Assembly: GCF_020622345.1 (NCBI RefSeq)
Contig: NZ_JACNMO010000035.1
Location: 1-42,792 of the forward strand
Source of the DNA: Roseobacter weihaiensis
Lineage (GTDB): Bacteria; Pseudomonadota; Alphaproteobacteria; Rhodobacterales; Rhodobacteraceae
Direction of reading: 5' to 3'
DNA: 42,792 nt
Shown here: positions 1 to 42,792 of the stretch, piece by piece
Position numbering within the stretch: the first letter of the stretch is position 1
How the letters are laid out: each line of letters opens with the position of its first letter
Made by a program: the position numbers and the translations under genes
The notes under the pieces: model-generated
Seen by the model: only the letters and a program-made list of their open reading frames with translations
Told to the model about the DNA's origin: nothing
Databases searched by the model: none

Positions 1-80
1 AAGACGTGCTTGCCATCGGCATCAATCACGCAAACGGCCACAGATCGTAGCGACACGTCCAAACCCACATAGTAATCCAT
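1..80 (-). mobile_element. IS110-family transposase, N-terminal fragment cut by window edge
   Basis: The minus strand from 80 to the window edge encodes the first 26 residues of a transposase starting MDYYVGLDVSLRSVAVCV. The YVGLDVS start with its first acidic residue is typical of the RuvC-like DEDD domain of IS110-family transposases. A purine-rich stretch (GGAGAACGAG) precedes the ATG. The rest lies outside the window, so completeness cannot be judged. It places an insertion sequence at the left edge of the stress-gene region. Confidence 0.75.
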
Positions 81-594
81 CTCGTTCTCCTCAGGTTGCA
101 GTAATCACCGCAACTCTATCGAGAACCTGACCCATCCAACAGGCCAGCCCGATTACTCATGCTGTGTCCCGCTGACCCGCCATGGGTCGTCCAAATTTAA
201 TGTCGGCTTTGGGCTGGCACCCGTCAACGATCAAAAGCGTCAGATGACGGCAGTGAGCCCATAGGAGACCATGCATTTTTTTGCTGCACGCGCTCGCAGC
301 GCGGAAATCGCCGCATTTGCAAAGTTTTTATACCCACTGCTTCTTGGGAAAACCTGCCATTTATGCTCCGCGTAGCGAAGATCAGTCTGGAGCTTTACGA
401 GGCACAGACAAAGCGACAATTAGATGGATATGAACGGCTACGGCTTTGATCCGGCGTATCAGTACTTCCGCTCCTCAAACGCTTCACTTTGTGACAGTAG
501 AAGAGTGAGCCTCAGTGATTGCTTCAGGACTTAACATACGGCCCGGGATTTATGCTTCAGTTATGTTCAACGCACTTTGCCGACTATTAACTTC
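81..594. other. Gap between the insertion sequence and the stress operon
   Basis: I see no convincing gene here. The first part is probably the non-coding end of the IS110 element; such elements lack clear terminal inverted repeats, so its boundary cannot be read. A stretch near 199-265 starts with AATGTCGGCTTT and resembles a stretch near 20,031 at the other end of the accessory region. No terminator for the leftward operon is obvious. Confidence 0.4.
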
Positions 595-897
595 TCAAAT
601 TCGTACGCTCAGAAGGCGAGTTTCCCTTCGCATCTCTTGTCTCCGTGCAAGACGCGCCGTCGCGGCTCTGTATTTCGCATGACAAGACTGCAATCGGAGC
701 AACGCCCGGTCGCGCGCCTCGCGCTGACGTCGAACGTACGACCCCGGCGCGCCGAGCGTGCCGGGATGCGGCGCGGTGCCGATGGGGAAGTAGCCATTCG
801 CCTCGTCCAATGCGATCCTCAGGCTTCGTTCCGCTTCGAGGTACCGAAAATACGCGACCGTCAAGAGGCGGAAGTGAGCGGCGATGTCTTGGTGCAT
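595..897 (-). CDS. Small unknown protein, last gene of the sHSP-degP-cbpAM operon
   Basis: This 100-residue reading frame starts at the ATG at 897, with a GGAGGA Shine-Dalgarno about eight bases upstream, which supports it being a real gene. It follows cbpM by about 60 bases on the same strand and closes the leftward chaperone operon. The sequence is rich in Arg, Ala and Leu, has no signal peptide or membrane segment, and looks helical and basic (it begins MHQDIAAHFRLL and ends in an Arg-rich tail). I do not recognise a family. Its position suggests an accessory to CbpA/CbpM or the sHSPs, but that is only inference from context. A longer version from the ATG at 948 is possible but has a poorer ribosome site. 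Confidence 0.6.
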   Translation of the reverse strand: MHQDIAAHFRLLTVAYFRYLEAERSLRIALDEANGYFPIGTAPHPGTLGAPGSYVRRQREARDRALLRLQSCHAKYRAATARLARRQEMRRETRLLSVRI

Positions 898-957
898 CTT
901 GTTGTCCTCCTGTCCTGATACCAGTAATCGCATGGAACTCGCTGGCATTGACGAATG

Positions 958-1311
958 TCATCGATCTTTTTCGGGTGCGTCACCTTCCAGTTGCGCGCGA
1001 AAACGTGACGCGACGGCGCGCCTTACATCGCGCGGTTGATCGTCGAGGGCCGCGAGTAGCATGCGCAAATCACGCCGGGTTTGATGCAACCGGTCGATGA
1101 GGGACAAGACCATGTGAACCGCGTCGGAAGTGAGCGCCATCTCCTGCCGCAAATCACAAAGCAGACGCAGGCGCGCGACATCAATGTCATCGAACTTAGG
1201 GCCACTTTCGCTCATCGCGGGCCGCACCAAGCCCTCGCGCACCCAAACCCGCAAGTCACGACGGGTGAGCCTGCGTATCTCCGACAGGACCTTCTCTTCG
1301 GTATAGATCAT
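958..1311 (-). CDS. cbpM: CbpM, chaperone modulator (MerR-like)
   Basis: This 117-residue protein matches the CbpM family, which binds the J-domain of CbpA and blocks its use of DnaK. The N-terminal part (residues 1-60) has the MerR-like pattern, including LTRRDLRVWVREGLVRP and FDDIDVARLRLLCDL; the rest is helical and ends in a charged tail. Its ATG overlaps the cbpA stop codon by four bases (ATGA), so the two are translationally coupled, as in other bacteria carrying this pair. It is the penultimate gene of the leftward stress operon. A transcription-factor role is less likely given the small size and the partner gene. Confidence 0.85.
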   Translation of the reverse strand: MIYTEEKVLSEIRRLTRRDLRVWVREGLVRPAMSESGPKFDDIDVARLRLLCDLRQEMALTSDAVHMVLSLIDRLHQTRRDLRMLLAALDDQPRDVRRAVASRFRAQLEGDAPEKDR

Positions 1312-2255
1312 GTCGCCCTCCGCAACTCAGTTCGCGGGTCGAATCCGGCCGTCTCGCGCCAGCGCTTCGCCAAATTCTCCATGTCCTTGTCGATCTTCTT
1401 CGGCAGCACAATCTTCAGCCGCAAGATCTGATCGCCCGCCTTTCCCTTGACCGGTTTGATGCCTTTGCCACCGAGGCGCAGGCGCTGGCCGGAGGACGCC
1501 CCTTTCGGGATGGTGAGCGAGACGGGTCCCCACACCGTGGGCACATCGACAGATCCGCCGAGCACCGCCTCGTCGAACGTGATCGGTAGCTCCAACTCGA
1601 TGTTGTCGCCCGCACGGCCAAACACAGCATGCGGTCTGACCGAGACAGTGACCAGCGCGTCACCCGACGCGCCCTCACCGTACCCCGGTGCACCCTTGCC
1701 GCGCAGTCGTAGCGTCTGGCCATCCTTCAGGCCCGGCGGGATGCTGATTTCAATGTTGTTGCCATCGGGCATGGTCACGCGACGCTTTGTACCGCGCACG
1801 GCATCGAGGAAATCGACATCGAGATGGTAACGCAGATCCTGACCGCGCGCGTGGACCTCCCTGTGGAACCCACTCTGGCGTGGACCGCCGACGCGGCCGC
1901 CGAAAAACTGTGAAAAAATATCGCCCAAATCGTCGTCGCCGACACCGCCGCCGAAGCCAGGGCCGGGGTCGTAGCGGCGGCCAGCATCCTGTCCGGCATA
2001 ATGATGATAGTACTGGCGTTCAGGGCGTTCCTGGCCGCTGGCGTCAATCTCGCCTGCATCAAAGCGACGGCGCTTCTCGGGATCGCTCAGCAGATCGTAA
2101 GCCGCCGAGACGGCCTTGAAGCGTTCCTGCTTTGCCGCGTCATCCGGGTGAAGGTCGGGATGCAACTCCTTCGCCAGCTTGCGATACGCCTTCTTGATCT
2201 CGGCCTGGGGTGCGCTCTTTGGAACACCTAGGACTTTGTATGGGTCGATACTCAT
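1308..2255 (-). CDS. cbpA: CbpA, DnaJ-class co-chaperone
   Basis: This 315-residue Hsp40 stimulates DnaK ATPase and delivers unfolded clients. The J-domain occupies residues 1-70, with the diagnostic HPD at 32-34 (KELHPDLHPDD). A Gly/Phe-rich linker follows (about 85-125, YDPGPGFGGGVGDDDLGDIFSQFFGG), then the two beta-barrel C-terminal client-binding domains (about 140-300). The Cys-rich zinc finger of DnaJ proper is absent, which marks it as the CbpA class. The Shine-Dalgarno is weak. It sits 130 bases downstream of degP on the same strand and overlaps cbpM by four bases. As an island copy it would work with host DnaK, since no dnaK is present here. Confidence 0.92.
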   Translation of the reverse strand: MSIDPYKVLGVPKSAPQAEIKKAYRKLAKELHPDLHPDDAAKQERFKAVSAAYDLLSDPEKRRRFDAGEIDASGQERPERQYYHHYAGQDAGRRYDPGPGFGGGVGDDDLGDIFSQFFGGRVGGPRQSGFHREVHARGQDLRYHLDVDFLDAVRGTKRRVTMPDGNNIEISIPPGLKDGQTLRLRGKGAPGYGEGASGDALVTVSVRPHAVFGRAGDNIELELPITFDEAVLGGSVDVPTVWGPVSLTIPKGASSGQRLRLGGKGIKPVKGKAGDQILRLKIVLPKKIDKDMENLAKRWRETAGFDPRTELRRAT

Positions 2256-2385
2256 CTTGTTTCGCTTTCAATCCCCTGGCCATGCCGCAAAACAGGCGAG
2301 GCGGGTGATTGCCAAAAGGCCAGTGGCATTACCCGAGATGCAATGTCAGACACCCGGGCGCGCCAAGGATATCCGGATCGACGGG

Positions 2386-3765
2386 TCATGATCTGAGCAC
2401 AATCAACAGGGTCCGACCATCACGCCAGACGGTCAACGCCACCGCGTTTGGCGCGTCCTCGAGAGCGCGGTCGATGTCGCGGATCGACCCTACCGTTTGA
2501 CGGTTGACCGCCGTGATGACGTCCCCCGCCTCCAGACCGGCCTGCGCGGCACGGCTGCCTGGCGCGATCTCCGAAACGACAACGCCGTCTGCGTCGCCCC
2601 AAGCCGGATGGTTCCGATCGAGCGGGGAAAGGCGAACACCCGCCAACGCATCAATTGCGCCACGATCGCGCTCTGCCAAGCGGGGGCCCCCGCCACCTGC
2701 GAGTGCGACCTGCGTCACGAGGCGCTCACCATCTCGAACATAGGCGATTTCGACCTCATCGCCCGGCCTGCGCAGGCCGATTCTCTGACGCAAGTCGGCG
2801 GATCCGTCGACACCCTCGCCGTCAACCGCGACAATGACGTCTCCGGCGGCAAGACCCGCGTCGTCCGCAGGGGTGCCCGGCTCGACCGAGCTGACGATGG
2901 CGCCTGTCTCGGCGTCGACACCAAGCGCTTCAGCCAGGTCTGGCGTCAGGTCCTGGATCATCACGCCAAGCCGACCGCGCTGGACTTCGCCGAACTCGAC
3001 CAGCTGATCCATAACGGACAGCGCCATGTTGATGGGCACCGCAAAACCGATCCCGACGTTGCCGCCGCCATTGGGCGCAATGATCGCCGTGTTAATACCG
3101 ACGAGATTACCATCAAGAGTGATCAGCGCACCGCCTGAGTTACCCGGGTTGATTGAGGCATCGGTCTGGATGAAGTCTTCATAGCCTTCGGGATTGATCC
3201 CCGACCGTCCAAGCGCCGAGACGATGCCGCTTGTCACGGTCTGGCCGAGACCGAATGGATTACCGATGGCGACAACAAAGTCACCCACGAGCAGGTTTTC
3301 AGAGTTGCCGAGCGGCACCTCCGTCAGGTCTTCCGCCTCGATCCTTAATACAGCGATATCCGTGGCCGGATCACGGCCGATCAACTCGGCTTCGATGGTC
3401 CGGTTGTCGCGCAGTGTGACGCGGATCTCATCTCCGTTTTCGATGACGTGATTGTTCGTCAGGATGTATCCCTCACCAGCATCGACGATCACGCCGGATC
3501 CAGCGCTCATCTGCCGCTGCGGTGGCAGTTGCTCGAGCGGCGGCAAGAAGGGCTGGAAGAACGGATCGCGAAAAAGCGGCGTCATCTGGGTGGGTCGCTC
3601 AGAGACAACCGCGATGTTGACGACAGCGTCGTCCACGGCGTCGATCAGCGGCGCGATGGTCGGGATGCCGCGTTCATCAGGCTCAACCGCTGCGATTTGG
3701 GCAACCGCCGGCCCCGCGACAAAACCAATCGAAAAGACGAATACAATAGCCAGACGGCTCAGCAT
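2386..3765 (-). CDS. degP: DegP/HtrA-family periplasmic serine protease with two PDZ domains
   Basis: The protein has 459 residues. Residues 1-22 form a signal peptide ending in AVA. The S1C protease domain (about 40-255) shows the full triad: His106 in TNNHVI, Asp136 in TDIAVL and Ser210 in GNSGGA. Two PDZ domains follow (about 265-350 and 375-455). It is therefore an exported protease-chaperone that degrades or holds misfolded envelope proteins. AAGGAG lies just before the ATG. It lies between an sHSP gene and cbpA in the leftward operon. It is a two-PDZ enzyme, unlike the one-PDZ protease at 10,482, so the island carries two architectures. Confidence 0.93.
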   Translation of the reverse strand: MLSRLAIVFVFSIGFVAGPAVAQIAAVEPDERGIPTIAPLIDAVDDAVVNIAVVSERPTQMTPLFRDPFFQPFLPPLEQLPPQRQMSAGSGVIVDAGEGYILTNNHVIENGDEIRVTLRDNRTIEAELIGRDPATDIAVLRIEAEDLTEVPLGNSENLLVGDFVVAIGNPFGLGQTVTSGIVSALGRSGINPEGYEDFIQTDASINPGNSGGALITLDGNLVGINTAIIAPNGGGNVGIGFAVPINMALSVMDQLVEFGEVQRGRLGVMIQDLTPDLAEALGVDAETGAIVSSVEPGTPADDAGLAAGDVIVAVDGEGVDGSADLRQRIGLRRPGDEVEIAYVRDGERLVTQVALAGGGGPRLAERDRGAIDALAGVRLSPLDRNHPAWGDADGVVVSEIAPGSRAAQAGLEAGDVITAVNRQTVGSIRDIDRALEDAPNAVALTVWRDGRTLLIVLRS

Positions 3766-3826
3766 GGTTCATCTCCTTTGCAAAGGCGCCGCCGGGATCG
3801 CGCACCGGCGGCGCATCAGGACGGGA

Positions 3827-4318
3827 TCAGGCGGCCTGCACCTCGATGCGTTTCACCTTGGCCTGAGCTTCCGGGGTTTGCGGTAGCTTGATGGTCAGCA
3901 CGCCGTTCCTGAAGCTGGCCTCGGCCTTTTCGCCATCGACGCCCGGAGGCAACGGGATCGTGCGGTAGATCGCGCCGTAGCTGCGCTCGGAGAGGTAGTA
4001 GCCCTTCTTCTCTTCCTGCCGCTCGACCTTCTTTTCGCCCTTCACGGTCAGCATGTCGTCGGTGACCGACACCTCGATGTCCGACATGTCCATGCCGGGC
4101 AGCTCGATCGAAACCTCGACATGGTCCTTAGTCTCGACCACGTCAGACTTGGCATCTCCACCGCCCCAGGGCCAGTCGAGGTCGCCGGCGCGGGTCCAGA
4201 AGCTTTCGAAGACCCGGTTCATTTCGCGCTGCAAACCGGCGATGGGGCTCTGATCATCGGCCTTCGGTTCGGGCGCATGGTCCTTGCGAACCCAGGGGAT
4301 CAAATCTTTGATCTGCAT
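3827..4318 (-). CDS. Small heat-shock protein (Hsp20/alpha-crystallin), copy 1
   Basis: This 163-residue holdase binds unfolding proteins without ATP. The alpha-crystallin domain spans about residues 55-155, beginning SDVVETKDHVEVSIELPG and ending with the FRNGVLTIKLP motif. The N-terminal arm contains FESFWTRAG and WPWGGG, aromatic segments of the sort used for oligomerisation and client contact. It is the third of three tandem, clearly different sHSP genes and lies 61 bases upstream of degP. AAGGAG precedes the start. A short TCTCC/GGAGA pairing could involve the ribosome site but is too weak to call. Confidence 0.93.
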   Translation of the reverse strand: MQIKDLIPWVRKDHAPEPKADDQSPIAGLQREMNRVFESFWTRAGDLDWPWGGGDAKSDVVETKDHVEVSIELPGMDMSDIEVSVTDDMLTVKGEKKVERQEEKKGYYLSERSYGAIYRTIPLPPGVDGEKAEASFRNGVLTIKLPQTPEAQAKVKRIEVQAA

Positions 4319-4355
4319 GTTTTTTCTCCTTCATATCTGCGCGGAGAGCCCCGGA

Positions 4356-4763
4356 TCAGGACCCTGTCACGGCGATCTTCTTGGGCTGGGCCTCGGCGGC
4401 CCGAGGCAGCGTTACGGTCAGCACGCCATGCGAAACCGACGCTCCGATCTTGTCCGGGTCGAAATCGTCGGACAGCGTGAAGGCGCGTTCGTAATCGCCT
4501 TCCCCATATTCGGCGTATGCCAGTTGCAGCTTCTCGGGATGCGTGCCCTGGATCTTGCCCCGGACTGTCAGCACGCGCTTTTCAAGCGTGACGTCGACGT
4601 CTTCGGCAGAAACGCCGGGCATTTCGAGCATCAGCGTCACGCCCTCATCCGTTTCCACGATATCTGTGAGCGGTTGATAGATGCGCCCGCCTGCCATGGT
4701 TTCGGGGCCCTGGGCCGGGGTTTTCTCAACCGTCTCAGGCGTGTGGGTCATTTGGTCCGTCAT
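4356..4763 (-). CDS. Small heat-shock protein (Hsp20/alpha-crystallin), copy 2
   Basis: This 135-residue member has a short polar N-terminal arm (MTDQMTHTPETVEKTP) and an alpha-crystallin domain from about residue 28 to 130, with LMLEMPGVSAEDVDVTLE and the closing SHGVLTVTLPR. It lacks the aromatic N-terminal segments of the neighbouring copies, so it probably differs in oligomer size or client range and may co-assemble with them. It starts 15 bases after the upstream sHSP gene and ends 37 bases before the next, within one operon. The divergence among the three copies argues against recent tandem duplication. Confidence 0.92.
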   Translation of the reverse strand: MTDQMTHTPETVEKTPAQGPETMAGGRIYQPLTDIVETDEGVTLMLEMPGVSAEDVDVTLEKRVLTVRGKIQGTHPEKLQLAYAEYGEGDYERAFTLSDDFDPDKIGASVSHGVLTVTLPRAAEAQPKKIAVTGS

Positions 4764-4778
4764 GTGCGTCTTCTCCTC

Positions 4779-5207
4779 TCAAGCGGCTTTGATCTCGATC
4801 TTCCGTGGCTTGTCCTCGTCCGGACGACCCACGACGATGCGCAGGACACCTGCCGTCATCCGTGCTTCGACCTTGTCGTCGGACGCGGCAAAGGGCAGCC
4901 GGATCGCGCGGGTGAATTTTCCGAAACGGCGTTCATTGCGATGCCATCGCGCGGCGTCCGGCACGTCCGGTGCCTTGCGCTCGCCCGAGATCGTCAGAAC
5001 GTTGTCCTTGACGGAAATATCAATGTCGGACGGGTCGATACCGGGGAGTTCCGCCGTCACGGCAACGGCATCGTCGCCTTGCCAGACATTCACCGCCGGA
5101 AAGACGGATTGATCAGAGTTCGTTGGGATAAACCGGTTCACGTCGCGCAGCATGGAACGCATCATCCCAAAGGGGTCGCTGCGGCGCGTGTAGGTGGGAT
5201 AGTACAT
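4779..5207 (-). CDS. Small heat-shock protein (Hsp20/alpha-crystallin), copy 3, first gene of operon
   Basis: This is a 142-residue sHSP. I chose the ATG at 5207 because GAGGAGG lies six bases upstream; an in-frame ATG at 5285 has no ribosome site and would sit inside the leader hairpin. The N-terminus (MYYPTYTRRSDPFGMMRSMLRDVNRFIP) resembles the class-A sHSPs of alphaproteobacteria. The alpha-crystallin domain covers about 37-140, with VTAELPGIDPSDIDISVKD and AGVLRIVVGRP; the usual GVLxIxxP is slightly altered. It heads the leftward operon and has a long structured leader with a sigma-32-like promoter, so it is the most likely point of heat control. Confidence 0.92.
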   Translation of the reverse strand: MYYPTYTRRSDPFGMMRSMLRDVNRFIPTNSDQSVFPAVNVWQGDDAVAVTAELPGIDPSDIDISVKDNVLTISGERKAPDVPDAARWHRNERRFGKFTRAIRLPFAASDDKVEARMTAGVLRIVVGRPDEDKPRKIEIKAA

Positions 5208-5286
5208 GTCTTGCCTCCTCATTTTGCCAATCCAAACGTGCGACAAATGTCGCATGTATTCGAGGCGCCCGAGGAGGTCGGACATG
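5205..5286 (-). promoter_or_regulatory. Candidate RNA thermometer sequestering the sHSP ribosome site and AUG
   Basis: In the minus-strand transcript, CATGTC (5286-5281) can pair with GACATG (5210-5205, containing the start codon), and CCTCCTC (5277-5271) with the Shine-Dalgarno GAGGAGG (5220-5214). The two helices are separated by a symmetric 3x3 internal loop (CGA/CAA). The enclosed segment holds a further perfect hairpin, TGCGACA-N2-TGTCGCA (5254-5239). Pairing of the ribosome site and the start codon in an sHSP leader is how ROSE-type and fourU-type thermometers work. Seen: the complementarity. Inferred: temperature-dependent melting. Confidence 0.65.
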
Positions 5287-5296
5287 TCTAAAGGTT

Positions 5297-5312
5297 CGCC
5301 GATTAAGCGGCG
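5297..5312 (-). promoter_or_regulatory. Upstream hairpin in the sHSP leader
   Basis: A CGCCG-N6-CGGCG inverted repeat lies in the leader just upstream of the candidate thermometer helix. ROSE-type leaders commonly have one or more stable upstream hairpins, so this may be part of the same structured leader. By itself it is a short and unremarkable stem. Confidence 0.35.
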
Positions 5313-5428
5313 TTCGATGTCATTCGCGTTTCCGTTCCGCTCCCGAACTGGCGAGTGGCCGGTGGTCCGCTGTCAGAGCCGAACCTTTATGCGTATCCGT
5401 GAAACCCCATCTGGGCGTCTCACAGCTG

Positions 5429-5457
5429 ATAAGGTGAGGTCAATCCCGGTTTTCAAG
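5429..5457 (-). promoter_or_regulatory. Sigma-32-like promoter for the sHSP-degP-cbpAM operon
   Basis: On the minus strand, CTTGAA (5457-5452) is followed after 17 bases by CCTTAT (5434-5429). This fits the RpoH pattern (CTTGAAA and a C-rich, T-ending -10 box), and the same kind of promoter precedes rpoH at 23,345. Transcription would begin near 5,422, giving a leader of about 215 bases before the first sHSP start. Confidence 0.6.
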
Positions 5458-5477
5458 ACGGGATCGTGGAAATTTTG

Positions 5478-5880
5478 TCAACGATAGACACCCCAAGGAC
5501 CAAATCTCGGTGCATCAATGCGGACAACAACAGGGACGCGAACGGGACCGCGTTCGGCCGAAGACAACGCCTTGCCGGTCAGTTCCTGCAATCGACGGAC
5601 CCTCTCTTCGGTGGGCGGATGCGTGCGCAACAGCGACGGGTCGGGAATCCGGCGACCGGGCAGGATCATCTCTTCCCAAAATCGCCCTGTTCGACGCTCT
5701 AACTTCAGTAGAGCGGAAGCTAAACCTGCGGGGTCGCCGGTCAATTCCGCGCCGCCTCGATCTGCATCGTATTCGCGCGTACGCGACAGTGCGAGCCGAA
5801 GAAGGGCCATGATGGTCGGCGACACGACAAGCAAGATGGGAACAATCCACGGCACATGCGCCACTCCGGCAAGGATATGC
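5478..5880 (-). pseudogene. M48 (HtpX-like) metalloprotease, C-terminal remnant
   Basis: The frame reads as the C-terminal half of an M48 peptidase: a membrane-type segment (VPWIVPILLVVSPTIMALLR), the third zinc-ligand motif TREYDADRGG, and the RTHPPTEERVRRL stretch shared with HtpX. The N-terminal half with the catalytic HExxH and first membrane helices is missing. Upstream of about 5,880 the sequence stops resembling the family and runs directly into a truncated MFS gene on the other strand. It cannot be an active protease as it stands. It is distinct from the intact HtpX at 7,669. It lies upstream of the sHSP promoter on the same strand. Confidence 0.75.
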
Positions 5881-5884
5881 GGCG

Positions 5885-6817
5885 ATGATCGTGGTTGTCG
5901 AAAGCTGGCTGAATGCGTCAACGCCGAGCAGGTCGCGCGGACGCGTCCTTGCAACCTATGGCGCGTTGATGATGGGGGCCTGGGCCGCGAGCCAGCCGTT
6001 GATCGGGCTCGCCGATCCTGAAGGCTTCGTGCTCTTCGCGATCATCTCAATTCTGGTGTCTCTGTCTCTCGTCCCATTGACGTTATCTCGGGGTGCAGTC
6101 TCTCCGGACATTCAGGCGAGCCGAAGTTCAATATCAAGGCTTTTTGCGATCTCACCTATTGCGTTGGTCGGCGGCTTTCTGATCGGTGTCTGGACGAGCG
6201 CGTTCTGGGGGCTGGGGCCAACCTACGGGCAGTTGTCCGGCCTTTCCGACACTGAGGTCGCGACCTTCATGTCCGTTGTCATGATAGGCGCGCTTGTTGC
6301 GCAGTGGCCGGTGGGCTGGCTCTCGGATTTGATCGACCGCCGCGTGGTTATCGGGCTCGTGACCCTCTTGGCAGGTTGCTGCGCTGTTACACTCACAAAA
6401 ATCAGTACAGAAGACTGGGAGGTCTTTTTGTTGACCTCCGCACTCTATGGCGCCGCCAGCATCTCGATTTACTCCGTTTGCCTCGCCCATATCAACGACC
6501 GGATCGAGGCTGATGAAGTTGTCGCAGCAGCCAGCGCTCTGTTGCTCTTCTACGCGATCGGGTCGGCGCTTGGTCCGATTACGATCGGTATCCTCATCGA
6601 AGCGTTTGGCCCCGCGACCTTTTTTGCGGCTGCGGCTGCGCTTCAGTTCGGTTTCGCCGCCTATGTCATTTGGCGCCTGCTGACCGACAGCCGCCAGCCA
6701 GAGGGCGACAAGCAGGGCTTCGTTGCAATGCCCGCTAATTCCACAAGTCACATGGCGACAGAGCTGCATAAGCACGGGACCGCCGACGACAAAAAATTTG
6801 CCAGTCAGACCTCTTGA
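5885..6817 (+). pseudogene. MFS transporter (YcaD-like), N-terminally truncated
   Basis: The frame gives about 310 residues matching the middle and C-terminal part of a major-facilitator permease. It opens at VVESWLNASTPSRSRGRVL, a motif normally found about 90-100 residues into the protein, and continues through eight or so membrane helices, including PVGWLSDLIDRRVVIG. The first helices are absent and there is no ribosome site at the first ATG (5,885). Its 5' end coincides with the broken end of the M48 gene, so one rearrangement probably removed the start of both. A translated remnant is conceivable, but transport by a protein missing its first helices is unlikely. Confidence 0.75.
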
Positions 6818-6893
6818 AATCGTTTTTGTCCCAACAAATCTCTGCAGCGCGTGGGAGGATGGTCCTCCCATAACTCAAAAAGGAGACACGCAA

Positions 6894-7139
6894 ATGCGTC
6901 GTTTAGCAGTAGGTGCAACCGTGGCCGCTCTGTTGGCGGCACCCGCTTTCGCTCTTTCGGTGTCTGATGTCGACACCGACGGCGACAGCCTCATCTCTTT
7001 CGCCGAAATGGCGGAGCTTTACCCCGATCTGACCGAAGAGACCTTTGCCGAGGTCGACACCGGCGGTGATGAGTTTGTCGACGAGGACGAACTGGCAGCC
7101 GCACTCGAGGCTGGTCTGATCGAAGAACCCGCTGAGTAA
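6894..7139 (+). CDS. Small secreted EF-hand protein
   Basis: This is an 81-residue protein. AAAGGAGA precedes the ATG at 6894. Residues 1-20 are a signal peptide (MRRLAVGATVAALLAAPAFA). The mature part has one canonical calcium-binding EF loop (DVDTDGDSLISFAEM) and a second, degenerate one (EVDTGGDEFVDEDEL), so it should be an acidic periplasmic or exported Ca-binding protein. It is followed 44 bases downstream by a small membrane protein in the same orientation, then a terminator, so the two form a short transcription unit. Its role in a chaperone island is unknown; calcium sensing or buffering in the envelope is one guess. Confidence 0.8.
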   Translation: MRRLAVGATVAALLAAPAFALSVSDVDTDGDSLISFAEMAELYPDLTEETFAEVDTGGDEFVDEDELAAALEAGLIEEPAE

Positions 7140-7183
7140 CCGGCTTTGTACAAACGTCAATCTTGATCAGGAGGACACTGCAC

Positions 7184-7357
7184 ATGGCTATGACTGAAAA
7201 ACTCCCAAAGCAGATCAACTGGAAGATCTGGGGCGCAGTTGCCGTCGCCGCGATCATCATTCTTGGTGGCGCGGGATACTATTTCGACTGGTTCGGCTCC
7301 GGCGCGACCGAAGCCGCGGCTCCAGCCGTTGAAGAGGCGGCACCGGCCAGCGAATAA
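7184..7357 (+). CDS. Small single-pass membrane protein
   Basis: This 57-residue protein has a strong CAGGAGGA ribosome site ahead of the ATG at 7184. A short basic cytoplasmic start (MAMTEKLPKQINWKI) precedes one hydrophobic helix (about residues 21-39), then a soluble tail of Ala, Pro and Glu (ATEAAAPAVEEAAPASE) that should face the periplasm. I recognise no family. It follows the EF-hand gene closely and ends just before a good terminator, so the pair probably act together. The acidic tail could bind cations or a partner protein, but nothing in the sequence proves it. Confidence 0.75.
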   Translation: MAMTEKLPKQINWKIWGAVAVAAIIILGGAGYYFDWFGSGATEAAAPAVEEAAPASE

Positions 7358-7377
7358 ACGCCATTCCGCCGATGTCG

Positions 7378-7413
7378 AGAGCCCGGCGGACAAAACCGTC
7401 GGGCTCTTTTGTT
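7378..7413 (+). terminator. Rho-independent terminator after the EF-hand/membrane protein pair
   Basis: AGAGCCCG and CGGGCTCT form the base of a 12-base-pair stem (one G/T mismatch) with an ACAAAA loop, directly followed by TTTTGTTT. It begins about 20 bases after the stop codon of the small membrane protein. Confidence 0.85.
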
Positions 7414-7610
7414 TCATCTCGGTTATGGCGGTAGTGCCCAGACCGATTTCTTTTGAGTTTTTCTTCCGATAGGTACGTTGCCTTTGGCGCGCCCCGTAAT
7501 AATGCAAGCTGAACAATCTTCCCATTTATTCCATCGGTTCGATCTCATGTCGCCAACGTTTCACTGAAATTGGAAGCAATTGAAGAAACTCATTGCGGTT
7601 TGGACGCTTA

Positions 7611-7638
7611 TTGTCGCTGATTTCGGCCACACCTATAT
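7611..7638 (+). promoter_or_regulatory. Possible heat-shock promoter for htpX
   Basis: TTGTCG (7611-7616) and CTATAT (7633-7638) are separated by 16 bases, within the range for alphaproteobacterial RpoH promoters, and lie about 30 bases before the htpX start. The rest of the 7,414-7,668 gap shows nothing else I can name. The match is partial. Confidence 0.35.
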
Positions 7639-7668
7639 GCGGGTCATAATTACTCGGAGGGTAAACGG

Positions 7669-8547
7669 ATGGTTCGCACCTTCATGCTTATGGCAGGCAT
7701 GACCGCGTTTGTGGGGGTCGCCGGGCTTATGCTGGGCGGTGAGGCGGGGCTTGTCATTGCGCTTGCCATCGCGGCGGGCATGAACTTCTTCGCCTATTGG
7801 AACTCCGACAAGGCCGTTCTGCGGATGCATGGCGCACGGCCTGTGGATCAAAGGTCCGCGCCGGAACTGTGGGAGATGACGGCAAGCATGGCGCGGCGGT
7901 CCGGAATGCCCATGCCGGCGCTCTACATCATCGAGACCGAGCAACCCAACGCTTTTGCCACCGGGCGAAACCCCGAAAACGCGGCCGTTGCTGTCACACG
8001 CGGACTGCTCCGCAACATGAGCCGAGAGGAGGTTGCGGGCGTCGTGGCCCATGAGCTGGCGCATATCAAGAACCGCGACACGCTGACCATGACGATCACC
8101 GCCTCGCTGGCGGGCGCAGTGTCGCTGCTCGCCAACTTCGCCATTTTCTTCGGCGGCGGGCGAGACCGCCCGCTAGGGATGATCGGCACAATCGCCATGA
8201 TGATCCTTGCCCCTCTTGCGGCTGCGATGGTGCAAATGGCGATCAGCCGGGTGCGCGAGTATGAAGCCGATGCGGAGGGTGCCGCGATCTGCGGGAACCC
8301 TGAGTGGCTGGCCTCTGCACTGAACAAACTGGGGGTCCTTTCGGGCCGGATCGACAACATCGCAGCCGAAAGAAACCCGGCCACCGCGCATATGTTCATC
8401 GTCAACCCGTTGCATATGCAGGCTGTGGACAGCCTTTTTGCCACGCACCCGCCCATAGAAAAGCGCATCGCGGAACTGCGGAAACTCAGCGGTGCATCCA
8501 TGCGTCGTGCACCGCGCGCACAAGCAGGCGCGGGTCCGTGGAGCTGA
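7669..8547 (+). CDS. htpX: HtpX, membrane zinc metalloprotease
   Basis: This 292-residue M48B protease cleaves misfolded inner-membrane proteins. It has two N-terminal membrane helices (about 4-44), the zinc site HELAH at 128-132, two more hydrophobic segments (about 145-162 and 170-190), and the third-ligand motif REYEAD at 196-201. The C-terminus has the [16 protein letters not shown] signature. CGGAGGG lies before the ATG. It is intact and full length, unlike the M48 remnant at 5,478. It begins a plus-strand run with htpG and the one-PDZ protease (gaps of 69 and 17 bases), suggesting an operon for membrane, cytosolic and periplasmic quality control. Confidence 0.95.
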
Positions 8548-8616
8548 ACGACGCCTATTGAAGGCCCCGCCCGCGATCCATAAATCAGCGCCGCGTATGA
8601 AACTGGAGGAGAAAAC

Positions 8617-10464
8617 ATGACCGAAGTTCTTGAGAAAGAGACCTTTTCGTTCCAGACCGAGGTGGGGCAGCTTCTGGAGATTGTCGCGGGGTCGCTTTAC
8701 TCCAACCGCGAGGTGTTCCTGCGCGAGCTTGTCTCGAACGCATCTGACGCCTGCGACAAGCTCCGCTACGCGGCGCTGACGGATGCAAGCCTCGCCCCCG
8801 CCGACGGGTTCGCGATCACGCTCGCTGCCGATAAGAAAACCCTTTCAATTTCAGACAACGGCATCGGCATGAACCATGCCGATTTGCTCGACACTCTGGG
8901 CACAATCGCCAAATCCGGCACCGGCGCGTTCATCGAAGCGTTGAAGGCCGACGAAAAGGATGCCCCCGGCCTTATCGGTCAGTTTGGCGTGGGCTTCTAT
9001 TCGGCGTTCATGGTTGCGTCCAAGGTTGACGTGCTGACAAGCAAGGCCGGTGAGGACGAGGCCTGGCTCTGGTCCTCTGATGGCAAGGGCTCTTTCACCA
9101 TCGAGCCTGCGACCCGCGATGCCGCTGGCACCACGGTGACGCTTCACCTCAAAAAAGATGCCAAGGAATTCGCCGACACCGCGCGCATCCGCCAGATCAT
9201 CACGACCTATTCGGAACATATCAGCTTTCCGGTGAAGCTCGGGGACGAGACCCTCAACGCGGCGCAAGCGCTTTGGACGAAAGCGCCAAAGGACGTAACA
9301 CAGGACCAGTACATCGAGTTCTACAAGCATACGTCGCATGCCTTCGACACCCCATGGCACACCATTCACAACAAGGTGGAAGGGTCGCTCAACCACACCA
9401 GCCTTCTCTTCGTGCCATCCGTGCAGCCGTTCGACCTGTTCGACCCGGAACGCAAAAGCCATGTGAAGCTTTACGTGAACCGCGTGTTCATCTCGGAGAC
9501 GACGAAAGACCTGATCCCGGCCTATCTGCGGTTCCTGCGGGGCGTGGTGGACAGCCAGGACCTGTCGCTGAATGTCTCGCGTGAGATGCTGCAAACGGAC
9601 CCGAAGCTTGCCCGGATCAAGGGCCAAGTCACCAAAAAAGTTCTGAGTGAACTCAAGAAGAAAGCGACAAAGGAACCGGACGACTACGCCACCTTCTGGG
9701 GCAACTTCGGCGCCGTCCTGAAAGAGGGCCTTGTCGAAGACCCGTCATTACGCGACCGCATACTCGCAGTCTGTCGTTTTGCGTCGACCGGACCCGAGGC
9801 GCTCACCAGCCTGTCGGCTTACGTGGAACGGATGAAAGAGGGCCAGGATGCGATTTTCTACATCGCGGGCGAAGACGCGGGCAAACTGGCGCAGTCCCCG
9901 CATCTCGAAGGCTTCAAGGCGAAGGGGGTCGAAGTATTGCTGCTGTCAGACCACGTGGACGAGTTCTGGCTCCAGCACATCCATGAATTCGAGGGCAAAC
10001 CGTTCAAATCCATAACCCGAGGTGCTGCGGATCTGGATGCGATCAAGGCCGACGCGGACCAAGCCGACAAAGACGACGACGCGGCTGACCTGTCCAAACT
10101 CATCGCGGCGATCAAGGCAGAACTGGGCGAGACGGTCAAAGACGTCCGTCCGTCCAAGCGCCTGACCGACAGCCCTGTTTGCCTGATTGCGGATGAAGGC
10201 GACATCGACGTGAACCTGGAAAGGCTGCTGAAGCGCCACGGACAATTGCTGGAAGGCATGCCAAGGGTCCTCGAATTGAACCCAAATCACGCGCTCATCT
10301 CAAAACTGGCCGAACGCGCCGAGAGCGATCCCGACGAGTTGCTCAAAGACGCAGCGCACCTTCTGCTCGATCAGGCCCGCATCGTTGAAGGCGAAGCCTC
10401 GGTCGATCCCGCCGGCTTCGCACGTCGTTTGGGGTCCGTAATGTCCCGCGCCTTTGGGGCCTGA
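8617..10464 (+). CDS. htpG: HtpG, bacterial Hsp90
   Basis: This 615-residue ATP-dependent chaperone remodels late folding intermediates with DnaK. The GHKL ATPase domain (about 1-215) shows the Hsp90 motifs LVSNASDACDKLR, ISDNGIGM and GQFGVGFYSAFM. The middle domain contains NRVFISETTKDLIPAYLRFLRGVVDS and LNVSREMLQ, and the C-terminal dimerisation domain ends near RLGSVMSRAFGA. Length matches the family. GGAGGAG precedes the ATG. It lies 69 bases after htpX and 17 bases before a periplasmic protease gene. The island supplies no DnaK, so HtpG would cooperate with the host DnaK/DnaJ system. Confidence 0.96.
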   Translation: MTEVLEKETFSFQTEVGQLLEIVAGSLYSNREVFLRELVSNASDACDKLRYAALTDASLAPADGFAITLAADKKTLSISDNGIGMNHADLLDTLGTIAKSGTGAFIEALKADEKDAPGLIGQFGVGFYSAFMVASKVDVLTSKAGEDEAWLWSSDGKGSFTIEPATRDAAGTTVTLHLKKDAKEFADTARIRQIITTYSEHISFPVKLGDETLNAAQALWTKAPKDVTQDQYIEFYKHTSHAFDTPWHTIHNKVEGSLNHTSLLFVPSVQPFDLFDPERKSHVKLYVNRVFISETTKDLIPAYLRFLRGVVDSQDLSLNVSREMLQTDPKLARIKGQVTKKVLSELKKKATKEPDDYATFWGNFGAVLKEGLVEDPSLRDRILAVCRFASTGPEALTSLSAYVERMKEGQDAIFYIAGEDAGKLAQSPHLEGFKAKGVEVLLLSDHVDEFWLQHIHEFEGKPFKSITRGAADLDAIKADADQADKDDDAADLSKLIAAIKAELGETVKDVRPSKRLTDSPVCLIADEGDIDVNLERLLKRHGQLLEGMPRVLELNPNHALISKLAERAESDPDELLKDAAHLLLDQARIVEGEASVDPAGFARRLGSVMSRAFGA

Positions 10465-10481
10465 CTGGAGGAAGCGCGTCG

Positions 10482-11516
10482 ATGCTGAAGCTGTTTGGAA
10501 CACTTGCGGTTGCGCTCGTGTTCGCAGCGTCGGCGCTCGCCCAAGACCTGACGGCGCCCGAAGAGCGGCTGATCTCGCTCTTTGAGGCGTCGCGGTCTTC
10601 GGTCGTGTCGATCACGACGGGGCAAAGGCGGGTGGACCCCTGGCTGCGTCGGGCCGAAATCGTGCCAAGTGGCTCCGGCTCCGGCTTCTTCTGGGGGGAA
10701 GACGGCCACATCGTGACGAACGCGCATGTCATCCGAGGGGCCGTGCGGGCGGACATCCACATGTCGGACGGACGCGTCTTGCCTGCACGACTTGTCGGAA
10801 CCGCACCGCAATTCGATCTCGCCGTGCTTCGGGTCGATCTCGATGGCACATCTGTGCAGCCCCTGGAAAACGGCAACAGTGCCGATCTCCGGGTCGGTCA
10901 AAGCGTGTTGGCGATCGGGAACCCGTTCGGGCTCGACTGGACGCTGACGACGGGGATCGTGTCGGCGCTCGATCGCGAGATCCCGATCGGGAACGGTGTG
11001 ATCGAGGGGCTGATCCAGACCGATGCGGCGATCAATCCCGGGAATTCCGGTGGGCCGCTTCTCGACAGTTCAGGCCGGTTGATCGGTGTGAATACTGCGA
11101 TCTTCAGCCCGTCCGGCGCAAGTTCGGGGATTGGATTTGCCGTGCCAGTGGATCTTGTGAAACGGGTTGTGCCGCAACTGATCGCGACCGGTGTGTATCG
11201 TCCGCCCGTGCTTGGTATCCGGTTTGACCCTCGCATTGACGCGTTGGCGCGCCGCAATGGCATCGAAGGGGCCGTCGTGTTGTCCGTCGATCCTGGTGGC
11301 CCCGCAGATGTGGCGGGGCTTATGCCAGCCGAGCGCAGCCCGCATGGCGGCATCATGCCGGGAGATGTCATTCAACGCGTGGATGGCCGGCACATCGCAT
11401 CGGGCACTGACCTTGGCGCGATCCTAGACGACTATGCATCCGGCGACAGGATCACACTGACCGTTTGGCGAGACGGTGAAACGCGTGAAGTATCCGCGCA
11501 GTTGGCCGCCCCGTAG
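10482..11516 (+). CDS. HtrA/DegS-like serine protease with one PDZ domain
   Basis: This 344-residue S1C protease starts with a signal peptide (residues 1-20, ending SALAQ). The triad is complete: His82 in TNAHVI, Asp112 in FDLAVL and Ser189 in GNSGGPL. A single PDZ domain covers about 245-340. One PDZ makes it closer to DegS or MamE-type enzymes than to DegP, although the cleavable-looking signal suggests a soluble periplasmic enzyme rather than a membrane-anchored one. It lies 17 bases after htpG with the same orientation, so it is likely cotranscribed with htpX-htpG. No sigma-E/RseA partner genes are present here. Confidence 0.9.
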   Translation: MLKLFGTLAVALVFAASALAQDLTAPEERLISLFEASRSSVVSITTGQRRVDPWLRRAEIVPSGSGSGFFWGEDGHIVTNAHVIRGAVRADIHMSDGRVLPARLVGTAPQFDLAVLRVDLDGTSVQPLENGNSADLRVGQSVLAIGNPFGLDWTLTTGIVSALDREIPIGNGVIEGLIQTDAAINPGNSGGPLLDSSGRLIGVNTAIFSPSGASSGIGFAVPVDLVKRVVPQLIATGVYRPPVLGIRFDPRIDALARRNGIEGAVVLSVDPGGPADVAGLMPAERSPHGGIMPGDVIQRVDGRHIASGTDLGAILDDYASGDRITLTVWRDGETREVSAQLAAP

Positions 11517-11567
11517 GCCACCATTTGAGCCGGCAGGCACCTTTCCTTCGACCTCATCCCTGCGGCT

Positions 11568-11584
11568 TGACACGTGTGACACGT
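11568..11584 (+). repeat. Tandem TGACACGT direct repeat
   Basis: TGACACGT occurs twice with a nine-base period in the gap between the one-PDZ protease gene and groES; the junction creates an ACACGTGT palindrome. It could be an operator, but nothing ties it to a known regulator. The rest of the gap up to 11,695 shows nothing I can name. Confidence 0.35.
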
Positions 11585-11695
11585 AAGAACGCGGCACTGT
11601 ATATCGAGGCAGTTTGACTACGCGCTGACATGGCATAATTTCGCCAAATCTGCACAACACACTGATTTTGGTACAATAAAATTTTGCCCAAGCAT

Positions 11696-11724
11696 CTTGA
11701 AATCGAAAAGCCTCCTTACGATCT
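11696..11724 (+). promoter_or_regulatory. Probable groESL promoter (sigma-32-like)
   Basis: CTTGAAA begins at 11,696 and a T-rich -10-like stretch (CCTTACGATCT) lies at 11,714-11,724. The -35 box matches RpoH promoters well; the -10 box is only partial whichever spacing is chosen. Transcription would start just before the CIRCE element, the usual arrangement. Confidence 0.5.
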
Positions 11725-11732
11725 ACGCAGCG

Positions 11733-11759
11733 TTGGCACTCCGTCGACGAGAGTGCCAA
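11733..11759 (+). promoter_or_regulatory. CIRCE operator (HrcA binding site)
   Basis: TTGGCACTC-N9-GAGTGCCAA is a perfect inverted repeat differing from the CIRCE consensus (TTAGCACTC-N9-GAGTGCTAA) only by one symmetric base per arm. It lies 34 bases upstream of the groES start. HrcA repressor should bind it. No hrcA gene is in the window, so a host HrcA must act here. Confidence 0.92.
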
Positions 11760-11792
11760 AAGCATTGACACTCTAACGGAGGAGCCTTGTAC

Positions 11793-12104
11793 ATGACATT
11801 TACCCCTCTGCATGACCGCGTTCTGGTGCGCCGCGTTAACAGCGACGAAAAGACCGCCGGCGGGTTGATTATCCCCGATACTGCCAAGGAAAAGCCCGGT
11901 CGCGGTGAAGTCATCGCGGTTGGCCCTGGCGCGCGTGACGAGCATGGCAAACACATCGATATAGCCGTGAAAGCAGGCGACCACATCTTGTTCGGCAAGT
12001 GGTCAGGCACCGAGATTACCATCGATGGTGAGGAGATGCTGATCATGAAAGAGAGCGACATCCTCGGCATCATTGAAGACACAGAAATCGCGAAAGCCGC
12101 GTAA
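11793..12104 (+). CDS. groES: GroES co-chaperonin
   Basis: This 103-residue lid of the GroEL cage has the GroES signature at its start ([33 protein letters not shown]), including the mobile loop, and the usual [13 protein letters not shown] and C-terminal ESDILGIIE strand. I chose ATG 11793, eight bases after GGAGGAG; an in-frame TTG six bases earlier is unlikely. It is 30 bases ahead of groEL. CIRCE and a CTTGAAA promoter upstream indicate repression by HrcA and activation by RpoH. It is slightly longer than typical GroES (about 95-97) and is probably an extra copy beside a core groESL elsewhere. Confidence 0.95.
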
Positions 12105-13766
<1,662 letters not shown>

Positions 13767-13810
13767 GTCGATCCGGCGTTCTGCGGGACGCTGTCTCAAA
13801 AGACCAGTGT

Positions 13811-13828
13811 CGCGGGCCTGCGCCCGCG
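13811..13828 (+). terminator. GC hairpin after groEL
   Basis: CGCGGGC-CTGC-GCCCGCG is a perfect 7-base-pair stem 45 bases after the groEL stop. No T-run follows, so it may be a weak or Rho-assisted terminator separating groESL from the ABC genes. Confidence 0.4.
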
Positions 13829-13955
13829 GCACCTCAAGCGACCGTCCAGAAGAGGCGGCCCACGAATACAGGGAGCACCTCCAACGTTCGGTCTGATCTC
13901 AACCGCTGGCGCGGCCAATCGTCGGGCACGCTGGCCTGAACTGGAGGCATTCTCA

Positions 13956-14903
13956 ATGACGACGCTTGTCGAAGCCCGCGGGCTGAAAAAGCGCTTCGGG
14001 GATACGACCGCGGTCGACGATGTCTCTCTGTCCGTTTCACGGGGAGAGGTCGTCGGGTTTCTCGGTCCGAACGGAGCGGGCAAATCCACCACAATGAAGA
14101 TGATTACCGGGTTTTTGGAACCCGACTCTGGCACGGCTCAGATCGGCGGCCATGATGTCTGGCGTGACCCCGCGGCAGCGAAGGCGAAACTCGGCTATCT
14201 GCCGGAAGGCGCGCCCGCCTACGGCGAAATGCCTGTTGCCGATTTTCTGAGCTTCGTCGGGAAGATGCGGGGGCTGCGCAAAGCTCAACTGAACAACCGG
14301 CTGGCCGAAATGGCCGAGCGCGTGCGCCTGACGGAGGTCTGGTCGCGCCCCATCGAGGCACTGTCGAAGGGCTATCGTCGTCGCGTCGGCATCGCTCAGG
14401 CGCTGATCCACGATCCGGACGTCCTGATCCTCGACGAGCCGACAGACGGCCTCGACCCGAACCAGAAGCACGAGATGCGTAACCTCATCCGGGAGATCGC
14501 GCCGAACAAATCCATCATCGTGTCGACCCATATTCTTGAAGAAGTCGAATCCGTATGCTCTCGCGCGGTGATCATCGCGAGCGGCAAAGTCGTTGCCGAC
14601 GCCACGCCGCGCGATCTTGTTGGCTCCAAGGATGACGGCCGTGCGATCCAGATCCGCATTAGCTCGCCGGAAGAGGCGTCGGTCATCGAGAAGATCAAGC
14701 CGCTCGTAGGTGGAGCCGAACTTGAGGTGATGGAGCGCATGAACGGCTCCACACGCTTGCTTCTGCGCTACAATGACAAGCCAGAGGACACGCACGCCAT
14801 CAAGACGCGTCTGAAGTCGGCCGATCTGCCCGTCGAGGAGGTTGGCATCTATCGCCCGCGCCTCGAAGACGTCTTCCGCGATGTAACCACCCGCATTCAC
14901 TAA
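13956..14903 (+). CDS. ABC-2 transporter ATP-binding protein (GldA-like)
   Basis: This 315-residue ATPase has Walker A GPNGAGKST at about 37-45, a signature region LSKGYRRRVGIAQAL in place of strict LSGGQ, and Walker B with D-loop VLILDEPTDGLDP. The C-terminal 80 residues form the extra domain seen in GldA/CcmA/NatA-type proteins. It is first in a four-gene set with a permease (14 bases downstream), a GldG-like protein and a DUF4340 protein. Such sets occur in non-gliding proteobacteria, where the substrate is unknown. GGAGG precedes the ATG. Confidence 0.9.
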   Translation: MTTLVEARGLKKRFGDTTAVDDVSLSVSRGEVVGFLGPNGAGKSTTMKMITGFLEPDSGTAQIGGHDVWRDPAAAKAKLGYLPEGAPAYGEMPVADFLSFVGKMRGLRKAQLNNRLAEMAERVRLTEVWSRPIEALSKGYRRRVGIAQALIHDPDVLILDEPTDGLDPNQKHEMRNLIREIAPNKSIIVSTHILEEVESVCSRAVIIASGKVVADATPRDLVGSKDDGRAIQIRISSPEEASVIEKIKPLVGGAELEVMERMNGSTRLLLRYNDKPEDTHAIKTRLKSADLPVEEVGIYRPRLEDVFRDVTTRIH

Positions 14904-14917
14904 AAAGGACCGACACC

Positions 14918-15664
14918 ATGACTGCTTCGCTTTCCTCGGTGAGCGTCGTCTTTGGCCGTGAGTTCCGCGCCTATTTTGCGACGCCGCTTGCCGCGATTTT
15001 CCTTGTCGTGTTCCTGGCACTTGCCGGGGCCATGACCTTCTTCGTCTCCGGCTTCTTCGCCCGGGGCAGCGCCGATATGGCGGCCTTCTTCACATGGATG
15101 CCGTGGCTCTTTCTGGTTCTACTGCCAGCCATCGGCATGCGCCTTTGGGCGGAGGAGCGCCGCTCTGGCACCATCGAACTGTTGATGACCATGCCGGTTG
15201 CGCCCTGGACCATCGTGCTGGGCAAGTTTCTGGCAGGCTGGGCCTTTACCGGCGTCGCGCTGGCGCTGACCACGCCGCTTTGGATCACGGTCAATTGGTT
15301 GGGTAGTCCTGATAATGGCGTCATCGCAGCTGGATACCTAGGCACGTTCCTGATGGCGGGGGCCTTTCTGGCCGTTGCCGCCTGCATCTCGACCCTGACC
15401 AAGAATCAGGTGATCGCCTTCATCTCGGCCGCCATCGTGACCTTCATCCTGGTCACGGCCGGGTTGGAGCTTGTGCTGGGCGCGATCCGCGGCTGGGCCC
15501 CCTACTGGCTGACCGAAGCCGTCGCGGCATTGTCCGTGCTCGAACACTTCCAGCGTATCACGCAAGGGCTGATTGAGGCGCCGACGCTGATTTTCTTCGG
15601 CTCGCTCATCGTCCTTGCTCTCATGATCAACACGTTCCTCGTGGACCTGAAGAAGGCTCAATAA
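14918..15664 (+). CDS. ABC-2 transporter permease (GldF-like)
   Basis: This 248-residue inner-membrane permease has about six hydrophobic helices. It shows the ABC-2 hallmarks: a start resembling VVFGREFRAYFATPLAAIFLV and the segment PAIGMRLWAEERRSGTIELLMTMP, which is characteristic of GldF-type permeases. It lies 14 bases after the ATPase gene and two bases before the GldG-like gene, so the genes are tightly coupled. The exported substrate is not evident from the sequence. Confidence 0.9.
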   Translation: MTASLSSVSVVFGREFRAYFATPLAAIFLVVFLALAGAMTFFVSGFFARGSADMAAFFTWMPWLFLVLLPAIGMRLWAEERRSGTIELLMTMPVAPWTIVLGKFLAGWAFTGVALALTTPLWITVNWLGSPDNGVIAAGYLGTFLMAGAFLAVAACISTLTKNQVIAFISAAIVTFILVTAGLELVLGAIRGWAPYWLTEAVAALSVLEHFQRITQGLIEAPTLIFFGSLIVLALMINTFLVDLKKAQ

Positions 15665-15666
15665 AA

Positions 15667-17556
15667 ATGGACCGTTTTGCAAAACTCATAAATTGGACCC
15701 GCGGCCTGACGCGCCGCCAGATGATCGGGACCTCCATCGCGCTCTGTGCTGTGCTCTTCATCTCGATCAACATCTTCGCCGCCCGCGCCCTCGATGGATG
15801 GCGCGGGGATGTTACCGAAACCCAAGTCTGGACTCTGTCTGAGGGGACGGAGACTCTGCTCTCCGATCTCGCGGAGCCCCTGCACCTGCGGCTCTACCTG
15901 TCTGACGGGCTGACGGAGGCCGCGCCGCAACTGGCCAGCTACGCCGACCGCGTGCGGGGCATGCTGCAATCCTACGCCGATCAGGCGAATGGGCAGATCA
16001 CCCTCGAAGTGATCGACCCGGAGCCGTTCTCGGATGCAGAAGATCGTGCCGTGGGTTTTGGCATCAATCGCATCGCATTGGCCGGCGCGGCTGAGCCGAT
16101 GTTCTTTGGCCTTGCCGCCACGAACTCGACCGATGGGCGCTCCACGATCCCGGTCTTCTCGCCGGATCGCGAGGCTTGGCTGGAATACGACCTGACACGG
16201 CTCGTGGCCGAGTTGGGCCAGCCCGAAAAGCCCAAGGTCGCTCTGTTGGATGGTATTGGCCTCTCCGGCAACCCCATGATGGGCGGGGCTGAGCAGCAAA
16301 GCCTTGCGATGCTGCGCGAGCTCTATGACGTCGAAATCCTGTCGGGCGATGTGAACAGTTTCCCCCAAGGCACCGAAGTCGTCGCGGTCGTGCATCCGCA
16401 GGGTCTGACCGAGCCCACGCTTTATGCGCTCGACCAATGGGTGATGGGCGGCGGTGCCCTGATGGCCTTCGTGGACCCCCATGCCGAGACGCAGATGGGC
16501 CCGCAAGGCATGCCCGCGCCGGATGCGGCATCGGACTTCGCGGCACTCTTCGAGGGTTGGGGCGTCGGTTTTGATGCCACGCAAGCTGTTGCCGATCCGA
16601 CCTACGCGCTCGCCACGAACCGGCGCGTTCAGTGGCGTGACGTGAATGTGGGGAACCCGGCTTGGCTGCGGCTCGATGCGAGCGCGCTCGATCAGGACAG
16701 CCCTGCGCTTGCCCGGCTCTCGGCCATGGTCATGACCACGGCGGGCAGCTTCGAGACCGCCGAGGATGGTCCGACCCTGACCCCTCTGGCAACTGTCTCT
16801 GACGCGGCTGTGCTGGCGAGTGCCGCGGATGCATCGAACCGCTTTGGCGATCCTCGGGATTTGCTCACAAGTGGTGAGGCAGTGGACACAGCCCCGGTCG
16901 TGATTGCGCGCCTCAGCGGTGCATTGTCGTCGGCGTTCCCAGACGGAGCACCGGAAGGCTCGGAATGGGAGGGTGAGCATATCGCAAGCACCGAGGCTGC
17001 GAATGTGCTGCTCTCTGGTGATGCCGACATGCTCATGGACCGCAACTGGATCCAACAGCGCAGCATCTTCGGTGCGCAGATCCCGCAGGCCTTTGCCAAT
17101 AACGGTGACTTCTTCCTGAACGCCGTCGAGCAAATGGCCGGTGGAGCCGCCCTGGCTGACTTGCGTGGCCGGGCCGTGGATTGGCGTCCGCTCACCCGCA
17201 TCGAGGCAATGGAACGCGCCGCCGAGGCCGAGTACCGCGCCACCGAGCAAGCCCTGCTCGACCGCATTGCCGAGACCGAAGCCGCCTTGCGCAGCCTCGC
17301 TCCGCAGGAGGGTGAAGGGAACGGCCTCTTCAGCGCCGAGATGGTGGCTGAGGCAGAAAACCTGCGTGCCGACCTGCTCGCCGCCCGCGCGGAACTGCGT
17401 CAGGTGCAATACGATCTGCGCAGCGATGTGGAGGCGCTTCAAGCCAGTGTGACAACGCTGAATGTGGGCCTCGTGCCCTTCCTCGCAGCCGTCATTGCGC
17501 TGTTCTTCGCCCTGCGTCGTCCAAAGCGGACAGTGCCGACCCGTGTTGCGGCATAA
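15667..17556 (+). CDS. GldG-like ABC-transporter auxiliary protein
   Basis: The protein has 629 residues. One N-terminal membrane helix (about 19-43) is followed by a large periplasmic part of the ABC_transp_aux/GldG type: DVTETQVWTLSEGTETLLSDL near the start, then the domain with ITLEVIDPEPFSDAEDRA and later VVHPQGLTEPTLYALDQWV and GGGALMAFVDPHAE. A Glu/Ala-rich coiled-coil (about 510-600) precedes a C-terminal helix (LVPFLAAVIALFFALRR). It starts two bases after the permease gene. In Bacteroidetes the homologue is needed for gliding; no gliding machinery is seen here, so a cell-envelope export or remodelling role is more likely. Partner: the DUF4340 protein downstream. Confidence 0.88.
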   Translation: MDRFAKLINWTRGLTRRQMIGTSIALCAVLFISINIFAARALDGWRGDVTETQVWTLSEGTETLLSDLAEPLHLRLYLSDGLTEAAPQLASYADRVRGMLQSYADQANGQITLEVIDPEPFSDAEDRAVGFGINRIALAGAAEPMFFGLAATNSTDGRSTIPVFSPDREAWLEYDLTRLVAELGQPEKPKVALLDGIGLSGNPMMGGAEQQSLAMLRELYDVEILSGDVNSFPQGTEVVAVVHPQGLTEPTLYALDQWVMGGGALMAFVDPHAETQMGPQGMPAPDAASDFAALFEGWGVGFDATQAVADPTYALATNRRVQWRDVNVGNPAWLRLDASALDQDSPALARLSAMVMTTAGSFETAEDGPTLTPLATVSDAAVLASAADASNRFGDPRDLLTSGEAVDTAPVVIARLSGALSSAFPDGAPEGSEWEGEHIASTEAANVLLSGDADMLMDRNWIQQRSIFGAQIPQAFANNGDFFLNAVEQMAGGAALADLRGRAVDWRPLTRIEAMERAAEAEYRATEQALLDRIAETEAALRSLAPQEGEGNGLFSAEMVAEAENLRADLLAARAELRQVQYDLRSDVEALQASVTTLNVGLVPFLAAVIALFFALRRPKRTVPTRVAA

Positions 17557-17580
17557 ACGGACACTCAAAGGAGACATCTC

Positions 17581-18594
17581 ATGAACCAGAAGTCTTTTCT
17601 GTTGCTTGGCGGCGCCACAGCCTTGTCGCTGATCGCCGCGGGCGCAACGCTGTTTGGCAGCGGGAATGCCCCCGCCTTTGCCGAGGCTGGTGAGCCCCTC
17701 TTCCCTGGGCTTGCCGAGGCCAGCGCCTATGTGGCGCGTTTGGAAGTCCGGGAAGGCGATTTCGCCATCACGATTGAGTCCCGTGACGACGTATTCGTCG
17801 ACGCGGCCTCCGGTTTCCCGGTTGATCCAGAACCTCTGCGAGACCTTGTCAGCGGCATGACCATGGCCACCATCGCGGAAGCCAAGACCGCCGATCCCTC
17901 ACGACACGCCGATCTGCAACTTGCCTCCATCGGGGCTGAAGAAGGCGCCGGAAGCGAAATCATCCTCCTAGACGGGGATGGCGACACCCTTGCCCATGTG
18001 ATCGCCGGCCAAAGGGATTTCACCCCGGGCGGTGTCACCGGCGGTCAATACGTCCGGCGCAGCGATGAAGACGCGACGTGGCTCGTCCACGCGCGGCTTG
18101 ACCCGCCAAGCTCGCGCGCAGGCTGGTTCGACACGCGCCTGATGGAGGTGGACGCAATCGAGCTCACTGGCGCGACACTCACCACAGAAGATGGCAGTGT
18201 GATTGCCATGTCGGGCGCAGACGGAACGCTGACTATAGATCCGCTGCTGATGACAGGGCGCGTTCCCGCAGAGAACCAACTGAACCGGATCGTGCGGCTT
18301 TTCGAGACGCTCGACTTTGCGGACGTTCGCGCGGGCATGGCGATCGGTAGCGAAGCCGCGGGACCTTCCCTGAAGGCCAGCCTCGAAGATGGAACGACAA
18401 TCACCCTAACTCAAGTCAGCGGGTCCGAGGGTGGAGATGAAACGCGCTGGTTCCGTATCAACGCAAGCGGCAGCACCCAGATCTCCGAAGAGCTCGCCGC
18501 GACAACCACTGGGTTTGAGTTTTCGATGTCGTCATCCGACGCCGAGGTCTTCGACTGGACTTTGGATGACCTGACGGAGGAAACCGCCAGCTAA
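17581..18594 (+). CDS. DUF4340-type membrane-anchored protein
   Basis: This 337-residue protein has an N-terminal hydrophobic segment (about 5-25), so it is anchored or exported, and a beta-rich body with DUF4340-like repeats. One unit includes LPLFPGLAEASAYVARLEV-like text near residues 38-57, and a second lies near 200-280 (ELTGATLTTEDGSVIAMSGAD). It follows the GldG-like gene by 24 bases with AAAGGAGA before its ATG, the standard last position in GldA-GldF-GldG-DUF4340 operons. It probably forms part of the periplasmic portion of that ABC system. A stem-loop follows the stop. Confidence 0.82.
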   Translation: MNQKSFLLLGGATALSLIAAGATLFGSGNAPAFAEAGEPLFPGLAEASAYVARLEVREGDFAITIESRDDVFVDAASGFPVDPEPLRDLVSGMTMATIAEAKTADPSRHADLQLASIGAEEGAGSEIILLDGDGDTLAHVIAGQRDFTPGGVTGGQYVRRSDEDATWLVHARLDPPSSRAGWFDTRLMEVDAIELTGATLTTEDGSVIAMSGADGTLTIDPLLMTGRVPAENQLNRIVRLFETLDFADVRAGMAIGSEAAGPSLKASLEDGTTITLTQVSGSEGGDETRWFRINASGSTQISEELAATTTGFEFSMSSSDAEVFDWTLDDLTEETAS

Positions 18595-18601
18595 TTGGAG
18601 C

Positions 18602-18628
18602 GCCGCAGCCAAACAACCCGGCTGCGGC
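18602..18628 (+). terminator. Stem-loop after the ABC/GldG operon
   Basis: GCCGCAGCC and GGCTGCGGC form a perfect 9-base-pair stem with a 9-base loop, starting eight bases after the DUF4340 stop codon. Only a weak T-containing tail (TCATTGTCT) follows. Confidence 0.55.
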
Positions 18629-18630
18629 TC

Positions 18631-19115
18631 ATTGTCTGAATTACTGAGGTGCACACTGAGCAGCGTCCGGAGCACGCATGCCGCGAGCTTTCAGAAGCTG
18701 GGTGACGATCCCATTCGAACCAAGGGCGCTAGAGGAGCGACAAGCATCAATGTCCCTCGCGCTGATGGGTAGCCGCTCAGGCGAGACGAGCGAGGACCAC
18801 GCGCTAACACGCGACACGGCGGGATCGCGATATGAACATACTCCGCATACGCAACCGCGCAACGCTCTGAAATCTTGAGGAAATCGGCACGATCCTTCGC
18901 TAGAGCGGCTTAACGATATGCTAGGGAGTGCCGCTTTAAGACATCTCAGATCTCGGAGCACGGCTTGCATCGGCTCTGGCACCCATAGGGTCCGATCTAT
19001 ACGCAGTATCGGATTTTGGCCGGCGTCTGCAAACGGGGGTTGCCGCTGCTCGTATAATCGCGCTGTCAGCACGGTGCTGAGCAATGGGCGTGGAGGGAGG
19101 ACCGGAGGGCAAGTC
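18631..19115. other. Gap between the ABC operon and the recombinase, with possible gene debris
   Basis: No convincing intact gene is present. A minus-strand frame ending at 18,641 has a protein-like C-terminus (CSYRDPAVSRVSAWSSLV and further LPISARDIDACRSSSALG) that could be the tail of a secreted Cys-containing protein, but I see no proper start and recognise no family. A TATAAT sequence at 19,053 could serve the recombinase downstream, but no matching -35 box is at the right distance. Confidence 0.4.
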
Positions 19116-19748
19116 ATGCCAAGAGTTCAACTTCCTGCAATCACCCCAAAAAGAAAAGCATGGAACAAAGGGCGGATCATCGGTCAGAAACGTCGACTGC
19201 TGCCAAAACAGGTTTGGGCAATCCGTGCCCGGCTCGAGCTTGCTGGCAATCTTCGCGACTTGGTCCTGTTCAACGTCGCTATCGACAGCAAACTGCGGGG
19301 ATGCGACCTGGTAAGGCTCGCTGTAACTGACCTGGTCAAAGATGACCGCGTGCGGGAGCGAGTATCCGTTATCTAGAGCAAGACCAAGCGTCCAGTACAG
19401 TTCGAACTTACGGAAAACTCGCGCGAAACTGTTTTGAACTGGATAAAGTCGCCCGCTATGTTTGCTTGTCGGTTCATGTTCCCAAGCCGCTTTCACGACC
19501 GGCCACATATCTCGACACGCCAATACGCACGGCTCGTCCGGGGTTGGGTAACGGCGATTGGGCTTGAACCGAGTGGATATGGCACACATTCGCTTCGCCG
19601 CACCAAGGCAGCGGAGATTTATCGAAAGACCGGCAATCTTCGCGCCGTGCAACTGCTGCTTGGTCATACGAAAGTCGACAGCACGGTCCGCTATCTTGGC
19701 GTCGAGTTGGAAGATGCTTTAAGCATCGCAGAACGCATCGACATCTGA
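19116..19748 (+). pseudogene. Tyrosine recombinase with a single in-frame amber codon
   Basis: Read straight through, the frame encodes a 210-codon phage-type integrase of a widespread short family: KQVWAIRARLELAGNLRDL, AIDSKLRGCDL (first catalytic Arg), then SKTKRPVQFELTENSRE, FPSRFHDRPHISTRQYARL, GTHSLRRTK (HxxR) and LLGHTKVDSTVRYLG with the Tyr nucleophile. The only lesion is TAG at 19,374-19,376, where relatives have Gln (a CAG to TAG change); the frame does not shift. Truncation there leaves 86 residues without the HxxR or the Tyr. It is therefore a recent pseudogene unless the amber codon is read through. It lies between the ABC operon and the second integrase. Confidence 0.85.
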
Positions 19749-19754
19749 TCAACT

Positions 19755-19781
19755 TTGGCGAACGGTTACGCCGTTCGCCAA
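19755..19781 (+). terminator. Strong hairpin after the recombinase
   Basis: TTGGCGAACGG and CCGTTCGCCAA form a perfect 11-base-pair stem with a 5-base loop, starting seven bases after the recombinase stop. No T-run follows, so it could instead be a recombination or protein-binding site. Confidence 0.45.
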
Positions 19782-20395
19782 GCTAGTACGACCTTCCGCC
19801 TTTCATGTGGTGACCTCGCGGATTTGGCGTTTCGCAGCTAGCGCGCTTGAGTAGCCTGTATGGAAATCGCGATTTTGGTTTCAGGCAGTATCATGCACGC
19901 GAATGACCGCTTCAACGGTAGCCGCTGTGCTGCGGCAAATTAAATGCTGCACGTGCGAGCAAATGCTGCACCAGCAACCGCTGCATCCGCACAAGTCGTT
20001 CCGCGCTTCCGACCTTCGTCGCTCAAATCCAATGTCGGCTTCCGGGGCTTTGCGACCATCAAGAAGCACAAGGCAAACTGCGGCTCTGCCCTCGCGTGGT
20101 ATCCCATGAGCGATTTTCCTGCGGCTCCTTTTAACCAATGATGCCTCACCGCCTCAGTTCAGCAGGCGGCTCCGACTACAATCCACCGTTGCAAAGAGTA
20201 GGCATCAAAACCGAGGAGCCTTCAAGATTTACTGCTGCGGTGGCACCGCCTTTACCCTGCCCAGCGTCGGCGGTCTCCACTCAGGGCCGCGCAAGGGCAC
20301 AGGCTGCGGGTCGTCCGCCTCCTGCTGCCGGTCGATCTCGGCCCAGTCGATGGACGATAGCAATCTCTCTGCATCTCTGTGAGCTTTTGCATCGC
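19782..20395. other. Non-coding gap between the two integrases
   Basis: I find no supported gene. It contains a short direct repeat (AAATGCTGCAC at 19,942 and 19,961) and a stretch from about 20,031 starting AATGTCGGCTTC that resembles sequence near position 199. This type of intergenic repeat is familiar in Rhodobacteraceae around mobile elements, but I cannot define its borders. Confidence 0.4.
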
Positions 20396-21649
20396 TCAGG
20401 CCTCCAGCCGCAAGACGTTGTCGGTAGCCACGCCTGTGACGATCTCGCGGACCTTGTCAGCCCACGCCTCCAGCGCCGCGCGCTTCTCCTCCTCGAAGTC
20501 ATAGTGGCCGTAGGTTTGCACCAGCACATCGTCGTCGGTGTGATTGACCACCCGCTTGATGATGTCGCTGGGGATGCGAAGGCGCTGCATGCCGGTGTAC
20601 AGCGTACGGCGCAGATCGTGGGCACCCCAGTTCTCGCATTCCATGGCCGGGCGCACACGCACCCGCAGCGCCTTCACGAGACCCTGATACGGTGTCTGGC
20701 CGTCGGTGGTGAAGACGTAGTCGCCACGTCGTTCAATACCCTCCAGCACCTCCAGCGCCATGGGAGACAGCGGCACGGTATGCTCGCGCCTGTTCTTGGT
20801 GCGGGTCGCCGGGATCGTCCAGACGGCAGCATCCATGTCCACCTCACCCCAGCGCATGGCGGCGATCTCGCCGGGGTTGTTGGCCTTGGTGCCGGGGCGC
20901 TGGCCCGTCAGCAGACCGAAGCGCAGAGCGGCTCCGTACGGGCTGTCCACGCCCTCTGTGACTTTCCACAGCTTCGCGATCTCCTCGTCGCTCAGGACGC
21001 GGGTCTTGGGGGCATTCTTCGGGAAGGCCTTCACACCCAGCACCGGGTTGCGGTCGGTCATGTCGAGATCGACCGCAAGGTTGAACATGGTGCAAAGGAC
21101 GGCACGCTCGCGGTTGAACGCTGTGGGGTCGTCGGCCCGCATCTTCTTGCGCTTCATGAGGGCGGCCTTGGTGATGTCGCCCAGTGGCGTGTCAGCACCG
21201 AAGTGCGGGATAAGGGCGTTCTCGATCTGGCGGCGGTCCTCGCCGATGGACTTCTTGTGCCGCTTCTCGAACAGGTAGGTATCGGCGAGGTTGCGCAGGG
21301 TGTTGGTCGCGGTCTTTTGCTCCTCGGCCTCAACGGCTGCCTGAGCCTCCAGCTCAGCCCGCATAGCGGCGTCACGGTCAAAACCGCGCTGGCCTTCCAG
21401 CTTGCGCTCTGTGGCCTCCTGCCGGGCTGCCTCCAGCGTCATCTCACCTGTCGCGGCCAGCCGCACCTCCTTCTGCTTCAGGCCGTCGGCGGTGCGTAGT
21501 CGGTAGTTCGTGTAGTACGCCTTCTTGCCGGTCGGGGCGATGCGCACGTAGAGGCTGGTCACCTGCGTGTCACGAAGGATGTGGGCCTTCGCCTCGGGCT
21601 CCGCGTTCTCGATGGCGCGGACGGTCAGCTTGAGCTTCTGATTGGGCAT
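20396..21649 (-). CDS. int: Tyrosine integrase, island type (DUF4102 N-terminal domain)
   Basis: This 417-residue P4-like integrase starts at the ATG at 21649 (MPNQKLKLTVRAIENAEP); a longer frame upstream lacks support. Residues 1-100 form the arm-binding DUF4102 domain (RIAPTGKKAYYTNYRL), followed by a SAM-like core-binding domain and a catalytic domain with the first Arg in LLTGQRPG, HDLRRT, VVNHTDDD and a final YGHYDF with the Tyr. The segment after TGQRPG carries extra residues (TKANNP) before GEIAAMRW. It faces left, about 170 bases from a tRNA-His-like 3' half, as expected for the integrase of an island inserted in a tRNA gene. Confidence 0.93.
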   Translation of the reverse strand: MPNQKLKLTVRAIENAEPEAKAHILRDTQVTSLYVRIAPTGKKAYYTNYRLRTADGLKQKEVRLAATGEMTLEAARQEATERKLEGQRGFDRDAAMRAELEAQAAVEAEEQKTATNTLRNLADTYLFEKRHKKSIGEDRRQIENALIPHFGADTPLGDITKAALMKRKKMRADDPTAFNRERAVLCTMFNLAVDLDMTDRNPVLGVKAFPKNAPKTRVLSDEEIAKLWKVTEGVDSPYGAALRFGLLTGQRPGTKANNPGEIAAMRWGEVDMDAAVWTIPATRTKNRREHTVPLSPMALEVLEGIERRGDYVFTTDGQTPYQGLVKALRVRVRPAMECENWGAHDLRRTLYTGMQRLRIPSDIIKRVVNHTDDDVLVQTYGHYDFEEEKRAALEAWADKVREIVTGVATDNVLRLEA

Positions 21650-21819
21650 TTTCGAGTCCTCGTTTTGGTGTGCCGCCGTGGGCGCAGTGCCCCGTGTCGC
21701 CAGAGTTCTTTCCAACACTTTTCCAACACTTTGTGACCGGTGTATTTCGAAGTGAAGCGGTCGTTCCCTTTGGAAATAAGGATTTCACCGCCCCCTTTGC
21801 AAGCCCACAGGTGGCAAAA

Positions 21820-21869
21820 CCTGATTGTGGATCAGGAGGTCCCCCGTTCAAGCCGGGGAGGTGGTACCA
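21820..21869 (+). other. tRNA-His-like 3' half, probable island attachment site
   Basis: From 21,820 the sequence reads as anticodon stem CCTGA/TCAGG around loop TTGTGGA (anticodon GTG), variable AGGTC, T-stem CCCCG/CGGGG with loop TTCAAGC, then AGGTGGT, A and CCA, with canonical spacing throughout. The upstream part does not form a normal D-arm (the loop would be about 15 bases), so this is not a convincing complete tRNA. An integrase gene beside a tRNA 3' half suggests attR of an island whose intact tRNA-His lies left of the window. Confidence 0.65.
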
Positions 21870-21885
21870 TCCCTTTCTCGGAACG

Positions 21886-22197
21886 TCAGTTTTCAACCAT
21901 CACCATCTGTTTGAGCTGCCCGGTCACGCGATCATAGATCAGGATCCGCGCGTCATCGGTCACAACCGCGTACCAGTCAGGGCCTTGGGTGAAGGACACA
22001 GCATTGGCACCGTCGGGCAGCGCAAGGGTTTCGGGTAAAACGGGCGGCACGTCATAGAAGCGCATGACAATCAGGGCGATGATCAGTAGAACGCCGCCAA
22101 TCATGGTTGCTGTCAGAACCGTAACCAAACGTCGCAGAAACCTCAGGTTGGCGGGCTCTTCCGTCTGAGGGCCGGGGTCTAGTTCAGGGGTACTCAT
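21886..22197 (-). CDS. Small conserved membrane protein (DUF6476-like)
   Basis: This 103-residue protein is of a type commonly found beside the RluD/rpoH genes in Rhodobacteraceae. After a polar start (MSTPELDPGPQTEEPANL) there is one membrane helix (about 25-47, TVLTATMIGGVLLIIALIVM) and a periplasmic domain with ALPDGANAVSFTQGPDWYAVVTDDARILIYDR, which looks like a small beta-structured sensor-like fold. Its start codon overlaps that of the divergent pseudouridine synthase (CATG at 22,195-22,198), which fixes this start against longer alternatives. Function unknown. It is the first core gene after the island. Confidence 0.8.
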   Translation of the reverse strand: MSTPELDPGPQTEEPANLRFLRRLVTVLTATMIGGVLLIIALIVMRFYDVPPVLPETLALPDGANAVSFTQGPDWYAVVTDDARILIYDRVTGQLKQMVMVEN

Positions 22198-23230
22198 GTC
22201 TGTCCGCCAAATCCGCTTTGTGATCGGTGATGCGCCACCGTCACGCCTTGATAAGGCGCTGGCGCGGGATGTTCCAGCCGAGGCGTCACTTTCGCGCACG
22301 CGTCTGGCACGCTTGATTGATGAGGGGGCCGTGGCGGTTGACGGGGCCGTGGTTCAGGACCCAAAGGCCCGCGTCGCGGCGGGGGCAGCGGTTACAGTGG
22401 CGGTGGAGGCGGCGCAGGAGAGCCATATTCTGCCTGAACAGATTGAACTGGACGTTATCTTTGAAGATGCGGATCTGATTGTCGTCAACAAACCTGCGGG
22501 TATGGTTGTGCATCCCGCGCCGGGAACGGCCTCCGGCACGCTGGTCAATGCGCTGTTGGCGCATTGTGGTGCGGCACTTTCCGGTGTGGGGGGCGTCAAG
22601 CGTCCCGGCATCGTGCACCGCATTGATAAAGACACCAGCGGTCTGCTCGTGGTGGCGAAATCCGATGCAGCCCATCACGGTCTGGCGGCGCAGTTTGAGG
22701 CCCATTCGGTCGCGCGCTATTATCAGGCTCTGGTCTACGGCGTGCCGGATGCCAATGATCCCAGGCTGCGGGGTATTCGAGGTGCGCGGTTCGAGCCTGG
22801 TAACATTCTGAAGCTGACCACACAATTGGCGCGGCACAAGACCGACCGTCAAAAGCAGGCGGTGCTTTTTGAAGGCGGGCGTCATGCCATCACCCGCGCC
22901 CGGACACTCGAACGGTTCGGCACGCCTGCGGTGCTCGCGCTGATGGAATGCTGGCTTGAGACCGGTCGCACCCACCAGATCAGGGTGCATATGGCCCATG
23001 CCGGGCACGGGCTGGTCGGGGATCCGACCTATGGCGGCAAACGCAAACTTCCGGCCAAAGCGTTGTCCGAAGATGCCGCGGAAGCGGTGAAATGTTTCAA
23101 TCGTCAGGCGCTTCATGCCGCTGTTTTGGGGTTTCAGCACCCGGTTAATGGGGAAACCGTGCGGTTTGAGGCCCCATTGCCCGCAGATATGATGCAATTG
23201 CTGGATTTGTTGCGGCCTCCGTTGACATAA
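22196..23230 (+). CDS. RluA/RluD-family 23S rRNA pseudouridine synthase
   Basis: This 344-residue enzyme isomerises uridines in 23S rRNA. An N-terminal S4 RNA-binding domain (about 13-75, SRLDKALARDVP) precedes the catalytic domain with PAGMVVHPAPG, the active-site motif HRIDKDTSGLLVVAK containing the catalytic Asp, and LETGRTHQIRVHMAHAGHGLVGDPTYGG. The extra S4 domain suggests RluD rather than RluA or RluC, but I do not assign the exact site. Its ATG shares bases with the start of the divergent small membrane protein. rpoH follows after 177 bases. Confidence 0.9.
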   Translation: MSVRQIRFVIGDAPPSRLDKALARDVPAEASLSRTRLARLIDEGAVAVDGAVVQDPKARVAAGAAVTVAVEAAQESHILPEQIELDVIFEDADLIVVNKPAGMVVHPAPGTASGTLVNALLAHCGAALSGVGGVKRPGIVHRIDKDTSGLLVVAKSDAAHHGLAAQFEAHSVARYYQALVYGVPDANDPRLRGIRGARFEPGNILKLTTQLARHKTDRQKQAVLFEGGRHAITRARTLERFGTPAVLALMECWLETGRTHQIRVHMAHAGHGLVGDPTYGGKRKLPAKALSEDAAEAVKCFNRQALHAAVLGFQHPVNGETVRFEAPLPADMMQLLDLLRPPLT

Positions 23231-23344
23231 TTCGCAAAGCCGCGTGAGCGGCTCCGGTTCAGACTGTTAACGCACGCGCTTGTCGGCAATAATTCAGTAA
23301 GACAGAGGGTGTAATGTTTCCGTTAACATTTTGCACAGCTCAAA

Positions 23345-23372
23345 CTTGAACTGACCGGTTTAGACACCATAT
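23345..23372 (+). promoter_or_regulatory. Sigma-32-like promoter of rpoH
   Basis: CTTGAA (23,345-23,350), 16 bases, then CCATAT (23,367-23,372): a close fit to the RpoH consensus, ending 35 bases before the rpoH start. It implies positive autoregulation, or use by a second RpoH if the genome has one. Two GTTAAC palindromes lie upstream in the same gap. Confidence 0.7.
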
Positions 23373-23407
23373 CGCATGTTAAGACCGTAAACATTGGGAG
23401 GCTGATC

Positions 23408-24304
23408 ATGGCCAACTACGCTAATCTACCCGCGCCAACCCCGGAAGGGGGCCTGAACCGCTACATGCAGGAAATCCGCAAGTTTCCGTTGCTGGAGCCG
23501 GAAGAGGAATACATGCTGGCCAAACGCTGGGTGGAAGAGCAGGACACGGACGCGGCCCATCGGATGGTGACCTCTCACCTGCGTCTGGCGGCCAAGATTG
23601 CCATGGGGTATCGTGGCTACGGGCTCCCACAGGCGGAGGTAATCTCCGAAGCCAACGTCGGTCTGATGCAGGCCGTCAAACGCTTTGACCCCGAAAAAGG
23701 GTTCCGCCTGGCGACCTATGCCATGTGGTGGATCAGGGCCTCTATCCAAGAATACATCCTGCGCTCCTGGTCTTTGGTCAAGCTCGGCACGACCTCGGGT
23801 CAGAAGAAGCTGTTTTTCAACCTGCGCAAAGCCAAAAGCAAGATCGGCGCGCTGGAAGACGGCGATATGCACCCCGACAACGTCAAGCGGATCGCCACCG
23901 ACCTCGGCGTGACAGAAGAAGAAGTGATCTCCATGAACCGGCGCATGTCGGGGGGGGATGCGTCGCTCAATGCCACCGTCGGGTCCGAAGGCGAGGGGAC
24001 CATGCAATGGCAGGACTGGCTCGAGGACGAGGATGCCGATCAGGCTGGCGACTATGAGGCGCGCAACGAGCTTGAGGCGCGACGCGAGTTGCTGGTCGAT
24101 GCGATGAGCGTTCTGAACGACCGTGAAAAGGACATCCTGACCCAACGACGCTTGTCCGAGAAAACGGTCACCTTGGAGGATTTGAGCTCAGAGTATGATG
24201 TCAGCCGGGAACGGATTCGCCAGATCGAAGTGCGCGCCTTTGAAAAGCTACAAAAGAAAATGCGCGAATTGGCCAAGGAAAAGGGAATGATGGCCACCGT
24301 TTGA
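23408..24304 (+). CDS. rpoH: RNA polymerase sigma-32 factor RpoH
   Basis: This 298-residue heat-shock sigma factor recruits RNA polymerase to chaperone and protease promoters. Region 2 carries the RpoH-type sequence AEVISEANVGLMQAVKRFDPEKGFRLATYAMWWIRASIQEYILRSWSLVK. The RpoH box follows (GQKKLFFNLRKAKSKI), which separates it from housekeeping sigma-70. Region 4 ends in SSEYDVSRERIRQIEVRAFEKLQKKM. GGGAGG lies before the ATG. A sigma-32-like promoter precedes it and a terminator follows. Its location next to a newly acquired stress-gene island is notable, because its targets appear to include promoters in that island. Roseobacters often have two rpoH genes; I cannot tell which this is. Confidence 0.96.
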   Translation: MANYANLPAPTPEGGLNRYMQEIRKFPLLEPEEEYMLAKRWVEEQDTDAAHRMVTSHLRLAAKIAMGYRGYGLPQAEVISEANVGLMQAVKRFDPEKGFRLATYAMWWIRASIQEYILRSWSLVKLGTTSGQKKLFFNLRKAKSKIGALEDGDMHPDNVKRIATDLGVTEEEVISMNRRMSGGDASLNATVGSEGEGTMQWQDWLEDEDADQAGDYEARNELEARRELLVDAMSVLNDREKDILTQRRLSEKTVTLEDLSSEYDVSRERIRQIEVRAFEKLQKKMRELAKEKGMMATV

Positions 24305-24324
24305 GTGGTCTGATAGTCCCGGAC

Positions 24325-24357
24325 AAAAACCCGTGCAACAGTCTGCGCGGGTTTTTT
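24325..24357 (+). terminator. Rho-independent terminator of rpoH
   Basis: AAAAACCCGTGCA pairs with TGCGCGGGTTTTT (one G-T wobble) around a short loop and ends in a T-run. It lies 20 bases after the rpoH stop codon. Confidence 0.9.
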
Positions 24358-24422
24358 GCTGGAATAAGGTCGCATCCGGCAGAGATCGGTATTGATGCCG
24401 CTTCAAAACTGAGATGAGAAGA

Positions 24423-24506
24423 TGGTGGGCGACCCTGGAATCGAACCAGGCGTGCGTCTCCGCGAGGGAGTTACAGTCCCCTGCCACACCTTGCGGCCTG
24501 TCGCCC
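24423..24506 (-). tRNA. tRNA-Tyr (GTA)
   Basis: The minus strand folds as a class II tRNA of 84 bases including an encoded CCA. Acceptor GGGCGAC pairs with GTCGCCC; the anticodon loop is CTGTAAC (anticodon GTA); a long variable arm (CTCGCGGAGACGC region) follows, then T-stem CCTGG/CCAGG. It faces rpoH and is divergent from rlmB. Confidence 0.95.
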
Positions 24507-24617
24507 ACGCTGCCGATGCATTGCATAAACAGTGAAGGCGTGATTACAAGCGGTTCCCAGAGCCGTCAAGGCGAAAACAATCGCTTTTTCTGCAACAGAA
24601 CCAGTTGGAAGCTCGTG

Positions 24618-25400
24618 ATGAAAAAACCCAAGTGGGTCGTGCGTAAAGAGCAGGACAAAAAGGTCGAAAGCCGCGAGACGCTTTGGCTCTTTGGGCTGCA
24701 CGCGGTTCGCGATGCTCTGCTTAATTCCGCGCGTGAAAAACTGCGGCTCGTGGTGACGTTGAATGCGCAGAGTAAACTACAGGAGGCCATCGATCAGGTC
24801 GGCATGACGCCCGAGGTGGCAGATCCGCGCAGGTTCAACGCGCCGCTTGATCCGGGTTCTGTGCATCAAGGGGCCGCCTTGGAAGTGAAACCGCTGAACT
24901 GGGGGCGGCTGGAAGATGTCTGCATCGGTGCACAGGCACCCCGTGTGGTGATGCTTGATCGGGTCACGGACCCGCATAACGTGGGGGCGATCCTGCGTTC
25001 GGCTGAGGTTCTGGGCGCCTCCGCGGTGATCGGCACGCGGCACCATTCCGCCCCGGAGTCCGGCGCCCTGGCCAAGACCGCCAGCGGTGCGCTGGAGCGT
25101 CAACCCTATCTGCGGGTGCGCAATCTCGCGGATGCGATCCGGGCGTTGCAGGGCATGGGCTATCTGGTGCTGGGGCTTGATGGGACGGCCCAACAAACGG
25201 TGGAACAGGCGGTCGAGGGCAAGCGGGATCGCGCCATTGCCGTGGTCCTGGGGGCCGAAGGGCCAGGGCTGCGGGACAAGACCAAAGAGACGGTGGATCA
25301 TCTGGTGCGCATCGACGCGGCAGGGGCTTTTGGGTCACTGAACGTCTCGAACGCAGCCGCAATCGCCTTATATGCTAGTCGTAGGGCACCAGAGGCATAA
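24618..25400 (+). CDS. rlmB: SpoU-family 23S rRNA 2'-O-methyltransferase (RlmB/TrmH type)
   Basis: This 260-residue SPOUT enzyme methylates a ribose in rRNA using S-adenosylmethionine. I start it at ATG 24,618 (MKKPKWVVRKEQDKKVESRETLWLFG begins with the basic tail common in alphaproteobacterial members); earlier in-frame codons run across the tRNA-Tyr complement. Residues about 22-90 form the substrate-binding domain with LFGLHAVRDAL. The SpoU domain shows motif 1 DRVTDPHNVGAILRSAE, motif 2 VLGAEGPGLRD and motif 3 SLNVSNAAAIALY, the knot that binds the cofactor. RlmB is the likely assignment; a TrmH-like target cannot be excluded. Confidence 0.88.
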   Translation: MKKPKWVVRKEQDKKVESRETLWLFGLHAVRDALLNSAREKLRLVVTLNAQSKLQEAIDQVGMTPEVADPRRFNAPLDPGSVHQGAALEVKPLNWGRLEDVCIGAQAPRVVMLDRVTDPHNVGAILRSAEVLGASAVIGTRHHSAPESGALAKTASGALERQPYLRVRNLADAIRALQGMGYLVLGLDGTAQQTVEQAVEGKRDRAIAVVLGAEGPGLRDKTKETVDHLVRIDAAGAFGSLNVSNAAAIALYASRRAPEA

Positions 25401-25414
25401 GCGGGCAGATTTCG

Positions 25415-25729
25415 ATGGCATATCCGACAAAAATTGCGACATGTTGCTACTGTGGATCACGCGCGGCGCTGGTTTTGGGTAAGGACAGGCACGAGCTGAC
25501 CTGTGCGACCTGCGGCGCGCCGCTGCACGACATGAAGCGTCTGAGACAGGACCCTCAGCAAGCGCGCCCACAGCAGCGGTCCTACGCGCAAAAGCCGCAG
25601 AAAAAGAAGAAAAAGCAAAAAGCTGGCTATTACGATGAGCCGCGCAAAAGGCGCTACAAAAAGCGCAAGGGCCTCATGCGGCATATTCTTGAGGAAGCTT
25701 TTGACGTGATCGAGGATATTTTCGACTGA
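25415..25729 (+). CDS. Small zinc-ribbon protein with a Lys/Arg-rich linker
   Basis: This 104-residue protein has two CxxC knuckles at its start (Cys10/Cys13 and Cys30/Cys33) that should bind zinc. A very basic middle (QKKKKKQK, KRRYKKRKG) and an acidic amphipathic end (HILEEAFDVIEDIFD) follow. The basic stretch suggests nucleic-acid or ribosome contact. It is a familiar hypothetical protein beside rlmB in Rhodobacteraceae; no function is known to me. It starts 14 bases after rlmB and is likely cotranscribed. A candidate small RNA begins just after its stop. Confidence 0.8.
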   Translation: MAYPTKIATCCYCGSRAALVLGKDRHELTCATCGAPLHDMKRLRQDPQQARPQQRSYAQKPQKKKKKQKAGYYDEPRKRRYKKRKGLMRHILEEAFDVIEDIFD

Positions 25730-25754
25730 ATGTGGTCGAGACGCGGAGATTTTA

Positions 25755-25914
25755 ACTTTTTGTTCACAGATTTGCGAGACGCTCTGGAACAGTGCAAAGA
25801 TGAACTTATGTTAAGTCTATGCCAAAGGGCTCGGAACGCCTTTTGTGCCTTAGACTGTCCCTCGTTCCGTACCTTGCAGCGCCCCTTGCCCTCAGCATCG
25901 GGCGCTCTTTTTTT
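25755..25914 (+). ncRNA. Candidate small RNA with three hairpins and its own terminator
   Basis: Three structures occur in order. A nested hairpin has outer GTTCA/TGAAC (25,762/25,801) and inner TTTGC/GCAAA (25,771/25,794). A long hairpin has base AGTCTA/TAGACT (25,814/25,851) and inner GCCAAAGG against CCTTTTGTGC. Finally AGCGCCC/GGGCGCT (25,878/25,900) is followed by CTTTTTTTT. No protein frame with a ribosome site fits. It could be an independent small RNA or one processed from the end of the zinc-ribbon transcript. I could not identify a clear promoter and do not match it to a known family. Confidence 0.5.
25878..25914 (+). terminator. Rho-independent terminator
   Basis: AGCGCCC/GGGCGCT stem with a 15-base loop, then C and eight T residues. 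It ends the rlmB/zinc-ribbon transcript or the candidate small RNA, 28 bases before the CoA-binding protein gene. Confidence 0.85.
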
Positions 25915-25941
25915 CCCGCACTCGCCTCGTTAGGGTGCGGC

Positions 25942-26409
25942 ATGGCTTATTCAGATCAATTGCTCAAAGATGTGCTGACCCGCACCAAGCGCATCGCGGT
26001 GGTGGGGGTTTCTCTGAACCCGGTGCGCCCGAGCTATTACGTGGCGCGCTACCTGGATCTCAAGGGCTTCGAGGTCGTGCCCGTCAACCCGGTCCATGCA
26101 GGCAAGACGCTCTTTGCTCAGACCGTGCGCGCCCGCCTGTCGGAGATCACGCCCGGAGTGGATATGGTGGATATCTTTCGCCGTTCCGAGGCGGTGCCGG
26201 AGGTCGTGGAGGAGGCGCTGGAGGCTTTTCCGGCGCTTCAGACCATTTGGATGCAAATCGGCGTGACACATGCCGCAGCGGCGGCCCATGCGGAGGCGCG
26301 CGGGGTGACCGTCATTCAAGACCGCTGTCCGAAGATCGAGTATCAGCGGCTCTTTGGCGAGTTGCGGATGGGTGGATTTTCGACGGGCATCATTTCGTCC
26401 AGGCTTTAG
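25942..26409 (+). CDS. CoA-binding Rossmann-fold protein (YccU type)
   Basis: This 155-residue protein has the CoA-binding domain of succinyl-CoA synthetase-like proteins: a nucleotide-binding start (RIAVVGVSLNPVRPSYYVARYL), VVPVNPVHAGKTLF, VDMVDIFRRSEAVPEVVEEAL and IWMQIGVTHAAAAAHAEARGVTVIQDRCPKIEY. Members bind CoA or acyl-CoA in vitro; the biological role is not established. I chose the start at 25,942 (MAYSDQLLKDVLTR); an upstream extension would run through the terminator. It converges on hisE with 16 bases between stop codons. Confidence 0.88.
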   Translation: MAYSDQLLKDVLTRTKRIAVVGVSLNPVRPSYYVARYLDLKGFEVVPVNPVHAGKTLFAQTVRARLSEITPGVDMVDIFRRSEAVPEVVEEALEAFPALQTIWMQIGVTHAAAAAHAEARGVTVIQDRCPKIEYQRLFGELRMGGFSTGIISSRL

Positions 26410-26425
26410 CCTCGAAACCCCACCA

Positions 26426-26731
26426 TTAGCGAGATGACTTTTCAGCGAGACCCGATTGCGTCTGCCGCCGCTCAAGCTCGGCCAGAACATCCGCCAGCGT
26501 CACATCGCGGGCGGCCAACATCACCAGCAGGTGATAGAGCACATCCGCCGCTTCGCAGGTCAGCGCATCGCGGTCCCCTTTGACCGCTTCGATGATCGCC
26601 TCAACGGCCTCTTCGCCGAATTTCTCGGCGCATTTCTCGGGTCCCTTGGCCAACAGTTGGGCTGTCCAGCTACCGGCGGGGTCTGCCGTCTTGCGGGCCT
26701 CGATGGTCTCAAAGAGCGCCTCAAGCGTCAT
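26426..26731 (-). CDS. hisE: Phosphoribosyl-ATP pyrophosphatase
   Basis: This 101-residue enzyme performs the second step of histidine synthesis, hydrolysing phosphoribosyl-ATP to phosphoribosyl-AMP. It shows the MazG-like all-alpha HisE motifs: [30 protein letters not shown], with the Glu residues that bind Mg, and [18 protein letters not shown]. It is a stand-alone HisE, not fused to HisI. Its ATG overlaps the hisF stop by four bases, so it is translated with hisF. It ends 16 bases from the convergent CoA-binding protein gene. Confidence 0.95.
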
Positions 26732-27489
26732 GTCAGCCTCACGGGGATACCGGCCGCGGCCATATGCGCCTTGGCCTGGGCGATGGTAAAATCCCCGAAG
26801 TGAAAGATCGACGCGGCAAGCACGGCGGACGCGCCGCCCTTGGTCACCCCTTCCACCAGATGATCGAGGGTGCCCACCCCGCCCGAGGCGATCACGGGCA
26901 CCGGCACGGCATCGGAAATCGCTCGGGTCACGGCGATGTTGAAGCCCGCGCGGGTGCCGTCGCGGTCCATCGAGGTCAGCAGAATCTCTCCCGCACCCTT
27001 ACCGGCCACGGTTTGCGCAAATGCCACCGCATCGATGCCGGTGGGTTTGCGCCCGCCGTGTGTAAAAATCTCCCATTTGCCGGGGCTGACGGTCTTGGCG
27101 TCGATGGCTACCACGATGCACTGGCTGCCGAATTGATCTGCCGCCTCCGCGACAACATCCGGGTTTGCGACCGCGGCAGAGTTGAAGGAGACCTTGTCCG
27201 CCCCCGCCAGCAGCAGGGCGCGCACATCCGCCACCGTGCGCACGCCACCCCCGACCGTCAGCGGGATGTAGCAATGCTCGGCGGTGCGGGTCACCACATC
27301 GAACATGGTGGCGCGGTTTTCGTGGGTTGCGGTGATATCGAGAAAGCAAAGCTCATCCGCCCCCGCGGCGTCATAGGCGATGGCGGCATCCACCGGATCG
27401 CCCGCGTCTTGCAGATCGACGAAATTCACGCCTTTGACGACGCGGCCCTCGGCGACATCAAGACAGGGGATGATACGGGTCTTTAGCAT
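26728..27489 (-). CDS. hisF: Imidazole glycerol phosphate synthase, cyclase subunit
   Basis: This 253-residue TIM-barrel enzyme uses ammonia from HisH to close the imidazole ring. The two phosphate-binding halves are visible: [17 protein letters not shown] with catalytic Asp11, and later [16 protein letters not shown] with the second catalytic Asp, plus [16 protein letters not shown]. It lies 46 bases downstream of hisA on the same strand and overlaps hisE by four bases. Its glutaminase partner hisH is 2.2 kb away on the same strand, beyond two opposite-strand genes. Confidence 0.97.
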
Positions 27490-27535
27490 GAGGGCGGTGT
27501 AGCGGTCTCTGCCGGGGCAGGCAAGAGAGCGGAGC

Positions 27536-28258
27536 TCAACCGGCGCTCAGGGCTGCCAGCGCGTCAGGGAGGTCGATCGCCCCGTCATAGAGCGCCCGGC
27601 CCGAGATTGCACCGGAAATCACCCCCGTCTCTTTCAGCGCCAGAAGGTCCGCCAGCGAGGAGACACCCCCCGAGGCAATCACCGGGATCTTCACCGCGCG
27701 CGCCAGCGCTGTCGTGGCCGCAATGTTGGGCCCGCCCATGGCCCCGTCGCGCAGGATATCGGTGTAGATGATCGCCGCCACACCGGCATCTTCAAAGGAT
27801 TTGGCGAGGTCTGTCACCTGAATGGTGGTCTCCTTGGCCCAGCCCTTGGTTGCCACAAAACCGTTGCGGGCGTCGATCCCGACCGCGACCTGGCCCGGAA
27901 AGGCGCGCGCGGCGTCCCGGACGAGCTGCGGGTTTTCCACTGCCACGGTGCCGAGGATGACCCGGGCGAGCCCCTTGTCCAGCCAGCCTTCGATGGTGGC
28001 CATATCGCGGATCCCACCGCCCAGTTGGGCGGGGACGGGGCAGGCTTTCAGGATTGCTTCGACCGGGGCGGCATTGACCGGGGCCCCGGCGAAGGCCCCG
28101 TTGAGATCGACAAGATGCAGCCATGTGCAGCCCGCCGCCACAAACGCCTTGGCCTGTGCGGCAGGGTCGTCATTGAACACGGTGGAGCGATCCATGTCAC
28201 CATGCACGAGACGCACGGCCTGGCCGTCCTTGAGGTCGATGGCGGGGTAGAGGATCAT
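27536..28258 (-). CDS. hisA: ProFAR isomerase (phosphoribosylformimino-AICAR-P isomerase)
   Basis: This 240-residue TIM-barrel isomerase acts on the aminoaldose substrate in histidine synthesis. I set the start at ATG 28,258 ([21 protein letters not shown], with the first catalytic Asp in AIDLKDG). The second half shows [16 protein letters not shown] with the other catalytic Asp and [16 protein letters not shown]. It heads hisA-hisF-hisE. A longer frame upstream has no supporting start or homology. It is divergent from a DUF2147-like gene across about 160 bases that must hold both promoters. Confidence 0.97.
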
Positions 28259-28418
28259 GGCGTGTTTTCCGTTCTGTAGCGTCTGATGCGGCGCGGTGCA
28301 GGGCAGCGCGCGGGCTTCTTGCACCGAAGCTGCGGGATTTGCAACGCGACGTGTGGTCATGCTTGCGCAGCGCAGCCGCGCGCGGGCAGGGTGCAGGCCA
28401 TCCAAGGGAGGAGATGAT

Positions 28419-28805
28419 ATGAAAAACCTGATGATGGCCGGTGTGGGTCTGATGGCTCTGGCGGGAACGGCGGTGGCGGACCCGCTGGAGGGGCTGTGGC
28501 AGACCGAAGCCGATGAGGGTGCCTTCGCCCATGTGCAGATCGGCCCCTGTGGCGCCAATTTCTGTGGCACGATTGAACGCACCTTTAAGGACGGGGCGGA
28601 ATACGCGTCGCCCAATCAGGGCAAGACCCTGGTGATCGATATGGCCCCGGAAGGGGAGGGCAAATACAAAGGGCAGGTCTGGCGCCCCAGCAACGACAAG
28701 GTCTATCTGGGTAAGATCGATCTGAACGGCGACAGCATGCGCCTGTCTGGCTGCGTGGCCGGTGGGCTGCTCTGTTCCAAACAGACGTGGTCGCGGGTTG
28801 AATGA
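28419..28805 (+). CDS. DUF2147-type small secreted protein
   Basis: This 128-residue protein has a signal peptide (residues 1-20, ending GTAVADP) and the compact beta-barrel pattern of DUF2147: [35 protein letters not shown], then [40 protein letters not shown]. Four Cys residues in the mature part could form disulfides. GGGAGGAG precedes the ATG. Function is unknown; relatives are periplasmic or lipocalin-like. Together with the next gene it splits the minus-strand his genes. Confidence 0.85.
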
Positions 28806-28931
28806 TTCCTTCAGGCGGCTGTCGGGATAGGAAAAGTCACGCAATCGGCATGAGAGCTGCGCCACTTGGGCCTTGATCGTGCGGCGCATGCCCGCCACAA
28901 CCAGTGGACGTGCGTTGACTGAGGGCCAGAT

Positions 28932-29693
28932 GTGCAAAATACCAAGATCATCACCGCGCTGTTGTTTGGTCTGGTCGGGTTCTGGGCGCTGACCCTCGTT
29001 CCCAACGGGGAGGCGACGCATCTTTTCATCACGGACACCGCCGCGCATTCGACCTACAGTGATGGTCTTGTCGTGACCTTTGCCATTGAAAACCGTGGCG
29101 CGCCGGATCGGATCATCGGGGCCAGCAGTTCGGCGGGGGAGGTGTCGCTGCAAGGTGTCGGCACGGCGGAGGGTTTGCCGGTTCCGGCGGGATCCAGCGC
29201 CCTGACGCTGGAGGCCGGGCACATCCGTTTTGACGGGTCCCAGGTTTACACGGCCGGGCAGGCAGTGCCGCTGCAATTGATTCTGGAGACGGCAGGCCCC
29301 GTCTCCCTGCTGGTGCGTTCTGGGGCTGCCTCAGCGGAGGAGATCGCCCGGCGGATGTCGCGCGACGAGAACGGGGTGACGGTGGCGCAAGGGGCCCCTT
29401 CGGTGAGCCTTGCCGCGCATCCCGATGGCACGGGTTGGCGCGTCGATCTTGAGGTCGAGAATTTCGTCTTTGACGGCAGCGAGGGTCACGATCCGCAAGC
29501 CGCCGCCCGCGGTTTCGGCCATCTCTATCTTGGGGGCACCAAGGTCGGCCGCATGGCAAGCGAGACTGCAGTACTCGGTGCGCTGCCGCGCGGCACCTAC
29601 CCCTTGCGTGTTGTGCTAAGGGCGCCGGACGGGACACCTTATTTTGCCGATGGCGCGCTGGTGGCGGCCACATTGCAGATCACCGTGCCCTGA
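28932..29693 (+). CDS. PCuAC-like exported protein with a second C-terminal domain
   Basis: This 253-residue protein probably starts at GTG 28,932. A membrane/signal segment (about 5-23) is followed by a domain resembling the periplasmic copper chaperone PCuAC (VTFAIENRGAPDRIIGASSSAGEVSLQG, then LPVPAGSSALTLEAGHIRF). A further C-terminal domain ends in GFGHLYLGGTKVGRM and LPRGTYPLRVVLRAPDGTPYFADGALV. Most His and Met residues of the PCuAC copper site are absent, and the C-terminal domain keeps few His, so metal binding may be lost or altered. The assignment rests on pattern similarity. It lies between hisA and hisH on the opposite strand. Confidence 0.7.
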   Translation: MQNTKIITALLFGLVGFWALTLVPNGEATHLFITDTAAHSTYSDGLVVTFAIENRGAPDRIIGASSSAGEVSLQGVGTAEGLPVPAGSSALTLEAGHIRFDGSQVYTAGQAVPLQLILETAGPVSLLVRSGAASAEEIARRMSRDENGVTVAQGAPSVSLAAHPDGTGWRVDLEVENFVFDGSEGHDPQAAARGFGHLYLGGTKVGRMASETAVLGALPRGTYPLRVVLRAPDGTPYFADGALVAATLQITVP

Positions 29694-29696
29694 TGC

Positions 29697-30335
29697 TCAG
29701 GGCTTCCAGCCCAGAAAATTGGCAATCATGCGCAGTCCGGCGCTTTGGCTCTTTTCGGGGTGAAACTGCAGGCCTACCATGTTGTCGCGCCCGATCACGG
29801 CGGTGACATCCCCGGCATAGTCCACATGCGCCAGACGCTGGGCCTGATCTGCAACCACCATGTGGTAACTGTGCACGAAATACGCATGATCGCCCGTTTC
29901 GATCCCCTCGAAAATCGCATGCGGGGCCTCCAGCACCAGATCGTTCCAGCCCATATGAGGCACTTTCAACTGCGCGTCTTCGGGCACGATCTTCGTAACC
30001 TCTCCCGCCACCCAGTCGAGCCCGGCGGTATCCTCATACTCCCGCCCCCAGGTCGCCATGAGCTGCATGCCGACGCAGATGCCCATGAACGGACGGCCCT
30101 TGACCTCCACCGCCTCGACCATCGCGTCGTAGAGCCCGGAATGCCCCTTGAGCTGCGCCATGCAGGCTGGAAACGCCCCATCGCCGGGCAGCACGATGTG
30201 ATCGGCGCGCGCCACCACATCCGCATCCCCCGTCACGACGATCTCGCCGCCACCGGTTTCACCGGCCATCCGCTCAAACGCCTTTTGTGCGGAGTGCAGG
30301 TTGCCGCTTTCGTAGTCGATGATCGCTGTCAGCAC
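29697..30335 (-). CDS. hisH: Imidazole glycerol phosphate synthase, glutaminase subunit
   Basis: This 212-residue class I glutamine amidotransferase supplies ammonia to HisF. I place the start at GTG 30,335 (VLTAIIDYESGNLHSA), because the preceding gene hisB ends one base away. Catalytic Cys sits in PFMGICVGMQLM, and His/Glu in VIGRDNMVGLQFHPEKSQSAG. The oxyanion and client loops look normal. It follows hisB in the same operon and ends three bases from the convergent plus-strand gene. Confidence 0.95.
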   Translation of the reverse strand: MLTAIIDYESGNLHSAQKAFERMAGETGGGEIVVTGDADVVARADHIVLPGDGAFPACMAQLKGHSGLYDAMVEAVEVKGRPFMGICVGMQLMATWGREYEDTAGLDWVAGEVTKIVPEDAQLKVPHMGWNDLVLEAPHAIFEGIETGDHAYFVHSYHMVVADQAQRLAHVDYAGDVTAVIGRDNMVGLQFHPEKSQSAGLRMIANFLGWKP

Positions 30336-30336
30336 C

Positions 30337-30924
30337 TCAGAGCGCGCCCTTGGTCGAGGGGATCGCATCAGCCTTGCGCGGGTCCGTTTCAACCGCCTGA
30401 CGCAGGGCGCGGGCGACAGACTTGAAACTCGCCTCGGCGATATGATGCGCATTGAGGCCGTGCAGCTTATCCACATGCAGCGTGATGCCGCCATGCGTGG
30501 CAAAGGCGGTAAAGAACTCCCGCACCAGCTCGGTGTCAAAACTGCCGATCTTGGGGCTCGGCAGATCGACGTTCCAGATCAGATAGGGGCGTGCCGAGAG
30601 ATCGAGCGCACAGCGGATCAGTGCGTCATCCATCGGCAGCAGGCACGCGCCGTAGCGCACGATGCCGCGTTTGTCGCCGAGAGCCGCCGCAAGCGCCTGG
30701 CCCAATGCAATCCCGGTGTCCTCCACCGTGTGGTGGTCGTCGATATGCAGATCGCCCTTGGCCCGCACGGTCATGTCAATCAGCGAGTGGCGGGCCAACT
30801 GGTCCAACATGTGATCAAAAAAGCCGACACCGGTCTGGTTGTCATACTGGCCCGTGCCGTCCAGGTTGACGGTGACGGTAATCTCTGTCTCCGCGGTCGC
30901 GCGGGTGAGCGTGTGAGTGCGCAT
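30337..30924 (-). CDS. hisB: Imidazoleglycerol-phosphate dehydratase
   Basis: This 195-residue dehydratase catalyses the sixth step of histidine synthesis. It has the duplicated metal-binding motifs [15 protein letters not shown] and [21 protein letters not shown], as well as [17 protein letters not shown]. It is the stand-alone form without the phosphatase domain of enterobacterial HisB. I start it at ATG 30,924 ([17 protein letters not shown]); upstream codons have no support. It precedes hisH by one base. Confidence 0.96.
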
Positions 30925-31070
30925 GGCTTTGGCCTCCGGGCCTCTCAATTCAGCGGTCCTTATAGCAGTCTCGCGGCGCAGGCCAAGACGGCACATTCAG
31001 GGATTGCCCCGCCTGTGCCGGATATGCCAGCCTAGGGTCAGGGGCGAGCCTGCCCAAAGAGGAAGTGTTC

Positions 31071-31310
31071 ATGACAACCTGCGTCTTTGTCCAAATCCGC
31101 TGCACGCCCGGCACTACCTACAAGGTTGCCGAAGAGATCGCGTTGCGGGAAATTCATTCAGAGCTCTATTCGACCAGCGGCGAGTACGATCTGCTGATGA
31201 AGCTCTACATCCCCGAAGGTGCTGATGTGGGCAAGTTCATCAACGAAAACCTGCATCAGATCAAGGGGATCGAGCGGTCGATGACGACCATGACGTTCAA
31301 AGTCTTTTGA
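31071..31310 (+). CDS. Stand-alone Lrp/AsnC ligand-binding (RAM) domain protein
   Basis: This 79-residue protein is just the C-terminal ligand-sensing domain of Lrp/AsnC regulators (VFVQIRCTPGTTYKVAEEIA, SGEYDLLMKLYIPEGADVGKFI, SMTTMTFKVF) without a DNA-binding helix-turn-helix. Such proteins form ring-like oligomers and may bind amino acids or act on full-length Lrp partners. GAGGAAG lies before the ATG. The next gene starts with TTG overlapping its stop codon, indicating coupled translation. It is divergent from hisB; a link to amino-acid sensing is plausible but unproven. Confidence 0.88.
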   Translation: MTTCVFVQIRCTPGTTYKVAEEIALREIHSELYSTSGEYDLLMKLYIPEGADVGKFINENLHQIKGIERSMTTMTFKVF

Positions 31311-31651
31311 AGGGGCCGTGGGCGGCCGCACTGGTGATCCCGGCGCTGATGGCCGGGGGCGTGCAGGCGCAGGACCGGGTCTATTCCGGCGAAGAGGCCG
31401 CGGCTTTGCGCTGCGCCAACACGATGGCCTTGACGGCGGTTGCCCTGTCAGATGCGGGACGCATGGGAGAGGCGGAGAAAGAGATCATGCTGGGTATCTC
31501 TTTTCTGATCCTCGACCGGCATACCACGGGCACCTGGACGCAGAAAAAGGCCGGGCTGGAAGCGGTCCGGGACCGGCGCGGCGTTGAAGAGACGCTGCAG
31601 GACTTTGAGCGTCTGGCAGAGCAATGTCTGCGGCAATTCCCGATCAATTGA
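31307..31651 (+). CDS. Small exported protein of unknown function
   Basis: The gene probably starts at TTG 31,307, which overlaps the stop of the Lrp-type gene by four bases. The 114-residue product has a signal peptide (about 1-22, ALMAGGVQAQD) and an alpha-helical mature part with two Cys (LRCANTMALTAVALSD and LAEQCLRQFP) that could form a disulfide. I do not recognise the family. Overlap with the ligand-binding protein gene suggests coordinated expression. Confidence 0.7.
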   Translation: MKGPWAAALVIPALMAGGVQAQDRVYSGEEAAALRCANTMALTAVALSDAGRMGEAEKEIMLGISFLILDRHTTGTWTQKKAGLEAVRDRRGVEETLQDFERLAEQCLRQFPIN

Positions 31652-31887
31652 CGGGGGGCGGCCGGATTTGCGGTCGCTACCGAGGCGTCGGGCATTCCTG
31701 ATAAATCGGCGCGCCCATTGTGCTGGCGTAAGGCGGGAATGCGACATCCCGCCGCAGGAGCACGGTTAGCAGGCGCGAATTTCCACACCAACCCCATATT
31801 CGAACCGGATTGGGCGAGTTTCGCTTGAGCTTTCGCTAAATCTGCCACATTACAGGGCAATTTCCGGCCCCAAGATCAGGAGTTCGC

Positions 31888-34758
31888 GTGTCCCTCTTCC
31901 TTATCGTCGCCTTGCCCTTTCTGGGTGCCTTGTTGCCCGGGCTCATGAATTCGGCAGGTCGTCAGGCCTGCGCAGGCATCACCTTCACCGTGACACTGTC
32001 GGCGTTCATCGGGCTTTTGACCAATGCGCCTGCGGTCTTTGCCGGGAATGTCGTGACCGTGGGGGTGGATTGGATGCCGCTCTTGGGGTTGAACTTCAAT
32101 CTGATGCTCGATGGGCTCGGATTCTTCTTTGCAATGCTGATCCTTGGAATTGGTCTTCTCATCATCACCTATGCGCGGTTCTACCTGTCGCGTGAGGACA
32201 ACATGGGGGAGTTCTTCACCTATCTCCTGCTCTTTCAAGGCGCGATGGTCGGCATTGTATTGAGCGATAACATACTGCTTTTGCTGATCTTCTGGGAACT
32301 GACATCGCTATCGTCCTTCCTGCTGATCGGCTATTGGAAACATCTGCCAGAAGGCCGTCAGGGCGCCCGGATGGCGCTGACCGTCACCGGTATGGGCGGC
32401 CTCTCGATGATCGGGGGCATGCTGATCCTCGGCCAGATCGCGGGCAGCTATGACCTCAGCGTGATTCTGGAAAACCGCGAGCTCATCCAGGAAAGCCCGC
32501 TGTATCTGCCCGCGCTGATCCTGATCCTGCTCGGCTGCTTTACCAAATCGGCACAGTTTCCGTTCCACTTCTGGCTGCCGCATGCGATGGCGGCGCCCAC
32601 GCCGGTGTCGGCCTATCTGCACTCCGCCACCATGGTCAAGGCGGGCATCTTCCTGATGGCGCGCATGTGGCCGGTGCTGTCGGGCACGACCGAATGGTTT
32701 GTGATCGTCACCACCGCAGGTCTCATCACCATGGTGCTGGGGGCCGTGATCGCGCTGTTCAAACATGACCTGAAGGCGTTGCTGGCGTTCTCCACGGTCA
32801 GTCATCTGGGGCTCATCACCATGCTTCTGGGCACCGGCACCGCCTTTGGCGCGATGGCTGCGATGTTCCATATTCTCAACCATGCGACGTTCAAGGCAGC
32901 CCTGTTCATGTCGGCGGGGATCGTGGATCACGAGGCCCACACCCGTGATATCCGGCGGCTGGGGGGCTTGCGCCACCTGATGCCGATTACCTTTGTCATT
33001 GCGACGCTCGGCGCCCTGTCGATGGCAGGTATTCCGCTGCTCAACGGGTTCCTGTCCAAGGAAATGATGCTCGAGGAGGCAAACCGCACGGTTCTGTTCA
33101 ACACGCCCTGGCTGGTGCCGGTGATGGCAACCGTCGGATCCTTGTTCTCTGCCGCCTACTGCTTTCGCCTGATCAGCCATACCTTCCTGGGGCCGGTGCG
33201 CAAGGATTATCCGTCTGCACCGCATGACCCCGGTGCGGGTCTGTGGATGCCGCCCGCGATCCTGATCGTGCCGGTGATTGCCATCGGGGTCGCCCCCTTC
33301 CTGGCGGAGCCCTTCGTCAAGATGGTGACCGCCTCTGTTCTGGGGGAGGCCGCAGAGGTGCCAACCGCCTATTTCAAGATCTGGCATGGGCTGGTGCCGG
33401 CGCTCTTCATGTCGATCATCGCGACGGTGGGCGGCCTGATCCTGCTGGGGCTGTTCAAGCCGCTGCTGCGGGGCTGGGACGCCGCCCCGCGCCCCGAGGC
33501 CAAGGTTATTTTCGAAGGTCTGGTCGAAGGGATCGTGGCGGTCGCCAAGCGCCTCGTTCTGCCGCTGCATGACGGCTCGTTTTCACGTTATTCGGCCTTT
33601 GCGGCGGTCACCATCATCGGGGTGGGCTACTATGCCTGGATGACCGGGACGGTCGGCACGGCGACCCGCGAGCTGCAACCGGCGGGACCGGTGCCTGTGG
33701 CGGGCTGGCTTATGCTGGTCGCTGCGGCCCTCGGGCTGGTGTTTCTGCACCGCAACCGCTTGCTCTCGCTTGTGCTGATCGGGATTGCCGGGCTGATGGT
33801 ATCGGTGGGCTTTGTGTTCTTCAGCGCACCTGATCTGGCTATGACGCAGTTCACGGTGGAGGCCGTTACCATCATCCTGCTGTTGCTGGCGCTGAATTTC
33901 CTGCCCAACCGGACCCCGGTGGAAAGCACGGTGCTGCGCCGCAGCCGCGATACGGTCATTGCGGTGGCAGGCGGGCTGGCGACTTTTGCCCTCTCCTATC
34001 ACTACCTCTTGCGCGACAGTGTGGCCCCGGCGATCTCGGCCTTTCATGTGGAGAACTCCTACAAAGGCGGCGGTGGCACCAATATGGTCAATGTCATCCT
34101 CGTGGATTTCCGGGGGTTTGACACCTACGGCGAGATCATCGTGCTGGGGATCGCGGCCCTGGTGATCTATGCCCTGACAGAAGCGCTGCTGGGCGGGCCG
34201 GTGCGCGCACGTCTGCTGAACCGTTTGCCGGATCAGCCGCGGGCCGGGGATATGCACCCGATGATGATGGTGGTCATGACACGCGTCATGATGCCGATCA
34301 TCATGATGGTGGGCTTTTACATTTTCCTGCGGGGCCATAATGAGCCAGGGGGCGGGTTTATCTCCGGTCTGGTGGTCTCCATCGGGGTGGTGATCCAGTA
34401 TATGGCTAGTGGTTTCGGCTGGACAACGGCGCGGCTGCGCTATCCCTATCACGGCATCATCGGGGCGGGCGTGCTCATTGCCGGTCTGACGGGGATCGGG
34501 TCCTGGTTTGTCGCCAAACCCTTCCTGACCTCCGATTTCACCTATGTGCGCATCCCGCCCTTCAACGAGTTTGAACTGGCCACGGCCGCGCTCTTTGATC
34601 TTGGGGTGTTCCTGGCGGTTGTGGGGGCCGTAATGCTGGCGCTGGAAAGCCTGTCGCGCCTGGCCCGCAGGCAGGAGGCGATGGAGAGCGAGTACCCGAT
34701 GGATATCGACCCCTCCCGCGAAGACAATGATGTCGCGCTGCAAAAGGAGGAGGCATAA
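31888..34758 (+). CDS. mrpA: Mrp/Pha Na+(K+)/H+ antiporter subunit A fused to B
   Basis: This 956-residue inner-membrane subunit resembles NADH dehydrogenase NuoL and carries protons in a multi-subunit cation/H+ antiporter. The NuoL-like core (about 70-500) contains the proton-channel helices, for example FWELTSLSSFLLIGYW and FPFHFWLPHAMAAPTPVSAYLHSATMVKAGI. The C-terminal part (about 790-930, HPMMMVVMTRVMMPIIMMVGFYIFLRGHNEPGGGFISG) is an MrpB domain fused to A, as in PhaAB of rhizobia. It starts at GTG 31,888 after AGGAG. It heads a tightly packed mrpAB-C-D-E-F-G operon and should be expressed with it for pH and Na+ homeostasis. Confidence 0.93.
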   Translation: MSLFLIVALPFLGALLPGLMNSAGRQACAGITFTVTLSAFIGLLTNAPAVFAGNVVTVGVDWMPLLGLNFNLMLDGLGFFFAMLILGIGLLIITYARFYLSREDNMGEFFTYLLLFQGAMVGIVLSDNILLLLIFWELTSLSSFLLIGYWKHLPEGRQGARMALTVTGMGGLSMIGGMLILGQIAGSYDLSVILENRELIQESPLYLPALILILLGCFTKSAQFPFHFWLPHAMAAPTPVSAYLHSATMVKAGIFLMARMWPVLSGTTEWFVIVTTAGLITMVLGAVIALFKHDLKALLAFSTVSHLGLITMLLGTGTAFGAMAAMFHILNHATFKAALFMSAGIVDHEAHTRDIRRLGGLRHLMPITFVIATLGALSMAGIPLLNGFLSKEMMLEEANRTVLFNTPWLVPVMATVGSLFSAAYCFRLISHTFLGPVRKDYPSAPHDPGAGLWMPPAILIVPVIAIGVAPFLAEPFVKMVTASVLGEAAEVPTAYFKIWHGLVPALFMSIIATVGGLILLGLFKPLLRGWDAAPRPEAKVIFEGLVEGIVAVAKRLVLPLHDGSFSRYSAFAAVTIIGVGYYAWMTGTVGTATRELQPAGPVPVAGWLMLVAAALGLVFLHRNRLLSLVLIGIAGLMVSVGFVFFSAPDLAMTQFTVEAVTIILLLLALNFLPNRTPVESTVLRRSRDTVIAVAGGLATFALSYHYLLRDSVAPAISAFHVENSYKGGGGTNMVNVILVDFRGFDTYGEIIVLGIAALVIYALTEALLGGPVRARLLNRLPDQPRAGDMHPMMMVVMTRVMMPIIMMVGFYIFLRGHNEPGGGFISGLVVSIGVVIQYMASGFGWTTARLRYPYHGIIGAGVLIAGLTGIGSWFVAKPFLTSDFTYVRIPPFNEFELATAALFDLGVFLAVVGAVMLALESLSRLARRQEAMESEYPMDIDPSREDNDVALQKEEA

Positions 34759-34759
34759 C

Positions 34760-35119
34760 ATGGAGCTTCTCGTCGCATCCGCGATTGGCGTTCTGACGGC
34801 CACCGGGCTTTATCTGGTGTTCCGCATGCGCAGCTTTCCCGTCATTCTGGGGATTTCGCTGCTGACCTACGCGGTCAATGTGTTCCTCTTTGCCTCCGGC
34901 CGTCTGGCTGTGGGCGCCCCACCCATCCTGGACAAAACGGCCGATCTGACCTACGCCGACCCGCTGCCGCAAGCCTTGGTGCTGACGGCCATCGTGATCT
35001 CTTTCGGGATGACCGCCGTGGTCGTGATGATTGCCCTTGGCGCCTATCTGGGCGGCGATGACGACACGGTGAACGATGCCGTCCAAGACGATACGACCGC
35101 CAAGGAGGACGCGGCATGA
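34760..35119 (+). CDS. mrpC: Mrp/Pha antiporter subunit C
   Basis: This 119-residue membrane subunit is homologous to NuoK. It has three helices with the family motif VTAVVVMIALGAYLG-like near the C-terminus and GLYLVFRMRSFPVILGISLLTYAVNVFLF. AGGAGG precedes the start at 34,760. It begins one base after mrpA and overlaps mrpD by four bases. The polar tail (DDDTVNDAVQDDTTAKEDAA) is typical of the subunit in alphaproteobacteria. Confidence 0.93.
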   Translation: MELLVASAIGVLTATGLYLVFRMRSFPVILGISLLTYAVNVFLFASGRLAVGAPPILDKTADLTYADPLPQALVLTAIVISFGMTAVVVMIALGAYLGGDDDTVNDAVQDDTTAKEDAA

Positions 35120-36657
35120 CCCATTGGATTGTCCTCCCGGTTCTGCTGCCGGCGCTGGTTGCGCCCTTTATCGTTCTGGCGGCACGCTATCATATCGGCA
35201 TCCAGAGGGTGTTTTCCGTGGCCGGTGTGCTCATGCTCATTGCCATCGCAGCAGGGCTGGCGTGGCAGGCCTCCGATGGTACGATCACACTCTATCAGCT
35301 TGGCGACTGGGCGGCGCCTTTCGGCATCGTGCTCGTGGGGGACAGGTTGTCAACGATCATGGTGCTGCTGACGGCGGTGCTGGGCCTGATGGTGCTGCTT
35401 TATGCCATCGGGTCGGGGTGGGATGAAAAAGGGCGACACTTCCACGCGCTCTTTCAGTTCCAGCTGATGGGCATCATGGGCGCGTTCCTGACCGGAGACC
35501 TCTTCAACCTCTTTGTTTTCTTCGAAGTGCTTCTGATCGCCTCTTATGGGCTTATGATCCACTCAGGTGGCAACACCCGGCTGCGTGCCGGGGTGCAATA
35601 CGTGCTTTTCAACCTCATCGGCTCCACGCTCTTTCTCTTTGCCCTTGGCGCCATCTACGCCGAGACCGGGACGCTGAACATGGCCGATCTGGCGCAGCGG
35701 GTGACCCTCATCGACCCATCGGAGACGGTGGGCATTCGGGTGGCGGCTGTGCTGCTGTTGCTGGTCTTTGCGATCAAGGCGGCCCTGGTACCGCTGCATT
35801 TCTGGCTGCCCTCCAGCTATGCCGAGGCACCGGGCCCCGTGGCGGCGCTTTTCGCCATCATGACCAAGGTCGGGGCCTATGCGATCATCCGGGTCTACAC
35901 GATGGTCTTCCCGCCCGAACTGGAGGCGACCGCCGGTCTGCATGGTGCATGGCTGCTGCCTGCGGCGCTGATCTCGCTGGCCATCGGGGCAATTGGCGTT
36001 CTGGCGGCACGCAAGCTCGACCGTCTGGTCACATTTGCGGTCATCGGATCGATGGGGATGGTGATGGTCACGATCTCGCTCTTTACCCCGCAAAGCATTG
36101 CCGCGGCCCTCTACTATATCATCCATTCCACGCTGGCCGCGGCGGCGTTGTTCCTGATCGCCGATATGGTGCGGTCTGGTCGCACAGACCTGCGGCTGGT
36201 GCCGATGCCCGCCGTGGCGGGGGCTGTCCTGACGGCAGCGCTGTTTTTCATCGCCGCGATTGCGATGACGGGGCTGCCCCCCCTTTCGGGCTTCTTGGGC
36301 AAGCTGCTGGTGCTGGATGCATCCTTCGCGACCACGGCGATGAGCTGGGTCTTTGCTGTCGTTCTGCTGTCCAGTCTGGTCAATGTCGTGGGCTTTTCGC
36401 GCGCGGGCAGTATCCTGTTCTGGAAATCCAAGAGCGTGGAGAGGCCTGCCGACGATCCGCTGCCTGCGGCCCCGGCGACACTGTCTTACGTGGCCGTGGG
36501 CGGGTTGATAGCCCTATTGGCGGTGCACACGGCATTCGCAGGACCGATCCACGGCTATATGACAACGACCTCCGCGCAGCTTTTTGCCCCGGAGCCCTAT
36601 ATTTCCACCGTGCTGGAAACACCCGGAAAGCTCAGCACACCGACGGAGGGCCAATGA
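35116..36657 (+). CDS. mrpD: Mrp/Pha antiporter subunit D
   Basis: This 513-residue subunit is the second NuoL/M/N-like proton-channel protein of the antiporter, with about 14 helices. It contains FNLFVFFEVLLIASYGLMIHSGG, ALVPLHFWLPSSYAEAPGPVAALFAIMTKVGAYAIIR and GLPPLSGFLGKLLVL, the helices with conserved charged residues. It overlaps mrpC by four bases at its start and is followed by mrpE one base after its stop. MrpA and MrpD together make the core of the transporter. Confidence 0.94.
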   Translation: MTHWIVLPVLLPALVAPFIVLAARYHIGIQRVFSVAGVLMLIAIAAGLAWQASDGTITLYQLGDWAAPFGIVLVGDRLSTIMVLLTAVLGLMVLLYAIGSGWDEKGRHFHALFQFQLMGIMGAFLTGDLFNLFVFFEVLLIASYGLMIHSGGNTRLRAGVQYVLFNLIGSTLFLFALGAIYAETGTLNMADLAQRVTLIDPSETVGIRVAAVLLLLVFAIKAALVPLHFWLPSSYAEAPGPVAALFAIMTKVGAYAIIRVYTMVFPPELEATAGLHGAWLLPAALISLAIGAIGVLAARKLDRLVTFAVIGSMGMVMVTISLFTPQSIAAALYYIIHSTLAAAALFLIADMVRSGRTDLRLVPMPAVAGAVLTAALFFIAAIAMTGLPPLSGFLGKLLVLDASFATTAMSWVFAVVLLSSLVNVVGFSRAGSILFWKSKSVERPADDPLPAAPATLSYVAVGGLIALLAVHTAFAGPIHGYMTTTSAQLFAPEPYISTVLETPGKLSTPTEGQ

Positions 36658-36658
36658 C

Positions 36659-37159
36659 ATGACGAAGGTGCTTAACTGGCTTTTCCCGCATCCGCTGATG
36701 ACCGTGATCCTTGCGGTTGTCTGGGTCATGCTGCAGAACAAGGTCTCTGCCGGGATGGTCGTCTTTGGCCTGATCCTTGGCATCATCATTCCGCGCGCCA
36801 CGGCAGTCTGGTGGCCGGACCGGCCCAAGGCCATCGTCACCGCAAAGTTCGTTGTGTACTGCATCATCGTGGTCTGGGACATCATCGTGGCGAACATCGA
36901 AGTGGCCTGGATCGTGCTGACAAAGCCAAATTCGAAGCTGCGTCCGATCTGGGTTGAAGTTCCGCTTGATCTGCGCCAGCCCGAAGCGATCACACTGCTG
37001 GCGGGCACGATTACACTGACACCCGGCACGGTCTCGGCGGATCTGTCCAACGAGGGCCGCAGCCTGCTGGTACACGCGCTGGATGCGGCAGACGCAGACG
37101 CGGTGCGTGACGAGATCAAGCACCGCTACGAGCGACGGTTGAAGGAGATTTTCGAATGA
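36659..37159 (+). CDS. mrpE: Mrp/Pha antiporter subunit E
   Basis: This 166-residue subunit has two N-terminal helices (LMTVILAVVWVMLQNKVSAGMVVFGLILGIIIPRA) and a soluble domain with LRPIWVEVPLDLRQPEAITLLAGTITLTPGTVSADLS, the typical MrpE/PhaE signature. I start it at ATG 36,659, one base after the mrpD stop. It overlaps mrpF by four bases. MrpE has no NADH dehydrogenase counterpart and is needed for assembly or ion specificity of the complex. Confidence 0.93.
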   Translation: MTKVLNWLFPHPLMTVILAVVWVMLQNKVSAGMVVFGLILGIIIPRATAVWWPDRPKAIVTAKFVVYCIIVVWDIIVANIEVAWIVLTKPNSKLRPIWVEVPLDLRQPEAITLLAGTITLTPGTVSADLSNEGRSLLVHALDAADADAVRDEIKHRYERRLKEIFE

Positions 37160-37443
37160 ATACTGCCATCGATCTGATGAACGGCGCGATGATGTTGTCC
37201 TTTGTCATTCTGGGCCTTAGCCAGCTTATGGCGATGGTGCGTCTGGTGATCGGCCCGGACACCGGGGATCGCATCCTGGCGCTGGATACCATGGTGATCA
37301 ATGCCATCGGGCTGATTGTCCTGCTGGGGATCGCACAGGGCACGCAGGTGTATTTCGAAGTGACGCTGATCATTGCCATGCTCGGGTTTGTCTCGACGGT
37401 GGCCTATGCGCGGTTTGTTCTGCGGGGAGATATCATCGAATGA
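37156..37443 (+). CDS. mrpF: Mrp/Pha antiporter subunit F
   Basis: This 95-residue, three-helix subunit shows the MrpF motif ARLVIGPDTGDRILALD-like (here VRLVIGPDTGDRILALDTMVINAIGL) and EVTLIIAMLGFVSTVAYARFVL. It overlaps mrpE and mrpG by four bases on each side (ATGA junctions), so the last three subunits are translated in series. It is specific to Mrp-type antiporters. Confidence 0.94.
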   Translation: MNTAIDLMNGAMMLSFVILGLSQLMAMVRLVIGPDTGDRILALDTMVINAIGLIVLLGIAQGTQVYFEVTLIIAMLGFVSTVAYARFVLRGDIIE

Positions 37444-37841
37444 CCCTGGAGCTTTTTGCAGTATATGCCACCCTCTTTTTGCTATCGGTCGGGGCGGTTT
37501 TCACGCTGGTTGCAGCGATCGGCCTGGTCAAGCTCAACGACCCGATGACCCGTCTGCATGCACCGACGAAAGCCGCGACCGTGGGGATCGGAGCGTTTTT
37601 GCTCGCCTCCATGAGCCATTCCTTCGCGCTTGGACAAGGTTCTTTCCACGAGCTTTTAGTGCTGGCCTTTTTGTTTGTGACGGCGCCGATCTCGGCCAAT
37701 TTCATCGCCAAGGTGAACCTTCACAAACGGGCCTGTGACATGCCTGACGCGCCCAAACATGATGAAATGTGGTCCACGCTCGACGTCCCGGAAAGTGACC
37801 GCAAGATTGCAACGGAAAAGAACGGTCCTGCCACGGGCTAA
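37440..37841 (+). CDS. mrpG: Mrp/Pha antiporter subunit G
   Basis: This 133-residue, three-helix subunit contains the MrpG segment RLHAPTKAATVGIGAFLLASM and FVTAPISANFIAKVNLHKR. The C-terminal tail (MPDAPKHDEMWSTLDVPESD) is cytoplasmic and polar. It is the last gene of the operon; a strong palindromic terminator begins 30 bases after its stop codon. Confidence 0.94.
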   Translation: MTLELFAVYATLFLLSVGAVFTLVAAIGLVKLNDPMTRLHAPTKAATVGIGAFLLASMSHSFALGQGSFHELLVLAFLFVTAPISANFIAKVNLHKRACDMPDAPKHDEMWSTLDVPESDRKIATEKNGPATG

Positions 37842-37870
37842 GCCGAATTTGTTTTCTGGACTTAAAAAAC

Positions 37871-37898
37871 AAGGGCCGCAACAATTGTTGCGGCCCTT
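37871..37898. terminator. Bidirectional terminator between mrpG and tRNA-Gly
   Basis: The 28 bases are a perfect inverted repeat (arms AAGGGCCGCAACAA). On the minus strand it is followed by TGTTTTTT, a good U-tract for tRNA-Gly; on the plus strand by TGTT after the TT of the stem. It therefore serves the two converging transcripts. Confidence 0.85.
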
Positions 37899-37915
37899 TG
37901 TTCCGAAATCCCAAT

Positions 37916-37990
37916 TGGAGCGGGCGAGGCGATTCGAACGCCCGACCCTAACCTTGGCAAGGTTATGCTCTACCCCTGAGCTACGCCCGC
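37916..37990 (-). tRNA. tRNA-Gly (GCC)
   Basis: A 75-base class I tRNA with encoded CCA. Acceptor GCGGGCG pairs with CGCCCGC, the D-arm is standard, the anticodon stem AACCT/AGGTT surrounds TTGCCA with anticodon GCC, and the T-stem is GGGCG/CGCCT with a wobble-containing helix. It lies downstream of the AerR-like gene on the same strand and ends in the shared terminator. Confidence 0.96.
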
Positions 37991-38095
37991 ATCCTTGGGT
38001 GAGCCGGAGATACCTATTGCGGCCTCGCGCTGCAAGAGGCAATTTGTGCTTTAGCGCACTTTTTTGCCGTCATCCCGGCGCGTTGCAGCAGCGGG

Positions 38096-38929
38096 TCAGG
38101 CGGGTTCGGCCTCAAGCTCAGACCAGAAGCCCTGCAGGATCTGTTGTGCCTCGTCGACGTCTGTCGAGGCCGCGTCAATGTCCATTAGGTCTACGATATC
38201 ACCGGCTTCCTTGATGATTTGCCCGCTGAGAAAAATACGCAGGTCAGGGCGACTGACGCGGAGCGCCAGAACAAGCCGCGCCAGCGCCGGCGCCGAATGC
38301 TCTCCGCCCGCCGAGAGGCCGAGGATACGGCAGGGGCTCTGGGTCACTTCACTGACCAAAGCGTCATGCGTGCGCCCTGTCTTTACCTCGATGTTCCAGC
38401 CTTCCTTCCCGAAAAGATCAGCCGCCATCTGGACGCCGAGCGTGTGGATCTCGTCCGGGACAGTGGCAAAAATGGCGGATTTCACTTCGACCGGATGGTC
38501 GGGGACAAACAGATAGCTGAACTCGCGCAGAATGGCGTAGATACGACTGCTCCCGATCATCACCTCATGGAACGTCACGTGGTCGTCGTTCCACCATTCG
38601 CCAAGGATGCTGGCCGCCTCTGCCAGATAACTGAGGTAGATAGCTTCAAGGCTGGCGCCCTCTTTCTGCACGTCGCGGATGAAAGCAGCCCCTTCTGTCC
38701 CATCCTCCGAGATCAGCGCGTAGCAGAGTTGTTCAACTTTCTTGCGGGTTGGCAGGTTGATCCGGTCGCCGTTTACAGTGCGATACGCTGTGACCCGGTT
38801 GAGCACTTCGTGAACGATATCCCCTACCGCTTCCTGTGGCAGTCTGGATTTCAGCTGCAAAACGTCGGATTGAACCTGATGATAGCGGCCCAGAGCCTGC
38901 GGCTCGGGTATAACTTCGGACTTCGACAT
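38096..38929 (-). CDS. B12-binding-domain regulator, AerR/PpaA-like
   Basis: This 277-residue protein has the two modules of the AerR/PpaA group. A helical cap domain (about 65-145) contains ASILGEWWNDDHVTFHEV, the tryptophan motif that shields the cobalamin ligand. A Rossmann-type B12 domain (about 150-240) has EIHTLG with His162 as likely lower ligand (DxHxxG with Glu for Asp) and GLSAGGEHSAPAL. There is no helix-turn-helix, so it probably acts through a partner, as AerR/PpaA do with CrtJ/PpsR in light control of photosynthesis genes. Upstream, TGT-N12-ACA palindromes (39,012) support that link. It could be a different B12 sensor, since no photosynthesis genes are in view. Confidence 0.75.
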   Translation of the reverse strand: MSKSEVIPEPQALGRYHQVQSDVLQLKSRLPQEAVGDIVHEVLNRVTAYRTVNGDRINLPTRKKVEQLCYALISEDGTEGAAFIRDVQKEGASLEAIYLSYLAEAASILGEWWNDDHVTFHEVMIGSSRIYAILREFSYLFVPDHPVEVKSAIFATVPDEIHTLGVQMAADLFGKEGWNIEVKTGRTHDALVSEVTQSPCRILGLSAGGEHSAPALARLVLALRVSRPDLRIFLSGQIIKEAGDIVDLMDIDAASTDVDEAQQILQGFWSELEAEPA

Positions 38930-38985
38930 TTTCCCCCCACAGGTCTTTCGGCAATTCCTTCTTCGTCGTCAGTGATTCACAGGTA

Positions 38986-38998
38986 TCAGGGTACCTGA
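38986..38998. repeat. Short inverted repeat upstream of the AerR-like gene
   Basis: TCAGG-GTA-CCTGA lies between the start of the AerR-like gene and the TGT-N12-ACA palindrome. It may be part of the same regulatory cluster; alone it is weak. Confidence 0.35.
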
Positions 38999-39011
38999 CA
39001 CGCGTTACGTG

Positions 39012-39029
39012 TGTCAACGAAAGTTGACA
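39012..39029. promoter_or_regulatory. PpsR/CrtJ-type palindrome (TGT-N12-ACA)
   Basis: TGTCAAC-GAAA-GTTGACA is a perfect inverted repeat that contains TGT-N12-ACA, the binding motif of CrtJ/PpsR. An overlapping TGACAC-N9-GTGTCA palindrome lies at 38,996-39,016. Both sit about 70-100 bases upstream of the AerR/PpaA-like gene. Confidence 0.6.
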
Positions 39030-39103
39030 AATGCGCTCTTGCGCGTGCCGGACTTGCCCGCTGTCGGCACCGGGGATGGTGCTGACAGCCAGGCATTGCT
39101 GGT

Positions 39104-42100
39104 CTACTCCAGCTCTATGAGCAGGTCTTTTGCGTCAATCTGGCCGCCGGGGCTGACGTGTACAGCCTGGATGACGGCGTTACGTTCCGCGTGAATGCCG
39201 GTTTCCATCTTCATGGCCTCAATTGTGAGCAGTAGATCACCCGCCTTGACCTTGGCCCCCACCTTGGCCGCGACAGAGGCCACGACCCCCGGCATCGGCG
39301 CGCCGATATGCTTTGTGTTGCCGCTCTCGGCCTTGGGGCGCTGTTGCGTTGTCGCCTTGACCAGCCGGTTGGGGACCCGGATCACGCGGGGCTGGCCGTT
39401 AAGTTCGAAGAAGACCTTGACCTCCCCGTCCTCGTTGGTGTCACCCACCGCCTGAAGACGGATCTCAAGCGTCTTGCCGGGGTCGATCTCCGCGCTTATC
39501 TCTTCGCCGGGCTCCATGCCGTAAAAGAATGTACGCGTGGGCAGCGAGCGGACAGGGCCGTACATCCGGTGGCGGCCCATGTAGTCTAGAAACACCTTGG
39601 GATACATCAGGTAGCCCGAGAGGTCTTCGTCATCGACCGATTTGCCCTCAAGCGCTTCCGAGACCTCGGCGCGCACCGCTTCCAGATCGGCGGAGGGAAG
39701 ATGTTTGCCGGGGCGCTCAAGGTTGGGTGTTTCGTCTTTGAGCACCTTTTTCACGATTGTATCGGGAAAGCCGCCCGGCGGCTGGCCCAGATTGCCACGC
39801 ATCATGTCGATCACACTGTCTGGAAAGGACACTTCCGTATTGGGGTCTTCGACCTCTGCACGGGTCAGTCCCTGCGCCACCATCATCAGGGCCATGTCCC
39901 CCACCACCTTGGAGGAGGGTGTGACCTTGACGATATCGCCGAACATCTGGTTCACATCCGCATAGGTCTGGGCCACCTCATGCCAGCGGTCTTCCAGACC
40001 TAGGGACGCCGCCTGCGCCTTGAGGTTGGTAAACTGGCCGCCCGGCATCTCGTGCAGGTAGACCTCGGAGGAGGGCGCCTGCATGCCGGTCTCAAAGGCC
40101 GCGTAGTGGCTGCGCACCTCTTCCCAATAGTCAGAGATTTCGCGCACCGCCGCCATGTCCAGCCCGGTGTCGCGGTCGGTGTGTTTCAGCGCGGAGACAA
40201 CCGACCCCAACGTGGCCTGAGAGGTGTTGCCCGAGAGCGCATCCATGGCGCAATCCACCGCGTCCACGCCCGCCTCGGAAGCGGCAAGGATCGTCGCACA
40301 GGCGACGCCTGCCGTGTCGTGGGTGTGGAAGTGAATGGGCAGCCCGACCTCGGACTTCAGCGCCTTGACCAGTTGGCGGGCCGCGCCGGGTTTCAGCAGA
40401 CCTGCCATGTCCTTGAGGCCCAGCACATGGGCCCCTGCATCGCGCAGTTCCTTGCCCATATCCACGTAGTACTTGAGGCTGTATTTGGCGCGGTCGGGGT
40501 CGTTGATATCGCCGGTGTAGCAGATCGCCCCTTCACAGATCTTGCCATTCTCGATCACGGCGTCCATGGCCACGCGCATGTTCTCGACCCAGTTGAGGCT
40601 GTCGAAGACGCGGAAGATATCGACGCCGGTCTTGGCCGCGACCCGCACGAATTCCTGCACCACATTATCGGGGTAATTCGTGTATCCCACGCCGTTGGAG
40701 GCGCGCAGCAGCATCTGGGTCATCAGGTTGGGCATGGCGGCGCGCAGATCGCGCAGGCGCTGCCAGGGGCATTCCTGCAAAAACCTGTAGGCCACGTCAA
40801 AGGTGGCCCCGCCCCAGCATTCGACCGAGAAGAGCTGCGGCAGATTGGCGGAATAGGCCGGCGCCACCTTTATCATGTCGTGGCTGCGCATGCGGGTGGC
40901 CAGCAGGCTCTGGTGCCCGTCGCGCATGGTGGTGTCGGTGATGAGCAGCTGGCGTTGGCTTTTCATCCAGTCTGCCACGGCCTGCGGGCCCTTCTGTTCC
41001 AGCAGGTTGCGTGTGCCCATCATCGGTTCGGCCTTCAGCGCGGGCGGGCGCGGGTCTCTGACCTGCGCACCGGGCCGCGGATGGTTCTTGGTCTCCGGAT
41101 GCCCGTTCACGGTGATATCCGCGATATAGGTCAGCACCTTGGTGCCCCGGTCGCGGCGCTTTGAAAATTGGAAAAGATCCGGCGTCTCGTCGATGAACTT
41201 GGTGTGGTAGGTGTTGTCGAGAAACGTCGGGTGCTTGAGCAGGTTCTCGACAAAGGCGATGTTGGTGCTGACGCCGCGGATCCGGAACTCCCGCAGCGCG
41301 CGATCCATCCGGGCAATGGCTGCCTCCGGCGTCTGCGCCTTGGCGGTCACTTTCACCAGCAGGCTGTCATAATACCGCGTGATCACCCCGCCGGAATAGG
41401 CGGTGCCGCCATCGAGCCGGATGCCCATGCCCGTGGCCTCACGAAAGGCGGTGATCCGGCCATAATCCGGGATGAAGTTGTTCTGCGGGTCTTCGGTGGT
41501 GATCCGGGTCTGCAGGGCATGGCCGTTCAACTGAACATCCGCCTGCGTGGCTTTGCCGGTCGCCTCGGCGATGGTCTTGCCCTCGGCGATGAGGATCTGG
41601 GCCTGGACGATATCAATGCCGGTGACTTCCTCGGTGACGGTATGTTCGACCTGCACGCGCGGGTTCACTTCGATAAAGTAGAATTTCTCATCGGCCATAT
41701 CCATCAGGAACTCGACCGTGCCGGCGCATTCGTAGTTGACGTGTTTGCAAATTTTGTAGCCAAGTTTGCAAACTTCTTCCCGTCGCTTTTCGGTGAGATA
41801 TGGCGCAGGCGCGCGTTCCACCACCTTCTGGTTGCGCCGCTGGACCGAGCAATCGCGCTCGTAGAGGTGATACATCCCGCCATGCTTGTCGCCGAGGATC
41901 TGCACTTCGACGTGACGTGCCTTGAGGATCATCTTTTCCAGATAGCCCTCACCATTGCCAAAAGCGGCTTCGGCTTCGCGCCGGCCCTCGCGGACCTTTT
42001 CCTCAAGCTCGTCTGCCTTGAGGATCGGTCGCATGCCGCGCCCGCCGCCGCCCCAGGACGCCTTGAGCATCAGGGGGTAGCCGACCTCTTTGGCCGCGGC

Positions 42101-42544
42101 CTTGATGGCTTTCATATCGTCGCCGAGCACTTCCGTGGCCGGGATCACCGGCACCCCTGCCTCAATCGCGACGCGGCGCGCCGAGGCCTTGTCGCCCAAG
42201 GCCCGCATGGTTTCAGCGCGCGGTCCGATAAAGGTGATGCCGTTCTGGTCGCAGGCATCGACGAAATCGGGGTTCTCCGACAACAGCCCATAGCCTGGAT
42301 GGATCGCATCCGCACCAGAAGCCTTCGCGACCCGGATCATCTCGTCAATCGAGAGATAGGCCGCCACCGGTCCCAGGCCTTCACCGATGCGATAGGCTTC
42401 ATCGGCCTTGAAGCGGTGCAGGCCCAGCTTGTCCTCTTCGGCGTAGACCGCTACGGTTTTCTTGCCCATCTCATTGGCGGCCCGCATGATGCGGATGGCA
42501 ATTTCACCCCGGTTGGCGATGAGGATCTTGTGGAACTCTGGCAT
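39104..42544 (-). CDS. pyc: Pyruvate carboxylase
   Basis: This 1146-residue biotin enzyme carboxylates pyruvate to oxaloacetate (anaplerosis). The biotin carboxylase domain (about 1-460) carries KILIANRGEIAIRIMRAA, the ATP-grasp region and FIEVNPRVQVEHTVTEEVTGIDIVQ. The carboxyltransferase domain (about 530-800) begins ITDTTMRDGHQSLLATRMR. The C-terminal carrier domain has EAMKMETG with the biotinylated Lys near 1112. I start it at ATG 42,544 (MPEFHKILIANRG). It is the single-chain alpha4 form with normal length. It is next to the AerR-like gene on the same strand, but about 175 bases apart. Confidence 0.97.
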   Translation of the reverse strand: MPEFHKILIANRGEIAIRIMRAANEMGKKTVAVYAEEDKLGLHRFKADEAYRIGEGLGPVAAYLSIDEMIRVAKASGADAIHPGYGLLSENPDFVDACDQNGITFIGPRAETMRALGDKASARRVAIEAGVPVIPATEVLGDDMKAIKAAAKEVGYPLMLKASWGGGGRGMRPILKADELEEKVREGRREAEAAFGNGEGYLEKMILKARHVEVQILGDKHGGMYHLYERDCSVQRRNQKVVERAPAPYLTEKRREEVCKLGYKICKHVNYECAGTVEFLMDMADEKFYFIEVNPRVQVEHTVTEEVTGIDIVQAQILIAEGKTIAEATGKATQADVQLNGHALQTRITTEDPQNNFIPDYGRITAFREATGMGIRLDGGTAYSGGVITRYYDSLLVKVTAKAQTPEAAIARMDRALREFRIRGVSTNIAFVENLLKHPTFLDNTYHTKFIDETPDLFQFSKRRDRGTKVLTYIADITVNGHPETKNHPRPGAQVRDPRPPALKAEPMMGTRNLLEQKGPQAVADWMKSQRQLLITDTTMRDGHQSLLATRMRSHDMIKVAPAYSANLPQLFSVECWGGATFDVAYRFLQECPWQRLRDLRAAMPNLMTQMLLRASNGVGYTNYPDNVVQEFVRVAAKTGVDIFRVFDSLNWVENMRVAMDAVIENGKICEGAICYTGDINDPDRAKYSLKYYVDMGKELRDAGAHVLGLKDMAGLLKPGAARQLVKALKSEVGLPIHFHTHDTAGVACATILAASEAGVDAVDCAMDALSGNTSQATLGSVVSALKHTDRDTGLDMAAVREISDYWEEVRSHYAAFETGMQAPSSEVYLHEMPGGQFTNLKAQAASLGLEDRWHEVAQTYADVNQMFGDIVKVTPSSKVVGDMALMMVAQGLTRAEVEDPNTEVSFPDSVIDMMRGNLGQPPGGFPDTIVKKVLKDETPNLERPGKHLPSADLEAVRAEVSEALEGKSVDDEDLSGYLMYPKVFLDYMGRHRMYGPVRSLPTRTFFYGMEPGEEISAEIDPGKTLEIRLQAVGDTNEDGEVKVFFELNGQPRVIRVPNRLVKATTQQRPKAESGNTKHIGAPMPGVVASVAAKVGAKVKAGDLLLTIEAMKMETGIHAERNAVIQAVHVSPGGQIDAKDLLIELE

Positions 42545-42700
42545 GGTGGCCTCTTCAGGTTGGCGCAGATGCGCAATGTTTAGGCGCAATTACCGTCTGC
42601 GTAAACGCGGAGGAAAGGCTATATCAGGTGCGCCGCAGTGCAGCATTTTGCACCCCCTTTGTAAAGTTCTCTATCTGCGGCTTCGATTTCAAGGACGGAT

Positions 42701-42792
42701 TTAGGTCGCATCGGGCTCATGGTTCTCTCCGGGGTCGAACGTGCCGCCCCATAATGGCGTCGGTGACGGGATGCCTTCTAGAAGTCCGCTGC
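42701..42792 (-). CDS. Possible C-terminal end of a further gene, cut by window edge
   Basis: A minus-strand frame with 29 codons and a stop at 42,701 gives a Pro/Gly-rich tail (SGLLEGIPSPTPLWGGTF, then DPGENHEPDAT). It looks like a protein C-terminus rather than random sequence, but with so little visible I cannot name it. The 42,545-42,700 interval between it and pyc contains GTGCA-N6-TGCAC and probably the pyc promoter. Confidence 0.3.
   Translation of the reverse strand, partial: SGLLEGIPSPTPLWGGTFDPGENHEPDAT

Follow-up and report, generated by a model that had tools for sequence, protein, structure and literature searches.

A conserved leader RNA ahead of an HSP20 operon in Roseobacter weihaiensis, with a putative decoy ribosome site and two competing folds

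In the window (the whole stretch of DNA analysed, 42,792 nucleotides from Roseobacter weihaiensis), the first of three HSP20 genes in a row is preceded by a conserved leader RNA of approximately 214 nucleotides, which is probably new. Our calculations over homologous leaders show that two pairings of this RNA exist, that they are mutually exclusive, and that both are conserved: in one, the Shine-Dalgarno (SD) sequence and the start codon are paired, while in the other, which coevolves, the same strand pairs with a 5' "decoy" domain. Judged from sequences and predicted folds, a bistable translational switch is the best-supported mechanism for this leader, at slightly better than even probability. 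To the fuller proposal, that it represents a new conserved RNA family of HSP20-operon leaders which start with a decoy ribosome-binding site and would act as a heat-opening, switch-type thermosensor or as a co-transcriptional timer, we give a shade under an even chance. The heat-shock thermometers ROSE, fourU, and hsp17 are described as melting in the literature consulted here. If our proposal is true, a two-state decoy leader would be another route to a sharp or timed heat response from very stable helices. The leader is a candidate RNA family with a clear anatomy from promoter to start codon, and its two states are directly testable.

Genomic context

The first HSP20 gene matches PF00011 with an E-value of 1.1e-20, confirming the heat-shock assignment made in a preliminary description of this DNA. 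The longest reading frame starts further upstream, at 5285 (168 aa, minus strand), and is open; a start there was rejected, since the homologues align from the ATG at 5207 and the SD sequence fits 5207. The ATG at 5285 is, in addition, not kept (AAG in L032, from Lutimaribacter pacificus, and CTG in L033) and is not preceded by an SD sequence discernible by eye. Small upstream reading frames, located after the P3 hairpin or at a conserved CATG, were likewise discarded, as their start codons vary among leaders (by eye). Since the arms of the hairpin described below are inverted repeats, a mirrored GAGGAGG...ATG occurs on the plus strand (5206-5487) within an open frame; it is probably spurious.

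The region 958-13766 constitutes a heat-shock cluster with a MerR-like regulator and DnaJ-type, DegP-type, three HSP20, HtpX-like, Hsp90-like, second DegP-type, and GroES/GroEL-like genes, some assigned by domain match and others by eye from the reading frames. The order HSP20-HSP20-HSP20-DnaJ-MerR found on a plasmid of Paracoccus sp. SCSIO 75233 is similar. The promoter is immediately preceded by the C-terminal part of an HtpX-like M48 peptidase (5478-5954, minus strand; positions 119-185 of the 186 of the Pfam profile), and a longer HtpX-like reading frame is seen by eye at 7669-8547. An integrase-like reading frame at 20396-21718 (minus strand, by eye) is a possible genomic-island marker.

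Homologous leaders and parts of the element

Among 80 homologous loci, 78 have usable upstream DNA (all except L065 and L070), and the leader is present in 31 of these, 27 of them found by motif together with L105, L106, L109, and L110. Most of the remaining loci are, by eye, of a mobile-island type with another leader. A set of 33 leaders was composed of the window, 25 of the 31, and seven leaders from later searches, with the near-copies L038, L039, L040, L044, L046, and L101 left out. Alignments A1 (20 leaders, L038 included) and A2 (22 leaders) consist of distinct rows, several of which are close relatives; both omit the short types L106, L109, and L110, and A1 also omits L105, L107, and L108. 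Swap tests employed 25 of the 33 leaders, without the close copies L032, L037, L042, L043, L110, and L130, the different leader L131, and L128, whose start codon is mis-assigned; these 25 together with L032 and L042 gave the 27 leaders of the ensemble and energy-gap calculations. All shuffle and permutation tests ignore kinship among the leaders. The parts of the element, in the order of transcription, are as follows.

5429-5457, minus strand: RpoH (sigma-32)-like promoter CTTGAA-N17-CCTTAT, its end 7 nt ahead of the element (from spacing)
5401-5421, minus strand: P1, local hairpin GAGAC-G-CCC/GGG-GTTTC, whose strands also occur in LR1 and LR2 (GGGG as SD mimic)
5386-5400, minus strand: linker ACGGATACGCATAAA, partner of the anti-AUG segment of the switch strand in LR3 (helix 3, paired in 81.7% of cells)
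5364-5385, minus strand: P2, hairpin GGTTCG-G-CT/AG-CGGACC, whose 5' strand has CGAACC as an alternative partner (LR4)
5332-5362, minus strand: P3, local hairpin between P2 and P4 (RNAalifold on A2)
5297-5312, minus strand: P4, hairpin CGCCG/CGGCG (A1 helix 1, 93.5% of cells paired)
5262-5298, minus strand: switch strand CGAACCTTT-AGACATGTCC-GACCTCCTC-GGGCGCCTC, predicted partner of SD/AUG (shut) or of the 5' domain (open), from the fold, alignments, and swap tests
5239-5254, minus strand: apical hairpin of the shut state, TGCGACATTTGTCGCA (TGCGACA/TGTCGCA; from the fold; A1 helix 4, 76.0% paired)
5214-5220, minus strand: SD sequence GAGGAGG (from sequence and fold)
5205-5207, minus strand: start codon AUG of the HSP20 gene, A at 5207 (from sequence; homologues begin here)
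4779-5207, minus strand: coding sequence of the first of the three HSP20 genes (ORF list and Pfam match)

The form CTTGAA-N17-CTTTAT, which the promoter resembles, is one that we take to be typical of alphaproteobacterial RpoH promoters. The distance from CTTG to P1 is 36 bp in 27 of the 33 leaders, 35-38 bp in five more, and 40 bp in L131. Owing to this near-constant spacing, the position of the promoter makes it most likely that the mRNA begins near P1.

The local hairpins of the 5' region were each assessed by comparison. P1 is paired in 94.8% of cells, a value reached by 4 of 2000 shuffles, its loop length having been chosen by pairing; the motif by which P1 was located fixes part of the hairpin, bulged G included, and this G is therefore no independent evidence. 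P2 occurs in 12 distinct forms, and its pairing of 94.8% is inflated because its strands were found by motif. Compensatory changes nevertheless support P2, with eight double-changed cells, where shuffles average 2.1 and reach 6 at most (0/5000). In P3, seven of the eight predicted pairs (columns 65-73 with 85-96) display at least one double change.

Pairing over the ribosome site

In the shut state, the upstream arm (5288-5271, minus strand) pairs with both the SD sequence (5220-5214) and the AUG (5207-5205). The anti-SD CCTCCTC (5277-5271) lies opposite GAGGAGG, the anti-AUG GACATGTC (5288-5281) lies opposite GACATGT (5210-5204), which contains the AUG, and the two helices are separated by a 3x3 internal loop. 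This hairpin, with its apical TGCGACA/TGTCGCA stem, is the one drawn in the preliminary description, and it is indeed present on the minus strand. The region 5200-5290 folds at -40.8 kcal/mol, compared with a mean of -21.47 (sd 3.2) for 200 dinucleotide shuffles, none of which was as low (z -6.04); the claim that SD and AUG are both sequestered is upheld by this fold.

Both arms are kept across the 20 leaders of A1: 81.4% of cells are paired in the AUG helix and 91.3% in the SD helix, and for the complete shut structure the figure is 85.3%, falling to at most 49.7% when slid. Hence, of the two signs that the preliminary description had sought in homologous arms, conservation was found, while covariation over the shut structure is weak: the five observed measures were reached by 22, 106, 45, 95, and 48 of 500 shuffles, and a slid version has more double changes than the real register (both in A1). 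Weak covariation is to be expected here, because SD and AUG hardly vary. The swap test of the SD arm gave a modest outcome, with 134 of 5000 permutations reaching the leaders' own pairing.

The hairpin is, however, one half of a larger element. Conservation spans the whole leader of ~214 nt, well past the stretch first described, with a mean column identity of 70% in the 5' domain (A3, 22 rows) and 66% in the hairpin region (A1, 20 rows).

Pairing with the 5' domain

The same upstream arm is also complementary to the conserved 5' domain (5421-5376), which resembles a ribosome site. In the window, the partners are GAG.CGCCC and GGGCG.CTC, GGGGT and the anti-SD, CGGATA.G and C.ATGTCCG, and AAAGGTTCG and CGAACCTTT. 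As the SD side aligns poorly in A2, the RNAalifold result on that alignment was distrusted and the decoy helix was tested separately. Aligned without structure (A2, 22 distinct rows), its 28 pairs are formed in 86.6% of cells, compared with 35.0-49.3% when slid. The helix scores 0.205 for covariation, compared with 0.172 (sd 0.008) for shuffles (0/500) and at most 0.123 for slid versions, and 20 cells are double-changed, against 8.6 (sd 2.5) in shuffles (0/500). The observed numbers of double-changed pairs and of further pair types were reached by 31 and 10 of 500 shuffles, respectively. One control was unfavourable: sliding the decoy helix by +1 leaves 19 double-changed cells and eight double-changed pairs, where the real register has 20 and seven.

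Coevolution of the decoy pairing was also seen in an alignment-free swap test of 25 leaders, in which the own duplex energy was -1221, compared with -1109 (sd 21) for swapped partners, and none of 5000 permutations was as good. The controls were flat, both for the reversed strand, which reflects composition (z -0.2), and for the P3 region (z -0.7), and the effect was retained among 10 diverged leaders (z -3.3, 7/5000). When the domain was swapped by blocks, the 5' strand of P2 was the only clear block (0/5000); the 5' strand of P1, the linker, and the loop block gave 225, 353, and 1622 of 5000. Furthermore, the 45-nt segment that pairs best with the 5' domain sits over the arm in all 25 leaders. 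It starts 83-107 nt ahead of the AUG, or 55-56 nt ahead of it in three short types (L106, L109, and L127). In L153, L155 (close to L127), and L159, which were found later, the best partner segment is likewise over the arm; own pairing beats 17 and 21 of 25 others in L153, and 23 and 19 of 25 in L159.

The signal is uneven between leaders. Within five short types, own pairing is not in every case the best, and the decoy z is weak in L108 (-0.1), L048 (-0.2), L109 (-1.0), and L045 (-1.3), with the own pairing of L048 better than just 7 and 3 of 24 swaps. LR1 contains an A.C mismatch in the window's group. The switch strand matches ACATG of the start region perfectly, whereas against ATACG of the decoy it has a U.G and a C.A mismatch in most rows, as would be expected if this strand must serve both partners.

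Balance of the two states

We propose that pairing of the switch strand (5298-5262), which is antisense to SD and AUG, would shut HSP20 translation, and that the first ~45 nt of the leader would imitate the ribosome site and compete for this strand, so that its capture by the decoy would release SD and AUG. The transcript would begin at the decoy, and the decoy-paired state would be the open one in vivo. Heat may then move the switch to the open state, either at equilibrium or via fresh transcripts whose decoy pairs before the SD is made.

In full leaders at 37 C (n=27), on average 0.37 of the 5'-domain bases and 0.42 of the SD/AUG bases are paired with the switch strand. In transcripts cut before the SD, at 30 C, the 5'-domain share is 0.61 and exceeds 0.5 in 21 of 27 leaders; shares of 0.5 or below were obtained for the window (0.42), L045, L091, L108, L109, and L127. 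The cut transcript of the window has a partial decoy helix and retains local P1. When folds without decoy pairing were compared with folds in which SD to AUG are unpaired, the window leader was predicted to be more stable shut than open, by 11.0 kcal/mol at 37 C and 8.3 kcal/mol at 50 C. Leaders leaning to the shut state are the window, L123, L108, and L109, and those leaning to the open state are L047, L124, L105, and L067.

Computation over the homologues, therefore, yields two mutually exclusive folds, one of which frees the ribosome site. The preliminary description had regarded an alternative fold leaving the site open at low temperature as speaking against a thermometer. Such a fold was found in homologues and, as a conserved competitor of the shut fold, it points to a switch.

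A two-state leader with a conserved 5' domain could also serve as a sensor of a protein or ligand, the domain binding a factor (for instance, the HSP20 protein itself) that selects the state. This reading draws on analogy, since E. coli IbpA represses itself via its 5'UTR according to passages of PMC10474464. We consider it unlikely for the present leader, where pairing to the switch strand accounts for part of the 5' conservation.

Response to temperature

The energy model keeps the SD of the window leader paired from 10 to 70 C (folded in four contexts). Opening the stretch from SD to AUG is predicted to cost 19.5 kcal/mol at 30 C, 17.5 at 37 C, and 16.1 at 42 C, while the E. coli ibpA thermometer requires 5.8 kcal/mol at 37 C and 5.1 at 42 C in the same calculation. 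Among 77 strong-SD reading frames taken from 280 kb of this genome, the median cost at 30 C is 7.5 and the maximum 14.5; the cost ranges from 7.7 to 19.6 over the 33 leaders, 12 of which lie above every background gene, in a comparison where the leaders were 3'-padded with five A, the background genes were unpadded, and one of the leaders (L128) has a mis-assigned start codon. The costs of L045, L047, and L124 (7.7-8.5) are near the background median.

These values bear on the reading of the preliminary description, a one-hairpin zipper thermometer in which heat melts the SD/AUG hairpin and the 5' domain merely stabilises the mRNA or aids folding. Such a thermometer would agree with the sequestered SD and AUG, the conserved arms, the heat-shock gene, and the RpoH-like promoter, and cyanobacterial hsp17 has a comparable two-stem plan in the portion of PMC4477652 consulted. 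It is, however, quite unlikely for the window, whose site remains shut to 70 C in the model and needs 16.1 kcal/mol for opening at 42 C, against 5.1 for E. coli ibpA, and it would leave the coevolving 5' domain unexplained. Of the folding behaviour between 20 and 50 C that the preliminary description had envisaged, the predicted closure of SD and AUG at low temperature was recovered; opening in the physiological heat-shock range was not, and the model gives no support to a simply melting helix.

With regard to the two-state switch, the energy gap between the shut and open states shifts toward open from 25 to 50 C in 24 of 27 leaders. Part of this shift is trivial, given that fewer pairs are formed in the open state. 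From 20 to 55 C, the fraction of SD/AUG bases that pair with the switch strand falls clearly in L073, L061, L048, L091, L035, L042, and L102, rises in L034, L045, L036, and L059, and is near flat in most others, including the window. Heat is a plausible trigger in view of the gene and its promoter, and we do not claim flipping by temperature alone.

A DNA palindrome (operator) or a coding sequence (the N-terminus of a longer protein from 5285) is very improbable, for although the frame from 5285 is open and the two arms form an inverted repeat at the DNA level, that ATG is neither conserved nor, by eye, preceded by an SD, and pairing is maintained while the sequence changes.

Comparison with known RNA regulators

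The preliminary description had associated the hairpin with ROSE thermometers. The defining feature of ROSE is a U(U/C)GCU motif in the 3' hairpin that pairs imperfectly with the SD, as set out in sections of PMC3669281. Membership was rejected, since this motif is absent, the anti-SD CCTCCTC is fully paired, and there is no Rfam match: no family of Rfam 15 matches 5150-5500 up to E 10, and ROSE at its gathering cutoff was found in none of 40 other loci, some of which have a different leader. Similarities to ROSE (RF00435) do exist, as both are leaders of HSP20-type genes with helper hairpins ahead of the SD hairpin, and the window leader, like ROSE, belongs to a small heat-shock gene in the alpha/gamma-proteobacteria. 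P1 has the same bulge-then-CC/GG plan as ROSE hairpin 1 in our own reading of the consensus. The differences are the length of the present leader (~214 nt), its all Watson-Crick SD helix, and the burial of the AUG too. The locus L131 (1499-1588) carries the ROSE-like leader of another HSP20 gene. The first two hairpins of this leader resemble P1 and P2, and a distant link to the ROSE helper hairpins is therefore possible; the L131 leader matches model R1 (see below) at E 8.9e-6 and Rfam ROSE with 21.7 bits, under the cutoff of 45.

A fourU element is excluded by the sequence, as the SD is not paired with four uridines. Translational riboswitches consist of a 5' domain and a sequestor and anti-sequestor that compete for the SD. 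The HSP20 leader shares with them the 5' domain and the competing pairings over the SD, and differs in that no ligand or pocket is known for it.

Two mutually exclusive mRNA folds, one of which hides the ribosome site, are described for lambda cIII and E. coli cspA, both translated at lower temperature, in parts of PMC4166951 and PMC9450479. Our leader is likened to them by its predicted folds; in contrast to these cases, it belongs to a heat-shock gene, has its switch within the leader, and contains a decoy of the ribosome site. In cyanobacterial hsp17, the start codon is in one stem and the SD in a second, with an internal loop between them and an apparent melting at 46 C (excerpts of PMC4477652), the thermometer being a 46-nt single hairpin (excerpts of PMC4166951). 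The AUG and SD stems flanking an internal loop are common to both RNAs, whereas hsp17 is a single short hairpin without a decoy domain. Among the titles and abstract starts listed from the open-access literature, which leaves most subscription literature outside, none describes this leader.

Distribution

Model R1 (the 5' domain) has matches in 10 of 394 genomes of the family and 2 of 385 of the class (own genome counted), under strict filters that weak members may escape. Model R2 (the full element) matches in 14 of 390 genomes of the order, own genome counted, and three of these matches look like chance: by eye, L157 and L158 lie in or beside ATP-synthase-like genes, and L160 lies beside a terminator-like repeat. 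In its own genome, R1 matches once, compared with seven HSP20 matches. The examined matches of R1 and R2 are otherwise upstream of HSP20-type genes, with the exceptions of L129 and L153. L129, in genome G257, is a second but truncated copy of the 5' domain, with no recognised HSP20 gene behind it, and in L153 the leader is kept ahead of a degenerate HSP20 reading frame.

The mobile-island leaders (Brucella, Paracoccus, Methylobacterium, and others) were folded and kept out of the counts. In most of L049-L100, from about -105 to the ATG, the anti-SD CTCCGAACCG seems by eye able to pair with either CGGTTCGGGG or the genuine SD GGAGG, and a similar decoy principle may operate in these leaders.
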